From positions 1-49,863 of the forward strand of contig JAJYTC010000011.1 of NCBI GenBank assembly GCA_021793275.1: a stretch of DNA of 49,863 nt. Reading direction: 5' to 3'. Below the pieces are notes generated by a model. It was not told the DNA's origin, ran no database searches, and saw only the letters and a program-made list of their open reading frames with translations. A program made the translations under genes and the position numbers. This stretch comes from Deltaproteobacteria bacterium (GTDB taxonomy: Bacteria > Desulfobacterota > Syntrophobacteria > Syntrophobacterales > Syntrophobacteraceae). Every line of letters starts with the position of its first letter. Position 1 is the first letter of the stretch. Shown in pieces: positions 1 to 49,863 of this stretch.

Positions 1-263
1 CGATAGCCGGGTATCCATTGAACCTGCCCGAACCCGCCCGCTTCGCCTCCTATCGGTTTTATTGCAGCATCGGGCAACCGTTTTAAATTTGGATATACCT
101 TATTCCCACCATCAAAATACATACCTTCTTTGAGTAATTACCACGTTCACCCCATATATGTTTCTTTCGTGTCATTGTATCAATGCCGATAGATAGTGCT
201 GTTTGGATTTTATTTAATCGGCGGAAAAGTTTTTGCCGCTGGCTGTCGTACGGAGGAGAAAAT
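1..263. other. Leader region without a supported gene
   Basis: I see no convincing gene here. On the minus strand, bases 1-76 can be read as an open frame running off the window edge (ending ...FGQVQWIPGYR), but it has no visible start signal and I cannot place it in a family. The last 15 bases carry the ribosome binding site of the next gene. Confidence 0.4.
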
Positions 264-692
264 ATGGGGAGCGCGTCTATCGAAACATTCATGAACCGGC
301 ATGGAATTTCGATGCAGTTAGTGAAGATGCAGTCGGCCGGTCCCGGGGACGCGAGTCGAAGTGAGGCCGTTGACCGTTACAGGTGCCAGATCACAAGGTC
401 CGGGAAAGAAATAGACCTCTATGTGGCGGTCCCTTGCGAGGAAAGTTGTCTGTCGGCCTCGGACGTGTTGTTCATGCTTATCCTTGATGCCTCCGGCTGT
501 GAGATGTTCAAAGATTACTATGGGCGGCAGGACGAATTCAAAGAGATGTTATCAGGCCTGGGCACAGTACACGATGAATTTGACGAGTTTTGGCTCGAAT
601 ACGAATCCAGGCAGCGCCAAAGCCAGAAACTGAGGTCTTTTTTGGGCACAAGCCTTTATGAGATGCTGATAGAGCAGTTCGGATTCAATTAG
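264..692 (+). CDS. Hypothetical protein, 142 aa
   Basis: I do not recognise this protein. It is a soluble, acidic polypeptide of 142 residues with no signal peptide or membrane segment. Hydrophobic stretches around residues 49-60 and 67-75 alternate with charged segments (DEFDEFWLEYE near residues 104-114), which suggests a small alpha/beta fold. The start at 264 is preferred because a strong GGAGGAG lies 6-12 bases upstream; the frame stays open to 183, but no site is visible there. The next gene is on the same strand 258 bases away, beyond a strong hairpin, so it is probably transcribed alone. Confidence 0.6.
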   Translation: MGSASIETFMNRHGISMQLVKMQSAGPGDASRSEAVDRYRCQITRSGKEIDLYVAVPCEESCLSASDVLFMLILDASGCEMFKDYYGRQDEFKEMLSGLGTVHDEFDEFWLEYESRQRQSQKLRSFLGTSLYEMLIEQFGFN

Positions 693-783
693 TCTCCGTC
701 CCCAAACTCCGATTGGAAGGCTTTCGGTTAAATCCGGAAAACCTCGGTTTTGGGATACGGCGGCGGCATGGGTGAAACCATTG

Positions 784-829
784 ACAGGGAAGCTCGATGC
801 GATGGGCGCCTCGCTTCGAGCTTCCCTGT
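784..829 (+). terminator. Perfect 14-bp inverted repeat, terminator-like hairpin
   Basis: Bases 784-797 are the exact reverse complement of 816-829, with an 18-base loop. A short T run follows (tgtttc), weaker than a classical intrinsic terminator. It lies between the unknown gene ending at 692 and the GspE-like gene. It is a reason to start the latter downstream at 951, because starts at 750 or 768 would place the hairpin inside the coding region. Confidence 0.5.
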
Positions 830-950
830 TTCATGTATGTCTCGATTTCTCTTCCAGAACATGGAACAACCTGTTAATTTTCTCTCCGATGTTCCCGAAA
901 GAAAACGGATGAGTGTTTGCGGGATATTGCCGTCCAAACGGGGAGATGTT

Positions 951-2750
951 GTGAAAACAGAGCCTGAAATGGGGCAGACCGGCCGGGCGCCCCTTGAATT
1001 AAGCCTGAGGAGCATTCTGCGCAATTTGGTTTTAGACGGCGTAATCACCGAGGGTGACGCCAAAAAAACCCTCGGCAGGCCGAGGGCCGTGGAAGACCAT
1101 TCATCCGAGCATCCCCTGGTCACAATATCGAAGGCGGGTTTGAACAGGGCCACTGCGCCTCATGAACCGGTTGCCCTCGAGTTCCTTGTGGCCTGGCTGG
1201 CAGGGAAATGCGGTCTCAATTACCTGAGGATCGATCCACTCAAAGTCGATGTCAGCACCGTAACCAGCCTGGTCTCCTATGCCTACGCGTCACGATATAA
1301 AATATTGCCCGTTGAAGTGATGGAAGACAGGGTCGTAGTCGCCACTGCCGATCCTTTCAATTGCGAATGGGAAGAGGAACTGGAGCGTATCCTGCGGAAA
1401 AAAATTCGCAGGGTCCTGGCCAACCCCAACGATATAAACCGATACCTGATTGAATTTTATGCCCTTACAGACTCGGTCAGGAGGGCGTTCGGCCGGGCGG
1501 ACGGCGCCTCCCGGGGCTCGGGCATGAATCTGGAACAGATGCTCGAGCTTGGCCGGGCCGGCAAACTGGACGCAAACGACCGCTACGTGGTCAATATCGT
1601 CGACTGGCTGCTTCAGTATGCGTTCCAGCAGCGGGCGAGCGATATCCATCTGGAGCCTCGCCGTGACAACAGCGACGTGCGTTTTCGCATCGACGGAATC
1701 CTCCACCTCGTCTACCAGTTGCCGACCGTCGTGATGAGCGCGGTAATCAGCCGGCTCAAGGTGCTCGGCAGGATGGACCTCGCTGAGAAAAGGCGCCCGC
1801 AGGACGGAAGGATCAAAACAAAGGGGACTTCAGGAGAGATCGAACTGCGTCTTTCAACCATGCCTTCGGTTTTTGGCGAAAAGCTGGTCATGCGTATTTT
1901 TGACCCTGAAGTTACCGTGAGGAGCTTCGAGCAGTTGGGATTTTCCGAGCTGGAGCTGAGGCAATGGAAAAAACTGATAAGTGCTCCTTACGGAATTATC
2001 CTTGTTACGGGGCCGACCGGTTCCGGTAAGACGACCACCCTTTACTCGACACTGAAATATCTCGCAAGACCTGAGGTAAACGTCTGCACCGTCGAGGACC
2101 CTATCGAGATGGTCGAGCCGAAGTTCAATCAGATGCAGGTCCACAGCGCGATTGGACTTGATTTTGCCACCGGCCTCAGGACTTTCCTCAGGCAGGACCC
2201 GGACATCATAATGGTAGGTGAGATTCGTGACCTCGAGACTGCGGAGATGGCCGTGCAGGCTGCCCTTACCGGTCATCTCGTCTTTTCCACTCTTCACACA
2301 AACGATGCGCCCTCGGCAATCGTCAGGCTGCTCGATATCGGCGTGCCGCATTACCTCCTGAGGGCCACTCTGCTCGGAGTTGTAGCCCAGAGGTTGGCGA
2401 GGACCCTTTGCCCGCACTGTCGCAAGGCGGGGAGTGTAGACGAGGAGCTTTGGCAGTCTTTGATCAGCCCGTGGAAACTCGAACGAACTGGCCCCGTAAA
2501 CCGGCCCGTCGGCTGCCTTGAGTGCAGAGAAACCGGCTACCTAGGAAGAGTGGGCATATACGAAATGCTTGTCGTGAGCCCTGCCGTTCGCGGCCTCATA
2601 GGGGCTGCTTGCGAGCTCTCAAAGATCAGGAAACAGGCGGTCAAAGAGGGAATGACGCCTCTTAATATCGCAGGCGCTCTCAAAGTTTGCTCGGGTGCGA
2701 CATCCATCGAGGAGGTCTTCCGGGTTGTCGGCCCGGTCGATTTAGTGTAA
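951..2750 (+). CDS. GspE/PilB-family secretion or pilus assembly ATPase
   Basis: This is a hexameric AAA-like ATPase of the type II secretion/type IV pilus family. An N-terminal MshEN-like domain (about residues 1-165) precedes the NTPase domain. Visible motifs are Walker A GPTGSGKTTT near residue 354, the Asp box TVEDPIE, Walker B DPDIIMVGEIRD, the His box FSTLHTNDAP near 443, and a zinc tetracysteine (CPHC near 486, CLEC near 521). I prefer the GTG at 951, with GGGGAG upstream, giving 599 aa. The frame is open to 750, but that would add a non-conserved leader across a perfect hairpin. No pseudopilin, GspF or secretin gene is nearby, so it is an orphan ATPase. The following gene overlaps its stop codon. 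Confidence 0.85.
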   Translation: MKTEPEMGQTGRAPLELSLRSILRNLVLDGVITEGDAKKTLGRPRAVEDHSSEHPLVTISKAGLNRATAPHEPVALEFLVAWLAGKCGLNYLRIDPLKVDVSTVTSLVSYAYASRYKILPVEVMEDRVVVATADPFNCEWEEELERILRKKIRRVLANPNDINRYLIEFYALTDSVRRAFGRADGASRGSGMNLEQMLELGRAGKLDANDRYVVNIVDWLLQYAFQQRASDIHLEPRRDNSDVRFRIDGILHLVYQLPTVVMSAVISRLKVLGRMDLAEKRRPQDGRIKTKGTSGEIELRLSTMPSVFGEKLVMRIFDPEVTVRSFEQLGFSELELRQWKKLISAPYGIILVTGPTGSGKTTTLYSTLKYLARPEVNVCTVEDPIEMVEPKFNQMQVHSAIGLDFATGLRTFLRQDPDIIMVGEIRDLETAEMAVQAALTGHLVFSTLHTNDAPSAIVRLLDIGVPHYLLRATLLGVVAQRLARTLCPHCRKAGSVDEELWQSLISPWKLERTGPVNRPVGCLECRETGYLGRVGIYEMLVVSPAVRGLIGAACELSKIRKQAVKEGMTPLNIAGALKVCSGATSIEEVFRVVGPVDLV

Positions 2751-3889
2751 TGACCGGATTCCTCATAGCTTTTTTCTCCATTTATTCGCTCATGCACGCT
2801 TTCGTCTACTCGCGGGTCAGCATCATTTTGCCCGAGAGCGAGCCGGTCCGGGCAGCGGCGGTTGTGTTCATGGCTCTGATGGTTATCGCCCCTGTGGGGA
2901 TACGATTGTTGGAGCGTGCAGGCAGCTGCCGGGCTGCGCGGGTATGCGCCCTTGCCGGATACGGTTGGCTTGGATTTATATTCTATTGTTTCTGGGGCTT
3001 TCTGCTGGTAACCATCGCCGGGACTCTGTGCCGGCTCGCAAATCTCGTTGCCGGTTTTTCCCCGCCGCTTTTGACCGGGCCTGTCACGGTGATTTGTGTT
3101 CTTGCCGCAGCGGCGGCCATAAACATTTATGGATATTTCGAGGCCGGGTCCCTTCGCGTGGAAAGGTTGGTCCTTAAATCTGCCAAACTTCCCCCGAGGG
3201 TCTCCAGGGTGCGGATAGCGCAGATTTCCGACGTGCATCTGGGGCTGCTGGCTGGAGAAAGACGCACGGAAAGGATCCTGCGCGCCATTGAAGCCGAAAG
3301 GCCCGATATTCTCGTAAGCACGGGCGATCTTATCGACGGGAACATCGAGAAAAGTGAGACCGTTGCGGCTCTTTTTTCGAAAATACGCCCGGGGCTTGGC
3401 AAATACGCGGTAACGGGCAATCATGAGGTGTACGCCGGGCTGGCGGAGTCCATCGAGGCCCAAAAAGCTTTTGGATTCACGGTGCTTAGAGGTGAAGCGA
3501 AAAAGGTTGGAAACGTTTTGAATATTGTAGGCGTCGACGATCCGGCAGCGGGTCCCGACGAAGATGAGAAGACAATTCTCGGGAAGGTCCAAAACGGACT
3601 TTTCACTCTTCTTCTTAAACACCGGCCGCATCCCTCCGACGCGAGCCTCGGTCTTTTTGACCTCCAGCTCTCCGGACATACTCACTACGGCCAGTTATTT
3701 CCGTTCCGGTATATAACCGGCCTGTTCTACCCCCTTCAAAACGGCCCCTATCATCTTTCAAACGGATCGGTACTCTACACCAGCCGCGGGTCGGGCTCAT
3801 GGGGGCCCCCCGTTCGCGTCCTTGCCCGCCCCGAGGTCACGATCATTGATGTGGCGCGGGAAAATGGGCCGCCTGTCAAGCCGATCTGA
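2750..3889 (+). CDS. Membrane-anchored calcineurin-type metallophosphoesterase
   Basis: The 379-residue protein has an N-terminal membrane part with about four hydrophobic segments (residues 1-20, 35-55, 70-95, 100-125), then a YkuE-like metallophosphoesterase domain. The metal ligand motifs are all present: SDVHLG near residue 160, GDLIDG near 192, GNHEVY near 223 and SGHTHYGQ near 309. Relatives hydrolyse phosphomonoesters, phosphodiesters or UDP-diacylglucosamine; the substrate cannot be told here. The ATG at 2750 overlaps the TAA of the ATPase gene (TAATG), so the two are translationally coupled. An upstream start at 2687 inside the ATPase gene is in frame but unlikely. Confidence 0.85.
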   Translation: MTGFLIAFFSIYSLMHAFVYSRVSIILPESEPVRAAAVVFMALMVIAPVGIRLLERAGSCRAARVCALAGYGWLGFIFYCFWGFLLVTIAGTLCRLANLVAGFSPPLLTGPVTVICVLAAAAAINIYGYFEAGSLRVERLVLKSAKLPPRVSRVRIAQISDVHLGLLAGERRTERILRAIEAERPDILVSTGDLIDGNIEKSETVAALFSKIRPGLGKYAVTGNHEVYAGLAESIEAQKAFGFTVLRGEAKKVGNVLNIVGVDDPAAGPDEDEKTILGKVQNGLFTLLLKHRPHPSDASLGLFDLQLSGHTHYGQLFPFRYITGLFYPLQNGPYHLSNGSVLYTSRGSGSWGPPVRVLARPEVTIIDVARENGPPVKPI

Positions 3890-4058
3890 TAAGGGGCGCC
3901 TTAAACATAACCTCGTTTTCGCGTCCCGTTGATGGAACCGCACGCGGGCTTTTAAACGCTGCTCTGCAGGAGCATTGGCAGGCAGATGAGCGCAAGATGC
4001 TTGTACACGAGGTACTAAGTAAAAAATCGCAACACAGCAGAGCAGAAATGAAATAGTT

Positions 4059-4193
4059 ATGCACAGGAAGAAAAAAGCGAAACCCGACGATCCAAGACAA
4101 TTCGCTCGGTTCGTGGAATTTGCCGAAAAAATCAAAGGATACCATGCCGACGAACGATTCGAAGAAGCATTTGGCAAAATAATCCAAGATTAG
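4059..4193 (+). CDS. Small uncharacterised protein, 44 aa
   Basis: A 44-residue frame runs from ATG 4059 to TAG. It starts with a lysine-rich tip (MHRKKKAKP) followed by DDPRQFARFVEFAEKI and an acidic amphipathic tail ending GKIIQD. The DDP-x-Q-x-x-R-F pattern resembles a family of tiny conserved hypothetical proteins I have seen in many bacteria; that is recollection, not a search. No good ribosome binding site is visible. It converges on the 66-codon minus-strand frame that ends at 4233. Function unknown. Confidence 0.5.
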   Translation: MHRKKKAKPDDPRQFARFVEFAEKIKGYHADERFEEAFGKIIQD

Positions 4194-4232
4194 GAGAAGC
4201 CAGTCCATTCATGATCCATTGCTGTTTGCCTT

Positions 4233-4433
4233 TCATGATAACCTGCTGAGTGCTTCAGACAGATGAGTAGCATAAGTGATTGGTGCAGCTATCACAAGAT
4301 AAATGGGTGATCCGTCAGGATTGTATTCTCCATCAACCAGAAGGAAGGAGATCGCTGCGGTTTTATATTTACGCGTAATGCCGTCTTTCAGTTCGTAGGT
4401 GTTCCACTCCTCAGTTGTTATGATAATCGTTAC
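4233..4433 (-). CDS. Small uncharacterised protein, 66 codons, no canonical start
   Basis: Reading the minus strand gives 66 clean codons. The product contains EEWNTYELKDG near its N-terminus and LLVDGEYNPDGSPIYL in the middle, which looks like genuine coding sequence; I recall similar EW-x-x-Y-x-L-x-DG small proteins in other genomes but do not know a function. An excellent AAGGAGG (4446-4440) lies just upstream. The codon at the expected start is GTA, however, the codon before it is TAG, and there is no ATG, GTG or TTG near the N-terminus. Either ATT/ATC/ATA (4427-4419) is used, or a point mutation removed the start and this is a fresh pseudogene. It converges on the 44-aa gene at 4059. Confidence 0.5.
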   Translation of the reverse strand, partial: VTIIITTEEWNTYELKDGITRKYKTAAISFLLVDGEYNPDGSPIYLVIAAPITYATHLSEALSRLS

Positions 4434-4932
4434 CTAGCTACCTCCTTGTTCTAGCCCAAAATTCACAATGTCTTATTTTTATCAGGCATTCACGACCTCC
4501 AAGCCAAAGTGACCCCGTTTATTTTCTCCCTTGCGGGCATATAGTACATGCCGTTATGAAATAATAGCGGTACCGCGCAGACATTATGCTATACATCGGA
4601 CAAACTAAACCATCTAAGTACCCTGCGTTCAGGAAGAAAATCTCTCTAGGCGAAATCCATGACGCCCCAAAATCGGGATGACTCCTTAGCCGATCTTGCC
4701 CCTGCATTCAGCAGCCGAAAAAAGATAAATAATATCGGTGGAACACCCCGCCATAATTGCATGCCGGCGGCGAAATCTTCTTGATCGGCGCCGGGATTCC
4801 CTATTCCACCATGGTACATGGGGTAAACCCAACATGAAGCGCCCATGGCCTTCAAGTATCAGCACCCCTTTGCTGGCCGGTTCATCTATTCCTTATTGTT
4901 CGATAGTGAATTAGTATGATTTCTGATATTCG
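4434..4932. other. Gene-poor stretch
   Basis: Apart from the ribosome binding site of the small minus-strand gene at its left edge, I see nothing supported. A 31-codon plus-strand frame at 4588-4683 (beginning MLYIGQTKPSKYP) may be a decayed fragment, and a 69-codon minus-strand frame at 4646-4855 has no family likeness. The block before the ligase stop at 4933 has no clear terminator. Confidence 0.35.
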
Positions 4933-6273
4933 CTATAAGGCATCGACCTTCCTTACGTGCACCCGCACGGCCTTGCCTTCATACCTGGGGAGTGTGCCTT
5001 CTTCCATGCAGGTGACACCGACGCGGATGCCGAGCCGGTCATGGATGGCATGCTGAACTCCTTTCGCCAGTTCCGCTGCGCTCGCTGTGCTCGTGCTCGC
5101 CCGCTCTATCTCGACGCTGAGCTGGTCGAGCACGCTGTCTTTATTGTCTATATAGATTTGCCATGCTTCCTTTACAGTCCCGGCCGTGCCGGCTATGATG
5201 TCCTCGATCTGCGTAGGATACACGATAACCCCCCTCACCTTCAGCATGTCGTCGGTCCGGCCGATGATGCGCCCGATCAGCGGGAGCCCCTTGCGTCCGC
5301 ACGGGCAGTCGTAGGGGTGTTCGGAGAACCGGACGAGGTCGCGGGTGCGCCACCGCACCACTGGGCTGGCTTCACGGTCAAGCGTCGTTACGATCAACTC
5401 CCCGATCTCGCCGGGCTTAACCGGAACGAGTGTTTCGGGGTCCACGATCTCGGTCATGACCGTATCATCATTGATGAGGTGCATCTCGTCGCGGTCGTGC
5501 GAGTAGGGGCAGGAGATCCCGAGAACGGGCCCTCCCGCTTCGGTCGTCCCGTAGATATTGTGGGCCATGAAGCCGTCGGGCATGGTGTCTTCCAAACGGT
5601 CCCGGAAGGGCTTGGAAATGGACTGGCCGCCAAATAGTCCAACCCGCAGCTTCCAGTCCCGTTTCGGGTCGATCCCCATCTTTTCCGCAGTATTGGCCAG
5701 GGTCATCAACCACAGGGGCGACATGGAACAGGCGGTATATTCATGATCGCGCAGCCACTCGGCCGCCAGTTCGCCGCGTCCCGGTCCGAGCGGGAAATTG
5801 ACCGTCCCGTAAGCGTTGAGCCCCATGTCCATGGCAATCCCTCCAATCCACAGGCCATAGCCGTAGCCCTGGTAGAACTTCTCTCCGGGCCGCACGCCGG
5901 TGGCTCTAAGGATCCGGCAGATCTGGTAGGGAATGAGGTGACCGAGGTCGCGTTCGCTCAGCCCGAACATCACCGGAAGCCCCGTGGTCCCCGATGTGGC
6001 GGTGAACCTTCGAACCTGGTCCAGGCCGACGGTAAGCATAGGGAAAGGGTAAAGATGTCGAAGACTTGATTTCTCCAGTATGGGAGCAGCGGCAAGTGAT
6101 TCATGGTCTTTTAGCTCCCACGGGTGCATCCCCACCGTGCGGAAGTGCGCCACCCAGGCCGGGCTTTGCGACAATCGCTTTCCCAAAGTCTCGATCTTCC
6201 GCCTCTGGATGGCCAAAATATCGCTGCGATCGAGGCATTCGATTTCGGGATGCTGAAAAGCAGGGCTGTTCAT
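4933..6273 (-). CDS. paaK: Phenylacetate-CoA ligase family (PaaK-type) acyl-CoA synthetase
   Basis: The 446-residue protein belongs to the adenylate-forming PaaK group, which joins aryl or arylacetic acids to CoA through an acyl-AMP. The phosphate-binding loop TATSGTTGLPV is at residues 91-101, the A5-like motif YGTTEAGGP near 240, and a CPCGRKG element followed by GRTDDMLKVRG leads into the C-terminal lid. Length is normal for PaaK. A clear AAGGAG precedes the ATG at 6273. It is the last gene of a minus-strand block with TetR, MeaB and a B12 mutase, and a palindrome 40 bases upstream matches one before the mutase gene. The acid it activates is not readable; phenylacetate, indoleacetate or another aryl acid are all possible. 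The symbol marks the family. Confidence 0.85.
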   Translation of the reverse strand: MNSPAFQHPEIECLDRSDILAIQRRKIETLGKRLSQSPAWVAHFRTVGMHPWELKDHESLAAAPILEKSSLRHLYPFPMLTVGLDQVRRFTATSGTTGLPVMFGLSERDLGHLIPYQICRILRATGVRPGEKFYQGYGYGLWIGGIAMDMGLNAYGTVNFPLGPGRGELAAEWLRDHEYTACSMSPLWLMTLANTAEKMGIDPKRDWKLRVGLFGGQSISKPFRDRLEDTMPDGFMAHNIYGTTEAGGPVLGISCPYSHDRDEMHLINDDTVMTEIVDPETLVPVKPGEIGELIVTTLDREASPVVRWRTRDLVRFSEHPYDCPCGRKGLPLIGRIIGRTDDMLKVRGVIVYPTQIEDIIAGTAGTVKEAWQIYIDNKDSVLDQLSVEIERASTSTASAAELAKGVQHAIHDRLGIRVGVTCMEEGTLPRYEGKAVRVHVRKVDAL

Positions 6274-6312
6274 TCCTGTTCTCCTTTCGATTAAGTTTTG
6301 GTCTCACAAAAA

Positions 6313-6335
6313 ATTATCCGTCCATTCGGACTAAT
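6313..6335. promoter_or_regulatory. Putative TetR operator in front of the CoA ligase
   Basis: The sequence ATTATCCG-6 bases-CGGACTAAT is an imperfect palindrome in the 106-base gap between tetR and the ligase gene. It shares the core TTATCCG-N-CCA-N-TCGGA with the perfect palindrome at 10249-10282. On the minus strand it covers GATAAT, a plausible -10 box. Binding by the adjacent TetR protein is an inference. Confidence 0.6.
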
Positions 6336-6352
6336 AAAACACGGAGTTTTCC

Positions 6353-6381
6353 AGCGTGGCGTGACAGAAAACCGCCACGCT
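6353..6381. terminator. 9-bp hairpin at the end of tetR
   Basis: Bases 6353-6361 (AGCGTGGCG) pair exactly with 6373-6381, leaving an 11-base loop. The arm overlaps the tetR stop codon. On the minus strand no T tract follows, so if it ends tetR transcription it is a weak terminator; on the plus strand ACTTTTTC follows. Confidence 0.4.
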
Positions 6382-6997
6382 ACTTTTTCAGCAAGGAATT
6401 GAAATCCGAAGCCAAAAGGCCTTCGACAAAGATATTTGAAGCGATTGCCGCTAGCTGGTGCGGATCGACGCCCTTGTCGGCTTCATACCAGGTGTAGGTC
6501 CAGTTTATCATCCCAAAAAAGAGCATGGCGACCGGACGCTGCACTCTATCCATAAAGTATAGCTCCGGTTTGATTCTCCCGATAAGGTTCTCTGTGAATT
6601 TGACCACCTGCCGCTCCAGGGCGACAATCTGCCGGCGTTCTTCTTCGGGAAGATTCTCGATCTCTTTCATCAGGACAGCATGCCGGCTCTTGGACCTACT
6701 GTAGGTGCGCATCAGTAGGAGCGAGAGCGTATGGAACTGTTCAACGGGGTCTTGAGATGAATGAAGGGCCGAAGCCATCTGATCGAACAGCATTTTGATG
6801 TGTTCCGAAAGCATCGTGTACAGGATTTCCCGCTTGGATTTGAAATAGTGGTAGATGCCTGATTTCGATAATCCGCTTGCCTCCGATATTTCCACAATGG
6901 AAGTATTTGAAAAGCCCTTAGCCGCGAACAGATCGGCTGCGTTGTCCATAATGGAAAGTTTGATCGATTCATAATCCTTTGACTGAATTCGAGCCAT
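6380..6997 (-). CDS. TetR/AcrR-family transcriptional regulator
   Basis: This 205-residue protein has the standard TetR layout: an N-terminal helix-turn-helix at about residues 24-52 (TSIVEISEASGLSKSGIYHYF, here given in part) and a larger helical ligand-binding domain. The recognition helix GLSKSGIYHYFKSK is typical of FadR/PsrA/PaaR-like repressors that sense acyl-CoA or aryl-CoA esters. It sits between the ligase and the meaB-mutase operon. Two related palindromes occur before the ligase (6313-6335) and the mutase operon (10249-10282), so it most likely represses both and is released by a CoA ester. Its own upstream gap (6998-7151) lacks that palindrome, suggesting it is not autoregulated through the same site. 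Confidence 0.88.
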   Translation of the reverse strand: MARIQSKDYESIKLSIMDNAADLFAAKGFSNTSIVEISEASGLSKSGIYHYFKSKREILYTMLSEHIKMLFDQMASALHSSQDPVEQFHTLSLLLMRTYSRSKSRHAVLMKEIENLPEEERRQIVALERQVVKFTENLIGRIKPELYFMDRVQRPVAMLFFGMINWTYTWYEADKGVDPHQLAAIASNIFVEGLLASDFNSLLKK

Positions 6998-7151
6998 TTA
7001 GCCTCTCCCTGTTGTAAAGAACATACGGTCGTAGAGCGCCAGGACGCTGAAGTGTTAACCGTGCGACCGGTTTTTGTCAAAAATAAACGGGTATGTTCTG
7101 ATGCGGCGCAGACTGTCGGCTCCGAAAAGTTTTCCCCTGCACTGGCTGAAG

Positions 7152-8117
7152 TCATGTACCCCCGGATAGAAATTCCCTGGCGAGTTCGTAGGGATCCTTT
7201 TCCCTTGCAAGAACCGGTTCCAGACGACTGTCCGGAAGCATTCCGTTCCCTGATTGAATATCGCGCTCCAGCATCTCGCGGACTATCTCCACGACCCGGT
7301 GCCTGAGGCGGTGGCGAAACCTTTGCCGAGACAGTTCCGGACTCTCGGCGAGAGTCCGGAATCTTTGCCCGATCTGGTCCACCAGTTCGTCCACGCCCTC
7401 TCCGACAAGGGATTGCGTCTTCACAACGGGAGGGCGCCACAACCGGTCGCCTTCCAGACGGAGACCCAGCCCAACCATCGCTTCGAGTTGCCGGCGAAAG
7501 CGGTCCGCATCCGGGTGATCGCTTTTGTTCACCACGTAGATGTCGCTTATTTCGTTTATCCCCGCCTTGGCCGCCTGGACGTCGTCACCTGCCATCGGCG
7601 TCTGCACCAGGACCACCACGGCCGCGTAGTGCATTATCTCGGTTTCGCTCTGTCCCGTTCCAACCGTCTCCACGATAATAAAGTCCCAGGGCATCGCACT
7701 CAGGACGGTAAGAACGTCCCCGGCCTTTTTGGCCAGCCCGCCGAGCCTGCCCCGTGAGGCCATGCTGCGGATGAAGACTTCCGGGTCCGTAGCGTGACCG
7801 ATCATCCGAAGCCGGTCCCCCAGGATTGCTCCGCCCGTGAACGGGCTCGACGGATCGACTGCAAGGACGGCCACCCGGTTTCCCCTGCGCCGCAAAACGC
7901 CGATGACCTTGGCGACGAGCGAGCTTTTTCCCGCCCCTGGCGGACCTGTGATTCCGATGATTTTTTCGGAGCCCCCGGCCATATAGAGTGCCCGGAGCAA
8001 CTCCACCAAGCCCGGCTCGCCCCGCTCGATGCGGCTGATCAACCGCGCGCAGGTGCGCACGCATCCCGAAGTCAGGGCATCGAGGATCAATTGGTCCTTT
8101 GCGCTCAGTTGGACCAT
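7152..8117 (-). CDS. meaB: MeaB/ArgK-family GTPase, mutase chaperone
   Basis: This is a G3E-family P-loop GTPase of 321 residues that protects B12-dependent mutases and gates loading of adenosylcobalamin. Visible features are the P-loop GITGPPGAGKSS (residues 55-66), the family block DPSSPFTGGAILGDR, a Walker-B-like ETVGTGQSE, and the guanine-specificity motif NKSD. Length agrees with MeaB. Its start overlaps the end of the cobalamin-binding subunit gene by 13 bases, so the two are coupled. As MeaB partners are usually encoded beside their mutase, this supports a real B12 mutase role for the two upstream genes. Confidence 0.92.
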   Translation of the reverse strand: MVQLSAKDQLILDALTSGCVRTCARLISRIERGEPGLVELLRALYMAGGSEKIIGITGPPGAGKSSLVAKVIGVLRRRGNRVAVLAVDPSSPFTGGAILGDRLRMIGHATDPEVFIRSMASRGRLGGLAKKAGDVLTVLSAMPWDFIIVETVGTGQSETEIMHYAAVVVLVQTPMAGDDVQAAKAGINEISDIYVVNKSDHPDADRFRRQLEAMVGLGLRLEGDRLWRPPVVKTQSLVGEGVDELVDQIGQRFRTLAESPELSRQRFRHRLRHRVVEIVREMLERDIQSGNGMLPDSRLEPVLAREKDPYELAREFLSGGT

Positions 8118-8518
8118 TTCCCGCCTCGCGTGCCGTTTAGGAATGTCTCCACTATCTTTTTCCCGGAACTGCCCGGAGGGAATACTTCCGCTATCCCTTT
8201 GTCTTTGAGTTCCACTACCTTGTGCTTCGGTATGTTGCCTCCGCAGAAGACCTTTACGTGCTTGAGGTCGTTTTTCTCCAGAAGCTCAACCAGTTCGACA
8301 ACCTGGTTGTAGTTCGACGCGTGCGAACTGATGCCGATCGCCTCGACGTCTTCATGCATCGCGGCCTGAACAATCATCTCCGGCGTCTGGTTGACCCCGA
8401 GATAGACCACCTCGATTCCCGCGTCCCTCAGAAGCCTTGCGACCACCTCGGCCCCCATTGTATGCCCGTCAAGCCCGATCATCGAAATAATGACCTTGAT
8501 TCGTTCCGAAACCTGCAT
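8105..8518 (-). CDS. Acyl-CoA mutase small subunit, cobalamin-binding
   Basis: The 137-residue protein is a stand-alone B12-binding domain of the methylmalonyl/isobutyryl-CoA mutase family. The signature LDGHTMG (Asp17, His19, Gly22) supplies the histidine that replaces dimethylbenzimidazole as lower cobalt ligand; GISSHAS and CGGNIP correspond to the S-x-L and GG elements, with the SxL leucine replaced by His. I start at the ATG at 8518 because GGAGG lies at ideal distance; the ATG at 8524 is too close to it. The large subunit gene ends 19 bases upstream and meaB overlaps its end, so the three form one operon. Confidence 0.9.
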   Translation of the reverse strand: MQVSERIKVIISMIGLDGHTMGAEVVARLLRDAGIEVVYLGVNQTPEMIVQAAMHEDVEAIGISSHASNYNQVVELVELLEKNDLKHVKVFCGGNIPKHKVVELKDKGIAEVFPPGSSGKKIVETFLNGTRGGKWSN

Positions 8519-8537
8519 GACCATACCTCCTCGGTTG

Positions 8538-10184
8538 CTAAGCGGCGGCGTGCGCGCTTGCCTCGCCGTCCAAAGCAAAAGGGCACTCGATGATGTGAAA
8601 CGGATCGTAGCTCAGGCCGCGCGCCATCCGGATGGTTCCCATAACCTCGCCCGCCGTGGCATAAGACTTGACGGCATCAATAATGGAAGGCATCAGGTTG
8701 AACCGGTCCCCTTTCCTGGCATCCCTATAGAGCTGAACTATTTTCTCGGTCAGATGAGGCAAGTTTCTTGTTTTTTTCCATTCCTGCATCCGGTGCGCGA
8801 TTTTTTCCGAATCCTCGCCCCGGACTTCCTGGATCGGGATCTCGAAATCCTCCCCGGGCGGAAGGACCAGGTGGTTCACTCCGACCACGAGGCGTTCGCC
8901 GTTTTCGATCTCCTGGAATTTTTTTATCGCTTCGTCTGTAAGCATCTTTTGAATATAGCCGGCTTCCAGGGCTTTGATCATTCCGCCAAACTCCTGGATT
9001 TTGCCGTAAATCTTATAAGCTTCCTCTTCGATTCGGTTCGTCAGGGTCTCCACAAAATAGGAGCCCGCCAGGGGATCGACCACGTCCGCCGCCCCTGTCT
9101 CGCAGGCCACGATGTGCTGGGTATTGAGGGACATCCTCGCTGCCAGGGCGGAGGGCTCGGCATGCGCGTTGTCCAAAGTGGCGTTGTCAAGCGCCGAGCA
9201 CCCGCCGATAACGCCTGCAAGCGTCTGGATTGCGCACCGGACGATGTTGTTCAGCGGCTGCTGGTAAGTCATCGTGCGTCCCGAGGTGTGGACACTCAGC
9301 AGCAGGTGGCAGGATTTGTCATCCTTCGCGCCGAATTCTTCCTTTGCCAGGCGCGCCCACATTCGGCGCAGCGCCCGCATCTTGGCGACTTCCTCGAAAA
9401 AGCGGCTCCCAATGCTGAACAGCTCGTAGGGGAGCTTTGCCGCCGTGTCGAATTCCAAGCCCCGCTCATTTACAAGCAGCCCGATGATCTCCTTGAGCAT
9501 CGACAATTCGACCGCGATCGCCTGCGCATTGTTCCCGCCGGATTCCTGAAAATGCTGGCTGATGATGCAGGCGCGCATCCGAATGTTGTTTCGTAGCACG
9601 TACTCCGCAGCATCGAGAAAGAGCTTCAAATTGAGGTCGAAAGGCTGGACATCGGTCTGGCCGAAGTAGTTCTCGAAGGGAGATTCCATCACGCTTCCGT
9701 GAATGAGGCCGATCTCGTCGCCCCGCTTTTCGGCAAGGGCGACCACGTAGGCAAGCCGCAGGGTGGTCGGGGCGCAGGAGCCAAGCAGGGTAATCGAGTG
9801 CCCGGTCAACGGAATGTCGTCCATCATCTCCTCGAATTCAAGAAATGAGCATCCTGGCCAGCCAAGGACTCCGGCTTCCTTGCGACCGAGGGGATGGTCA
9901 GGGTCGATGCAATCGGAAAACACCCGGTCGCTGATCACGCACAAGCCGCCGCGCTGACCCATTCGATAATACCTTTTTAACACTTTGTTGGTATCCTCGG
10001 AGCTGCCCAGTCCGGCAGTCATCCTCCGTGTCCACATGCGACTGCGGTATCCCTCGGGATAGTAGCCCCGGGTAAAGGGGTAGACCCCGGGATCTCCCAG
10101 GTCGCGACCGTAATCGACTCCTGCGATGTCTTCCGGTGTGTAGACGGATTTGATTTCGTATCCGTAATCCGTTTCTCTTTTCAT
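8538..10184 (-). CDS. B12-dependent acyl-CoA mutase large subunit, atypical active site
   Basis: The 548-residue protein is the TIM-barrel subunit of the methylmalonyl-CoA mutase superfamily (EIKSVYTPED at 10-19, YPFTRG at 35-40, DPLAGSYFVE in the second half). It lacks a B12 domain, which is the separate gene downstream. By ungapped alignment from memory with the Propionibacterium enzyme, the catalytic His244 is kept (His211), but Tyr89 becomes Thr56, carboxylate-binding Arg207 becomes Gly175, Tyr243 becomes Gln210, and His328/Gln330 become Ser297/His299. The patterns of isobutyryl-CoA and 2-hydroxyisobutyryl-CoA mutases do not fit either, so the substrate is unknown and need not be methylmalonyl-CoA. 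The start at 10184 follows GGAGGG; an upstream in-frame codon at 10316 would include the operator palindrome. Confidence 0.88.
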   Translation of the reverse strand: MKRETDYGYEIKSVYTPEDIAGVDYGRDLGDPGVYPFTRGYYPEGYRSRMWTRRMTAGLGSSEDTNKVLKRYYRMGQRGGLCVISDRVFSDCIDPDHPLGRKEAGVLGWPGCSFLEFEEMMDDIPLTGHSITLLGSCAPTTLRLAYVVALAEKRGDEIGLIHGSVMESPFENYFGQTDVQPFDLNLKLFLDAAEYVLRNNIRMRACIISQHFQESGGNNAQAIAVELSMLKEIIGLLVNERGLEFDTAAKLPYELFSIGSRFFEEVAKMRALRRMWARLAKEEFGAKDDKSCHLLLSVHTSGRTMTYQQPLNNIVRCAIQTLAGVIGGCSALDNATLDNAHAEPSALAARMSLNTQHIVACETGAADVVDPLAGSYFVETLTNRIEEEAYKIYGKIQEFGGMIKALEAGYIQKMLTDEAIKKFQEIENGERLVVGVNHLVLPPGEDFEIPIQEVRGEDSEKIAHRMQEWKKTRNLPHLTEKIVQLYRDARKGDRFNLMPSIIDAVKSYATAGEVMGTIRMARGLSYDPFHIIECPFALDGEASAHAAA

Positions 10185-10248
10185 CAGCAACCCTCCACAT
10201 CCGCGACTGAAGGCGGCCGTGCCGAATTGAGGAAAGCGGCGGCGGCCC

Positions 10249-10282
10249 GAATTAATTATCCGACCAATCGGATAATTAATTC
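10249..10282. promoter_or_regulatory. Perfect 34-bp palindrome, putative TetR operator
   Basis: Bases 10249-10263 are the exact reverse complement of 10268-10282 around a CCAA centre. The core TTATCCGACCAATCGGATAA matches the weaker palindrome before the ligase gene. It lies immediately downstream of a good -10 box for the minus strand and 65 bases before the mutase start codon, where a bound repressor would block transcription. Confidence 0.75.
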
Positions 10283-10284
10283 CC

Positions 10285-10312
10285 ATCTTATCCACCTGTT
10301 CAGCTTTGTCAA
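10285..10312 (-). promoter_or_regulatory. Sigma-70-type promoter of the mutase operon
   Basis: On the minus strand TTGACA (10312-10307) is followed after 16 bases by TAAGAT (10290-10285). The -35 box is a perfect consensus; the -10 box matches 4 of 6. The palindrome at 10249-10282 begins two bases beyond the -10 box and would cover the transcription start. Confidence 0.6.
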
Positions 10313-10399
10313 CCAAAAAAGTTGCGCCCAGCTTGCCAATTCAGAAACCCTAAAAAGGGATCGTTGCACAACCCACTAAGATTTCAATATGTTGGGATG

Positions 10400-10551
10400 C
10401 ATTGCACGACAACGGTTGCAAACTATCTGATCGACTGCACGATCGCTACACGATTCAGATCGCGGTGGGCTGGAATGATGCCCGCCTGAATCGGTTCCAC
10501 ATCCATGGCCAGGGCTATGGCGTTTATTATGATGGAGGATCGAAAGGTTAA
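10400..10551 (+). pseudogene. Remnant of a pRiA4b ORF-3-like protein
   Basis: A frame ending at TAA 10551 encodes LHDRYTIQIAVGWNDARLNR followed by FHIHGQGYGV. This matches the core of the plasmid pRiA4b ORF-3-like family (LHD...IQ-x-A-x-GW-x-x-x-HL-x-x-F-x-I-x-G-x-x-YG), which often accompanies mobile elements. The N-terminal part is missing and no start is visible, so it is a decayed fragment. The left boundary is approximate. Confidence 0.55.
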
Positions 10552-10642
10552 CCCGGATGACTTCTCTCGCCGCTCAGTCGATTCCCGCCTGCCGCAATAC
10601 GCGAAGGGCGACCGCGATTGGCTGTTTTCGCTTTGAGGGGAT

Positions 10643-10836
10643 GTGAAATTTAGAATTCAATTGATCACCCAGTGCGACATTGGTGAAGCGAACCATTAAC
10701 CGGCCTGCCTGGAATGGGAAACCGAAGGGCTCGAAGCCATCGGTATGGCTTTGGTTGAAGCTGAAGCGTTGCTGGCCACTCTGTAAAAACAGGCGGCTGG
10801 GCAACAAATTGCGGCTTACCTGGCAGGTCGGAAGAA
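10643..10836 (+). pseudogene. Remnant of an ISKra4-like transposase N-terminus
   Basis: From GTG 10643 one frame reads through two in-frame stops (TAA at 10697 and 10785) and encodes GLEAIGMALVEAEALLATL, stop, KQAAGQQIAAYLAGR. This resembles the helical N-terminal region of ISKra4-family transposases, where a similar L-x-L-x-E-x-K-x-LL-x-x-LQ...QQ-x-A-x-x-L pattern precedes a CxxC zinc finger. The zinc finger and catalytic domain are absent. The assignment rests on remembered family patterns. Confidence 0.5.
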
Positions 10837-10841
10837 GCACG

Positions 10842-10875
10842 GTAGGTTGGGGTGAGCCGAAAGCGAACCCCAACA
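10842..10875. repeat. Interspersed palindromic repeat, GTAGGTTGGG type
   Basis: A 34-base element with arms GTTGGGGT and ACCCCAAC around a GC-rich loop. A relative lies at 19170-19202 and a shorter-armed version is duplicated at 46542-46649. The rest of 10876-11124 shows no gene; it holds a G-run (10962-10969) and unremarkable sequence. Confidence 0.6.
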
Positions 10876-11124
10876 CTGACCCCACCCAAGGCCCATTGGG
10901 CTGTCACCCAGGGCATCCGGAAAACACCCTATAGGGGTCGCAGGTTCTGCTCCCCCTGCGGGGGGGGTTACCAGGCGTTCGTCGGCGATAATCGCGGTGG
11001 TCTCAGTCTTCCGATCTAGAACAAATTCTGAACAAATCTACCGTGGTCACCCGGAGTTGAAATTCCCGGCAGGTTTAACGGACCGGCAGACCGGAAGGCG
11101 GCTGTGGACGTTGCGGCTTTCCTC

Positions 11125-11607
11125 TCAGGACAGTTTGCGCCGTTTTCTCAAGCGGTCCATTTCTCGGGTCTCTTCTTTCCTCTTTAACGTTTCCCTCTTG
11201 TCATATTCCTTTTTGCCCCTGGCAAGGGCGATCTCCACTTTCGCCTTCCCTTCCTTGAAATAAAGCTTGAGTGGGACCAGTGAAAAACCGCGTTCCTGAG
11301 TTTTGCCCAGCAGTTTTTTGATTTCCGCCCTGTGGAGAAGAAGCTTTCTTACCCGTTCGGGGTCGTGATTATCGAATGAAGCGTGGGAATAGGGACTGAT
11401 GTGGAGGCCGAAGAGAAACACTTCGTTCCGCTTGACCCTGGCGTAGCTGTCCTTGAGGTTGGCCCGCCCTTCGCGCAGCGATTTCACTTCCGTGCCGAGC
11501 AAAACTAAACCGGCTTCGAACTTTTCACCAATTTCAAAGTCGTGATAGGCCTTTTTGTTTTGCGCGATCAATTTAATTCTTTCTGTCTGGTTGACGGCTT
11601 TAGACAT
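11125..11607 (-). CDS. smpB: SsrA-binding protein SmpB
   Basis: SmpB binds tmRNA and delivers it to stalled ribosomes for trans-translation. The 160-residue protein has the family hallmarks: [20 protein letters not shown] near residues 17-36, the block [19 protein letters not shown], the HISPYSHA segment, and the basic C-terminal tail ending in RLRKRRKLS that enters the decoding centre. Length is typical. The tmRNA gene ssrA is not visible nearby. It is separated from ptsI by 51 bases and may be read through from it. Confidence 0.97.
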
Positions 11608-11658
11608 ATTCGGGAGGACTTCCTCGCAATTCTATTTTATCGCATCAGCGGCCCCGGT

Positions 11659-13482
11659 TCAGGAACCGGATTTGTTCGGGACCGCAAGCGTTGAATTTCC
11701 TGTCCAGTTCGGATCGAATACGTGAAATTCTTCCGGAAATTTCCTCATCACCATCTTACTTACGGCTTGTTCTATTTCCGATGCGGTCCTCATGTGAATC
11801 ACCTGGTTTGCGAACCGGCAGCATTCCTTCATGGAGGAACGCCGGATGAGGTTCTTGACGCGGGGAAGCGCCACCGGGTTCATGCTGAAGGAATCGATTT
11901 TGAGGCCCAGCAAAATCGGCACGTACAAGGGCTCTCCTGCCATCTCTCCGCACAACGCTACCGGGATGCCCGCTTCATGGCCCGCATCCACAGCCTGTTT
12001 GATGAACCTTAGAACGCCCGGGTGTAGGGCCTCGTAAAGATAGGCGACATGCTCGTTCGATCTGTCTATCCCAATGGCGTACTGTATGAGGTCGTTTGTG
12101 CCGATGCTGAAAAAATCCACCTCCTGGGCCAGCAGATCGGCCATTGCCACTGCCGAAGGGACCTCTATCATCGCTCCGAAGGGCATATCCTCGTCGAAAG
12201 GGATGCGTTTTGCGGACAGCTCCGCCTGGACCTCTTTGAAGATCCGCCTGGCCTGATAAATTTCCTCCATGCCCGAAATGAGAGGCAACATGAGGCGGAT
12301 ATTGCGGGCGACCGCACTCGCCCGCAGAATTGCCCTGAGCTGGGTCTTGAATATTTCCTTGTAATGCAGGCAAAGCCGGATGGAGCGCAGTCCAAGGGCA
12401 GGATTGGCTTCCTCGAGCGTGGGACACCAGGAGGTGAGCTTTTCGGCGCCCAGGTCGAGCGTTCGGATAGTGACCTGCGAAGGCGCCATGAGTTCCGCCA
12501 AATCGTGGTAATCTCTGTAGAGAGATTCTTCATCGGGCAGTTCCACCCGATTCATGAAAAAAAATTCCGTCCTGTAAAGCCCGATGGCTTCTGCTCCGTT
12601 GTCTTTGGCCGCTACGATCTCCTCGACAGCCTCAATATTTGCCTCGGCGCTTACCCTGTGGCCGTCGGAGGTTTGGGCGGGCAGATGAGCATGCCGGCTG
12701 ATCTGTTTGAGGTAAGCCGAGATTTCATCCTGGCGGTTTGTATAAAAACGCAATTCGCTTTCGCCGGGGTTTATAATAATTATTCCAGTCCTGCCGTCGA
12801 CGATGATGAAGTCATTATTGGAGATGAGCCGGGCGGCATTTTCCACACCCGTCACGGCCGGTATTCCCAGCGAACGGGCGACAATGGAGGTGTGGGAGAC
12901 GCTTCCCCCGATTTCGGTCACTATGCCAAGCGTCCGCCCTGCCTGTAACTGGATGGCGTCTGCCGGCGAAAGATCGTGGGCGACTATCACGGCGCGTTCG
13001 TGGAGGTGCTCGAGGTTGGTGTGGTTCTGCCCGGCCAGGATGCGGATCACACGGTCTCCCGCCGCGTTTACGTCGGCGATCCTGCTTTTTGCATATTCAT
13101 CGTTGCTGAGGCTGTTGAAAAGTTCTTTGGCTTTCCGCAGCGATTTTATGACCGCAAGCTGAGCGTTGGTGCGCTCTTCTTTTATATAGCGCAGAGATTC
13201 GTCGTATATCGACGGGTCCCTAAGGATCATCTGCTGCACTTCGAGAAGCCTGGCATGTTCTCTAAATTCGGTCTTGATGCTTTTCTTGATGGCCTCCAGG
13301 TCCGCTTCGGCCTCGGCCACGGCTTTTTCGAACCGCTTGCATTCTTCGGCGACGGCCTGCTCGCCGAAAAGCCGGTAGCGAGGCACGGGAATACGTCCGC
13401 GCTCCAGCAGAAACGCCTTCCCAATGGCGATTCCCGGCGCCGCCCCTATCCCCCTGATGGTCAATGAGGAATGGTCGTTCAT
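11659..13482 (-). CDS. ptsI: PTS Enzyme I, phosphoenolpyruvate-protein phosphotransferase
   Basis: Enzyme I takes phosphate from PEP and passes it to HPr. The phosphorylated histidine is His197 in GGSVSHTSIVARS; the PEP-binding barrel carries GLYRTEFFFM, GTNDLIQYAIGIDRSNE and the catalytic CGEMAG. At 607 residues it is slightly longer than the usual 570-580 because of a C-terminal extension after about residue 580. It follows ptsH with an 80-base gap. No sugar-specific EII genes are in the window, so this looks like the regulatory or single-EIIA style PTS common in this phylum. Confidence 0.96.
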   Translation of the reverse strand: MNDHSSLTIRGIGAAPGIAIGKAFLLERGRIPVPRYRLFGEQAVAEECKRFEKAVAEAEADLEAIKKSIKTEFREHARLLEVQQMILRDPSIYDESLRYIKEERTNAQLAVIKSLRKAKELFNSLSNDEYAKSRIADVNAAGDRVIRILAGQNHTNLEHLHERAVIVAHDLSPADAIQLQAGRTLGIVTEIGGSVSHTSIVARSLGIPAVTGVENAARLISNNDFIIVDGRTGIIIINPGESELRFYTNRQDEISAYLKQISRHAHLPAQTSDGHRVSAEANIEAVEEIVAAKDNGAEAIGLYRTEFFFMNRVELPDEESLYRDYHDLAELMAPSQVTIRTLDLGAEKLTSWCPTLEEANPALGLRSIRLCLHYKEIFKTQLRAILRASAVARNIRLMLPLISGMEEIYQARRIFKEVQAELSAKRIPFDEDMPFGAMIEVPSAVAMADLLAQEVDFFSIGTNDLIQYAIGIDRSNEHVAYLYEALHPGVLRFIKQAVDAGHEAGIPVALCGEMAGEPLYVPILLGLKIDSFSMNPVALPRVKNLIRRSSMKECCRFANQVIHMRTASEIEQAVSKMVMRKFPEEFHVFDPNWTGNSTLAVPNKSGS

Positions 13483-13562
13483 CAGTCAGCCGGACCTTCC
13501 TAGCATAGATTAAGTCTGAATGCTCTTTTATTAGTCTATTTTTTCGGCGGAGAAAAGAGTCT

Positions 13563-13901
13563 TTACGATTCTCCGAACTTAGTTTGAAAAAGAGCGGCAA
13601 GGGCATTGAGAGCTTGTGCGGCATCCGGACCTCTTGCGGTCACAAAGACTTTGCTTCCGTAAGGGCATAAAAGGGACATCACATCCAGGATGCTTTTAGC
13701 GTTTACAGCGGCCTCGGACTTGGCGATAAAAATTTCGGATTCAAACCGGCAGGCGACTTTAACGATTTGAGCCGCGACTCGAGCATGGATTCCCAGTCTG
13801 TTGGCGACTATGAACTCCTGGGTCAATTCAGGAGATTCTTCGTCACTCTGTATCAAAGCGGTTTCCCTCCTATTGGCAAAAGTTCGCGGGTCTATTAGCA
13901 T
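13563..13901 (-). CDS. ptsH: HPr phosphocarrier protein
   Basis: HPr relays phosphate from Enzyme I to EIIA proteins. The active-site His39 lies in NRLGIHARVAAQ; the proline normally following HAR is valine here. Ser70 in NAKSILDVMSLL corresponds to the regulatory serine used by HPr kinase. From the ATG at 13901, which has GGAG six bases upstream, the product is 112 residues, about 25 longer than usual, with a polar N-terminal extension before ELTQEFIV. An in-frame start at 13928 is possible but has no better site. ptsI follows on the same strand. Confidence 0.88.
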   Translation of the reverse strand: MLIDPRTFANRRETALIQSDEESPELTQEFIVANRLGIHARVAAQIVKVACRFESEIFIAKSEAAVNAKSILDVMSLLCPYGSKVFVTARGPDAAQALNALAALFQTKFGES

Positions 13902-14063
13902 ATATGCTCCAGACAAGTCAACCTCCACGGTGCTCCTGATAATAGATATCGGTCGTGGGAAAATTTACATTGAGACAATTTAACAAACAAAGTCTGAAAA
14001 GAAACGGCGGGCAGCCAAATTTTTTGCGATCCGGGGCTGCGCCGGCTGCCTGAGACCCTTTCC

Positions 14064-14906
14064 TCACCTGCGGTTTTCTGCGGCCTCCAGGAACTCGATC
14101 ACCTTTCGGGCAACGGATTGTGAATAGAGCATCGCAGTATGGCTCAAGGGACTGGTTTGGCAATAGGCCCATCCTTCGTAGGGGACCATGTGGGCTTCGT
14201 AGGGAAGCACCATGTTGTCGGCGGGCGAAATAAGGGCGAGACCGGGGCACGGAAGCCGGGCTGATCCGGACTCGATCCTGGTAAAAAGGGGGCCTCGGTA
14301 GATAAGGCTCGAAGCGAGTTCGCCCAGTCCGAAAGCGGCGAGCTTCGATCCCCGGTTCGGGCTCCCGAGAGTTATGACTCCGGCCGGGACTAATCCGCCG
14401 CAAGCCCTTTCGGCATACACGCGCGACAGAAGTCCCCCCAGACTGTGGCCTATGAGGTAGAAAGGCCGGTCAGGGGCACTCAGCGAAACATCGGCTATGA
14501 ACTTTTCGAATTTTTCGAAAGTGTTTTCGAAAGAGGTGAAAAAACTTCCATAATTTATGAAAAAAATGTTCTTGAAGCCGGCTTTGCGCAGACGTTTTGA
14601 AAACAGCAGCCAACCGCTTGCATTATGATAGAGGCCGTGGGTAAGGACAATAACGGGCCCGGGGGCGAGGACCTTTTCCGGCTTCCAAAGGCTTCCAAAA
14701 AAACCGAGAGGGTAGGATAAAATTATGAAAACGACGCTTATAAAGGAGGAAAGCAAGCCGGACAAAAGCGTTGCGCCCAGTCCTGCGCCTTCGGGTGAGC
14801 ATCGGGCCCTCCATGCGTTTTCGTACCAGAAAAACGCATAGGTGACCAGCGCGGCCGATATAGAGAAGAGAAACAAAACGGCGATTAGCAGAAACAGAAC
14901 ACTCAT
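14064..14906 (-). CDS. Membrane-anchored lipase-like alpha/beta hydrolase
   Basis: A 280-residue hydrolase with two N-terminal hydrophobic segments (about residues 2-26 and 45-70) and a cytoplasmic or periplasmic catalytic domain. VIVLTHGLYHN (residues 86-94) provides the oxyanion-hole HG and the nucleophile Ser155 sits in LIGHSLGG. The catalytic acid is likely in LISPADNMV and the histidine in SPLSHTAML near the C-terminus. The overall shape is that of PGAP1/triacylglycerol-lipase-like enzymes; the natural ester is unknown. The ATG at 14906 is chosen because the protein then opens with a membrane helix; its ribosome binding site is weak and the frame continues to 14972. Confidence 0.75.
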   Translation of the reverse strand: MSVLFLLIAVLFLFSISAALVTYAFFWYENAWRARCSPEGAGLGATLLSGLLSSFISVVFIILSYPLGFFGSLWKPEKVLAPGPVIVLTHGLYHNASGWLLFSKRLRKAGFKNIFFINYGSFFTSFENTFEKFEKFIADVSLSAPDRPFYLIGHSLGGLLSRVYAERACGGLVPAGVITLGSPNRGSKLAAFGLGELASSLIYRGPLFTRIESGSARLPCPGLALISPADNMVLPYEAHMVPYEGWAYCQTSPLSHTAMLYSQSVARKVIEFLEAAENRR

Positions 14907-15060
14907 GGCCGTTAAATCCCACACAGTCAGATACCACCGGCAAAACCGATGGACTGGTAAACCCTGAAACACTCAATGTGCCCAGACAGCGCTGCGGCGC
15001 TTCCTGCTATCGACCACCGGCAGGACGCTACGCACGACACCCCGGCACAACGCTGCACGT

Positions 15061-15101
15061 CACCCCGGCAGGTCTTAAGCCGGGGCCCAGTGTCTTTTGC
15101 C
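15061..15101. repeat. Interspersed palindromic repeat, CACCCCGGC type, copy A
   Basis: The element has arms CCCCGGC and GCCGGGG around AGGTCTTAA and continues to a TGTCTTTTG tail. A close copy lies at 35271-35311, inside a coding region. The surrounding gap 14907-15256 contains no gene I can support; another CACCCCGGCA-like string occurs at about 15040 with less of the element preserved. Confidence 0.65.
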
Positions 15102-15256
15102 TTTGAACAATGACGAGATGACAGCCTGTCCTTTTTCAAGGAGAATCCAACCGCCTTGACGCCCGGAACTTTAATACATTTCCGGAACTGTCAAACTTTA
15201 TGAACCCCACGGCAGAGCCGGCGGATTACCCGATTATCTATCCGCACTCGGGAGAC

Positions 15257-17197
15257 CTAAGTGCCGTCTTGCCTTTTGTTCAATTTCCCGGTCACCGAGG
15301 GAAAGAGTTCAATGTTCGTGTGGGGTAGAAACAGGGCTGCGATGAACTCGTTCATGAAGTCGGGATGTACGCTCAACTCCAGGTAAGTCATGCGATTTGC
15401 GATCTCTTCCATCCTGTGAAATGCGCGGGAGGACAGAAGGGCCATCCTGGCGCCGGCAAGAGAGCTGTTTCCGATAAAACGGATTCGTTCCTTGGGTATA
15501 TCGGGCAGAAGCCCGATGAAAATCGCCTTTTCGATGTCGAGGTGCGCGCCGAACCCCCCTGCCACGTAGAGCTTCTCGAGGTCCATGAAGTCCATCTCGA
15601 GGGTCTTCAACAAAACCCGCATGGCGGCGAGCACTGCGCCTTTGGTTTTGATCAGATTGCTGATGTCGTCCTCCGTTATTACGATCGGCTCTCCCGAGGC
15701 AGTCTGATCGGAGGGCGCCACGATAAGTTCGGGGACGTCATCGACCACGCGCACCATTGGGTGGTCGAAGTGGATGAACTTTCCACTCTGGTCTATGATG
15801 CCGGAGGAAAGAAGTTCGGCAATTCCGTCAATTATCGCCGAGCCGCAAACCCCTATAGGTTTCTGGTTGCCTATGGTTTCGTAGCGGACACGCTCGCCTT
15901 CTATGACAATCTTTTCAATGGCCCCGAGGATCGCTTTCGTGCCGCACTTTATCCCTCCGCCCTCGAAGGCCGGGCCCGCTGAAGCCGAACAGCACACAAG
16001 CCATTCGTTGTTCCCGATAACGATCTCTCCGTTGGTTCCAACGTCAATGAGACCGCTGATTTCATTTTGATCGTGCATCCCGGAGGCGTAGACGCCCGCC
16101 GTAATATCGCCGCCCACGTAGCTGCTGACGCAGGGCACGCAATGCAGAAATGCCTTGGGGTTGGCTTTTAGTCCGACTTCATCGGCCTGGAACTGCGGAA
16201 ACCGGGCGACAGCCGGGATATAAGGGGCGATGCGGATGTTGCACGGCTCGATACCGAGGAGCAAATGGCTCATGACCGTATTGCCGGCTGCCACGATGGC
16301 AGTGATGTCTCTATGCCTGATCTTGTTTTTTTTGACAAGCGAGTCAATGAGCGAGTTGATCGTGAATGTCACGGCCTCTGTCAGGGGCGCCAGGCCGGTC
16401 TGGCCGCACGCCGCGATCATGCGGGATACAACGTCTTCTCCATAGCGCGCCTGGGAGTTGTGACTGGCCTGGGCGCCGAGGATCGTCCCTGTGTGCAGAT
16501 CGATCAACTGCGCGACTATCGTGGTGGTTCCTACGTCTATTGCAACCCCCATATTGACAGGGGTAGTATCGCCGCCTTCGATTTCGCGTATCGTGGGACA
16601 GTCGGCGTCACGAAGATGGACCGTCGCAGTTATTTTCCAGTCATTGGCGCGAAGAAGGCCGGCCAGGCCCCACAGGCAGGAAAAATGCGCGTTGATATCA
16701 GGGAATTCTGGTATTTTCTTCCTTAGCGCCCGATAAACACGCTCCAAATCCGACAAACAGTCGTCCAGCGACGGCGGGGGTAGCTCGAGGTAATATTTCT
16801 CGCAAAGGGGCCTTATAACGGGGGTCGGCTCGTATTCCGGGCTGATAAGGGGCGCCGGTTCAGCCGTTGCCACAACATAATCGGAGATTTGAATCTGAAC
16901 GTCGGTTCTCGATTCAGGCGGAATCCAGACCTCGACGTCTTCTTCGAGCACCTCGGACTGGCAGGCAAGCGTAAAACCCTGTTCGATTTCTTTGCGGCTA
17001 AGCTTCCCTATGACTTTGTCGGTAAGGTTCAGCTTGCCTTTTTTAACCATGACCCGGCATCTGCCGCAGACGCCCTGGCCTCCGCAAAGGTTGTTTACGT
17101 CTATGGCCGCCCTCGCCGCGACGTCGAGCAGCTTTTCGCCGGGTTGCGCTTCAACCTCGATAGACTCCGGCTGGAAAGTTACTTTTACTCTGCCCAT
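15257..17197 (-). CDS. RACo-like corrinoid-activating protein, 2Fe-2S plus ASKHA ATPase
   Basis: These proteins use ATP to reduce inactive Co(II) corrinoid proteins back to Co(I), serving the corrinoid iron-sulfur protein of the acetyl-CoA pathway or methyltransferases. The 646-residue chain has an N-terminal plant-type [2Fe-2S] ferredoxin domain (Cys38, Cys44, Cys47, Cys79), a linker, and a DUF4445 ASKHA ATPase domain starting with AIDVGTTTIV at residues 219-228 and containing VGTNGEIVIG. The ATG at 17197 has GCGAGGA upstream; a longer frame from 17326 adds a basic leader that looks non-coding. It diverges from the fumarase gene across 263 bases. Its partner corrinoid protein is not in the window. 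Confidence 0.88.
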   Translation of the reverse strand: MGRVKVTFQPESIEVEAQPGEKLLDVAARAAIDVNNLCGGQGVCGRCRVMVKKGKLNLTDKVIGKLSRKEIEQGFTLACQSEVLEEDVEVWIPPESRTDVQIQISDYVVATAEPAPLISPEYEPTPVIRPLCEKYYLELPPPSLDDCLSDLERVYRALRKKIPEFPDINAHFSCLWGLAGLLRANDWKITATVHLRDADCPTIREIEGGDTTPVNMGVAIDVGTTTIVAQLIDLHTGTILGAQASHNSQARYGEDVVSRMIAACGQTGLAPLTEAVTFTINSLIDSLVKKNKIRHRDITAIVAAGNTVMSHLLLGIEPCNIRIAPYIPAVARFPQFQADEVGLKANPKAFLHCVPCVSSYVGGDITAGVYASGMHDQNEISGLIDVGTNGEIVIGNNEWLVCCSASAGPAFEGGGIKCGTKAILGAIEKIVIEGERVRYETIGNQKPIGVCGSAIIDGIAELLSSGIIDQSGKFIHFDHPMVRVVDDVPELIVAPSDQTASGEPIVITEDDISNLIKTKGAVLAAMRVLLKTLEMDFMDLEKLYVAGGFGAHLDIEKAIFIGLLPDIPKERIRFIGNSSLAGARMALLSSRAFHRMEEIANRMTYLELSVHPDFMNEFIAALFLPHTNIELFPSVTGKLNKRQDGT

Positions 17198-17460
17198 CAG
17201 GTCCTCGCATGAAAAATTAGATCTGTTTCGCACACCGCCGCCGCGAGCGGCGAATGCAGCGTCGGCAGCCCGTACGGCGCTGAAATATAGCTGTTTTAAG
17301 CTAAATCTACAAGGCTTGCCGGTCATCTGGTTACACTTTTGTTCGGAAACGTGATATGAAGAAAATCTTCACAAATGACCTCTGGAATGTTTGTGCGGGG
17401 ACTCTTCGAGCTTCCCGAATTTGACCTTTTCTACTGAGTCGATGGAGCAAGGAGTTGAAG

Positions 17461-19074
17461 ATGCCCGAGTTCAGTTACCAGGACCCCTTTCCGGTCGGGG
17501 AAGACGATGCCAGGTACACGCTTCTAACAGGAGATTATGTCTCGGTTGCCCTTTTTGAGGGAAATGAAATCCTGAAAATTGATCCGGCGGGGCTTGAATA
17601 CCTCGCGAATCGGGCAATGCGCGAGGTTTCCTTCCTGCTTCGCCCCAAACAGCTCCAACAGTGGACCGCAATCCTCGATGACCCGGAATCCTCTCCCAAT
17701 GATCGGGGAGTCGCCATGGCGCTGCTTCGCAATGCCGAAACAGCCGCCGAGTTCGTCCTGCCGCTTTGCCAGGACACGGGGACCGCTACGATTGTCGCAA
17801 AAAAGGGCCAGCGGGTCTGGACGGGCGCAAATGACGAAGAATATCTCTCCAGGGGTGTCTACAGGACCTACACGGAGGAGAACCTGCGCTACTCTCAGAC
17901 AGTGCCGCTCACTATGTACGAGGAAAAAAACTCGGGATGCAACCTTCCGGCCCAGATAGACATTTATGCGACCAAGGGTGAGCAATACAAATTCCTGTTC
18001 GTAGCCAAAGGCGGGGGGTCGGCCAACAAAAGCATGCTCTACCAGGAAACCAAGGCGCTTTTAAACCCTGCGAGCCTCGAAAAATTCCTGGTGGAAAAAA
18101 TGAAGACCCTCGGCACGGCGGCATGCCCGCCTTACCATGTGGCCTTTGTTGTGGGCGGAACATCCGCCGAATCGTGCCTCAAGACCGTAAAACTTGCCAC
18201 CACCGGCTGGCTGGACCATCTGCCCACGACCGGAAACGAAGGCGGCAGGGCATTCCGGGACTTGGAGATGGAACAAAAGGTCTTGCAGGCCGCTTGCAGG
18301 TCCGGCTACGGCGCCCAGTTCGGTGGCAAGCATTTCGCCCTGGACGTAAGAATCATCCGGCTTCCGCGCCACGGCGCCTCCTGCCCCGTGGGGATGGGAG
18401 TCTCATGTTCGGCCGACCGGAACATCAAGGCAAAAATCAACAGGGACGGCATCTGGATGGAGCAACTCGAAGCTAACCCCGCAAAATACATCCCCGCAAA
18501 ATATCGCGGCAGGCACGAACATGGGGTCGTCAAAATCGATCTCAACAGGCCGATGAAAAACATCTTGGCCGAGTTGTCCAAACATCCGATCAAAACTCAA
18601 GTGTCTTTGAGCGGAACTATAGTGGTCGCCAGGGACATTGCGCATGCCAAACTCAAGGAGAGGCTCGACAGGGGCGAAGAGTTGCCACGGTATATAAAAG
18701 ACCACCCTGTCTATTACGCCGGCCCCGCAAAGACCCCTGCGGGCGCGCCTTCCGGCTCGTTCGGGCCGACCACCGCGGGCCGCATGGATTCCTACGTCGA
18801 TCTCTTCCAGTCTCATGGCGGCTCGCTGGTCATGATAGCCAAGGGCAACCGTTCAAAGCAGGTGACCGATGCGTGCAGGAAACACGGCGGCTTCTACCTT
18901 GGCTCGATCGGCGGGGCTGCCGCCATTTTGGCCAGGGAAAACATCAGGAAAGTCGAAGTGCTCGAATACCCCGAACTGGGCATGGAAGCGATCTGGAAGA
19001 TCGAGGTCGAGGATTTCCCCGCTTTCATCCTCGTAGATGACAAGGGAAACGATTTTTTTACTCCGTTGGGATGA
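17461..19074 (+). CDS. Class I fumarate hydratase, single-chain iron-sulfur type
   Basis: This enzyme interconverts fumarate and L-malate with an oxygen-sensitive [4Fe-4S] cluster. The 537-residue protein contains both alpha and beta domains in one chain, like E. coli FumA/FumB. Cluster ligands fit Cys103 (LCQDTGT), Cys222 (AACPPYH) and Cys316 (GVSCSADRN), each offset by two from E. coli numbering. [13 protein letters not shown] and [12 protein letters not shown] (C-terminal beta part) are also conserved. The ATG at 17461 has GGAG six bases upstream; a TTG two codons earlier is an alternative. It stands alone, divergent from the RACo-like gene; in syntrophic relatives it would serve propionate oxidation or a C4 cycle. 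Confidence 0.94.
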
Positions 19075-19169
19075 TGAAAACATTCACCGCAGCCCCGCAC
19101 GTCCCTCCGGGCCGCAAAGCGCCGGGAGTCCCGCAGGTCGGGCTAAGCGGGCGGGTGGGCTGAAGCCTC

Positions 19170-19202
19170 GTAGGTTGGGCTAAGCGCAGCGCAGCCCAAC
19201 AA
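19170..19202. repeat. Interspersed palindromic repeat, GTAGGTTGGG type
   Basis: Arms GTTGGGCT and AGCCCAAC (or close to it) flank a GCGCAGCGC-like loop; relative of 10842-10875. The same gap (19075-19302) also holds AGAGTCGCAGAGAGCGCTGAG, part of another intergenic repeat family seen at 25500 and 30601. No gene is visible in the gap. Confidence 0.6.
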
Positions 19203-19302
19203 GAACTCCTGAAAGCAGAGTCGCAGAGAGCGCTGAGCAATAACCTCCGAGCAGGTCCTGTCCCGGTGCTCTCCGCGCCTCTACCGGTGGATTCGTCGAT
19301 TT

Positions 19303-22300
19303 TCAACTTGTCCTGTCGACAACCTTCCTTATCAGGGCGGCCAGCTCCTTCAAAATGACCGGCTTCATGATAAACCCCTTAATCCCCAGGCTCTTTGCCT
19401 TTTCAGCATCCATCCTTTCGCTGAAGCCGGTCATTAGTATTACCGGGACCTCGGGGTGAAGTTTTAAAAGCTCACCGGCAAGATCCTCGCCGGTAAGATG
19501 GGGCATGGTCATGTCGGTTACCACCAGGTCGAAAGATTTTCCTTCCGGCTGATTTCTGTAGGTCTGCAGCGCTTCTATCCCGCTTGTACAGGAAACCACA
19601 TCGTATCCGAGTCTTGAGAGCATCGTCCGCACCATCTCGGCGAGCGAGGGCTCGTCATCGACTACGAGGACCCGCTCCTTCCCCCAAGGCAGGGAGACGG
19701 CAGTTTCTTTCCTTTTACCTCCGTTAGTGGTTTCCATGGCAGGGATAAGCACGGTAAACGTACTCCCCTCTCCAACCGTGCTCACAACATTGATGGCGCC
19801 TCCATGACTTTTTACAATTCCGTGCACCACCGACAGGCCAAGCCCTGTTCCTTCACCCAACTCTTTCGTAGTGAAAAAAGGATCGAAGATCAGATCGATT
19901 ACTCTTGGATCGATACCATGCCCGTTGTCTTTGACCGTCAGTTCCACATAACGGCCCGGCTGCAAACTTTCCGAGCCCTGCATGGCTTCCTCTCCAAGCT
20001 CGATATCGCGCAGTCTTATCTCCAGCACTCCGCCCTTATCACGCATTGAATGGGCGGCGTTGGTGCACAGGTTCATCAGGACCTGATGCATTTGAGTGGG
20101 ATCGGCGAACACCGCCGATTTGCTCAGTACTTCGGTTTTGATCTCGATAGTCGAGGGCAAAGACGGCCGCAGCATTTTCATGGCCTCTTTTACGATTATA
20201 TGGAGTTGCAACGACAACTTTTGGTGTTCAGACCTTCGGCTGAACGCGAGGATTTGTTTCACCAGTTCCTTGGCCCTCGCGCTCGCGTTGAGTATTTCCC
20301 GCAGGTTTTTTTTCAAACCGCTCCCTGCCTCCGCCTCCATTTCGGAAAGCTCGGCGTAGCCAATGATTATGCTCAAAATATTATTGAAATCGTGGGCTAC
20401 TCCGCCCGCAAGAGTGCCCAGCGCTTCCAGCTTCTGCGCCTGTCGCAGCAGGGTTTCCACCACTGCTTGCTCCTCCTCCAGCCGCTTGCGCTCCGAGATG
20501 TCCTCAATAGTTCCCTCGTAATAGAGTAAGTTTCCGCGTTCATCCTTGACCGCTCTGGCGTTAATGGAAATCCACAGCAAACGGCCGTCGGTCCGCCGGA
20601 TTTGCGTCTCAATATTTTTGGCAATCCCGTAAGCCTCGAGGAAAGCCCTCAGTCTGGCACGGTCTTCCGAACTTATATGAAGTTGACTCCCAACATCAAC
20701 GATAGACGACACCATATCATCCGGGCTTCGAAATCCGCACATGTGGGCAAGGGCCGGATTAACGCTGATACACTTGCCTTCAGGGGTAATCTGGAAAATT
20801 CCCTCCACGGCATTTTCGAAGATGTTTCGATATTTCACCTCACTTTCCCGTAATGCGTTCAAAGCTCTTTTGCGTACAGTAATATCCCGGAAGGTGACCA
20901 CCGCTCCGGATACCTTGCCGTCTTCAACAATCGGCGTTGCCGAGTAAGCGGCCGGAAAACTGGCGCCGTCCTTTCTCCAAAGTGTCTCGTCTCCGAGTCG
21001 AACAGAGACGCCGTCTTTAAGTGTTGCATAAGTTGGGCATTCTTTTTCCGGGTAAAGACTGCCGTCCGGTTTGTGATGATGGATAAGCTCATGCAAAGAA
21101 GACCCTATCAACTCGTTTGAATCAAACCCGAGTATCGCCAGCGCCGCCGGGTTGGCAAAAGTAGTTATTCCTTCCTTGTCCAAACCGACAATGCCTTCCC
21201 CTGCCGTATTGAGGATGCGTTCATTTTGCCGATGGAGTTGCTCCAACTCCTTTTCCTTCTGTTTGCGCTCGGTAATGTCCTCATGAGTTCCAATCATCTG
21301 CAATGCACGCCCATCGGCATCTCGTCGGACTGCTTTGCCTCGTCCGAGAATCCAGCGCCAGGAGCCATCGCTGGAACGCATGCGGAACTCAACGCTGAAA
21401 GACGGCAACTGGTTTTTGATACAGGCCTTGTTTACATCCAGAACATGGCGCCGGTCCTCCGGATGAATCAGATCTATCCAGACGCCGGCTTTACCGGGAA
21501 AATCTCCAGGTTCGTACCCCAGCATGTGGAAATAGGCCGGGCTGTAATAGACGTCATCGGTAAGCAAATCCCAATCCCAAATGCCGTCACTGGTAGCCTC
21601 CATCGCCAGTCTATAGCGCTCCTCACTCCCGCGAAGCAACTCCTCGGCATGTTTCCTTCGGGCCTCTCCCTCGATTTTGTCGAGCGCAAAGGAGATGTCC
21701 CTTGCCACCTCATCGAGGAGCATGATTTCTTTTTCGCGAAAAAAACCCGGCTCTTGAACGCAAATGTTCAAAGCCCCGAACACCCCTCCCTGAAACCACA
21801 GGGGGAAAGAGGCGCAGGACTGAAAACCAAACCTTTCGGGCGATTGTTCTCGAGGGTAGGGACAAGGGCTCTTGCCGCACTCGTTACAGATAAATGGCTT
21901 GCCTTCCTTTACGGTCTTGCACAGGTTGGCCCCTGCCTCGGGTGAGCTGTCGGCGCAAAATTTCTCATCGCTAAGCTTTTCCCCGTGGTTTCCAAAGCTT
22001 GCCACCGGGTGGATGTGCGACTTTTGAGCATCCAGGCAGCCGATCCAGGCCAGATCCATGGTCCCGCGCTCGACCACCATGTGGCAGACGGTGTCAAACA
22101 ATTCCTCTCTGGCTTCTGTGCGCACGACAGTCTGGTTCACCTGGCTCAGTACGTCGTAGAGCCTGTTCATCCGCCGCAGTTCTTCTTCAGTCCGGTGTTT
22201 ATAGAGTGCGATCTCTATGGTGGATCTGAGTTCCCGGTCGTCAAAGGGCTTAAGCAGGTAGCCGTAGGGTTCTGCGCGTTTGGCCCGCTCCAGGGTTGAA

Positions 22301-22563
22301 TCCTCCGAATAGGCCGTTAGAAAGATGACCGGCACTTGGAACTGTTTGCGAATTTCTTCCGCAGCGCTGATTCCGTCCATATCTCCATCGAGGCGGATAT
22401 CCATAAGAACCAGGTCCGGGCGCTGCTCACGCGCGAGATTTAGCGCCTGCTCCCCGCTGGAGACGATTCCCGCCACCTTGTAGCCCATGGCCGCGAGCCT
22501 CTCCTCAATCTCCATGGTGACGATGGCTTCATCCTCGACAACAAGAATACGTGACTGATTCAT
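19303..22563 (-). CDS. Hybrid sensor histidine kinase: REC-GAF-PAS3-HisKA-HATPase-REC
   Basis: The 1086-residue protein starts with a receiver domain (ILVVEDE, phospho-acceptor in VLMDIRLDG, about residues 4-120). A GAF domain follows (about 135-310), carrying a cysteine-rich insertion with CNECGKSPC. Three PAS domains come next (about 320-705), then a HisKA/HATPase core with the phospho-histidine in GGVAHDFNN near residue 722 and the ATP-lid GEGTGLGLSVVHG, and a C-terminal receiver (VLVVDDE, acceptor in VVTDMTMP). It has no membrane segment, so it senses a cytoplasmic signal. Its ATG overlaps the stop codon of the upstream kinase gene, forming a two-gene operon. No output regulator with a DNA-binding domain is adjacent. 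Confidence 0.9.
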   Translation of the reverse strand: MNQSRILVVEDEAIVTMEIEERLAAMGYKVAGIVSSGEQALNLAREQRPDLVLMDIRLDGDMDGISAAEEIRKQFQVPVIFLTAYSEDSTLERAKRAEPYGYLLKPFDDRELRSTIEIALYKHRTEEELRRMNRLYDVLSQVNQTVVRTEAREELFDTVCHMVVERGTMDLAWIGCLDAQKSHIHPVASFGNHGEKLSDEKFCADSSPEAGANLCKTVKEGKPFICNECGKSPCPYPREQSPERFGFQSCASFPLWFQGGVFGALNICVQEPGFFREKEIMLLDEVARDISFALDKIEGEARRKHAEELLRGSEERYRLAMEATSDGIWDWDLLTDDVYYSPAYFHMLGYEPGDFPGKAGVWIDLIHPEDRRHVLDVNKACIKNQLPSFSVEFRMRSSDGSWRWILGRGKAVRRDADGRALQMIGTHEDITERKQKEKELEQLHRQNERILNTAGEGIVGLDKEGITTFANPAALAILGFDSNELIGSSLHELIHHHKPDGSLYPEKECPTYATLKDGVSVRLGDETLWRKDGASFPAAYSATPIVEDGKVSGAVVTFRDITVRKRALNALRESEVKYRNIFENAVEGIFQITPEGKCISVNPALAHMCGFRSPDDMVSSIVDVGSQLHISSEDRARLRAFLEAYGIAKNIETQIRRTDGRLLWISINARAVKDERGNLLYYEGTIEDISERKRLEEEQAVVETLLRQAQKLEALGTLAGGVAHDFNNILSIIIGYAELSEMEAEAGSGLKKNLREILNASARAKELVKQILAFSRRSEHQKLSLQLHIIVKEAMKMLRPSLPSTIEIKTEVLSKSAVFADPTQMHQVLMNLCTNAAHSMRDKGGVLEIRLRDIELGEEAMQGSESLQPGRYVELTVKDNGHGIDPRVIDLIFDPFFTTKELGEGTGLGLSVVHGIVKSHGGAINVVSTVGEGSTFTVLIPAMETTNGGKRKETAVSLPWGKERVLVVDDEPSLAEMVRTMLSRLGYDVVSCTSGIEALQTYRNQPEGKSFDLVVTDMTMPHLTGEDLAGELLKLHPEVPVILMTGFSERMDAEKAKSLGIKGFIMKPVILKELAALIRKVVDRTS

Positions 22564-25199
22564 GGTTCATCCTGCAAAATACTGCCTTCAGGCGTCGGGA
22601 AAACTACACGGAAATAAGCCCCTCCGTCCTGCGGCTGCTCCACCTCCAGGCGCCCTCCCAACTGGCCGGCCAGTCTGGAAACAAGCTGTATTCCCAACGT
22701 GGAAGCCCCCGTGGGGTCAAAACCTTTTGAAAGCCCCACGCCTTCGTCACGTACACCCAATGCAAGTGTCTGCTGCTCGATTATATGGAGCCGCAGCAAA
22801 ATCCTGCCCGAATTCTTGCCGGTGAAGCCGTGCTCCAGAGCGTTTGAGACCAACTCGCTGACGATAAGTCCGCATGGGATGGCTTGTTTCATCGGAAGGC
22901 CGATCTGCGTCATCTCATATTCCAGTTTGACCCGTTTGGCCACTGGACCAAACGAGAGCAGCAGTTGCCCACACAGGTCTTTCACGTAAGTCGAGAAATT
23001 GATGCGAGCGAGGCTTCCCGAACGGTAGAGCGTTTCATGCAAAAGGGCCATGGCTTTCACCCGATTGCGGGTATCGTTCAGGATATCGACTGCCTCACGG
23101 TTGTCGGTGCGACCGGCCTGAAGTCCCAGCAGGCTAGAAACAATCTGGAGGTTGTTTTTTACCCGGTGATGGACTTCGTTCAGCAGGGCAGTCTTCTCGT
23201 TGAGTGAGTCGCGCAGGGCATCTTCGGCCCGCTTGCGCTCCGTGAGGTCGATAAAGGAGGCCAAAAGCGAATCTCCGACAATGATTTTCGAGATTTCAAG
23301 CACCTTCGCTCTTCCGTCTTTGCAGATCACATTAAATTCGGCTGGCCCGGTGAAGCCTCCCCTTTGTGCTGCCTGGTCCAAGGCCGCTTTCCACCCTTCC
23401 AGCACCCGCTCCCGGTAGCTTGAATCTGGATAGGCCAACCTCCACCAGGCCTCGATGGTCGGGATATCCTCGATCGTGTACCCTAAAACCTCAGTAAATC
23501 GATCGTTCACAAAACTGATTGCTCCGTCTCTGCCCGCCAGGCCCATCGGGACCGGCGCCAGTTTTACCAGCGACCTGAAGCGTTCCTCGCTCTCGCGCAG
23601 AGCTCTTTGGGCCTGGATGCGATCGCTGATGTCCTGAAAAGAACCTTTCACTTCCATTACCCGGCCATCCTTCATCACCGGGTGACCGATGGTTCGAATC
23701 CATTTACGGATGCCTTTGGCGCTCACCAGTTCGAGTTCGAGGTCATAGGGGACCCCGCATTCAATCGCCTCTTTCACTGCGGCCCTGATCTTTTCCCGGG
23801 ATTCGTCCGCGTAATATTGGATTCCGACGTCCATGGAAGTAGGAAGAGCAGGGTCGACATCATGAATACGTGCTACTTCATCTGTCCAAAAACCTTGGCC
23901 GGTGAGTGCATCAAATTGCCACCCTCCGACTTTGGCGATCTTTCCGGTCTCTTCAAGGATGGTCTTGTGAAACTGGAGTTCCTCCTCCGCTCGCCTCCGC
24001 GCGGTGATGTCCACCAGGGTGGCAAGAATGATATTCTCGCCCTGAACATTCATGACTTGCGCGGATACCTGCGCCACAAATCGCTCACCGGACTTCTTTA
24101 AAAACTCCTGTTCCAATCCCCGCACGAAGCCTTTTTCGCGCAACTCCCCGATGAAACGGGAAAAATCTTCGGTAGTAGGCCAGATTCCCATATTTCTGGC
24201 GTAATTCCCGATTACCTCGTCGCGCTTGTACCCGCTCAGCCTCAGCCAGGTATCGTTCACATCAAAGAAAAGCCCGTCTTCAAGATGAGTCATTACAATG
24301 GCCGCCGGATTGTTGGCAAAAGCTGCAGCGAACTTTTCCTCGGACAGATTCAGCATTTCCTCCGCCCGTTTGCGTTGGGTTATATCGGAAATGGTCCCTA
24401 CCATTCTGGATGGATTGCCGTTTTCGTCGAAAGCTACAACTTTCCCTCGTGAATGAACCCAGACGACTTTTCCCGACTTGTGCAGCATTCGGTATTCAAC
24501 GTCATATTTTTTTATCTTCCCCTCGATGTAGTCGTGCAAAGCGTTCCATACCGTCTCGAAATCGTCCGGATGGACAAAGCCGCGCCATTCTTCAATGCGC
24601 CCTCTGAATGCTTCGGCCCGATGCCCGAGCATAAAGAAAAGCGCCTGATTGCGCTGTACTTCACCCGTCTTTATGTTCAACTCCCAAATCCAGTCATTGG
24701 TAGCCTCCATTGCCAGTCTATAACGATCGTCATATTCGCGCCGGGTCTGTTCCGCTCCTTGACGTCCGGCCATAGCTTTTAAGGAGAGGAGTTCTTCATT
24801 TTTGCGCCTGATCTCCATCGCGTAGCGCATGGATCTTTCAAGCAGCGCCGCATTGAGCTGGTCCTTCATAAGGTAATCGGCAGCGCCGGTCTTCATGGCC
24901 GAAAGACCAATCTCGTCATCTCCTGCGCCGCTAAGAAAAATTACAGGGGTCGGACAACCCGAGCGAATGACTTCCTCCAGCAACTCCATTGCGCTGCGAG
25001 TTCCCGGCCGATCGTCAAGCAGGCAGATGTCAAATTCTTTTTTTAGTAAGGTGTCCAGGACCTGATCGTAATCCGAGACCCGATCCAGTGTGCTTCCCGA
25101 AAAGCAGGGGGACGAAAGCAGATCGTAAACGAGCCGGTAGGCGTGCTCATCGCCTTCGACGAGAAGAATACGCCTAGGGTAAGGATGTAGCATGCCCAT
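22560..25199 (-). CDS. Sensor histidine kinase: REC-PAS4-HisKA_2-HATPase
   Basis: This 879-residue cytoplasmic kinase opens with a receiver domain (RRILLVEGDE, acceptor Asp in CLLDDRPG), followed by four PAS/PAC units (about residues 155-650) and a HisKA_2-type dimerisation domain with the phospho-histidine in EVHHRVKNNLQ near residue 675. The ATPase part has VSELVSNALEHGF. HisKA_2 kinases of the PdtaS/HWE group often signal through antitermination or sigma-factor regulators. The ATG at 25199 has GGAG eight bases upstream; a longer frame to 25262 adds a basic leader. The hybrid kinase gene follows with an ATGA overlap, so the pair may form a phosphorelay. Confidence 0.88.
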   Translation of the reverse strand: MGMLHPYPRRILLVEGDEHAYRLVYDLLSSPCFSGSTLDRVSDYDQVLDTLLKKEFDICLLDDRPGTRSAMELLEEVIRSGCPTPVIFLSGAGDDEIGLSAMKTGAADYLMKDQLNAALLERSMRYAMEIRRKNEELLSLKAMAGRQGAEQTRREYDDRYRLAMEATNDWIWELNIKTGEVQRNQALFFMLGHRAEAFRGRIEEWRGFVHPDDFETVWNALHDYIEGKIKKYDVEYRMLHKSGKVVWVHSRGKVVAFDENGNPSRMVGTISDITQRKRAEEMLNLSEEKFAAAFANNPAAIVMTHLEDGLFFDVNDTWLRLSGYKRDEVIGNYARNMGIWPTTEDFSRFIGELREKGFVRGLEQEFLKKSGERFVAQVSAQVMNVQGENIILATLVDITARRRAEEELQFHKTILEETGKIAKVGGWQFDALTGQGFWTDEVARIHDVDPALPTSMDVGIQYYADESREKIRAAVKEAIECGVPYDLELELVSAKGIRKWIRTIGHPVMKDGRVMEVKGSFQDISDRIQAQRALRESEERFRSLVKLAPVPMGLAGRDGAISFVNDRFTEVLGYTIEDIPTIEAWWRLAYPDSSYRERVLEGWKAALDQAAQRGGFTGPAEFNVICKDGRAKVLEISKIIVGDSLLASFIDLTERKRAEDALRDSLNEKTALLNEVHHRVKNNLQIVSSLLGLQAGRTDNREAVDILNDTRNRVKAMALLHETLYRSGSLARINFSTYVKDLCGQLLLSFGPVAKRVKLEYEMTQIGLPMKQAIPCGLIVSELVSNALEHGFTGKNSGRILLRLHIIEQQTLALGVRDEGVGLSKGFDPTGASTLGIQLVSRLAGQLGGRLEVEQPQDGGAYFRVVFPTPEGSILQDEP

Positions 25200-25499
25200 G
25201 GAAAATCTCCATGAGGGGATAAGTGTGCTCGGGAAGGCAGACCTCCTGCTCTCCCTTCTCAAAAGATCGTCAAAATCGTTTCCGACGATCAGTAATTTCG
25301 AAAAACTTTTGTTCCTAAGTGATAATTAATCTTGTAACACAAGCCGTGATGGGCACAAAACTGATAATAGGGAATAGCGAGCAGTAAATAGTTTCCATCC
25401 GGAAACCCGGGTCGCGAGGGCGGTGGGCACGATACCAACCCCACCCGAGACAACTCTTCATGCTCCCTCGGCCCACCCGGAAACCACCAAAAGTTCCAT

Positions 25500-25545
25500 C
25501 CCCTTCGCGTCTTCGCTTCTTCGCGTGGGAAAACCTTTCAAAACA
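25500..25545. repeat. Intergenic repeat of the CGCGTCT-TCGCGTG type
   Basis: The sequence CCTTCGCGTCTTCGCTTCTT then CGCGTGGGAAAACCTTT resembles 30601-30637 with scattered substitutions. Both lie between genes and seem to be members of a dispersed non-coding family. The rest of 25263-25583 shows no gene. Confidence 0.45.
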
Positions 25546-25583
25546 GTCGCAGAGTGCGCCGGGTGTGACCGGCTCTCCCCCCC

Positions 25584-26300
25584 TCACCGCATCCACTCTT
25601 CCACCACCGGATTGCTCAGGATGCCGATTTTTTCTATTTCGACTTCCACCACGTCTCCATGGCGCAGCCTTCCCACGCCGGCGGGCGTGCCCGTCGCGAT
25701 TATGTCTCCAGGCATGAGGGTGAAGTTTTTGGATATGAATTCTATCTGATAATCGATGGGAAAAATCATTTGGGCGGTGCTGGAGTCCTGAACGATCTTG
25801 CCGTTCAACCGGCACTGGATGCGAAGAGATTGAGGATCGTCGATCTGTTCCCGAGGGACTATCCGAGGTCCGACCGGCCCGAAGGTGTCCAGAGATTTTC
25901 CCCTGAACCATCCCGAACGGTCGCCGGACTGGATATTGCGCTGGCTCACGTCGTTTATGCACGTATAGCCGAAAATATGGTCAAACGCCTCCTCGGCCTT
26001 TATGTTTCTGCACTTTTTCCCGATTATTACCGCCAACTCGGCTTCATAGTCGGTCCTCAGGTCTTCGAACCCGTACTCGAGCAGAAAAGCGGGAATTACT
26101 ATAGGCTCGCCTGGCCCTATCAGTACGTTGGGGGTTTTGGGAAAAAGGATGGGTTCCTTCGGCACTTCCTCCGTAAAGCCGCTTACTTTCACCGAATGGC
26201 TCTCGGCAATGTGGCTGCGGTAGTTCAGGCCGAGGGCGATTATTTTGGACGGTTCAACACTGTAAGGCTGCGATTTTCCCGAAACCGGTAAAACGACCAT
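25584..26300 (-). CDS. Fumarylacetoacetate hydrolase family protein
   Basis: FAH-family enzymes cleave or decarboxylate 2-keto acids using a divalent metal. The 238-residue protein has the usual core: ALGLNYRSHIAES near residues 27-39, the metal-ligand cluster DYEAELAVIIG near residue 83, NDVSQRNIQ, GKSLDTFGPVGP and GDIIATGTPAGVG near the C-terminus. The family includes acylpyruvate hydrolases, oxaloacetate decarboxylases and 2-hydroxyhepta-2,4-diene-1,7-dioate isomerases of aromatic degradation; sequence alone does not choose between them. The gene lies five bases after a secreted DUF4412 protein, so the two are co-transcribed. Confidence 0.9.
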   Translation of the reverse strand: MVVLPVSGKSQPYSVEPSKIIALGLNYRSHIAESHSVKVSGFTEEVPKEPILFPKTPNVLIGPGEPIVIPAFLLEYGFEDLRTDYEAELAVIIGKKCRNIKAEEAFDHIFGYTCINDVSQRNIQSGDRSGWFRGKSLDTFGPVGPRIVPREQIDDPQSLRIQCRLNGKIVQDSSTAQMIFPIDYQIEFISKNFTLMPGDIIATGTPAGVGRLRHGDVVEVEIEKIGILSNPVVEEWMR

Positions 26301-26305
26301 CTCTT

Positions 26306-26869
26306 CTACTCCTTTGGAGGCGCTATCCTCGTAATCGTCTTTTTATATGTCGCTGGAACTTCGAAAAGCGAATCCTCGAGCTTACATCGCCTGATATCCG
26401 TACACTCCATAGTTTCATCCCGGCTTTCGACCTTGACAGGGAAAGAAAGCTGTTCGGAAATCCAGTAGAAGGTTTTTTGGCCGTCTTCTACGGTCTGGTA
26501 TTTCCTGCACTCTATGCCGCGAAATGTTTCCTTGCCGAGAAATCGGACGTTTATCGATTTTAGCGACGCCCATTCCCCGAATTCATTGTCGGAAGGCACA
26601 TAAGGCATTTGCAGGCACACTTTCCCGGGGATGAACATCATCCAGGTCACTTTCATGTCCGGACGGAAAATCATGATTTGAACTCCGTTCGGGCCGAAGG
26701 TTTCCTGGCGAATTTTTTCGCCCTTTACAAAAATCTTTCCGCTAAGCGGTTGGGAGCCTCTGGGCAGCTCGGTCAGGCGGGCCGTAAATTCGACGGCGGC
26801 ATGGGCCGAGGACACCATAAGGGCAGATGCGACGAAGAAAATGACAAAAGTTTTAGAGACTCTTATCAT
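26306..26869 (-). CDS. Secreted DUF4412-type protein
   Basis: A 187-residue exported protein. Residues 1-24 form a signal peptide (KTFVIFFVASALMVSSAHA, cleavage after AHA). The mature part resembles the DUF4412/LolA-like beta-sheet fold: GKIFVKGEKIRQE, a stretch of strands around MTWMMFIPGK-like sequence, and a GIECRKYQT motif typical of this group, with three further cysteines. Function is unknown; related folds carry lipids or lipoproteins in the periplasm. The FAH-family gene follows five bases downstream. It diverges from the DUF167 gene. Confidence 0.8.
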   Translation of the reverse strand: MIRVSKTFVIFFVASALMVSSAHAAVEFTARLTELPRGSQPLSGKIFVKGEKIRQETFGPNGVQIMIFRPDMKVTWMMFIPGKVCLQMPYVPSDNEFGEWASLKSINVRFLGKETFRGIECRKYQTVEDGQKTFYWISEQLSFPVKVESRDETMECTDIRRCKLEDSLFEVPATYKKTITRIAPPKE

Positions 26870-27027
26870 AGAAATCCTGGCGCGGGTTTTTGCCCCACGG
26901 CATCAATTTGCTCTGCCGCGTCTCTTTTTGCTTCGGTTAATAGTAATTGGGATATATATTCTAAACCCATTGACCGGTGTGTCAATGTGTGCGCACCTGT
27001 GAAAACTTTAACGTGTTGGGAGCCGGC

Positions 27028-27342
27028 ATGTCCGACGATGATGCAAGCTATTTGTCCGCAAGAGGTGCAGAAACCCTCTTGCTCGTCCATATTCAGCCCC
27101 GGGCGGCAAAGAGCGGCTTTTCGGGCGTTTTCGGTCAAAGGCTCAAGATACGCATCAGCTCACCTCCGGTTGAAGGGGAGGCGAACCGGGAATGCATCGC
27201 ATTTCTTGCCGGATTTCTGGGCGTTTCCAAGTCTGAAATCAGGTTGCTGAAGGGTGGACAGTCGCGTGACAAGACCTTTGTCATTTCGCGGCCGATAGAG
27301 TTTGTCAGGGAGAAATTAAAGCGGATCGATCCGGGAAACTGA
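27028..27342 (+). CDS. DUF167/YggU-family protein
   Basis: This 104-residue protein is a member of the UPF0235 family. Conserved pieces are VHIQPRAAKSG, LKIRISSPPVEGEANREC and LLKGGQSRDKTFVI, which cover the whole domain. The biochemical role of the family is not known. The ATG at 27028 is preceded by GGGAG five bases upstream; an earlier in-frame start at 26977 is less likely. The thiolase gene starts 21 bases after its stop, so it appears to head the beta-oxidation operon. Confidence 0.88.
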   Translation: MSDDDASYLSARGAETLLLVHIQPRAAKSGFSGVFGQRLKIRISSPPVEGEANRECIAFLAGFLGVSKSEIRLLKGGQSRDKTFVISRPIEFVREKLKRIDPGN

Positions 27343-27363
27343 GCAAAATCACAGGAGATACAG

Positions 27364-28539
27364 ATGCGAGAAGCCGTTATTGTGAGTGCAGTGAGGACCC
27401 CGCTTGGCAGCTTTAACGGATCGCTCAGCGCTATTGGCGCTACCAGGCTGGGCGGTATTGTAATCGAAGAAGCGATCAGGCGGGCTGGAATAGGCAAGGA
27501 ATTGGTAAATGAGGTCATTATGGGGATCGTGCTGCCCTGCGGCTATGGTCAAAATCCTGCCAAGCAGGCTGCGGTAGCCGCAGGTATGCCCTGGGAAGTG
27601 GAGGCCCTTACGGTCAACAAGGTCTGCGGTTCGGGATTGAAGGCGGTGATGCTCGCCGCGCAGGCCATTCAGACCGGAGATGCCGACGTCGTGGTTGCCG
27701 GGGGCATGGAGAACATGAGCATGGCGCCCTATTACCTGGAAAAAGCGCGAAGCGGCTACCGGATGGGAAACGGCGCCTTGGTGGATCACATGGTTCACGA
27801 CGGTCTGTGGGACATAGTGAACGATTTTCACATGGGCATTTCAAACGAACTTTGCTGTGAAAGATACTCCGTTTCCAGGGAAGACCAGGACCGTTACGCC
27901 GCCGAGTCCTACAGGAGGTCTATGGCTTCGATTGAATCGGGCCGGTTTGACGAAGAGATTGTTCCGGTGCAGTTGCCGTCGCGCAAAGGTGAGAAAGTTG
28001 TTTTTTCCAGGGATGAATGCCCGAGGGAGACCTCCTACGAGCTTCTTGCCAAAATGAAGCCCGCGTTCAAAGATGGGGGCGTCACTACTGCGGGGAATGC
28101 ATCGGTGATAAGCGACGGGGCGGCCGCGGTCGTTGTTATGTCCAGGGAAAAGGCCATGGAACTGGGCTGCACCGTCATGGGGACGATCGGCGCGCAGGCT
28201 TCGAGCGGCATCGAGATGAAGTACGTTCTGGTGGCGCCGATGCTGGCTGTTCCGAAGTGCCTGCGAAAAGAAGGCATTGGCATGGAGGATGTCGATATTT
28301 TCGAGATAAACGAAGCCTTTAGCGGTTCCACGGTATGCGTGCTGAAGGAACTCCAACTTGACCCTTCAAAAGTGAACGTGACGGGGGGAAGTGTCTCTTT
28401 GGGCCATCCCATAGGGGCCAGCGGTTGTCGCGTCCTGGTGACGATGCTTTATGAAATGATCCGCTCCGGCAGAAGGACCGGCCTTGCTTCCCTGTGCCTG
28501 GGAGGCGGCGAGGCCGTTGCCATGGTGGTCAGAAGATAG
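27364..28539 (+). CDS. Acetyl-CoA C-acetyltransferase (thiolase)
   Basis: Thiolase condenses two acetyl-CoA or, in degradation, cleaves a 3-ketoacyl-CoA. All three catalytic elements are present in the 391-residue chain: the nucleophile Cys in NKVCGSGLKAVML (about residue 87), the His in GGSVSLGHPIGASG, and the second Cys in SLCLGGGEAVAM at the end. Length is standard. An AGGAG precedes the ATG. The next genes encode 3-hydroxyacyl-CoA and acyl-CoA dehydrogenases, 22 and then 13 bases apart, which fits butyrate or short-chain beta-oxidation. Confidence 0.95.
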   Translation: MREAVIVSAVRTPLGSFNGSLSAIGATRLGGIVIEEAIRRAGIGKELVNEVIMGIVLPCGYGQNPAKQAAVAAGMPWEVEALTVNKVCGSGLKAVMLAAQAIQTGDADVVVAGGMENMSMAPYYLEKARSGYRMGNGALVDHMVHDGLWDIVNDFHMGISNELCCERYSVSREDQDRYAAESYRRSMASIESGRFDEEIVPVQLPSRKGEKVVFSRDECPRETSYELLAKMKPAFKDGGVTTAGNASVISDGAAAVVVMSREKAMELGCTVMGTIGAQASSGIEMKYVLVAPMLAVPKCLRKEGIGMEDVDIFEINEAFSGSTVCVLKELQLDPSKVNVTGGSVSLGHPIGASGCRVLVTMLYEMIRSGRRTGLASLCLGGGEAVAMVVRR

Positions 28540-28561
28540 ACGGCGGGAAAGGAAAAATCGC

Positions 28562-29410
28562 ATGGAAGTAAAGACCTTTGGAGTTATAGGCGCAGGCCAG
28601 ATGGGAAACGGAATCGCCCAGGTCGCGGCAATGAGCGGCCTGCAGGTGATTATGAACGACATCAAGGATGAATTCGTCCAGCGCGGTCTCAACAATATCG
28701 CCGGAATACTTGCAAAAAATGTGGAAAAAGGGAAAATGGCCCCTGAGGAGCGGGAAGCAGTGCTCGGACGCATTAAAACGAGCACCGGCCTGGGGGACCT
28801 GGCGTCCGCCGATTTCGTTGTCGAAGCCGCCACCGAGAACGAATCGATTAAATTTCAGCTGTTCCGAGAACTTGACGCCATTTGCAGGCCGGAGGTCATT
28901 TTGGCGACCAACACCTCTTCCATCCCGATCGGTCGAATAGCCGCGCAGACCAAAAGGCCCGATAAGGTGATCGGCATGCACTTCATGAATCCCGTGCCCG
29001 TTATGAAGCTTATCGAAGTGATTCGAGGACTGGCCACTTCCGATGAGACCTTCAAAACAACGTGGGACCTTTCGCTCAGGTTCAAAAAGACCCCCGCCCT
29101 TGCCAACGACTACCCGGGTTTTATCGCCAACCGTATTCTCATGCCCATGATCAATGAAGCCGTCTATTGCCTCTATCACGGCGTCGGGACCCGCGAGGAC
29201 ATAGACACCGTGATGCGGCTTGGAATGAATCACCCGATGGGGCCGCTGGCCCTCGCCGATCTGATCGGCCTCGACACCTGCCTGGCGATAATGGAGACCC
29301 TCTACGACGGTTTTTGCGACTCGAAGTACAGGCCGTGTCCTCTTCTGCGCAAGTACGTCGAGGCAGGGTGGCTTGGGAAAAAGAGCGGGCGTGGATTCTA
29401 CGAATATTGA
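28562..29410 (+). CDS. 3-Hydroxybutyryl-CoA dehydrogenase
   Basis: NAD-dependent oxidation of 3-hydroxyacyl-CoA to 3-ketoacyl-CoA. The 282-residue protein has the N-terminal Rossmann motif GVIGAGQMGNGIAQ (residues 7-20), the active-site region GMHFMNPVPVMKLIEVI, NDYPGFIANRILMPM at the domain junction, and GMNHPMGPLALADLIGLD in the dimerising helical domain. Length matches the single-function Hbd/PaaH type. The ATG at 28562 has GGGAAAGG upstream; earlier in-frame codons overlap the thiolase end. Middle gene of the beta-oxidation operon; no crotonase is encoded here. Confidence 0.95.
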   Translation: MEVKTFGVIGAGQMGNGIAQVAAMSGLQVIMNDIKDEFVQRGLNNIAGILAKNVEKGKMAPEEREAVLGRIKTSTGLGDLASADFVVEAATENESIKFQLFRELDAICRPEVILATNTSSIPIGRIAAQTKRPDKVIGMHFMNPVPVMKLIEVIRGLATSDETFKTTWDLSLRFKKTPALANDYPGFIANRILMPMINEAVYCLYHGVGTREDIDTVMRLGMNHPMGPLALADLIGLDTCLAIMETLYDGFCDSKYRPCPLLRKYVEAGWLGKKSGRGFYEY

Positions 29411-29423
29411 TAAGGGACCCGGC

Positions 29424-30578
29424 ATGGATTTCGAACTGAACGAAGAGCAGAGAATGATTCAGGAGACCGCCGCAAGGTTTGCCAGGCGCGAACTCGAACC
29501 TGTAGCGGCGGAGATCGACAGGACGAAGGATCGCTCCATCCTGAAAGCCAATCTCAAAAAACTGGCCGAACTCGGTTTCATGGGGTTGAACGTGGAGCCC
29601 GAGTATGGAGGAACGGGCGCAGGCAGTATCGCCTTTTCGCTTGTAATGACCGAACTGGGCCGCGCGTGCGCATCCACCACCGTTACGGCCTCGGTGAGCA
29701 ACATGGTGGCCGAGCTGATCCAGGCCGTCGGCGCCGAGGAGCAGAAAAGAAAGTATATTCCTCCCATTTGCAGCGGCGAATATCCTGCGGCCAGTTTTGG
29801 CCTTACGGAGACCTGCGCCGGCTCCGACCCGGCGGGAATGCGCACCACGGCCGCGCTGGAAGGTGACTGCTGGGTGCTCAACGGCAATAAGATTTTTATT
29901 TCCAGCGCAGAGTATGCAGGCTGTTTCGTGGTTTGGGCCGTTACGGACAAAGAGGCCAGGAAGGGCAGGGGGATCAGTGCTTTTATCGTCGAGCCGGACT
30001 TTCCGGGGTTCAAGGTCGGAAGAGACGAACACAAACTGGGTCAGCACGCTTCCTCGACGAACGAGCTGATCTTCGAAAACTGCAAGGTCCCGCGGGAAAA
30101 CCTGCTTGGAAGGCTAAACGACGGGTTCCGCATCGCCGTGGGCGAGCTTGCGGGAGGAAGGATCGGAATCGGGTCGATGGCCGTTGGCATCGGGCTCGCC
30201 GCCATGGACTGCGCGACGAAATACGTGCAGGAAAGAATACAGTTTGACAAGCCCATCGCCTCGCAGCAGGCAATCCAGTGGATGATAGCCGACAATTACA
30301 CTCGGCTCGAGGCGGCGCGCCTGCTTCTGCTTCGCGCGGCCTATCTCAAGGACCGGGGGAGGCATTATTCCCGGGAGGCTTCGATGGGCAAGCTGTATGC
30401 CACCGAATCGGCCAACAGGGCCTGCTACGACGCGATTCAGATGCTTGGCGGCTACGGTTATACCAATGATTTCCCCCTCGAACGCTTCTACAGGGACGTC
30501 CGCGTCACCACTATTTACGAGGGCACAAGCGAGATCCAGCGGCTTATCATTGCCCGGGATCTGCTGGGAATAAAGTAG
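29424..30578 (+). CDS. Acyl-CoA dehydrogenase, short-chain type
   Basis: FAD enzyme forming the 2,3-double bond of acyl-CoA. The 384-residue chain starts MDFELNEEQRMIQ, has the FAD-contact motif FGLTETCAGSDPAG near residue 130, and the catalytic glutamate in TTIYEGTSEIQ near residue 365, the placement typical of butyryl-CoA dehydrogenase. The ATG at 29424 is preferred; an upstream frame overlaps the hydroxyacyl-CoA dehydrogenase gene. No EtfAB genes follow, so the electron acceptor is encoded elsewhere. The chain length preference is inferred from family likeness. Confidence 0.93.
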   Translation: MDFELNEEQRMIQETAARFARRELEPVAAEIDRTKDRSILKANLKKLAELGFMGLNVEPEYGGTGAGSIAFSLVMTELGRACASTTVTASVSNMVAELIQAVGAEEQKRKYIPPICSGEYPAASFGLTETCAGSDPAGMRTTAALEGDCWVLNGNKIFISSAEYAGCFVVWAVTDKEARKGRGISAFIVEPDFPGFKVGRDEHKLGQHASSTNELIFENCKVPRENLLGRLNDGFRIAVGELAGGRIGIGSMAVGIGLAAMDCATKYVQERIQFDKPIASQQAIQWMIADNYTRLEAARLLLLRAAYLKDRGRHYSREASMGKLYATESANRACYDAIQMLGGYGYTNDFPLERFYRDVRVTTIYEGTSEIQRLIIARDLLGIK

Positions 30579-30600
30579 TGAATCACGAAAAATATGATGC

Positions 30601-30637
30601 CCTCCGCGGCTCTGCGTCTCTGCGTGAGGAAACTTTT
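30601..30637. repeat. Intergenic repeat of the CGCGGCTCTGCG type
   Basis: The sequence CCTCCGCGGCTCTGCGTCTC then TGCGTGAGGAAACTTTT lies between the acyl-CoA dehydrogenase and cupredoxin-like genes. It aligns with 25500-25545 with about one difference in four positions. Confidence 0.45.
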
Positions 30638-30668
30638 CTACGTCATGAACTCGTCAGGGAGTCCGAGT

Positions 30669-31067
30669 ATGCGTCCAGCTTCAAAACGATCGCTTATCAT
30701 GATTTTTGTCATGGCTGCAGCCCTTGGCGGGTGCGCGGGATTTGGAAGGATCCAGACCGCCAGGGTAAAAAGCGGAAAGTTGAGCGTTCTGCCGATAGAG
30801 GCCGACAGATTTTATTTTTGGCCCAATGAAATCCGTGTCGACAAACCCGGCCCTTTGGCCATTGAAATAAAGAATGTTTCCCCTTGGTGGCAGAACTTCA
30901 CGCTCAAGGACCCGACGTGGAAAACCCTGGAAAGCGTCAATCTTCCTCCGCACGAGACAACCATAATCGACGTGAAATTGAGCATGCCGGGGGTCTACCA
31001 GTTTTACTGCAACAGGACCCTGCACACCTTTTTCGGAATGAACGGACAAATTTTCGTGGGGAAGTAG
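30669..31067 (+). CDS. Cupredoxin-like lipoprotein
   Basis: A 132-residue exported lipoprotein: a basic start and hydrophobic helix end in the lipobox LGGCAG (Cys about residue 22). The mature part has the eight-strand cupredoxin pattern and the C-terminal ligand loop FYCNRTLHTFFGMNG, supplying Cys, His and Met of a type 1 copper site. The N-terminal ligand His expected in a HNF-like motif is replaced by Gln (WWQNFTL), so copper binding is uncertain. The ATG at 30669 has GGGAG upstream and gives a proper signal peptide. A strong terminator follows at 31091. Confidence 0.8.
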   Translation: MRPASKRSLIMIFVMAAALGGCAGFGRIQTARVKSGKLSVLPIEADRFYFWPNEIRVDKPGPLAIEIKNVSPWWQNFTLKDPTWKTLESVNLPPHETTIIDVKLSMPGVYQFYCNRTLHTFFGMNGQIFVGK

Positions 31068-31090
31068 GCAGCAGGGGGCGAGTGGCTGGA

Positions 31091-31125
31091 AGCGAAAAGC
31101 CCCGCGTTTGGCGGGGCTTTTCGCT
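31091..31125. terminator. Bidirectional intrinsic terminator
   Basis: A perfect 15-bp stem (31091-31105 with 31111-31125) and 5-base loop. The arms contain AAAAGCCCCGC and GCGGGGCTTTT, so each strand has a GC stem next to a T run. It lies between the convergent cupredoxin-like and dodecin genes and can serve both. Confidence 0.9.
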
Positions 31126-31143
31126 CATTCTCTTATTATCTGA

Positions 31144-31353
31144 TCAACTGTTGCCCTCGTATTTGAAGGAGAGCTTCACGCGCGCTCGGTATTCTACGAC
31201 TTTCCCGTTTTCGATCCGCATGTCCAGTTTGTCCACTTCTGCAATTCTAAGGTCCCTGAGACTCTTGGTTGCCGTCTCGACGACCTCCTTGGCGGCTTCT
31301 TCCCACGAATTCGGACTGGTTCCGACAAGTTCGACGATCTTGTAAACGGACAT
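31144..31353 (-). CDS. Dodecin-family protein
   Basis: Dodecins are small dodecameric flavin-storage proteins. This 69-residue protein matches over its full length: YKIVELVGTSPNSWEEAAK, a helix, LRIAEV, then GKVVEYRARVKLSFKYE. The tryptophan that stacks on flavin in bacterial dodecins (LDWFEV) is Ile here and the partner Gln of the Y/F-Q-V motif is Arg, so it may not bind flavin in the usual way. GGAGG lies upstream. It ends at the shared terminator 31091-31125 and diverges from the CBS genes. Confidence 0.9.
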   Translation of the reverse strand: MSVYKIVELVGTSPNSWEEAAKEVVETATKSLRDLRIAEVDKLDMRIENGKVVEYRARVKLSFKYEGNS

Positions 31354-31551
31354 GGCAATCCTCCTTTTTTGTTGTGAATCACAAGGTGGTTTGACAACGC
31401 GGCTGCGTAACTACAGGGACTGTTTTGCTCCAGTAGGGCCAGAGTAATCATGAAGTTGGATATTGCAACCGCGGAAAGCAGACCTATTGACTGTAGACCT
31501 TTCATTGAATATCCTTTTTCATTATCGCGCAGCTCAAGGAGCCCGGATGCA

Positions 31552-32013
31552 ATGTATGCCCGCGACATTATGAGCCATCGATTTCATACCTTAAGCCCCT
31601 CGAACACCATCGCCGAAGCGGTAAGCATGTTCCATATCGCGAGTATGGAGGAGGGAAAAAGGATCTTCGGGCTCATGGTCATCGATGAAAAGGACCGGCT
31701 CGTCGGGATGCTTTCCATGTACGATATTCTGCTTTTTGTGCAGCCCAAGCATGTCCACGTGTGGAGCGAAATCGAAGACCTCGAGGCCCAGAGCCTTTTC
31801 GGCGAACTTCTCGATCGTGTCAAATCCGTCCAGGTTGCCGACATCATGACTACCAACGTGGTGACGGTCAAACCGCACACCCACGTCATGGCTATTGCCG
31901 ATTTGATGATCAAGCGCCATATCCGCCGCGTTCCCGTTGTCGAAGGAAATGATCTGGTGGGTATCGTTTATATTTCAGACCTTTTCTACCATTTGCTGCA
32001 GAAATTTCTGTGA
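31552..32013 (+). CDS. CBS-domain pair protein
   Basis: The 153-residue protein is a single Bateman module of two CBS domains. The first begins ARDIMSHRFHTLSPSNTI and has GMLSMYDILLF; the second begins VADIMTTNVVTVKPHTHV and has GIVYISDLFYHLL. Such modules bind adenine nucleotides and usually regulate partner proteins. The ATG at 31552 follows AAGGAG at ten bases; the frame is open to 31450. A second CBS gene starts four bases after its stop. Confidence 0.85.
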   Translation: MYARDIMSHRFHTLSPSNTIAEAVSMFHIASMEEGKRIFGLMVIDEKDRLVGMLSMYDILLFVQPKHVHVWSEIEDLEAQSLFGELLDRVKSVQVADIMTTNVVTVKPHTHVMAIADLMIKRHIRRVPVVEGNDLVGIVYISDLFYHLLQKFL

Positions 32014-32017
32014 AACT

Positions 32018-32917
32018 ATGCCTGTTGTAATCGGTCGAGATATCTTGAAGGGGCTTCTTGTCGAAGAAGCCATGCGCCGGCAGGTGATACGCGTGCCCCA
32101 CGACATTTCCTTGGACAAATGTGTTAATCAATTGATCAAGTTCAAGGTCGATGCGCTTCTGGTCGGCGATCAAACCGGGTGTCCCGTGGGAGTCATATCG
32201 AAGACCGACATCGTTGGAGCTTTCTACGCCGGCATGCCGATAGCGGAAACCCTGTCCAGGGACATCATGAACGGTCCCCCGCTGACCTGTTTTCCTGACG
32301 ATGAGTTGGGCGTTGCCCTGGACATTATGCGCAAAAACGGCTTGCATCAACTCTTTGTGCAGGGAGCCGAACCGTGTGCGGTGGTCGGGACGCTGTCCTA
32401 TGCGGATGTGGTTGCCCTTCTTTACCGGTATTGCAGAGCATGTCCCAGGGGTGCGGCCGCGCGGTCCGGACCTGCCGGACTCGCTGACAGCACGCAGCTC
32501 TTGACGGTGCGCGACGCCATGAGGCCTTCCGTAGTGTCCTGCAGGCAGGACGATTCGCTTGCCGAGGTGATCGAGGCCTTGACCACCCATCGCCGGGGCG
32601 CGGTCCTCATAGAAGACGGCAAAGGTTTACCCCTCGGCGTAATTTCAAAAACCGACGTTATCCTCGCTTATCGCCACGGATCGAGCCTCGATGACCAGGC
32701 GCGATCCATCTTGAGGTCGCCGGCACTAGTCTGCGATGAGAATTCTCTTCTTACCGACGCAATCCGTCAGATGTTTTTGAAAGACGTGCAGCGTCTTTTC
32801 GCCTATGCCGGAGACCCCTCGCATATCGTTGGCGTGCTGTCTCTTTCCGATGCTGCGCGAATCCGTTCCGGCTCGTGCAGAGCATGCATGGCCAGCAGGA
32901 TCATTGTCCTGCCGTGA
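32018..32917 (+). CDS. Four-CBS-domain protein (two Bateman modules)
   Basis: This 299-residue protein contains four CBS domains in two repeats. Each repeat has GVISKTDI/V in the first half and a VVGTLSYADV or VGVLSLSDA motif in the second. Each module ends with a CRAC motif (YCRACPRG about residue 139, SCRACMAS near the C-terminus), an unusual matched cysteine pair. The protein carries no catalytic domain, so it probably acts as a nucleotide-responsive partner. It is coupled to the smaller CBS gene by a four-base gap; an HDOD-GAF gene follows 80 bases later. Confidence 0.85.
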   Translation: MPVVIGRDILKGLLVEEAMRRQVIRVPHDISLDKCVNQLIKFKVDALLVGDQTGCPVGVISKTDIVGAFYAGMPIAETLSRDIMNGPPLTCFPDDELGVALDIMRKNGLHQLFVQGAEPCAVVGTLSYADVVALLYRYCRACPRGAAARSGPAGLADSTQLLTVRDAMRPSVVSCRQDDSLAEVIEALTTHRRGAVLIEDGKGLPLGVISKTDVILAYRHGSSLDDQARSILRSPALVCDENSLLTDAIRQMFLKDVQRLFAYAGDPSHIVGVLSLSDAARIRSGSCRACMASRIIVLP

Positions 32918-32997
32918 GTTGAAATTATTCTGCAGAAATGCTCCTCTTTTTCCGATAGATATTCCTGGATGACTTCTAAATATGCGGGAAAACCAGA

Positions 32998-34548
32998 ATG
33001 AGTGAACAGGGGATCAATTATTGGGTAAGGCGGCTTGTTCGGGAAGATATGCCCCTCTTTAGCCGCACCGTCGAGCATGTCGCCGCAATGGCGAACAAGG
33101 AAGACTACTCTTTTTCAGAACTTGCCTGGTCGATTCTTGAAGACCCGGCCCTCACCTCACGGGTGCTCAAATTAGCCAACAGCATGTACTATAACCCCGG
33201 TTCGAAACGGATAACAACCGTTAGCCGGGCGGTGATGAGGCTGGGGACCAATGCGATAAGAGAGATTTGCCTTGCGATCTCATTGATCGAGACCGTTCTT
33301 TCGGGTAACCGTAAAGAAAAAGTGGCTGTCGAAGTCGCCAGGTCCTTCCACGCCGCCGTTCAGGCCCGGAAAATGGCCGTTTTGCTGAATCTGCCCGACC
33401 CCGAAGAAATTTTTATCGCCGCTCTGCTCGCTCGAATCGGCAATATAGCATTCTGGTGTTTTGCAGACGGCTTGGGACCCAGGCTGGAGAGCGCGATGAT
33501 CAAGGCCGACAGCGAAGAGCGCGCGGAGATGGAGGTCCTTGGATTTAAGCTTCAGCGGCTGACCGAGAGGCTCAGCCGGGAATGGAAATTGAGCGATCTT
33601 CTCGAACGCGCCTTGAGAGATAAAAGTGACACAGACCCGAGGGTCCGGAGTATAAAGTTGGGCTGTGCCGTTGCCATGACCTCCGAAAAAGGATGGGATT
33701 GCCCCGAAGTCGGAAAGACTATTAAAGAGGTTTCCGATTACTTACGTCTTTCGGAAATGGAGACGGTCGAAATTCTGCACGAATCGGCGAGGTACGCCGC
33801 CGAAGTCACTGAATCCTACGGAATGAATATGTTCAGCCGCCTGGTTCCAGTCCCTGAGGAAGGGGTTTGCGAAAAATCGGGGCAGGCCGAAGAAAACAAA
33901 ATCTCAGAGGAGATTGCAAGCTCCTGCGAAACGGAAACGAACGGACGGCAGGATCGGCCGACCGCCATGTTCGATACCCCAAGGGAAGAAAGATATCCAG
34001 AGCCGGATCCGTCTATCCAGCTGGGCAGCCTGCGGGACCTTTCGACTCTTATGAGCTCGGGGGGAGCTGAGGTCAATATGGTGCTTTCGATAATGCTGGA
34101 GGGTATTTATCGAGGGATAGGCATGGACCGGGTGGTTTTTGTGCTCCTCACCCCGGACCGGCGACATTTGAAGGGCAAGCACGGGCTTGGGTGTATAGAT
34201 GGTGGGTGGGTCGAGAATCTCACAATCAATGCTAATGCAGATACGCCGAATGTTTTCGGATACGTTCTTAAAAACAGAAGGCCCCTGTGGGTGACTGAAA
34301 GGCCGGAGGCCTCGATAAAACCGCTTCTGACAGAGGAATTGTTCAAAGTGATCGGAGGCGCCCCTTATTTCGTCATGCCTGTGTCCATAAAGGATGTGGC
34401 CATAGGGGTTATCTACGCGGACAGAAAACCGAGCGGCCGTACACTGGATGAAGAAAGCTTTGAGAATTTCACTTTCTTCGGCCAGCAGGCAAATATGTGT
34501 CTGAGTGTATTGTCATCCGATTCGCGAAAACCTTTCGACCGACTTTGA
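32998..34548 (+). CDS. HDOD-GAF signalling protein
   Basis: The 516-residue protein has an HDOD domain (about residues 10-215: SILEDPALTSRVLKLANS, then LGTNAIREICLAIS) related to HD phosphohydrolases but without the metal ligands, so it is thought to bind rather than hydrolyse. A charged linker leads to a GAF domain (about 350-510, FVMPVSIKDVAIGVIYADRK). It is a signal receiver without an obvious output. The ATG at 32998 has a weak ribosome binding site. It is followed by a convergent membrane-protein gene. Confidence 0.85.
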   Translation: MSEQGINYWVRRLVREDMPLFSRTVEHVAAMANKEDYSFSELAWSILEDPALTSRVLKLANSMYYNPGSKRITTVSRAVMRLGTNAIREICLAISLIETVLSGNRKEKVAVEVARSFHAAVQARKMAVLLNLPDPEEIFIAALLARIGNIAFWCFADGLGPRLESAMIKADSEERAEMEVLGFKLQRLTERLSREWKLSDLLERALRDKSDTDPRVRSIKLGCAVAMTSEKGWDCPEVGKTIKEVSDYLRLSEMETVEILHESARYAAEVTESYGMNMFSRLVPVPEEGVCEKSGQAEENKISEEIASSCETETNGRQDRPTAMFDTPREERYPEPDPSIQLGSLRDLSTLMSSGGAEVNMVLSIMLEGIYRGIGMDRVVFVLLTPDRRHLKGKHGLGCIDGGWVENLTINANADTPNVFGYVLKNRRPLWVTERPEASIKPLLTEELFKVIGGAPYFVMPVSIKDVAIGVIYADRKPSGRTLDEESFENFTFFGQQANMCLSVLSSDSRKPFDRL

Positions 34549-34578
34549 CCCCCAAGCAAAAAGCCCCGCGATCCTTCC

Positions 34579-34617
34579 CCTTTTACTTTTGCCTTTTTAC
34601 TTTTTACTTTTGCCTTC
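34579..34617. repeat. A/T-rich tandem repeat containing a stop codon
   Basis: CTTTTACTTTTGCC-like units repeat three times (CCTTTTACTTTTG, CCTTTTTACTTTTTAC, TTTTGCC). On the minus strand the units supply the last codons of the membrane-protein gene (GKSKK then TAA). Confidence 0.6.
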
Positions 34618-37600
34618 GCTATTGCCGTGTTGGATCCACTTCCTGTTGTATGCAATGAGAGCCCGGCACTGCCTGAGAGCCGCCTTCGCCTGTGCCGATT
34701 GCGGCGCATTGAAATTGGGGCCCAGCCACTCGATAAACAGGTCGTAAGCTTCCTGCAGCCTGTTCAGGTGCAAGGCGCAATAGGCAAGCGCAAGGATGCT
34801 TTGTTCCCTCGTTTTCTCATTCGGACAAATGGCGAGCGCCGAGTAAACGTTGTAAGCTTCGAGATATTTACCCGATGCAAAAAGCTCTTTGGCTGTTTGT
34901 AACAGCGGTCGGGCCCCGATAATTTTCGCCAGCGACAAGCCCGCCGGTTTCACTGCGTTGTTTGGAGGCCATGTGAAAAGCGCCTTGCGGAAAAAATTCT
35001 CCGCATCATCGCGCCTGCCCGTATCGAGGGACGCTTCCCCCAGCCAGAAAAGCGCCTGCGCGTACATCCGGGTGTCGGGGTTGTCTTTCAGGTATCGCTC
35101 CAACATGGGACGAAGGTCGCTCCACATTCTGCCTTTGGCCAGGAGCCTTGCCTTATAGGACTCGCAATTGTCGTAAACCACGGAATGGCCGAATTTGGCC
35201 ATGCATGTATCGAACAGGTGTAGTAGCTGCAAACCTTTCGGGGATTCGGCCGGCGCGCCGGAGTTCACCTCACCCCGGCTGGTCTTAAGTCGGGGTCCGC
35301 TGCCTTTTGGCGGATCGAGAAGGAAAGGCGCGCTTCCCTCGATCTTATTGAATTTTGCGGCCGCAAGCCGGTAGAAAAGTACCGGGTCGCGATAATTTCT
35401 TGTCAAAACCCCTGTGGCCGTAACTGTGGCCATAAGCGCAAAGGATAGGATGAACCGGGCGTTTTGGCCGGCAATGGCTTTCGGGGGCCTATCCTCGCAG
35501 CCCCCGGGCGAAGCTCTCGCCTGGCGCGGAAAGTGCGCGATTCCCGCAAGAAGCGGTTCGATCACCAATACCAGCATAGTCAGTAAAAAGACTATCTTGC
35601 CCAAAAGGTAGATCCCTCCGTCGGTATCGAATGTGAGGACCACCCTGGAGGTCTTCGGCGCCAGAAGCATGAAGGCGGGAGATGCGAGATAGAGTTCTCC
35701 TTTGCCCGCGGTTATATGCCAGTCCGGGTCATAGGAGACTTTTATCCAGAGCGGAAAGCCCGGTTTCGAGGTGTCGATGGTTATCTTCCCCCGGTCCAGA
35801 ACGGCCTTCGCCCTGATATCTTCGCTCCCCGCAATGGAGACGGCGGGAATGTGCCCGGGGTGTCCGTCATAGGGCTGGAGTTTTTTCCAGAAATCGCCCG
35901 GCGAATTTCTCGACGCCACGACGAGCGGAACTGTAAGCGAAGACTTTCTAAACCAGTCGAACTGGACCTTCTTCCAGTTTCGCGGGGATATCCTTAGAGG
36001 TCTGAACCTGAGCGGCTCTACGTAGGAACGGCTGCAGCCCTTTACGCGAAAAATCGCGTAGGGCGCAATAGTCTTGCGAAGCTCATAATCGGGCGAGAAG
36101 CTGAGAGCATCGGCCATGTCCGCGGAAACCGCCACGACCTGGCTGACGTTGAACAACCGCAGCCCTGCTGCGGCGCGGCGCGGGTCGGGTCGTGAATAAT
36201 AATATTGTTCGAGGGGGTACGAAGGAGTTTCGGCAAGCTCGGATTGCAGGTAGTAGACGAAAGGGGCGTTCAGGGCCGATTGCATATAGAGCCCTGCCAG
36301 CGTCGATCTTCCCGAAAAGTAGGGAAGCAGTTCGAAGGCCCGTATCGAGCCGGCTTCGTTCGTTATGACATTATGTTCGCAGGCCGCCCTCGGGCTGTTT
36401 TCATCCCCTTTCAGGTATTCGTTGACCTCGCGGTAAGAGTTCCAAAGGGGCTTGGATTCCATGCCCGAATAATTCCAGGTAATCCATCTTTCGACAAAGG
36501 CGGCGTTGGTGAGCGCAAAAATGACGGCGGCCGCGCAGAAACCGGCCAGGCAGAGACCGGGCTTTGGCAGACGCGATATAAACCGTCCCCATCCGACCGC
36601 CCCGAGAAGCACGAGTGTTATCTGGGCAAAAGGCAGGAAGCGGGCATCGACGAGCCCGAATGAAGATGCGAGGCTGAAGCCGAGCATCGCCGTCGCGAAC
36701 TGCCAGAAAAGATAGAGCTCCGGGGAGTCGGCCGGTTCTTTGAAAACCTCCCGTAATTTCCTGCCCGAGCCGAACCTGCCGCGCGCCGGCCAAAAGCTTA
36801 ACATCAAAGTTCCGGCAATCGAGGGCCATAAAAGAGGCGGGGCGATTTCACCCCAACTGTGAAAATACCAGCAAAACGAATAGGAAGTACTCCAGGGCAG
36901 CCGCCACAGGAGCGGGAGCAGCCAGAACGCCGCAAGCCCGGCCGCCGCCGCATGAAGCCTCACTAGATATTTGAACTTCCCGCCCCGCACCAGGAAATAG
37001 GACGATCCCGTCGCCGCCTGAATCACGGGATAGCCGCTGCACATGGCCATCAATGCTTCGATGATAGAACAGGCGAGAGGGGACCTTCCCGCCGCGATGT
37101 CCGCATACAGTTTCCCGGTAAAGATTACGTACAGAATGAAGGATATTCCGTAGGCGAACTCTCCTGCGAGGCTGCTGCAGATATTTCCTCCCCACATCGA
37201 GTCTTTTGTCGTAAGCAAAAAGAGCAAAGACAGCAAAGCGCCTATGCCGGGAGTATTTTGTCCGTAGCCAAGGCGCCGCAGGCAGAAATACACGGCTGCC
37301 GGCAGCGGCACAATCGCCAGTAGCCCGACCAGCTTGAAGGCGATTTTGAGGGAGACTGCCTTCCCGATGAGCGCCATCAGCGCAAAGGGAAGCGGGAAAT
37401 AGTTAAGAAAGAGCGGAAAACCTCCAAACGCCCCGTTTACCCATGTGACCGGCGAAAAAAAGGAGCGAAGGTTCTCGCTCATGGCAACTGCGGCCATGAA
37501 ATGAACCGGCGTGTCGCCACCGGCGGTAAGGTTCGATTTAAAAATGAGCGAGGCCGGGAAAAGAAGGATCAGCACAACTTCGGATAGCAGCAAAAACACG

Positions 37601-37626
37601 ATGGAAGGCGTGATTCGTCTGAACAT
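34597..37626 (-). CDS. Large polytopic membrane protein, PTPS-related family, with C-terminal TPRs
   Basis: The 1009-residue protein has about ten N-terminal membrane segments and motifs GGDTPVHF (residues 36-43) and LNYFPLPFALM, which I associate with the 6-pyruvoyl-tetrahydropterin synthase-related membrane protein family (PF10131-like), thought to act on cell-surface polysaccharide, similar to GT-C glycosyltransferases. A long extracytoplasmic part follows (about 400-640), two more membrane segments, then a TPR-like region (about 850-990). In frame near residues 772-785 it contains a copy of an intergenic palindromic repeat (GPRLKTSRGEV). The C-terminus falls in a simple repeat. No glycosyltransferase partner is adjacent. 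Confidence 0.7.
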   Translation of the reverse strand: MFRRITPSIVFLLLSEVVLILLFPASLIFKSNLTAGGDTPVHFMAAVAMSENLRSFFSPVTWVNGAFGGFPLFLNYFPLPFALMALIGKAVSLKIAFKLVGLLAIVPLPAAVYFCLRRLGYGQNTPGIGALLSLLFLLTTKDSMWGGNICSSLAGEFAYGISFILYVIFTGKLYADIAAGRSPLACSIIEALMAMCSGYPVIQAATGSSYFLVRGGKFKYLVRLHAAAAGLAAFWLLPLLWRLPWSTSYSFCWYFHSWGEIAPPLLWPSIAGTLMLSFWPARGRFGSGRKLREVFKEPADSPELYLFWQFATAMLGFSLASSFGLVDARFLPFAQITLVLLGAVGWGRFISRLPKPGLCLAGFCAAAVIFALTNAAFVERWITWNYSGMESKPLWNSYREVNEYLKGDENSPRAACEHNVITNEAGSIRAFELLPYFSGRSTLAGLYMQSALNAPFVYYLQSELAETPSYPLEQYYYSRPDPRRAAAGLRLFNVSQVVAVSADMADALSFSPDYELRKTIAPYAIFRVKGCSRSYVEPLRFRPLRISPRNWKKVQFDWFRKSSLTVPLVVASRNSPGDFWKKLQPYDGHPGHIPAVSIAGSEDIRAKAVLDRGKITIDTSKPGFPLWIKVSYDPDWHITAGKGELYLASPAFMLLAPKTSRVVLTFDTDGGIYLLGKIVFLLTMLVLVIEPLLAGIAHFPRQARASPGGCEDRPPKAIAGQNARFILSFALMATVTATGVLTRNYRDPVLFYRLAAAKFNKIEGSAPFLLDPPKGSGPRLKTSRGEVNSGAPAESPKGLQLLHLFDTCMAKFGHSVVYDNCESYKARLLAKGRMWSDLRPMLERYLKDNPDTRMYAQALFWLGEASLDTGRRDDAENFFRKALFTWPPNNAVKPAGLSLAKIIGARPLLQTAKELFASGKYLEAYNVYSALAICPNEKTREQSILALAYCALHLNRLQEAYDLFIEWLGPNFNAPQSAQAKAALRQCRALIAYNRKWIQHGNSEGKSKK
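35271..35311. repeat. Interspersed palindromic repeat, CACCCCGGC type, copy B, inside a gene
   Basis: The element (arms CCCCGGC and GTCGGGG around TGGTCTTAA) closely matches the intergenic copy 15061-15101, including the CTTTTG tail. It is read in frame by the membrane-protein gene as part of a probable linker between the membrane domain and the TPR region. Confidence 0.7.
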
Positions 37627-37654
37627 ACTCGATGCCTCGAGACGCTTTGCCGGC

Positions 37655-38425
37655 TTATGGAACTCTGAAGGATTTCCCCTCCTCGAGCAGTTCCAGGCTT
37701 ACATGGGGAATGCGCGCCAGTTGGGCCTCGATTTGCGCCCTGAATGGCGCCTTGAGGTGCGAAATATATATCTTCTCAGGAATGCTCACCATCTTGTGAA
37801 GCTCCGCTTCCAGAAGCGAAGGGCACAGATGCCCTGTCGCAAGGGCCTGGCTAATCAGCTCGTTTGGAAAGGAAACTTCCACGATAAGCGCTTTCACATC
37901 GTGGCCGCGCATCTTCTTCCAAATCGCTTCCGTCGGGCCGGTATCGCCTGTATAGACCAAAGACGACCCCGAAGCATGTTCTACCAGGTATCCGTAAGCC
38001 GGGACCGTGTGATTGACTCTGGACGCCACGATTTTATAGTCGCCGATCACCTCCGGCCTGCGTGTCGATATTGTCCGATAGCTCAAGACCGGATTTTTAG
38101 GATCGGGAATCAGGGTGAAGTCAGGCCAAATCCTGTTGTTGAATATGTGCTTCCTGATATCCGAGATCACCTCTTTGCCGCTGAGAAGTTGGAGGGTGCA
38201 GGCGGGGTTGATGGCGATGAGATTATCGAGCAGGAATGGAACGCCTTTGAAATGGTCCAGATGTGCATGAGTAAGCAATACGTGGGTTATGCTGCATCGG
38301 GCGATCCTTTCCAGGGCAAGTCCGACGGTGCCCGCATCGAGCAAAAGGCAGTCATCGACAAGAAATGCGGGCGAATTTTGCCCCGGGGCCTCGGAACCCG
38401 CAGAACCCAGTATGCTGATTTCCAT
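37655..38425 (-). CDS. Metallo-beta-lactamase-fold phosphodiesterase
   Basis: The 256-residue protein has the MBL metal motif THAHLDHFKG near residue 51, further ligands in VNHTVPAYGY and YTGDTGPTE, and a last histidine in YISHLKAPF. The layout, with GSAGSEAPGQNSPAFLV at the N-terminus, resembles class II cyclic-nucleotide phosphodiesterases (PDE1/CpdP) and RNase Z-like proteins. Cyclic AMP is a possible substrate. It ends 28 bases after the start of the downstream-lying membrane gene on the same strand, so the two may be co-transcribed. Confidence 0.85.
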   Translation of the reverse strand: MEISILGSAGSEAPGQNSPAFLVDDCLLLDAGTVGLALERIARCSITHVLLTHAHLDHFKGVPFLLDNLIAINPACTLQLLSGKEVISDIRKHIFNNRIWPDFTLIPDPKNPVLSYRTISTRRPEVIGDYKIVASRVNHTVPAYGYLVEHASGSSLVYTGDTGPTEAIWKKMRGHDVKALIVEVSFPNELISQALATGHLCPSLLEAELHKMVSIPEKIYISHLKAPFRAQIEAQLARIPHVSLELLEEGKSFRVP

Positions 38426-38460
38426 AGGGACCTTGATATCAGGCGGTTAACCCATATATT

Positions 38461-38488
38461 TTATTGTTTGTCTATTGAAGAACAATAA
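38461..38488. promoter_or_regulatory. 8-bp inverted repeat upstream of the phosphodiesterase
   Basis: TTATTGTT (38461-38468) and AACAATAA (38481-38488) are exact reverse complements with a 12-base spacer. The site is 36 bases before the minus-strand start at 38425 and could be an operator or an mRNA hairpin. The gene-free gap 38426-38881 otherwise holds one dispersed repeat and the leader of the efflux operon. Confidence 0.35.
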
Positions 38489-38586
38489 TTCTAGAGGTTT
38501 TTTCAAATATTACAATCGAAATAGTCCGTATGCCCTGAAAATAGCCCGATACTGGTATAGTGGCGAGATCGTTCGGTTGGCCTTGG

Positions 38587-38610
38587 TAGGAGCGGCTTCC
38601 AGCCGCGACA
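38587..38610. repeat. Interspersed palindromic repeat, GTAGGAGCGGC type
   Basis: GTAGGAGCGGCTTCCAGCCG then CGAC: the arms GCGGCT and AGCCGC form a 6-bp stem over TCC. This is a common type of dispersed intergenic element in Proteobacteria. No gene is visible around it. Confidence 0.55.
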
Positions 38611-38881
38611 GGTCCGATAATGCGCCGGCCGTGGTTGCAACGGTGTGTTTATACCAATTTGCGTTCAAGCGCCGCCGCCACGTTCTCGGACGCGGTTTGA
38701 ACGAGAATGAAACTTCAGCGCCCACTTAAAATAAAATAAAGACAACAAAGACTGGCATTTTCATCATCCATTCCCTATTGTTTGCAAGGTATCAATTGAA
38801 AGGCGCTGTGGACCGCTCTCGTGAAACGGGCATGGAAACGTGGCCGGCCGGCGCAGGGGCGATGACTGTGCGGTAAATTCC

Positions 38882-40252
38882 ATGACGAATGTCCTGAAAA
38901 ATATGAAGCTCCCCCTTTTCGCGTTATGTCTCATGGTCACCTCGATCGCCGGGTGTGCAACCTTTCATTCCAAACCGATTTCTTCGGCGGGCAATGCTTC
39001 CGCCTTCGAAGCGCGCACACTCGAAAACCCCGGCCTCAAAAAGTTCATGGAGCAAAACCTTCACAGAGAGATCCGTCCCTGGCCGTCTATTTCATGGGAT
39101 TTTCCCATGCTGACTCTAGCGGCCTTCTATTATTCCCCTGACCTTGATACGGCCCGCGCCAGGTGGCAAGTGGCCAAAGCCGGAATCATCACCGCCGGTG
39201 AACGCCCCAACCCGAGTATCTCCGTGGCGCCGGGGGGCATTTCCAATCCACCCCTCAGTCCTTTTATTATCACGGTGATTCCCAATATACCCATTGAGAC
39301 GGCAGGAAGACGCGGCTATCGGCTGGCCTTGGCCGGCCACCTGGCCAGGGCGGCTTACCTGGATGTCAAAACGACCTCCTGGCAGGTGAGAAGCCGCCTT
39401 CGGGCGAGCCTCCTCGACCTGTACTTTAGCATGGAAACTGCGGCTGAGCTGAACCACCAGGTCGAAGTGCAAAAAGAACTCGTGCAACTGCTGTCGGTGC
39501 TGCTTGCAAATGGCGAAATCCCAAGGCCGGAGTTGACCCGGGCGCAGATTTCCCTGGACGGCAGTCGCCTGAAATGGATGGACGTCCAAAGACAGATCGC
39601 TGATAATCATGCGCGATTGGCCGCAGCCCTTGGCGTGCCGCTAAGCGCCCTGCAGCAGGTAAAGATCTCCTACCATTTTCTAAAACGTTTCCCCAAAGCG
39701 CCTTCCTTAAGCGAACTCAGACGAAAGGCCCTCTTGAGCCGCCCTGATATTCTGTCTGCCCTGGCGACCTATGCAGCCGCACAAAGCGCACTGCAACTGG
39801 AAATAGCCAGACAATACCCTGACGTGAACCTCGGACCGGGGTACAGCTTCCAGGATTCAGAGAATTACTGGTCATTGGGCGTTACTTTGACTCTTCCCAT
39901 CCTGAACCAGAACCAGGGGCCGATCGCCCGGGCCAGGGCTCGCCGCAAACAGGTTGCCGCCGCCTTTACCGCTCTTCAGGCCAGGGTTATCGAGGAGCTG
40001 GATCAGGGTGAGGCCGGTTACAGGGAGATGCTTTTAAAACTAAAGACGGCCGAAGCCCTGGATGCTGCGGCTAAAGTCCAACTGGATTCTGCCAGACGCG
40101 CTTTTATAGAAGGCGAGACAAGCCGGCTGGCGCTTCTAAGCGCTCGACTGGTCTATTATACCGACCTTCTGCAGCGCACCCGGGCTTCCTACCAGGCGCA
40201 ACAGGCCCTCGGTCGGCTTGAAGATGCCGTGGAATCGCCGCTACGCGACTGA
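38882..40252 (+). CDS. TolC-family outer-membrane efflux lipoprotein
   Basis: The 456-residue protein is the outer-membrane channel of a tripartite RND pump. The N-terminus has a signal peptide with lipobox SIAGCATF (Cys near residue 26), so it is a lipoprotein of the OprM/CusC type. The body contains the two helical repeats of the family, with LALAGHLARAAYLDVKT-like hairpin helices and the second half PDVNLGPGYSFQDSENYWSL. Start at ATG 38882 gives a good signal peptide; 38903 is an alternative. The adaptor gene follows 11 bases later. Confidence 0.88.
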   Translation: MTNVLKNMKLPLFALCLMVTSIAGCATFHSKPISSAGNASAFEARTLENPGLKKFMEQNLHREIRPWPSISWDFPMLTLAAFYYSPDLDTARARWQVAKAGIITAGERPNPSISVAPGGISNPPLSPFIITVIPNIPIETAGRRGYRLALAGHLARAAYLDVKTTSWQVRSRLRASLLDLYFSMETAAELNHQVEVQKELVQLLSVLLANGEIPRPELTRAQISLDGSRLKWMDVQRQIADNHARLAAALGVPLSALQQVKISYHFLKRFPKAPSLSELRRKALLSRPDILSALATYAAAQSALQLEIARQYPDVNLGPGYSFQDSENYWSLGVTLTLPILNQNQGPIARARARRKQVAAAFTALQARVIEELDQGEAGYREMLLKLKTAEALDAAAKVQLDSARRAFIEGETSRLALLSARLVYYTDLLQRTRASYQAQQALGRLEDAVESPLRD

Positions 40253-40263
40253 AAGGAGCGAGC

Positions 40264-41298
40264 TTGAAAAACCTTCGACCTGTGCGTCTATCTGCCGCCG
40301 TTCTGCTTTTGCTCATGGTTATCGGCCTGGGTGTTGCCGGAGGCCCGGTTTTGGGCGCCCATCGAGCGTGGAGCGCCCAAACCGCAAGGCCGCAGCCTTC
40401 CGGTAGGAATCGCTCAATTGCAGTCACCCTGGCCAAATCCGCTCAGAAAAGGGCGCGCATCGTGACCGGCACGCTTGGTCATGTGTTCTACACAAAAAAA
40501 ATTCAGGCCTACGGCATGGTGCTCTCGCTTCAGGGGCTTGCGAACCTGGCAAGGAGCTATGCCCGGGCCAGGGCTCAGGTTGAAAACGCAAAGACGAAGC
40601 TACAGGTCTCCCAGCTTGAATATGCCCGTCAGAAGGCCCTTTACGCACATAATCAAAGCAGTTCGTTAAAGGAGCTTCAGCTTGCGGAAAGCGTCCGGAA
40701 CCAGGACCTGGTTAACTTGGAGACGGCCCTAATGGAGCAGCGGATCCTGGTCGGTACAGCCCTGCAACAGTGGGGCGAAGTGATCTCAAACTGGGTCTTC
40801 AACAACGCTCCGTCCTATTCGAAGCTGATCGACCGGGAGGAAATGCTGGTTCAGGTGACTCTGCCGGCCGGCGAAAAGATCTCCCCGATGCCGCGGGAGA
40901 CAACAATCAAACCTGCCGGTCAGGTCCGATTGATAGCCCGCTTCGTCTCCCCGTCGCCGCGCACCGATCCGAAAATCCAGGGTTTAAGCTATTTCTACAT
41001 GGTTTCGAGTCGAATCGGGCAACTGGAGGTCGGGATGAATGTCGCGGTTTTTCTGCCGGCCGGCCCCACGATAGGGGGCTTCCTCGTTCCCTCATCGGCC
41101 GTTGTCTGGCAAAACGGGCAGCCGCTTGTCTTTGTGCAAACCGGCGCCGAACATTTTACGGCCCGGCCGATTGCCACAAACATCCCGGTTCCCGGCGGAT
41201 ATTTGGTTACAAGCGGTTTTTCAGCCGCAGAGCGTGTGGTGGTTGATGGGGCCCAGGTGCTTCTGTCCGTAGCCCTGCTTGCGGGCCAAGGGGCCTGA
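40264..41298 (+). CDS. RND periplasmic adaptor (membrane fusion) protein
   Basis: The 344-residue protein links the inner-membrane pump to the outer-membrane channel. It has an N-terminal hydrophobic anchor or signal (residues 9-30), a long helical hairpin (ARSYARARAQVENAKTKLQV and the following region, about 95-155), and beta-rich C-terminal domains ending VVVDGAQVLLSVALL. The start is TTG 40264 with AAGGAG five bases upstream. The lipoyl halves are weakly conserved. It is the middle gene of the operon. Confidence 0.85.
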   Translation: MKNLRPVRLSAAVLLLLMVIGLGVAGGPVLGAHRAWSAQTARPQPSGRNRSIAVTLAKSAQKRARIVTGTLGHVFYTKKIQAYGMVLSLQGLANLARSYARARAQVENAKTKLQVSQLEYARQKALYAHNQSSSLKELQLAESVRNQDLVNLETALMEQRILVGTALQQWGEVISNWVFNNAPSYSKLIDREEMLVQVTLPAGEKISPMPRETTIKPAGQVRLIARFVSPSPRTDPKIQGLSYFYMVSSRIGQLEVGMNVAVFLPAGPTIGGFLVPSSAVVWQNGQPLVFVQTGAEHFTARPIATNIPVPGGYLVTSGFSAAERVVVDGAQVLLSVALLAGQGA

Positions 41299-41336
41299 GG
41301 CGGTGGAGATGGAGACGACCATTGAGGAGAAATGAC

Positions 41337-44300
41337 GTGGAACCGGCTAAATCCGGACTGCTCAATGCAGTTATTCATTTCGCACTGCGGCGGCGCGGCA
41401 TCCTCATAGCCCTGGCTGTGATGCTCTTGGCCTATGGTGTCTATACGATCAGCCGAACCAGTTACGATGTCTTTCCCGAATTTGCTTCCCCCCGGGTGTC
41501 GATTCGTACCGAGGCGCCGGGGCTCTCACCCGAACAGGTGGAAGCCCTTGTCACCCGGCCGATTGAAAGCGCGGTCCTCGGCGCGCAGGGCGTCACTCTT
41601 GAACTCTCCACTTCGAGCCAGGGGCTTTCGGCGATTACGATAACTTTTTCTCCGAATACAAACGTCTACCTCGCGCGTCAATTGGTGTCCGAGCGGCTGA
41701 CGTCGCTGCAGGGCCAACTGCCCATCGAGGCTAAACCCCCTGTAATGACTCCGCTCACTTCCTCCACAGGGGTGGTAATGATACTGGGATTCAGTTCCAC
41801 GACCCGCTCCCTGATGGATGTTCACACCATCGTGCGGTGGGTAGTAAAGCCTGCCCTGTTGGCGGTCCGCGGTGTCGCCGGGTTGCAGGATTTCGGAGAA
41901 GGAGACAAACAGTTCCAGGTCCAGGTGAATCCGGATAAGCTCATCAAGTACCGTCTCGGTTTCAACCAGGTGCTCGCGGCTGCGCGTCTGGCTACCGGCG
42001 TTCGAGGCGCCGGTTTTATTGAGACGGCAAATCAGCGCATAACGCTGCAAACCGGCGGGCAGCCGGTTACATCCGGCCAACTTGCCTCCGTTGTGCTGTT
42101 TCACCACGCGGGCGCCGGCATTCGGCTGGGAGACATTGCGACCGTAACCACGGCCCAGGCGCCTCCCATCGGGGCGGGCATGATCAATGGCCGGCCGGGC
42201 ATCGTAATGCTGGTGAACGCCCAATACGGCTCGAATACTCTAGACGTGACAAGCCGTGTGGACCGGGTGCTCAGCGCATTGCGGCCCACGCTCGCTCGCG
42301 AGGGTATAATTATTCGGAGCGTCTTCCGCCCGGCGTATTTCATCCATACCGCCGTTCACAATGTTCTGTCCGCTCTGGCAATCGGAGCGGCGCTGGTCAT
42401 TATCGTGCTCTTCTTGTTCCTGTTCAATTTACGGACCGCCGCGATTTCATGTACCGCCATTCCGCTTTCACTGATGGCCGGCATTATCGTGATGGAACGT
42501 CTTGGTTTCAGCTTCAACACAATGGTTCTTGGGGGCCTGGCTATCGCCATCGGGGAAATCGTGGACGACGCGGTGATAGATGTGGAAAACATTCATCGCC
42601 GTCTCCGGGAGAACAGCGGATTGGCAAACCCCCGGCCTGTCGTCCAGGTAATCCTTGCAGCTTCACTGGAAGTGCGCTCCGCCGTAGTGTTCGCCACGTT
42701 TGCTGTTATCCTGGTCTTTTTCCCTATTTTAACCATATCGGGGGTGGCGGGGCGGCTATTCTCGCCCCTTGGGGTCGCTTATATCTTTTCGGTCCTTGCG
42801 TCGCTCCTTGTGGCCCTGACCGTCACGCCGGCCCTGTGTATGCTCCTTTTGGGACGCAGGGAACTGCCCCCGGAGGACCCGCCGGTTACGCGAGGACTGA
42901 AAAAAAGATACGTCCGACTCCTGGATCGTGTTGAGCGCCATCCGCGCCTGGTGACCCTCGGGGTCTTGGTGCTTTTGGCCTCCGCACTGATTGCCGTCCC
43001 TTTTTTAAAAAGCAGTTTTCTGCCCAGCTTCGATGAAGGACATTTTAACGTTCACATGATCCTGGCCCCGGGTTCTTCGCTCAAGGAGTCTTTGCGCCTT
43101 GGCAAAGAGGTCACCCGGGAATTGCTCAAACTCCCCTATGTAAGCGTCGTAGCTCAGAAAGCGGGAAGGGCCGAGGAAGGCAGCGCAATCCGCGGACCTA
43201 ATGCCACTGAGTTCGATGTGAACCTAAAACGCGGCCGGGAGCCCTTTTCGGCCGAGGCTCAAATCCGGCGGACCGTGGACCGTATCCCCGGCGCTACCTG
43301 GGTCGTCAATTCCTTCCTGAAGGAACGTATGGAAGAGACCATTTCCGGCTACAAGGCGGCGCTGGTTGTAAATATCTTCGGCAACAATCTCGATGTTCTC
43401 GATCGCGCGGGGCAGGAAGTAGCCTCAGTACTGAAAAAGATATCCGGAATCGCGGATGTCCAGGTGCTCTCACAGTCTGGCTCGCCCGAGTTCGCCATTC
43501 GCCTCCGTAAAGCTGCGCTTCTGCGATGGGGCATAGCTCCGGTGAGTGTTTTGGATACGGTGGAAAATGCTTATGAAGGGACAACGGTGGGGCAAGTTTA
43601 CCAGGGAGAGCGAGCCTTCAACGTTACGGTGATTCTTCCGCCAAAAGACCGTCAGATCGCGACGGTAGGGAACCTCCCTGTTCGCACGCCGGCCGGAGTC
43701 TTACTGCCGCTAAAAGAGTTGGCCTCAATCCGGATGACCTCGGGCCGTTTCGCCATCCTGCACCGGGGAGGACGGCGGGTCCAGACCGTTACCGCCAACA
43801 TTACAGGCAGCAACAGCGCTGCCGTAACCACCGAGGTCGAGCGCCGTATTCGTTCCGAGGTCACCCTTCCCCCAGACGTCTATATCGAGTTCGCCGGCAC
43901 CGCCGCCGCTCGGGCCAGGGCCGTGAGGGACTTGATGTTCCATGCTCTTATGGCCTTGGTAGGCATTGTGCTCCTGGTCTCTGTTGTCGCAGGCAACTGG
44001 CGCAACACCCTGCTGCTCCTGGTCAACCTGCCCTTCGCCCTTGCCGGCGGAGTGCTTGCGGTCCTGTTTACCATTGGGACAATGTCCCTTGGTTCTCTGG
44101 TCGGTTTTGTCACAGTCTTTGGCATAACGCTGCGCAATGGCATTATGCTGCTGTCGCACTATGAGCACCTGGTTAGCGTGGAAGGAATGACCTGGGGTCC
44201 CGAAGCGGCCGTAAGAGGCGCTTCGGAGCGTCTGTCGCCCATTCTTATGACCGCCTTGGTCACCTCCCTGGGACTGCTGCCCATGGCGCTCGGCGTCCGG

Positions 44301-44432
44301 ACCCCCGGCCAGACGATCGTGGGGGCGCTGGCCATCGTGGTGCTGGGAGGAATCTACACCTCGACAGCGCTAAATCTTTTGGTATTGCCGACCTTGGCGC
44401 TCAGATTCGGAAGGTTCGGTGGCCAATCCTAA
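41337..44432 (+). CDS. RND efflux permease, HME/CusA-like
   Basis: The 1031-residue inner-membrane pump has the standard layout of 12 membrane helices with two large periplasmic loops. N-terminal FPEFASPRVSIRTEAPG and EALVTRPIE resemble the heavy-metal (CzcA/CusA) branch. The TM4 region AIGEIVDDAVIDVENIHRR carries the acidic residues of the proton relay. The export substrate is not known; metal cations or small organics are possible. I prefer GTG 41337 because GAGGAG is seven to eight bases upstream; 41322 (TTG) lacks that spacing. Its end overlaps the convergent thioredoxin gene by four bases. Confidence 0.9.
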   Translation: MEPAKSGLLNAVIHFALRRRGILIALAVMLLAYGVYTISRTSYDVFPEFASPRVSIRTEAPGLSPEQVEALVTRPIESAVLGAQGVTLELSTSSQGLSAITITFSPNTNVYLARQLVSERLTSLQGQLPIEAKPPVMTPLTSSTGVVMILGFSSTTRSLMDVHTIVRWVVKPALLAVRGVAGLQDFGEGDKQFQVQVNPDKLIKYRLGFNQVLAAARLATGVRGAGFIETANQRITLQTGGQPVTSGQLASVVLFHHAGAGIRLGDIATVTTAQAPPIGAGMINGRPGIVMLVNAQYGSNTLDVTSRVDRVLSALRPTLAREGIIIRSVFRPAYFIHTAVHNVLSALAIGAALVIIVLFLFLFNLRTAAISCTAIPLSLMAGIIVMERLGFSFNTMVLGGLAIAIGEIVDDAVIDVENIHRRLRENSGLANPRPVVQVILAASLEVRSAVVFATFAVILVFFPILTISGVAGRLFSPLGVAYIFSVLASLLVALTVTPALCMLLLGRRELPPEDPPVTRGLKKRYVRLLDRVERHPRLVTLGVLVLLASALIAVPFLKSSFLPSFDEGHFNVHMILAPGSSLKESLRLGKEVTRELLKLPYVSVVAQKAGRAEEGSAIRGPNATEFDVNLKRGREPFSAEAQIRRTVDRIPGATWVVNSFLKERMEETISGYKAALVVNIFGNNLDVLDRAGQEVASVLKKISGIADVQVLSQSGSPEFAIRLRKAALLRWGIAPVSVLDTVENAYEGTTVGQVYQGERAFNVTVILPPKDRQIATVGNLPVRTPAGVLLPLKELASIRMTSGRFAILHRGGRRVQTVTANITGSNSAAVTTEVERRIRSEVTLPPDVYIEFAGTAAARARAVRDLMFHALMALVGIVLLVSVVAGNWRNTLLLLVNLPFALAGGVLAVLFTIGTMSLGSLVGFVTVFGITLRNGIMLLSHYEHLVSVEGMTWGPEAAVRGASERLSPILMTALVTSLGLLPMALGVRTPGQTIVGALAIVVLGGIYTSTALNLLVLPTLALRFGRFGGQS

Positions 44433-44881
44433 AGCATGGCGCGAAGGTTGCGGACGATCTGGTCCTTGGGAAGAGCGCCCAGAAGACGGTTGAAAAGCCT
44501 GCCGTTTTTGAACTCGATCATCGTGGGGACGCTTTGGACCTGGTACGTCGAGGCCACTACCGGGTTCCTGTCCAGGTCGACTTTTACGAATTTCACCAGG
44601 CCGGAGAACTCCGAGGCCAGTTCATCGACTATGGGAAGCAGAACTCGGCAATGGCCGCACCATGTGGCCCAGAAAAGGACGAGCACCGGGCCCGGAAACC
44701 TGATCACTTCACGCTCGAATGAGCTTTCGTCGACGGCTATGGCATATTGGGGATATCCTGCGCTGAAATGAAGAGGAGCGCGGCATTTGCCGCAGACCGC
44801 CCTTTCCCCTGACCTCGACCTTGGGATGCGGTTCTTTGTCCCGCACCGGTCGCACCGGATTATAAAACTGTCCTCCGCCAT
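44429..44881 (-). CDS. Thioredoxin, TrxC-like with zinc ribbon
   Basis: The 150-residue protein begins with a zinc ribbon (CDRCGTKNR and CGKCRAPL, two CxxC pairs) typical of thioredoxin 2, followed by a thioredoxin fold with active site WCGHC near residue 75 and the cis-Pro motif VPTMIEF. It reduces disulfides in the cytoplasm. ATG 44881 is preferred; a GTG four codons upstream is also in frame and neither has a well-spaced ribosome binding site. It converges on the RND permease gene. Confidence 0.9.
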   Translation of the reverse strand: MAEDSFIIRCDRCGTKNRIPRSRSGERAVCGKCRAPLHFSAGYPQYAIAVDESSFEREVIRFPGPVLVLFWATWCGHCRVLLPIVDELASEFSGLVKFVKVDLDRNPVVASTYQVQSVPTMIEFKNGRLFNRLLGALPKDQIVRNLRAML

Positions 44882-44996
44882 TGATCTGGACACTCCATTT
44901 AATTTAAAATAAGTATTCGGAATTTTGGTTAAGATGAATCAACGAATAATCACGATATTTTTCTGATGCAAGCTAAATTTATCTAAAGGAATCAGA

Positions 44997-45626
44997 GTGC
45001 CTCGGATAGACGATTACAAGGAATCATTCCGCCTGGCTGCCCTGGAACTCAAAAAGCGCGATCCAGCCGCCCTTGCCCAATCCTCCGGGGCGGAATATTC
45101 TGCTGAAAAGGGTTTGGTCGTGGCTTTTCTGGGCGCCGGATACAGAGTTGAAATCCATCCCGAGACTAAAATCGGCAAAATCGATTCAAACGAAGAGGTT
45201 GCGCTTCCGGATCAGATCCTGATTGCTCATTATTTGCTGGGGGCCGCGGGGAGAAAAGCGACCGGAAAATTGATCACTTTTCGCCAGGTGCCGGATGGCC
45301 ATTTCTATTTTGATGCATTCCAGAGAAGGGCGAGAGACCCTTTCGTGAAATTTTTCGGCGATAACGGGGCGCTTTTTGTAAAATGCGCCGAAATGTTGGG
45401 AGCTGCACCGGTAGATAACGGCGATTACGGCATGGAGTTTTCCGTCTTCCCCCACATTCAGGTTCAACTGTTGTTGTGGGCGGGCGATGAGGAGTTTCCT
45501 CCCGAAGCGACCATTCTTTTCGATGAAAGCATCCATTGGCGCCTTCCCGCCGAAGACATTGCGGTGATGAGCGGGGGCCTGGTATACAGGCTTATCGGCC
45601 TTGGAAGAAAAATGCTGTCGGCCTGA
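44997..45626 (+). CDS. DUF3786-domain protein
   Basis: The 209-residue protein matches the DUF3786 family, with YKESFRLAALELKKRDPAAL at the start, LPDQILIAHYLLGA, GKLITFRQVPDGHFYFDAFQ and WAGDEEFPPEATILFDES. DUF3786 genes are widespread in acetogens and sulfate reducers and often sit near CO dehydrogenase or corrinoid genes; the role is unknown. GTG 44997 has AAGGA six bases upstream. The CooC gene follows 23 bases later, so the two form an operon. Confidence 0.85.
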   Translation: MPRIDDYKESFRLAALELKKRDPAALAQSSGAEYSAEKGLVVAFLGAGYRVEIHPETKIGKIDSNEEVALPDQILIAHYLLGAAGRKATGKLITFRQVPDGHFYFDAFQRRARDPFVKFFGDNGALFVKCAEMLGAAPVDNGDYGMEFSVFPHIQVQLLLWAGDEEFPPEATILFDESIHWRLPAEDIAVMSGGLVYRLIGLGRKMLSA

Positions 45627-45649
45627 CAGACCAAGTTGGAGGGACAATT

Positions 45650-46360
45650 GTGAAAATAGCGGTGAGCGGCAAAGGCGGGGTAGGGAAAACCACGTTGAGC
45701 GCGTTTCTTGTCAGATGGTTCGCCGAGCAGGGCAAAAGTGTTCTCGCCATCGATGCCGACCCGGATGCGAATCTGGCGCACGCCCTTGGCATAGAAAACG
45801 GCGCGGGGATTACCCCCATTTCACAAATGAAGGAATTGGTCGCCGAGCGCACCGAGTCCGTTCCGGGTTCTTATGGCGGTTTTTTTAAGCTCAACCCCAG
45901 GGTCGACGACCTGCCCGAAAAACTTTCCATTCGCCAGGGCGAAAACATTCGGCTCATGGTCATGGGCGGAGTAAAAAAAGGCGGCACAGGCTGCGTGTGC
46001 CCGGAGAGCATTTTGCTCAAAAACCTCGTCCAGCACCTCATATTGAGACGTAATGAAGTGGTGATAATGGACATGGAGGCCGGCATCGAACACCTGGGCC
46101 GCGGGACTTCCAAGGCCGTCGACTGGCTGATCTCGGTCGTCGAGCCGGGCAGGCGCAGCATCGAGACAGCCGCCCGCATCCGCGAACTCGGCACGGATAT
46201 CGGCCTTACAAGGATCGGCCTGGTCGGCAACAAGGTGCGCAACGACAGTGACCGCGACTTTCTGAGAAAAGCCCTGAGCGGTCAGCTTATTCTGGGTTTC
46301 ATTCCTTATGACGATCTCATTATCGAGGTGATCTCAAGTCGCAATTCGCGGAAAATGTGA
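45650..46360 (+). CDS. cooC: CooC-type nickel-insertion ATPase, frameshifted near the end
   Basis: CooC is a MinD-like ATPase that matures the nickel-iron-sulfur centre of CO dehydrogenase. The deviant Walker A SGKGGVGKTT is at residues 7-16, DADPDANLAHALG follows, and the metal-binding CVCPE is at residues 115-119. GTG 45650 has GGAGGG six bases upstream. The frame ends at TGA 46360, but from 46327 the +1 frame reads GDLKSQFAENVSTQTRAALE to TGA 46428, which is the expected C-terminal helix. One missing base (GAGGTGAT instead of GAGGGTGAT near 46327) would explain this. The truncated product is 236 residues; the restored one 259. No CO dehydrogenase gene is in the window. Confidence 0.85.
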   Translation: MKIAVSGKGGVGKTTLSAFLVRWFAEQGKSVLAIDADPDANLAHALGIENGAGITPISQMKELVAERTESVPGSYGGFFKLNPRVDDLPEKLSIRQGENIRLMVMGGVKKGGTGCVCPESILLKNLVQHLILRRNEVVIMDMEAGIEHLGRGTSKAVDWLISVVEPGRRSIETAARIRELGTDIGLTRIGLVGNKVRNDSDRDFLRKALSGQLILGFIPYDDLIIEVISSRNSRKM

Positions 46361-46428
46361 GCACCCAGACCAGGGCCGCGCTCGAACGGATAGTGAAAAA
46401 CCTTTTGGAAGCGGCCGAAGCGGCCTGA
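46327..46428 (+). pseudogene. Out-of-frame C-terminal tail of cooC
   Basis: This segment encodes the C-terminal part of CooC in the +1 frame relative to the main gene, ending KNLLEAAEAA. It has no start of its own except a GTG at 46358. It belongs to cooC if the single-base deletion at about 46327 is a sequencing or assembly error; otherwise the protein lost its last helix. Confidence 0.7.
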
Positions 46429-46541
46429 TACACTGTCGGGAGCTATGGATTTATTTCCCGGCGCACGGCCAATAGAAGTTTACGTTCATAATTAATCCGA
46501 TGCTTCGAATCTACGTTCCACCCATACTATAGCTGCCCACC

Positions 46542-46649
46542 TCCGGACAGCGTGTAGGATGGGTGAAACGCAGTGAAACCCATCACTTTCAAGCATCCGG
46601 ACAGGAAGTAGGATGGGTGAAACGCAGTGAAACCCATCGCTTCGAAGCA
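46542..46649. repeat. Two tandem copies of a 54-bp repeat
   Basis: 46542-46595 and 46596-46649 are near-identical 54-base units. Each holds a 31-base core (46554-46584 and 46608-46638) identical in both, with palindromic arms GATGGGT and ACCCATC. A degenerate inverted copy precedes them at about 46498-46530. The gap 46429-46721 otherwise shows no gene. Confidence 0.8.
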
Positions 46650-46721
46650 TCATGAACGCAACTTCGTATAAGGCCCGGCGCTGCATGTTCTCCGACTGAC
46701 TCCCAGCATGACGGATACCAT

Positions 46722-47495
46722 ATGATCGATGTTCAGAACCAGGCGGACTACAGGAATATCGGAATAGACAAGGTTGGCGTGAAGAATATCCGCTATCCGG
46801 TCACCGTTATGGACAAAAATAACGGCGTTCAGAACACCGTGGCGTCCATTAATATGTATGTGAACGTGCCGCGTGAGTTCAAAGGGACTCACATGAGCCG
46901 GTTCATCGAAATTTTGAACGAATTTCACGGCCATCTCGACATCAGGGAATTCTCTTCCGTTCTGAAGGCCCTCCAGGAGCACCTCCGGGCGGAGTCGGCC
47001 CATATGGAGATAAGCTTCCCCTATTTTATTCGGAAAACTTCGCCCGTAACCGGAAGCCCCGGCCTGATGGAATACGGCTGCCGTATCGTCGGCTCCCTTG
47101 ACAGCGAGAAAGGCTACGACCTGGTTGTCGAAGTAAATGTTCCTATCACGACCGTTTGCCCCTGTTCCAAGGAGCTGAGCGATTACGGCGCCCATAACCA
47201 GAGGGGAACGGTGCGCCTGGCCGTTCGCTTCAAGCATTTCATTTGGATCGAGGACCTTATCGAACTGGTTGAAAGGTCCGCCTCCTGCGATGTCTATTCG
47301 GTCCTCAAAAGGCCCGATGAAAAATACGTTACCGAATTTGCTTACGAAAATCCGAAATTCGTCGAGGACGTGGTGCGTGACATAGCCTTCGAACTGAAGC
47401 GCGATCCCAATGTGTGCTGGTTCCTCGTGGACGTCGAGAATTTCGAGTCCATTCACAACCACAGCGCTTATGCGTTTATCGAAAGACGGAAATGA
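46722..47495 (+). CDS. folE2: GTP cyclohydrolase FolE2
   Basis: FolE2 (type IB) opens GTP to dihydroneopterin triphosphate, the first step of folate or pterin synthesis, and works with metals other than zinc. The 257-residue protein contains ESAHMEISFPYF, the catalytic Cys in VCPCSKELSDYGAHNQRG and YVTEFAYENPKFVEDVVRD. Length is normal. It stands alone between the repeat cluster and the kinase-fusion gene; no folate gene is nearby. Confidence 0.95.
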   Translation: MIDVQNQADYRNIGIDKVGVKNIRYPVTVMDKNNGVQNTVASINMYVNVPREFKGTHMSRFIEILNEFHGHLDIREFSSVLKALQEHLRAESAHMEISFPYFIRKTSPVTGSPGLMEYGCRIVGSLDSEKGYDLVVEVNVPITTVCPCSKELSDYGAHNQRGTVRLAVRFKHFIWIEDLIELVERSASCDVYSVLKRPDEKYVTEFAYENPKFVEDVVRDIAFELKRDPNVCWFLVDVENFESIHNHSAYAFIERRK

Positions 47496-47570
47496 GCCCG
47501 CGGACTTCGCTCCGCCCGGTTTTCCCGCATAACGCTCGAGCTTTCCGCATCCTTTGACGGAGATACCCTT

Positions 47571-49175
47571 GTGAGCGAGATGAAAACATTCGAGCGGCTC
47601 TGCCTCGCCATGGCCCGCCCCGACTTCTATCCCCATCCGGTCTCAAAGCTTGAAAGGCGCGAGACGCATATATCGGTGGTCTTCCTTACCGGCGATTTTG
47701 TGTACAAGCTTAAAAAACCGGTCGATTTCGGGTTCCTCGACTACACCGCTCTGGAGACCAGGCGAAGGATGTGCGAACTCGAAGTAAAGCTCAACCAGCG
47801 ATTGGCCGGGGGCGTTTACCTGGGCGTAGTGCCTCTTAGCTTAATAGACGACGAGTTCCGTCTGGGAGAAGGCGGTATGCAGGTCGAATACGCTGTCAGG
47901 ATGCGCCAGCTTCCCGATGAAGCTTCTCTTTCCAATAGGATCGAAGGGGGCAGAGTTGCCCCTGGCGACATGACGCTTCTCGGCGGGCGTCTGGCCGAAT
48001 TCTACCGGACGGCCGAGCGCGGGGAGGAGATCGTACCGTATGGCGGCAGCGAGGTCATAGAATTCAATACCGACGAAAATTTTCGCCAGCTTCGACCCTT
48101 TGTAGGGGACCTTCTGGACAAGGAGCGTTTCGAATTCATAGTCGAGGCGAGCCGGGGTTTTCTTAGGGACCGCGGCAGGCTTTTCGAGCGCAGGGTCGAG
48201 GAGGGCAAAATCTGCGACGGTCATGGAGACCTAAGGGCCGAACACGTCTACTTCCTCGACCGCATCCAGATAATCGACTGCGTCGAATTCAGCGAACGGT
48301 TGCGATACGGGGACAGCGCCGTCGATATCGCCTTTTTGCACATGGATGTCGAACGGCTCGGAAGGCCGGATTTAAGCCTTGCGATGTTGGAAGGCTACAC
48401 GGAATCCAGCCTCGATTACGGCATCTATACCGTCCTGGATTTTTATTCATGCTACCGTGCCGTTGTAAAAACGAAAGTGTCTTGCCTCAGCGCGTCCGGA
48501 CCGGGCGAAAGTCTGAGAAAGAACGAAATGGAAAAGCGCGCCGCCCTGTATCTCGATCTCGCCTTTCGTTACGCAGTGCAGTTCGCAAGACCTACGCTCT
48601 ATGTCCTGTGCGGTTTGCCGGGCTCGGGGAAATCGACCTGGGCAAAAAGATTCGCCGAGATATTCGATCTTTCTCTTTTCAGCTCCGACGAGACGAGGAA
48701 GGATCTTCCGGAATACAGGAATCACAGCGGGCCGGTCGCCTTCGGCACGGGAATCTACAGGCCCCAGATGCGAGGGCGCGCCTACTCGAGAATCCTTGCA
48801 GCCGTTCAGGTCGAACTTAAAAAAGGCCGTTCGGCTATCCTGGATGCAACCTTTTCAAAGCGAAAATGGCGCGAGGAGGCCGTGAGGCTGGCCGAGGACC
48901 TGGACGCAAACATATTGTTTCTCGAATGCGTGAGTTCGAAGAATACGCTCCTCGAAAGGCTTGGCGGTCGGGAAACCGAAGGCGGCCAATCGGATGCAAG
49001 ACCCGAACACCTGCCCGGACTTTTTCAAGAATTCGAGGCCCTTGACGAACTGCCCGCCGAATGCCGCATGAAAATCGATACGGAAGCACCGATCGAAGCG
49101 AACCTCTCCTCAGTATTATCCGGCGTCTATTCGAAAAAAAGGGCTCAGGTCGAGCGGGTAATTGGGCGTCTCTAG
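47571..49175 (+). CDS. APH-like phosphotransferase fused to a P-loop kinase
   Basis: The 534-residue protein combines two domains. The N-terminal part (about 1-330) resembles aminoglycoside phosphotransferases (COG2187-like), with the catalytic-loop motif GHGDLRAEHVYF and the metal-binding DCVEFSERLRYGDSAVDIAF. The C-terminal part (about 345-515) is a P-loop ATPase/kinase with CGLPGSGKSTWAKR. The substrate is unknown, and antibiotic resistance should not be inferred. GTG 47571 has GGAG eight bases upstream; ATG 47580 is an alternative. Confidence 0.85.
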   Translation: MSEMKTFERLCLAMARPDFYPHPVSKLERRETHISVVFLTGDFVYKLKKPVDFGFLDYTALETRRRMCELEVKLNQRLAGGVYLGVVPLSLIDDEFRLGEGGMQVEYAVRMRQLPDEASLSNRIEGGRVAPGDMTLLGGRLAEFYRTAERGEEIVPYGGSEVIEFNTDENFRQLRPFVGDLLDKERFEFIVEASRGFLRDRGRLFERRVEEGKICDGHGDLRAEHVYFLDRIQIIDCVEFSERLRYGDSAVDIAFLHMDVERLGRPDLSLAMLEGYTESSLDYGIYTVLDFYSCYRAVVKTKVSCLSASGPGESLRKNEMEKRAALYLDLAFRYAVQFARPTLYVLCGLPGSGKSTWAKRFAEIFDLSLFSSDETRKDLPEYRNHSGPVAFGTGIYRPQMRGRAYSRILAAVQVELKKGRSAILDATFSKRKWREEAVRLAEDLDANILFLECVSSKNTLLERLGGRETEGGQSDARPEHLPGLFQEFEALDELPAECRMKIDTEAPIEANLSSVLSGVYSKKRAQVERVIGRL

Positions 49176-49335
49176 ACCTGCAGGAAAGCCCCGGTCTGCC
49201 GGATTTGCAACCACCCCGAGTTCCGGGCGGGTGATCGCATCCTTTTCCAAATTAATCCCCCAAAAGCTATGAACCTCTTCTTTGCGATCAATGGATGAGA
49301 TACATGCTATCTCTGCAACGCAAGGAGGTTGCGTC

Positions 49336-49386
49336 ATGGCCAACACGGCGATGATCCATGTTCGGATAGACGAATCGGACTACTAA
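49336..49386 (+). pseudogene. Truncated RelB/DinJ-type antitoxin
   Basis: A strong AAGGAGG is followed by ATG at 49336 and the codons MANTAMIHVRIDESDY, then TAA at 49384. MANTAMIHVRIDE is the typical opening of RelB/DinJ antitoxins, which normally run about 80-100 residues. The frame ends after 16 residues and the following sequence does not resume it. It is the stump of a lost toxin-antitoxin system. Confidence 0.65.
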
Positions 49387-49464
49387 AAGTCCCTCCCAAA
49401 AGACGGGGAACGGCTGTCCCGGTCCGGCCGCTACGGCGTGTAAACTTGGCAGAAAACAGGGCGC

Positions 49465-49504
49465 TTGACCCGAGAGGGAAGCTTTACTATATGTATAACA
49501 TATA
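49465..49504 (+). promoter_or_regulatory. Promoter and operator of the MazEF-type pair
   Basis: TTGACC (49465-49470) and TATATG (49488-49493) are spaced by 17 bases, a good sigma-70 promoter. TATATG and CATATA (49499-49504) form a palindrome with a five-base spacer over the -10 box. Ribbon-helix-helix antitoxins usually autoregulate through such a site. Confidence 0.6.
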
Positions 49505-49525
49505 ACGTATTATGGAGGTTCCCCT

Positions 49526-49756
49526 TTGCACAAACGGATCACCATAACCCTCGATGAGGCAGTGTACGAGGGGCTGCATCGAAGGATAGGAAAGCGACGC
49601 ATAAGCCGGTTCATAGAAGAGCTGGTACGGCCGTATGTCTTGGACGCCTCGCTTGACGAAGGGTACCGGGCCATGGCCGAGGACAAAGAGCGTGAGGCCG
49701 AAGCACTGGAATGGTGTAACGCTCTTGCAAAAGACGAGGCCGATGAAGCGCGGTGA
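49526..49756 (+). CDS. Ribbon-helix-helix antitoxin, MazE-like
   Basis: The 76-residue protein opens MHKRITITLDEAVYEGLHRR, the first strand and helix of a ribbon-helix-helix domain, followed by ISRFIEELVRPYVL. The C-terminal half (DKEREAEALEWCNALAKDEA) is an acidic helix that would bind the toxin. The start is TTG 49526 with GGAGG seven bases upstream. Its stop lies inside the next gene, which overlaps by 14 bases. It sits under the promoter/operator at 49465-49504. Confidence 0.85.
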   Translation: MHKRITITLDEAVYEGLHRRIGKRRISRFIEELVRPYVLDASLDEGYRAMAEDKEREAEALEWCNALAKDEADEAR

Positions 49757-49863
49757 AGTCTGGTGGGTGGAGTTTGATCCCTCGGTCGGAAGCGAGATCC
49801 GAAAGACACGGCCGGCGGTCATTGTGAGCAACGACGCGGCCAATCGCAATCTTTCGCGGGTGG
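49743..49863 (+). CDS. MazF/PemK-family toxin, partial at window edge
   Basis: From ATG 49743 the product begins MKRGEVWWVEFDPSVGSEIR and continues with KTRPAVIVSNDAANRNL, the conserved N-terminus of MazF/PemK endoribonucleases that cleave mRNA. The gene runs off the right edge, with about 40 residues visible of the usual 110. It overlaps the antitoxin gene by 14 bases, normal for this class. Confidence 0.9.
   Translation, partial: MKRGEVWWVEFDPSVGSEIRKTRPAVIVSNDAANRNLSRV

Follow-up and report, generated by a model that had tools for sequence, protein, structure and literature searches.

A 34-bp palindrome at a B12-dependent acyl-CoA mutase promoter is very probably the operator of a TetR regulator encoded in the same gene row

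The 49,863-nucleotide stretch of DNA analysed here, termed the window, carries a row of genes for a B12-dependent acyl-CoA mutase, its chaperone, a TetR-family regulator and an acyl-CoA ligase (Table 1), together with a palindrome at the mutase promoter that is very probably the operator of that regulator. We read it so because matching sites precede the same mutase gene in related clusters elsewhere. Judging from sequence, it is highly likely that the TetR represses both the mutase-B12 subunit-MeaB-TetR operon and the ligase gene, and an acyl-CoA made by the ligase would be what releases it. The supports for this switch are the presence of two sites, the match of their motif with sites of TetR relatives, the placement after a −10 hexamer, and the gene order. 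The switch is of an ordinary kind in a less ordinary setting, being wired to a B12 mutase; a search of open-licence literature listings found no paper on such TetR-operator wiring.

Table 1. Features of the mutase-ligase gene row, in window coordinates
Feature	Position	Strand	Basis
−35 hexamer TTGACA of mutase promoter	10307..10312	−	promoter scan
−10 hexamer TAAGAT of mutase promoter	10285..10290	−	promoter scan
Operator 1 (putative)	10249..10282	−	palindrome of 34 bp with perfect 15-bp arms around 4 nt; motif matrix 20.2 bits
Acyl-CoA mutase large (catalytic) subunit, methylmalonyl-CoA mutase family	8538..10184	−	PF01642 2.7e-122; best solved relative 4r3u
B12-binding small subunit	8105..8518	−	PF02310, TIGR00640 (on longer ORF 8105-8578)
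MeaB-type GTPase, mutase chaperone	7152..8117	−	PF03308, TIGR00750
TetR-family regulator, probable binder of both operators	6380..6997	−	PF00440, PF17932; nearest solved chain 3ccy, 155 bits
Operator 2 (putative), before ligase gene	6307..6340	−	imperfect palindrome; motif matrix 21.7 bits
PaaK-like AMP-forming acyl-CoA ligase	4933..6273	−	PF14535, PF00501; TIGR02155 far under cut-off

A repeat search confirmed the perfect 34-bp palindrome described in the first-pass annotation, with its 15-bp arms and CCAA centre: the arms (10249-10263 and 10268-10282) are 15 nt long and 100% complementary, and the 4 nt between them read CCAA on the + strand and TTGG on the − strand. When the window was shuffled 100 times with dinucleotides preserved, perfect arms of at least 15 with a spacer of at most 10 never appeared; for arms of 12 or longer the count over all 100 shuffles was six, nested registers included. 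Two more perfect inverted repeats whose arms reach 12 lie in the window, one within the MeaB gene (7335-7361) and one at 31092-31124. Such company is what could be said for a palindrome arisen by chance, but the failure of shuffles to yield 15-bp arms, the independent matrix match and the conserved position make coincidence hardly credible.

The same annotation had set the palindrome two bases past the −10 of a TTGACA-16-TAAGAT promoter, and on the − strand this is so (hexamers at 10312-10307 and 10290-10285), the two intervening bases both being G. Taken on its own the promoter match is not significant (6 in 4500-11700 versus 3.9 ± 2.0 in shuffles); placed directly before the operator it is, its score being reached in 2 of 2000 shuffles. 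Transcription is expected to start about 7 nt past the −10, hence inside operator 1. We take the mutase to start at ATG 10184 (protein MKRETDYGY...), which has GGAGGG ahead of it and is the start used in two related loci, L005 and L006, rather than at TTG 10316, where the mechanical ORF begins; the palindrome is therefore intergenic. For the B12-binding subunit the ATG yielding MQVSERIK was chosen.

The motif was defined from other bacteria. Loci of TetR relatives were fetched from genome contigs (best 80 of 270), and sites with the core CC(G/A)A-N4-T(C/T)GG were noted near the genes of these clusters, 19 of them being listed in loci L005-L042 and L047. Thirteen of the 19 make up a symmetric 34-bp matrix that holds zero window sequence; six near copies from L029-L031 were left out of it, as were the matches of L043-L046, L048 and L049. 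On the window the two operators take the first two places (Table 1), with third place at 8.3 bits. When the two seeds from L005 are removed from the matrix the same two sites still lead, at 20.2 and 18.3 bits, with third place at 10.7. The matrix maximum over 100 shuffles of the window was 19.6 bits (mean 9.4), a value that operator 1 barely exceeds. The window sites stand at about 20 bits, whereas in most ligase-linked loci the best site reaches 30-50. The shortfall arises at positions 9-10 and in one half of the centre, which deviate from consensus; at positions 9-10 three of the four half-sites have TA rather than AG.

Across L005-L042 and L047, 83 positions reach at least 20 bits (seeds and some overlapping registers counted), distributed over 32 of the 39 loci, and the remaining 7 have no position reaching 20 bits. 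More distant TetR loci (L051-L084, 478,582 bases) gave no match of at least 15 bits, and seven loci of TetR relatives outside both the test and control sets (L043-L046, L048-L050) gave nothing above 10.4 bits. On these scans the full 34-bp motif accompanies relatives of the window TetR and is missing beside more distant TetRs. Patterns with exact arms matched only the window palindrome and a few loci. In the window's own genome, TTATCCGNNCNNTCGGANNA without mismatch finds only the two window sites; with at most two mismatches the counts are 15+26 versus 17+22 for the control, that is, no enrichment, and the best score among the other own-genome loci scanned (L088, L090-L099, L102-L110) is 13.8 bits, in L096. 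The idea of a repressor site with the TetR at 6380-6997 as candidate binder thus draws support from a held-out matrix, as a prediction from sequence.

Placement at the promoter is likewise conserved. The mutase was searched (E up to 1e-100) in the genomes of 20 fetched loci and is present in three: those of L005 (79% identical), L006 (74%) and L008 (77%). In L005 and L006 (Rhodospirillaceae; TetR 65% and 61%) the genes for TetR, ligase, mutase, B12 subunit and MeaB lie together. The mutase copy of the L008 genome, L116, was fetched after the matrix was built, and has one strong site, 29.8 bits, at the mutase promoter; this is a prediction borne out on data new to the matrix. Beside the TTGACA-16-TAAGAT of the window, the promoters read TTGACG-17-TATAGT (L005), TTGACA-18-TATAGT (L006) and TTGACG-16-TATGTT (L116), and in all four mutase genes the best promoter match ends −1 to +2 bases from the 34-bp frame. 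Its score was reached in 0, 0 and 9 of 2000 shuffles of upstream DNA for L005, L006 and L116, beside the 2 for the window. The arrangement that the annotation had called classical for a repressor is thus kept, as far as sequence can indicate it, in four of four orthologous mutase genes found.

Conservation also bears on whether the palindrome might act in the transcript, the mutase mRNA bearing at its 5′ end a 15-bp hairpin for stability or translational control. The transcribed strand does form a perfect stem, and the leader is more stable than most shuffles (z −2.25, 4 of 200 equally good). The fold, however, is lost along the series of equivalent sites, from −16.9 kcal/mol in the window through −14.6 (L005) and −10.3 (L006) to −1.6 (L116), and three ligase sites that all score as the DNA motif fold at only −7.5 to −3.1 kcal/mol. 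Moreover the site at 6787 in L005 contains TTGACA and by eye would cover both −35 and −10, hence would be untranscribed, and no T-run follows the window stem. The DNA motif is conserved and the RNA hairpin is not, which makes an RNA role very unlikely; since the hairpin is not kept while the sequence motif is, the perfection of the window palindrome is a local feature. No cobalamin riboswitch turned up, Rfam giving no match at gathering score in the window and none up to E = 1 in the leader (10150-10700). No tRNA or tmRNA gene was found in the window.

The second site, absent from the first-pass annotation, is the best window match of the matrix and falls in the gap that separates the TetR stop from the beginning of the ligase gene; L005 and L006 each have a site, at 8661 in both, in the same position. 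With operator 2 before the ligase gene and operator 1 before the mutase gene, a site stands ahead of both. A clear −35 is lacking at operator 2, where the promoter scan has no entry. At the TetR stop codon lies a GC-rich inverted repeat (6354-6380, GCGTGGCG / CGCCACGC) without a T-run, which may partly separate the TetR from the ligase transcript. Between the MeaB and TetR genes there are 154 bp, so a promoter of its own is possible for the TetR gene. The regulator has an N-terminal helix-turn-helix (PF00440, 1.5e-14) and a TetR-like C-terminal domain (PF17932, 3.2e-20).

From these sequences we infer binding, repression, co-transcription and autoregulation, as follows. When inducer is lacking, a TetR dimer (or, given the 34-bp length, a pair of dimers) would sit on 10249-10282, over the expected transcription start, and block the promoter of the mutase, B12 subunit, MeaB and TetR genes; the TetR gene being in the blocked operon, the repressor would limit its own synthesis. 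Bound at 6307-6340 it would repress the ligase gene. On entry of the acid substrate, basal ligase would make the CoA ester, which would bind the C-terminal domain of TetR, so that the repressor comes off the DNA and both ligase and mutase are produced. The inducer would be an acyl-CoA, probably an aryl- or branched-acyl-CoA, a proposal that follows from the control of the ligase by the same regulator and from an analogy with PaaR, taken up below. We give little probability to the same TetR and sites working by activation, or by obstructing elongation as a roadblock instead of occluding the promoter. Operator 1 begins past the −10 and covers the start region, not the −35, as a roadblock or activator reading could use, but it is typically repressors that bind at core promoters. 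The studied PaaR, too, is a repressor (PMC2770484).

PaaR of Burkholderia cenocepacia and Thermus resembles the proposed switch in being a TetR with a CCGA-N4-TCGG core at the promoter and a PaaK ligase in the pathway, as described in PMC2770484 and PMC9493321, where the Thermus consensus differs. In B. cenocepacia this TetR repressor (BCAL0210) requires ACCGACCGGTCGGT, between the paaA −35 and −10, for repression (PMC2770484); according to a review it is released by 'compound II' (PMC9493321), which we take to be phenylacetyl-CoA from the title of the Thermus PaaR paper cited there. The window core, TCCGA-CCAA-TCGGA, has CCGA-N4-TCGG in common with the PaaR site ACCGACCGGTCGGT and differs from it in flanking base and centre, and the target of the window TetR is a B12 mutase, unlike that of PaaR. 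The likeness is drawn from the described operator and pathway.

Homologues of PaaA adjoin many of the more distant TetR relatives in tblastn maps, and a motif site lies just before PaaA in L009, L024, L036, L040, L042 and L112; in the last of these (Novosphingobium) paaA-E are annotated beside the TetR, and the site just upstream of paaA scores 18.5 bits. The window's own genome (97% complete) has no PaaA match at E up to 1e-10, with a query that, in the separate tblastn maps, matched PaaA homologues in many loci, and on this ground the identification of the window TetR as PaaR was rejected. In a tree of 35 TetRs, the window, L005 and L006 proteins form one clade (support 100/99), lying apart from a dioxygenase-linked group and from the regulators beside paa genes, with deeper joins unsure because of long branches. 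In Inhella and another Burkholderiales MAG (L043-L046 and L048, about 2430-2680) the palindrome CGACCGACCGGTCGGTC, or one near it, occurs 5-6 kb before the TetR gene, ahead of genes for an enoyl-CoA hydratase and a PaaA homologue; these palindromes are probable PaaR operators.

The exact PaaR core ACCGACCGGTCGGT occurs once only in the window's own genome (L093 1800-1813, that is, contig C114 2480-2493), just before a different TetR gene whose product shares 32% identity with the window TetR across residues 8-99, and is probably that TetR's own operator. Its presence beside another TetR, with the missing PaaA, weakens the link to PaaR. It also means that the CCGA-N4-TCGG core is not diagnostic for the window TetR; the short core being common to different TetRs, the association with the window TetR lies in the 34-bp motif. 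This bears on whether the palindrome could instead serve a regulator whose gene lies in another part of the genome. TetR relatives of low identity (20-33%) do lie on seven other contigs, and the C114 site, just before its TetR gene, has a core resembling the window's, but it scores only 8.2 bits because its flanks differ. The 34-bp motif, moreover, goes with relatives of the window TetR and is absent beside distant ones, no site is present at L088, the best paralogue locus, and TetR, ligase, mutase and sites stay together in L005 and L006. A regulator from outside the row is thus an improbable binder, and we retain the TetR of the gene row.

Among solved structures the mutase aligns best with 2-hydroxyisobutyryl-CoA mutase (4r3u). 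Operons for that enzyme, like the window, encode its large and small subunits as separate proteins and add a MeaB-type protein and a PaaK-like synthetase. One such synthetase, 6hdw, matches the window ligase at 111 bits; the best solved relatives of this ligase are phenylacetate-CoA ligases. At the positions aligned with Ile90 and Asp117 of 2-hydroxyisobutyryl-CoA mutase the window enzyme has Thr and Ile, and on these two residues that identity was rejected; its relatives L114, L115 and L116 likewise read MTAGLG and CVISD there.

Besides L005 and L006, 24 further loci have a TetR (36-42%) and a ligase 57-60% identical to the window's. TetR-ligase-Rieske clusters are found in 21 loci (L007, L014-L023, L026-L033, L037 and L047; Xanthobacter, Bradyrhizobium and others). 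Like the window, they have a ligase of 57-60% identity (20 of 21; none seen in L027) and a TetR of 36-41%, with motif sites before the ligase or TetR gene and often, where the stretch reaches, ahead of genes for Rieske, reductase or Liv transporter proteins. A ring-hydroxylating dioxygenase sets them apart from the window. The mutase (E up to 1e-100) occurs in 0 of 13 searched genomes with a Rieske locus and in 3 of 7 without Rieske at the locus, being absent in L010, L011, L025 and L034. The stretches of L005, L006 and L008 (up to about 16.6 kb) hold no Rieske homologue, a local absence only. In a Xanthobacteraceae MAG (L008 129-1470; L116) the mutase set adjoins the Liv-ligase-TetR cluster, bridging both cluster types.

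A 2-arylpropionate substrate, by analogy with the ibuprofen pathway, is not claimed, since ligases, condensing enzymes and motif do not match. The L028 Rieske subunit does share 43% identity with a dioxygenase alpha subunit on plasmid pIBU218, but for the ligases the figure is only 23%, across a portion of the sequence, no alignment is obtained between the putative condensing enzymes, and the scan there gave no motif site (best 3.9 bits).

Of 55 genomes of the window's class, one has the mutase (E up to 1e-150), and that is the genome of the window itself. A TetR search of 59 genomes including that one (E up to 1e-20) gave, beyond the window TetR, three matches at 29-30% identity, of which one lies in the window's genome. 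This near absence of the mutase and of a close TetR from other genomes of the class suggests that the cluster was acquired from another lineage.

Through the operators, the ligase, the mutase with its chaperone, and the repressor would form a single unit that probably responds to an acyl-CoA. It is a tentative thought, and one we hold to be rather doubtful, that a TetR lineage akin to PaaR and to the ligase-dioxygenase regulators has been re-used for a B12 acyl-CoA mutase, and that the mutase, where present, may replace the Rieske dioxygenase controlled by relatives of this TetR-ligase pair. If this were true, the mutase would carry out an oxygen-independent first step, acting on the aryl- or branched-acyl-CoA that the dioxygenase uses or on a similar one; the operator pair would mark the substrate class, and the inducer of the TetR would reveal the mutase substrate. 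If a CoA ester were found to lift the TetR off its 34-bp operator, it would hint at what an uncharacterised clade of B12 mutases acts on.
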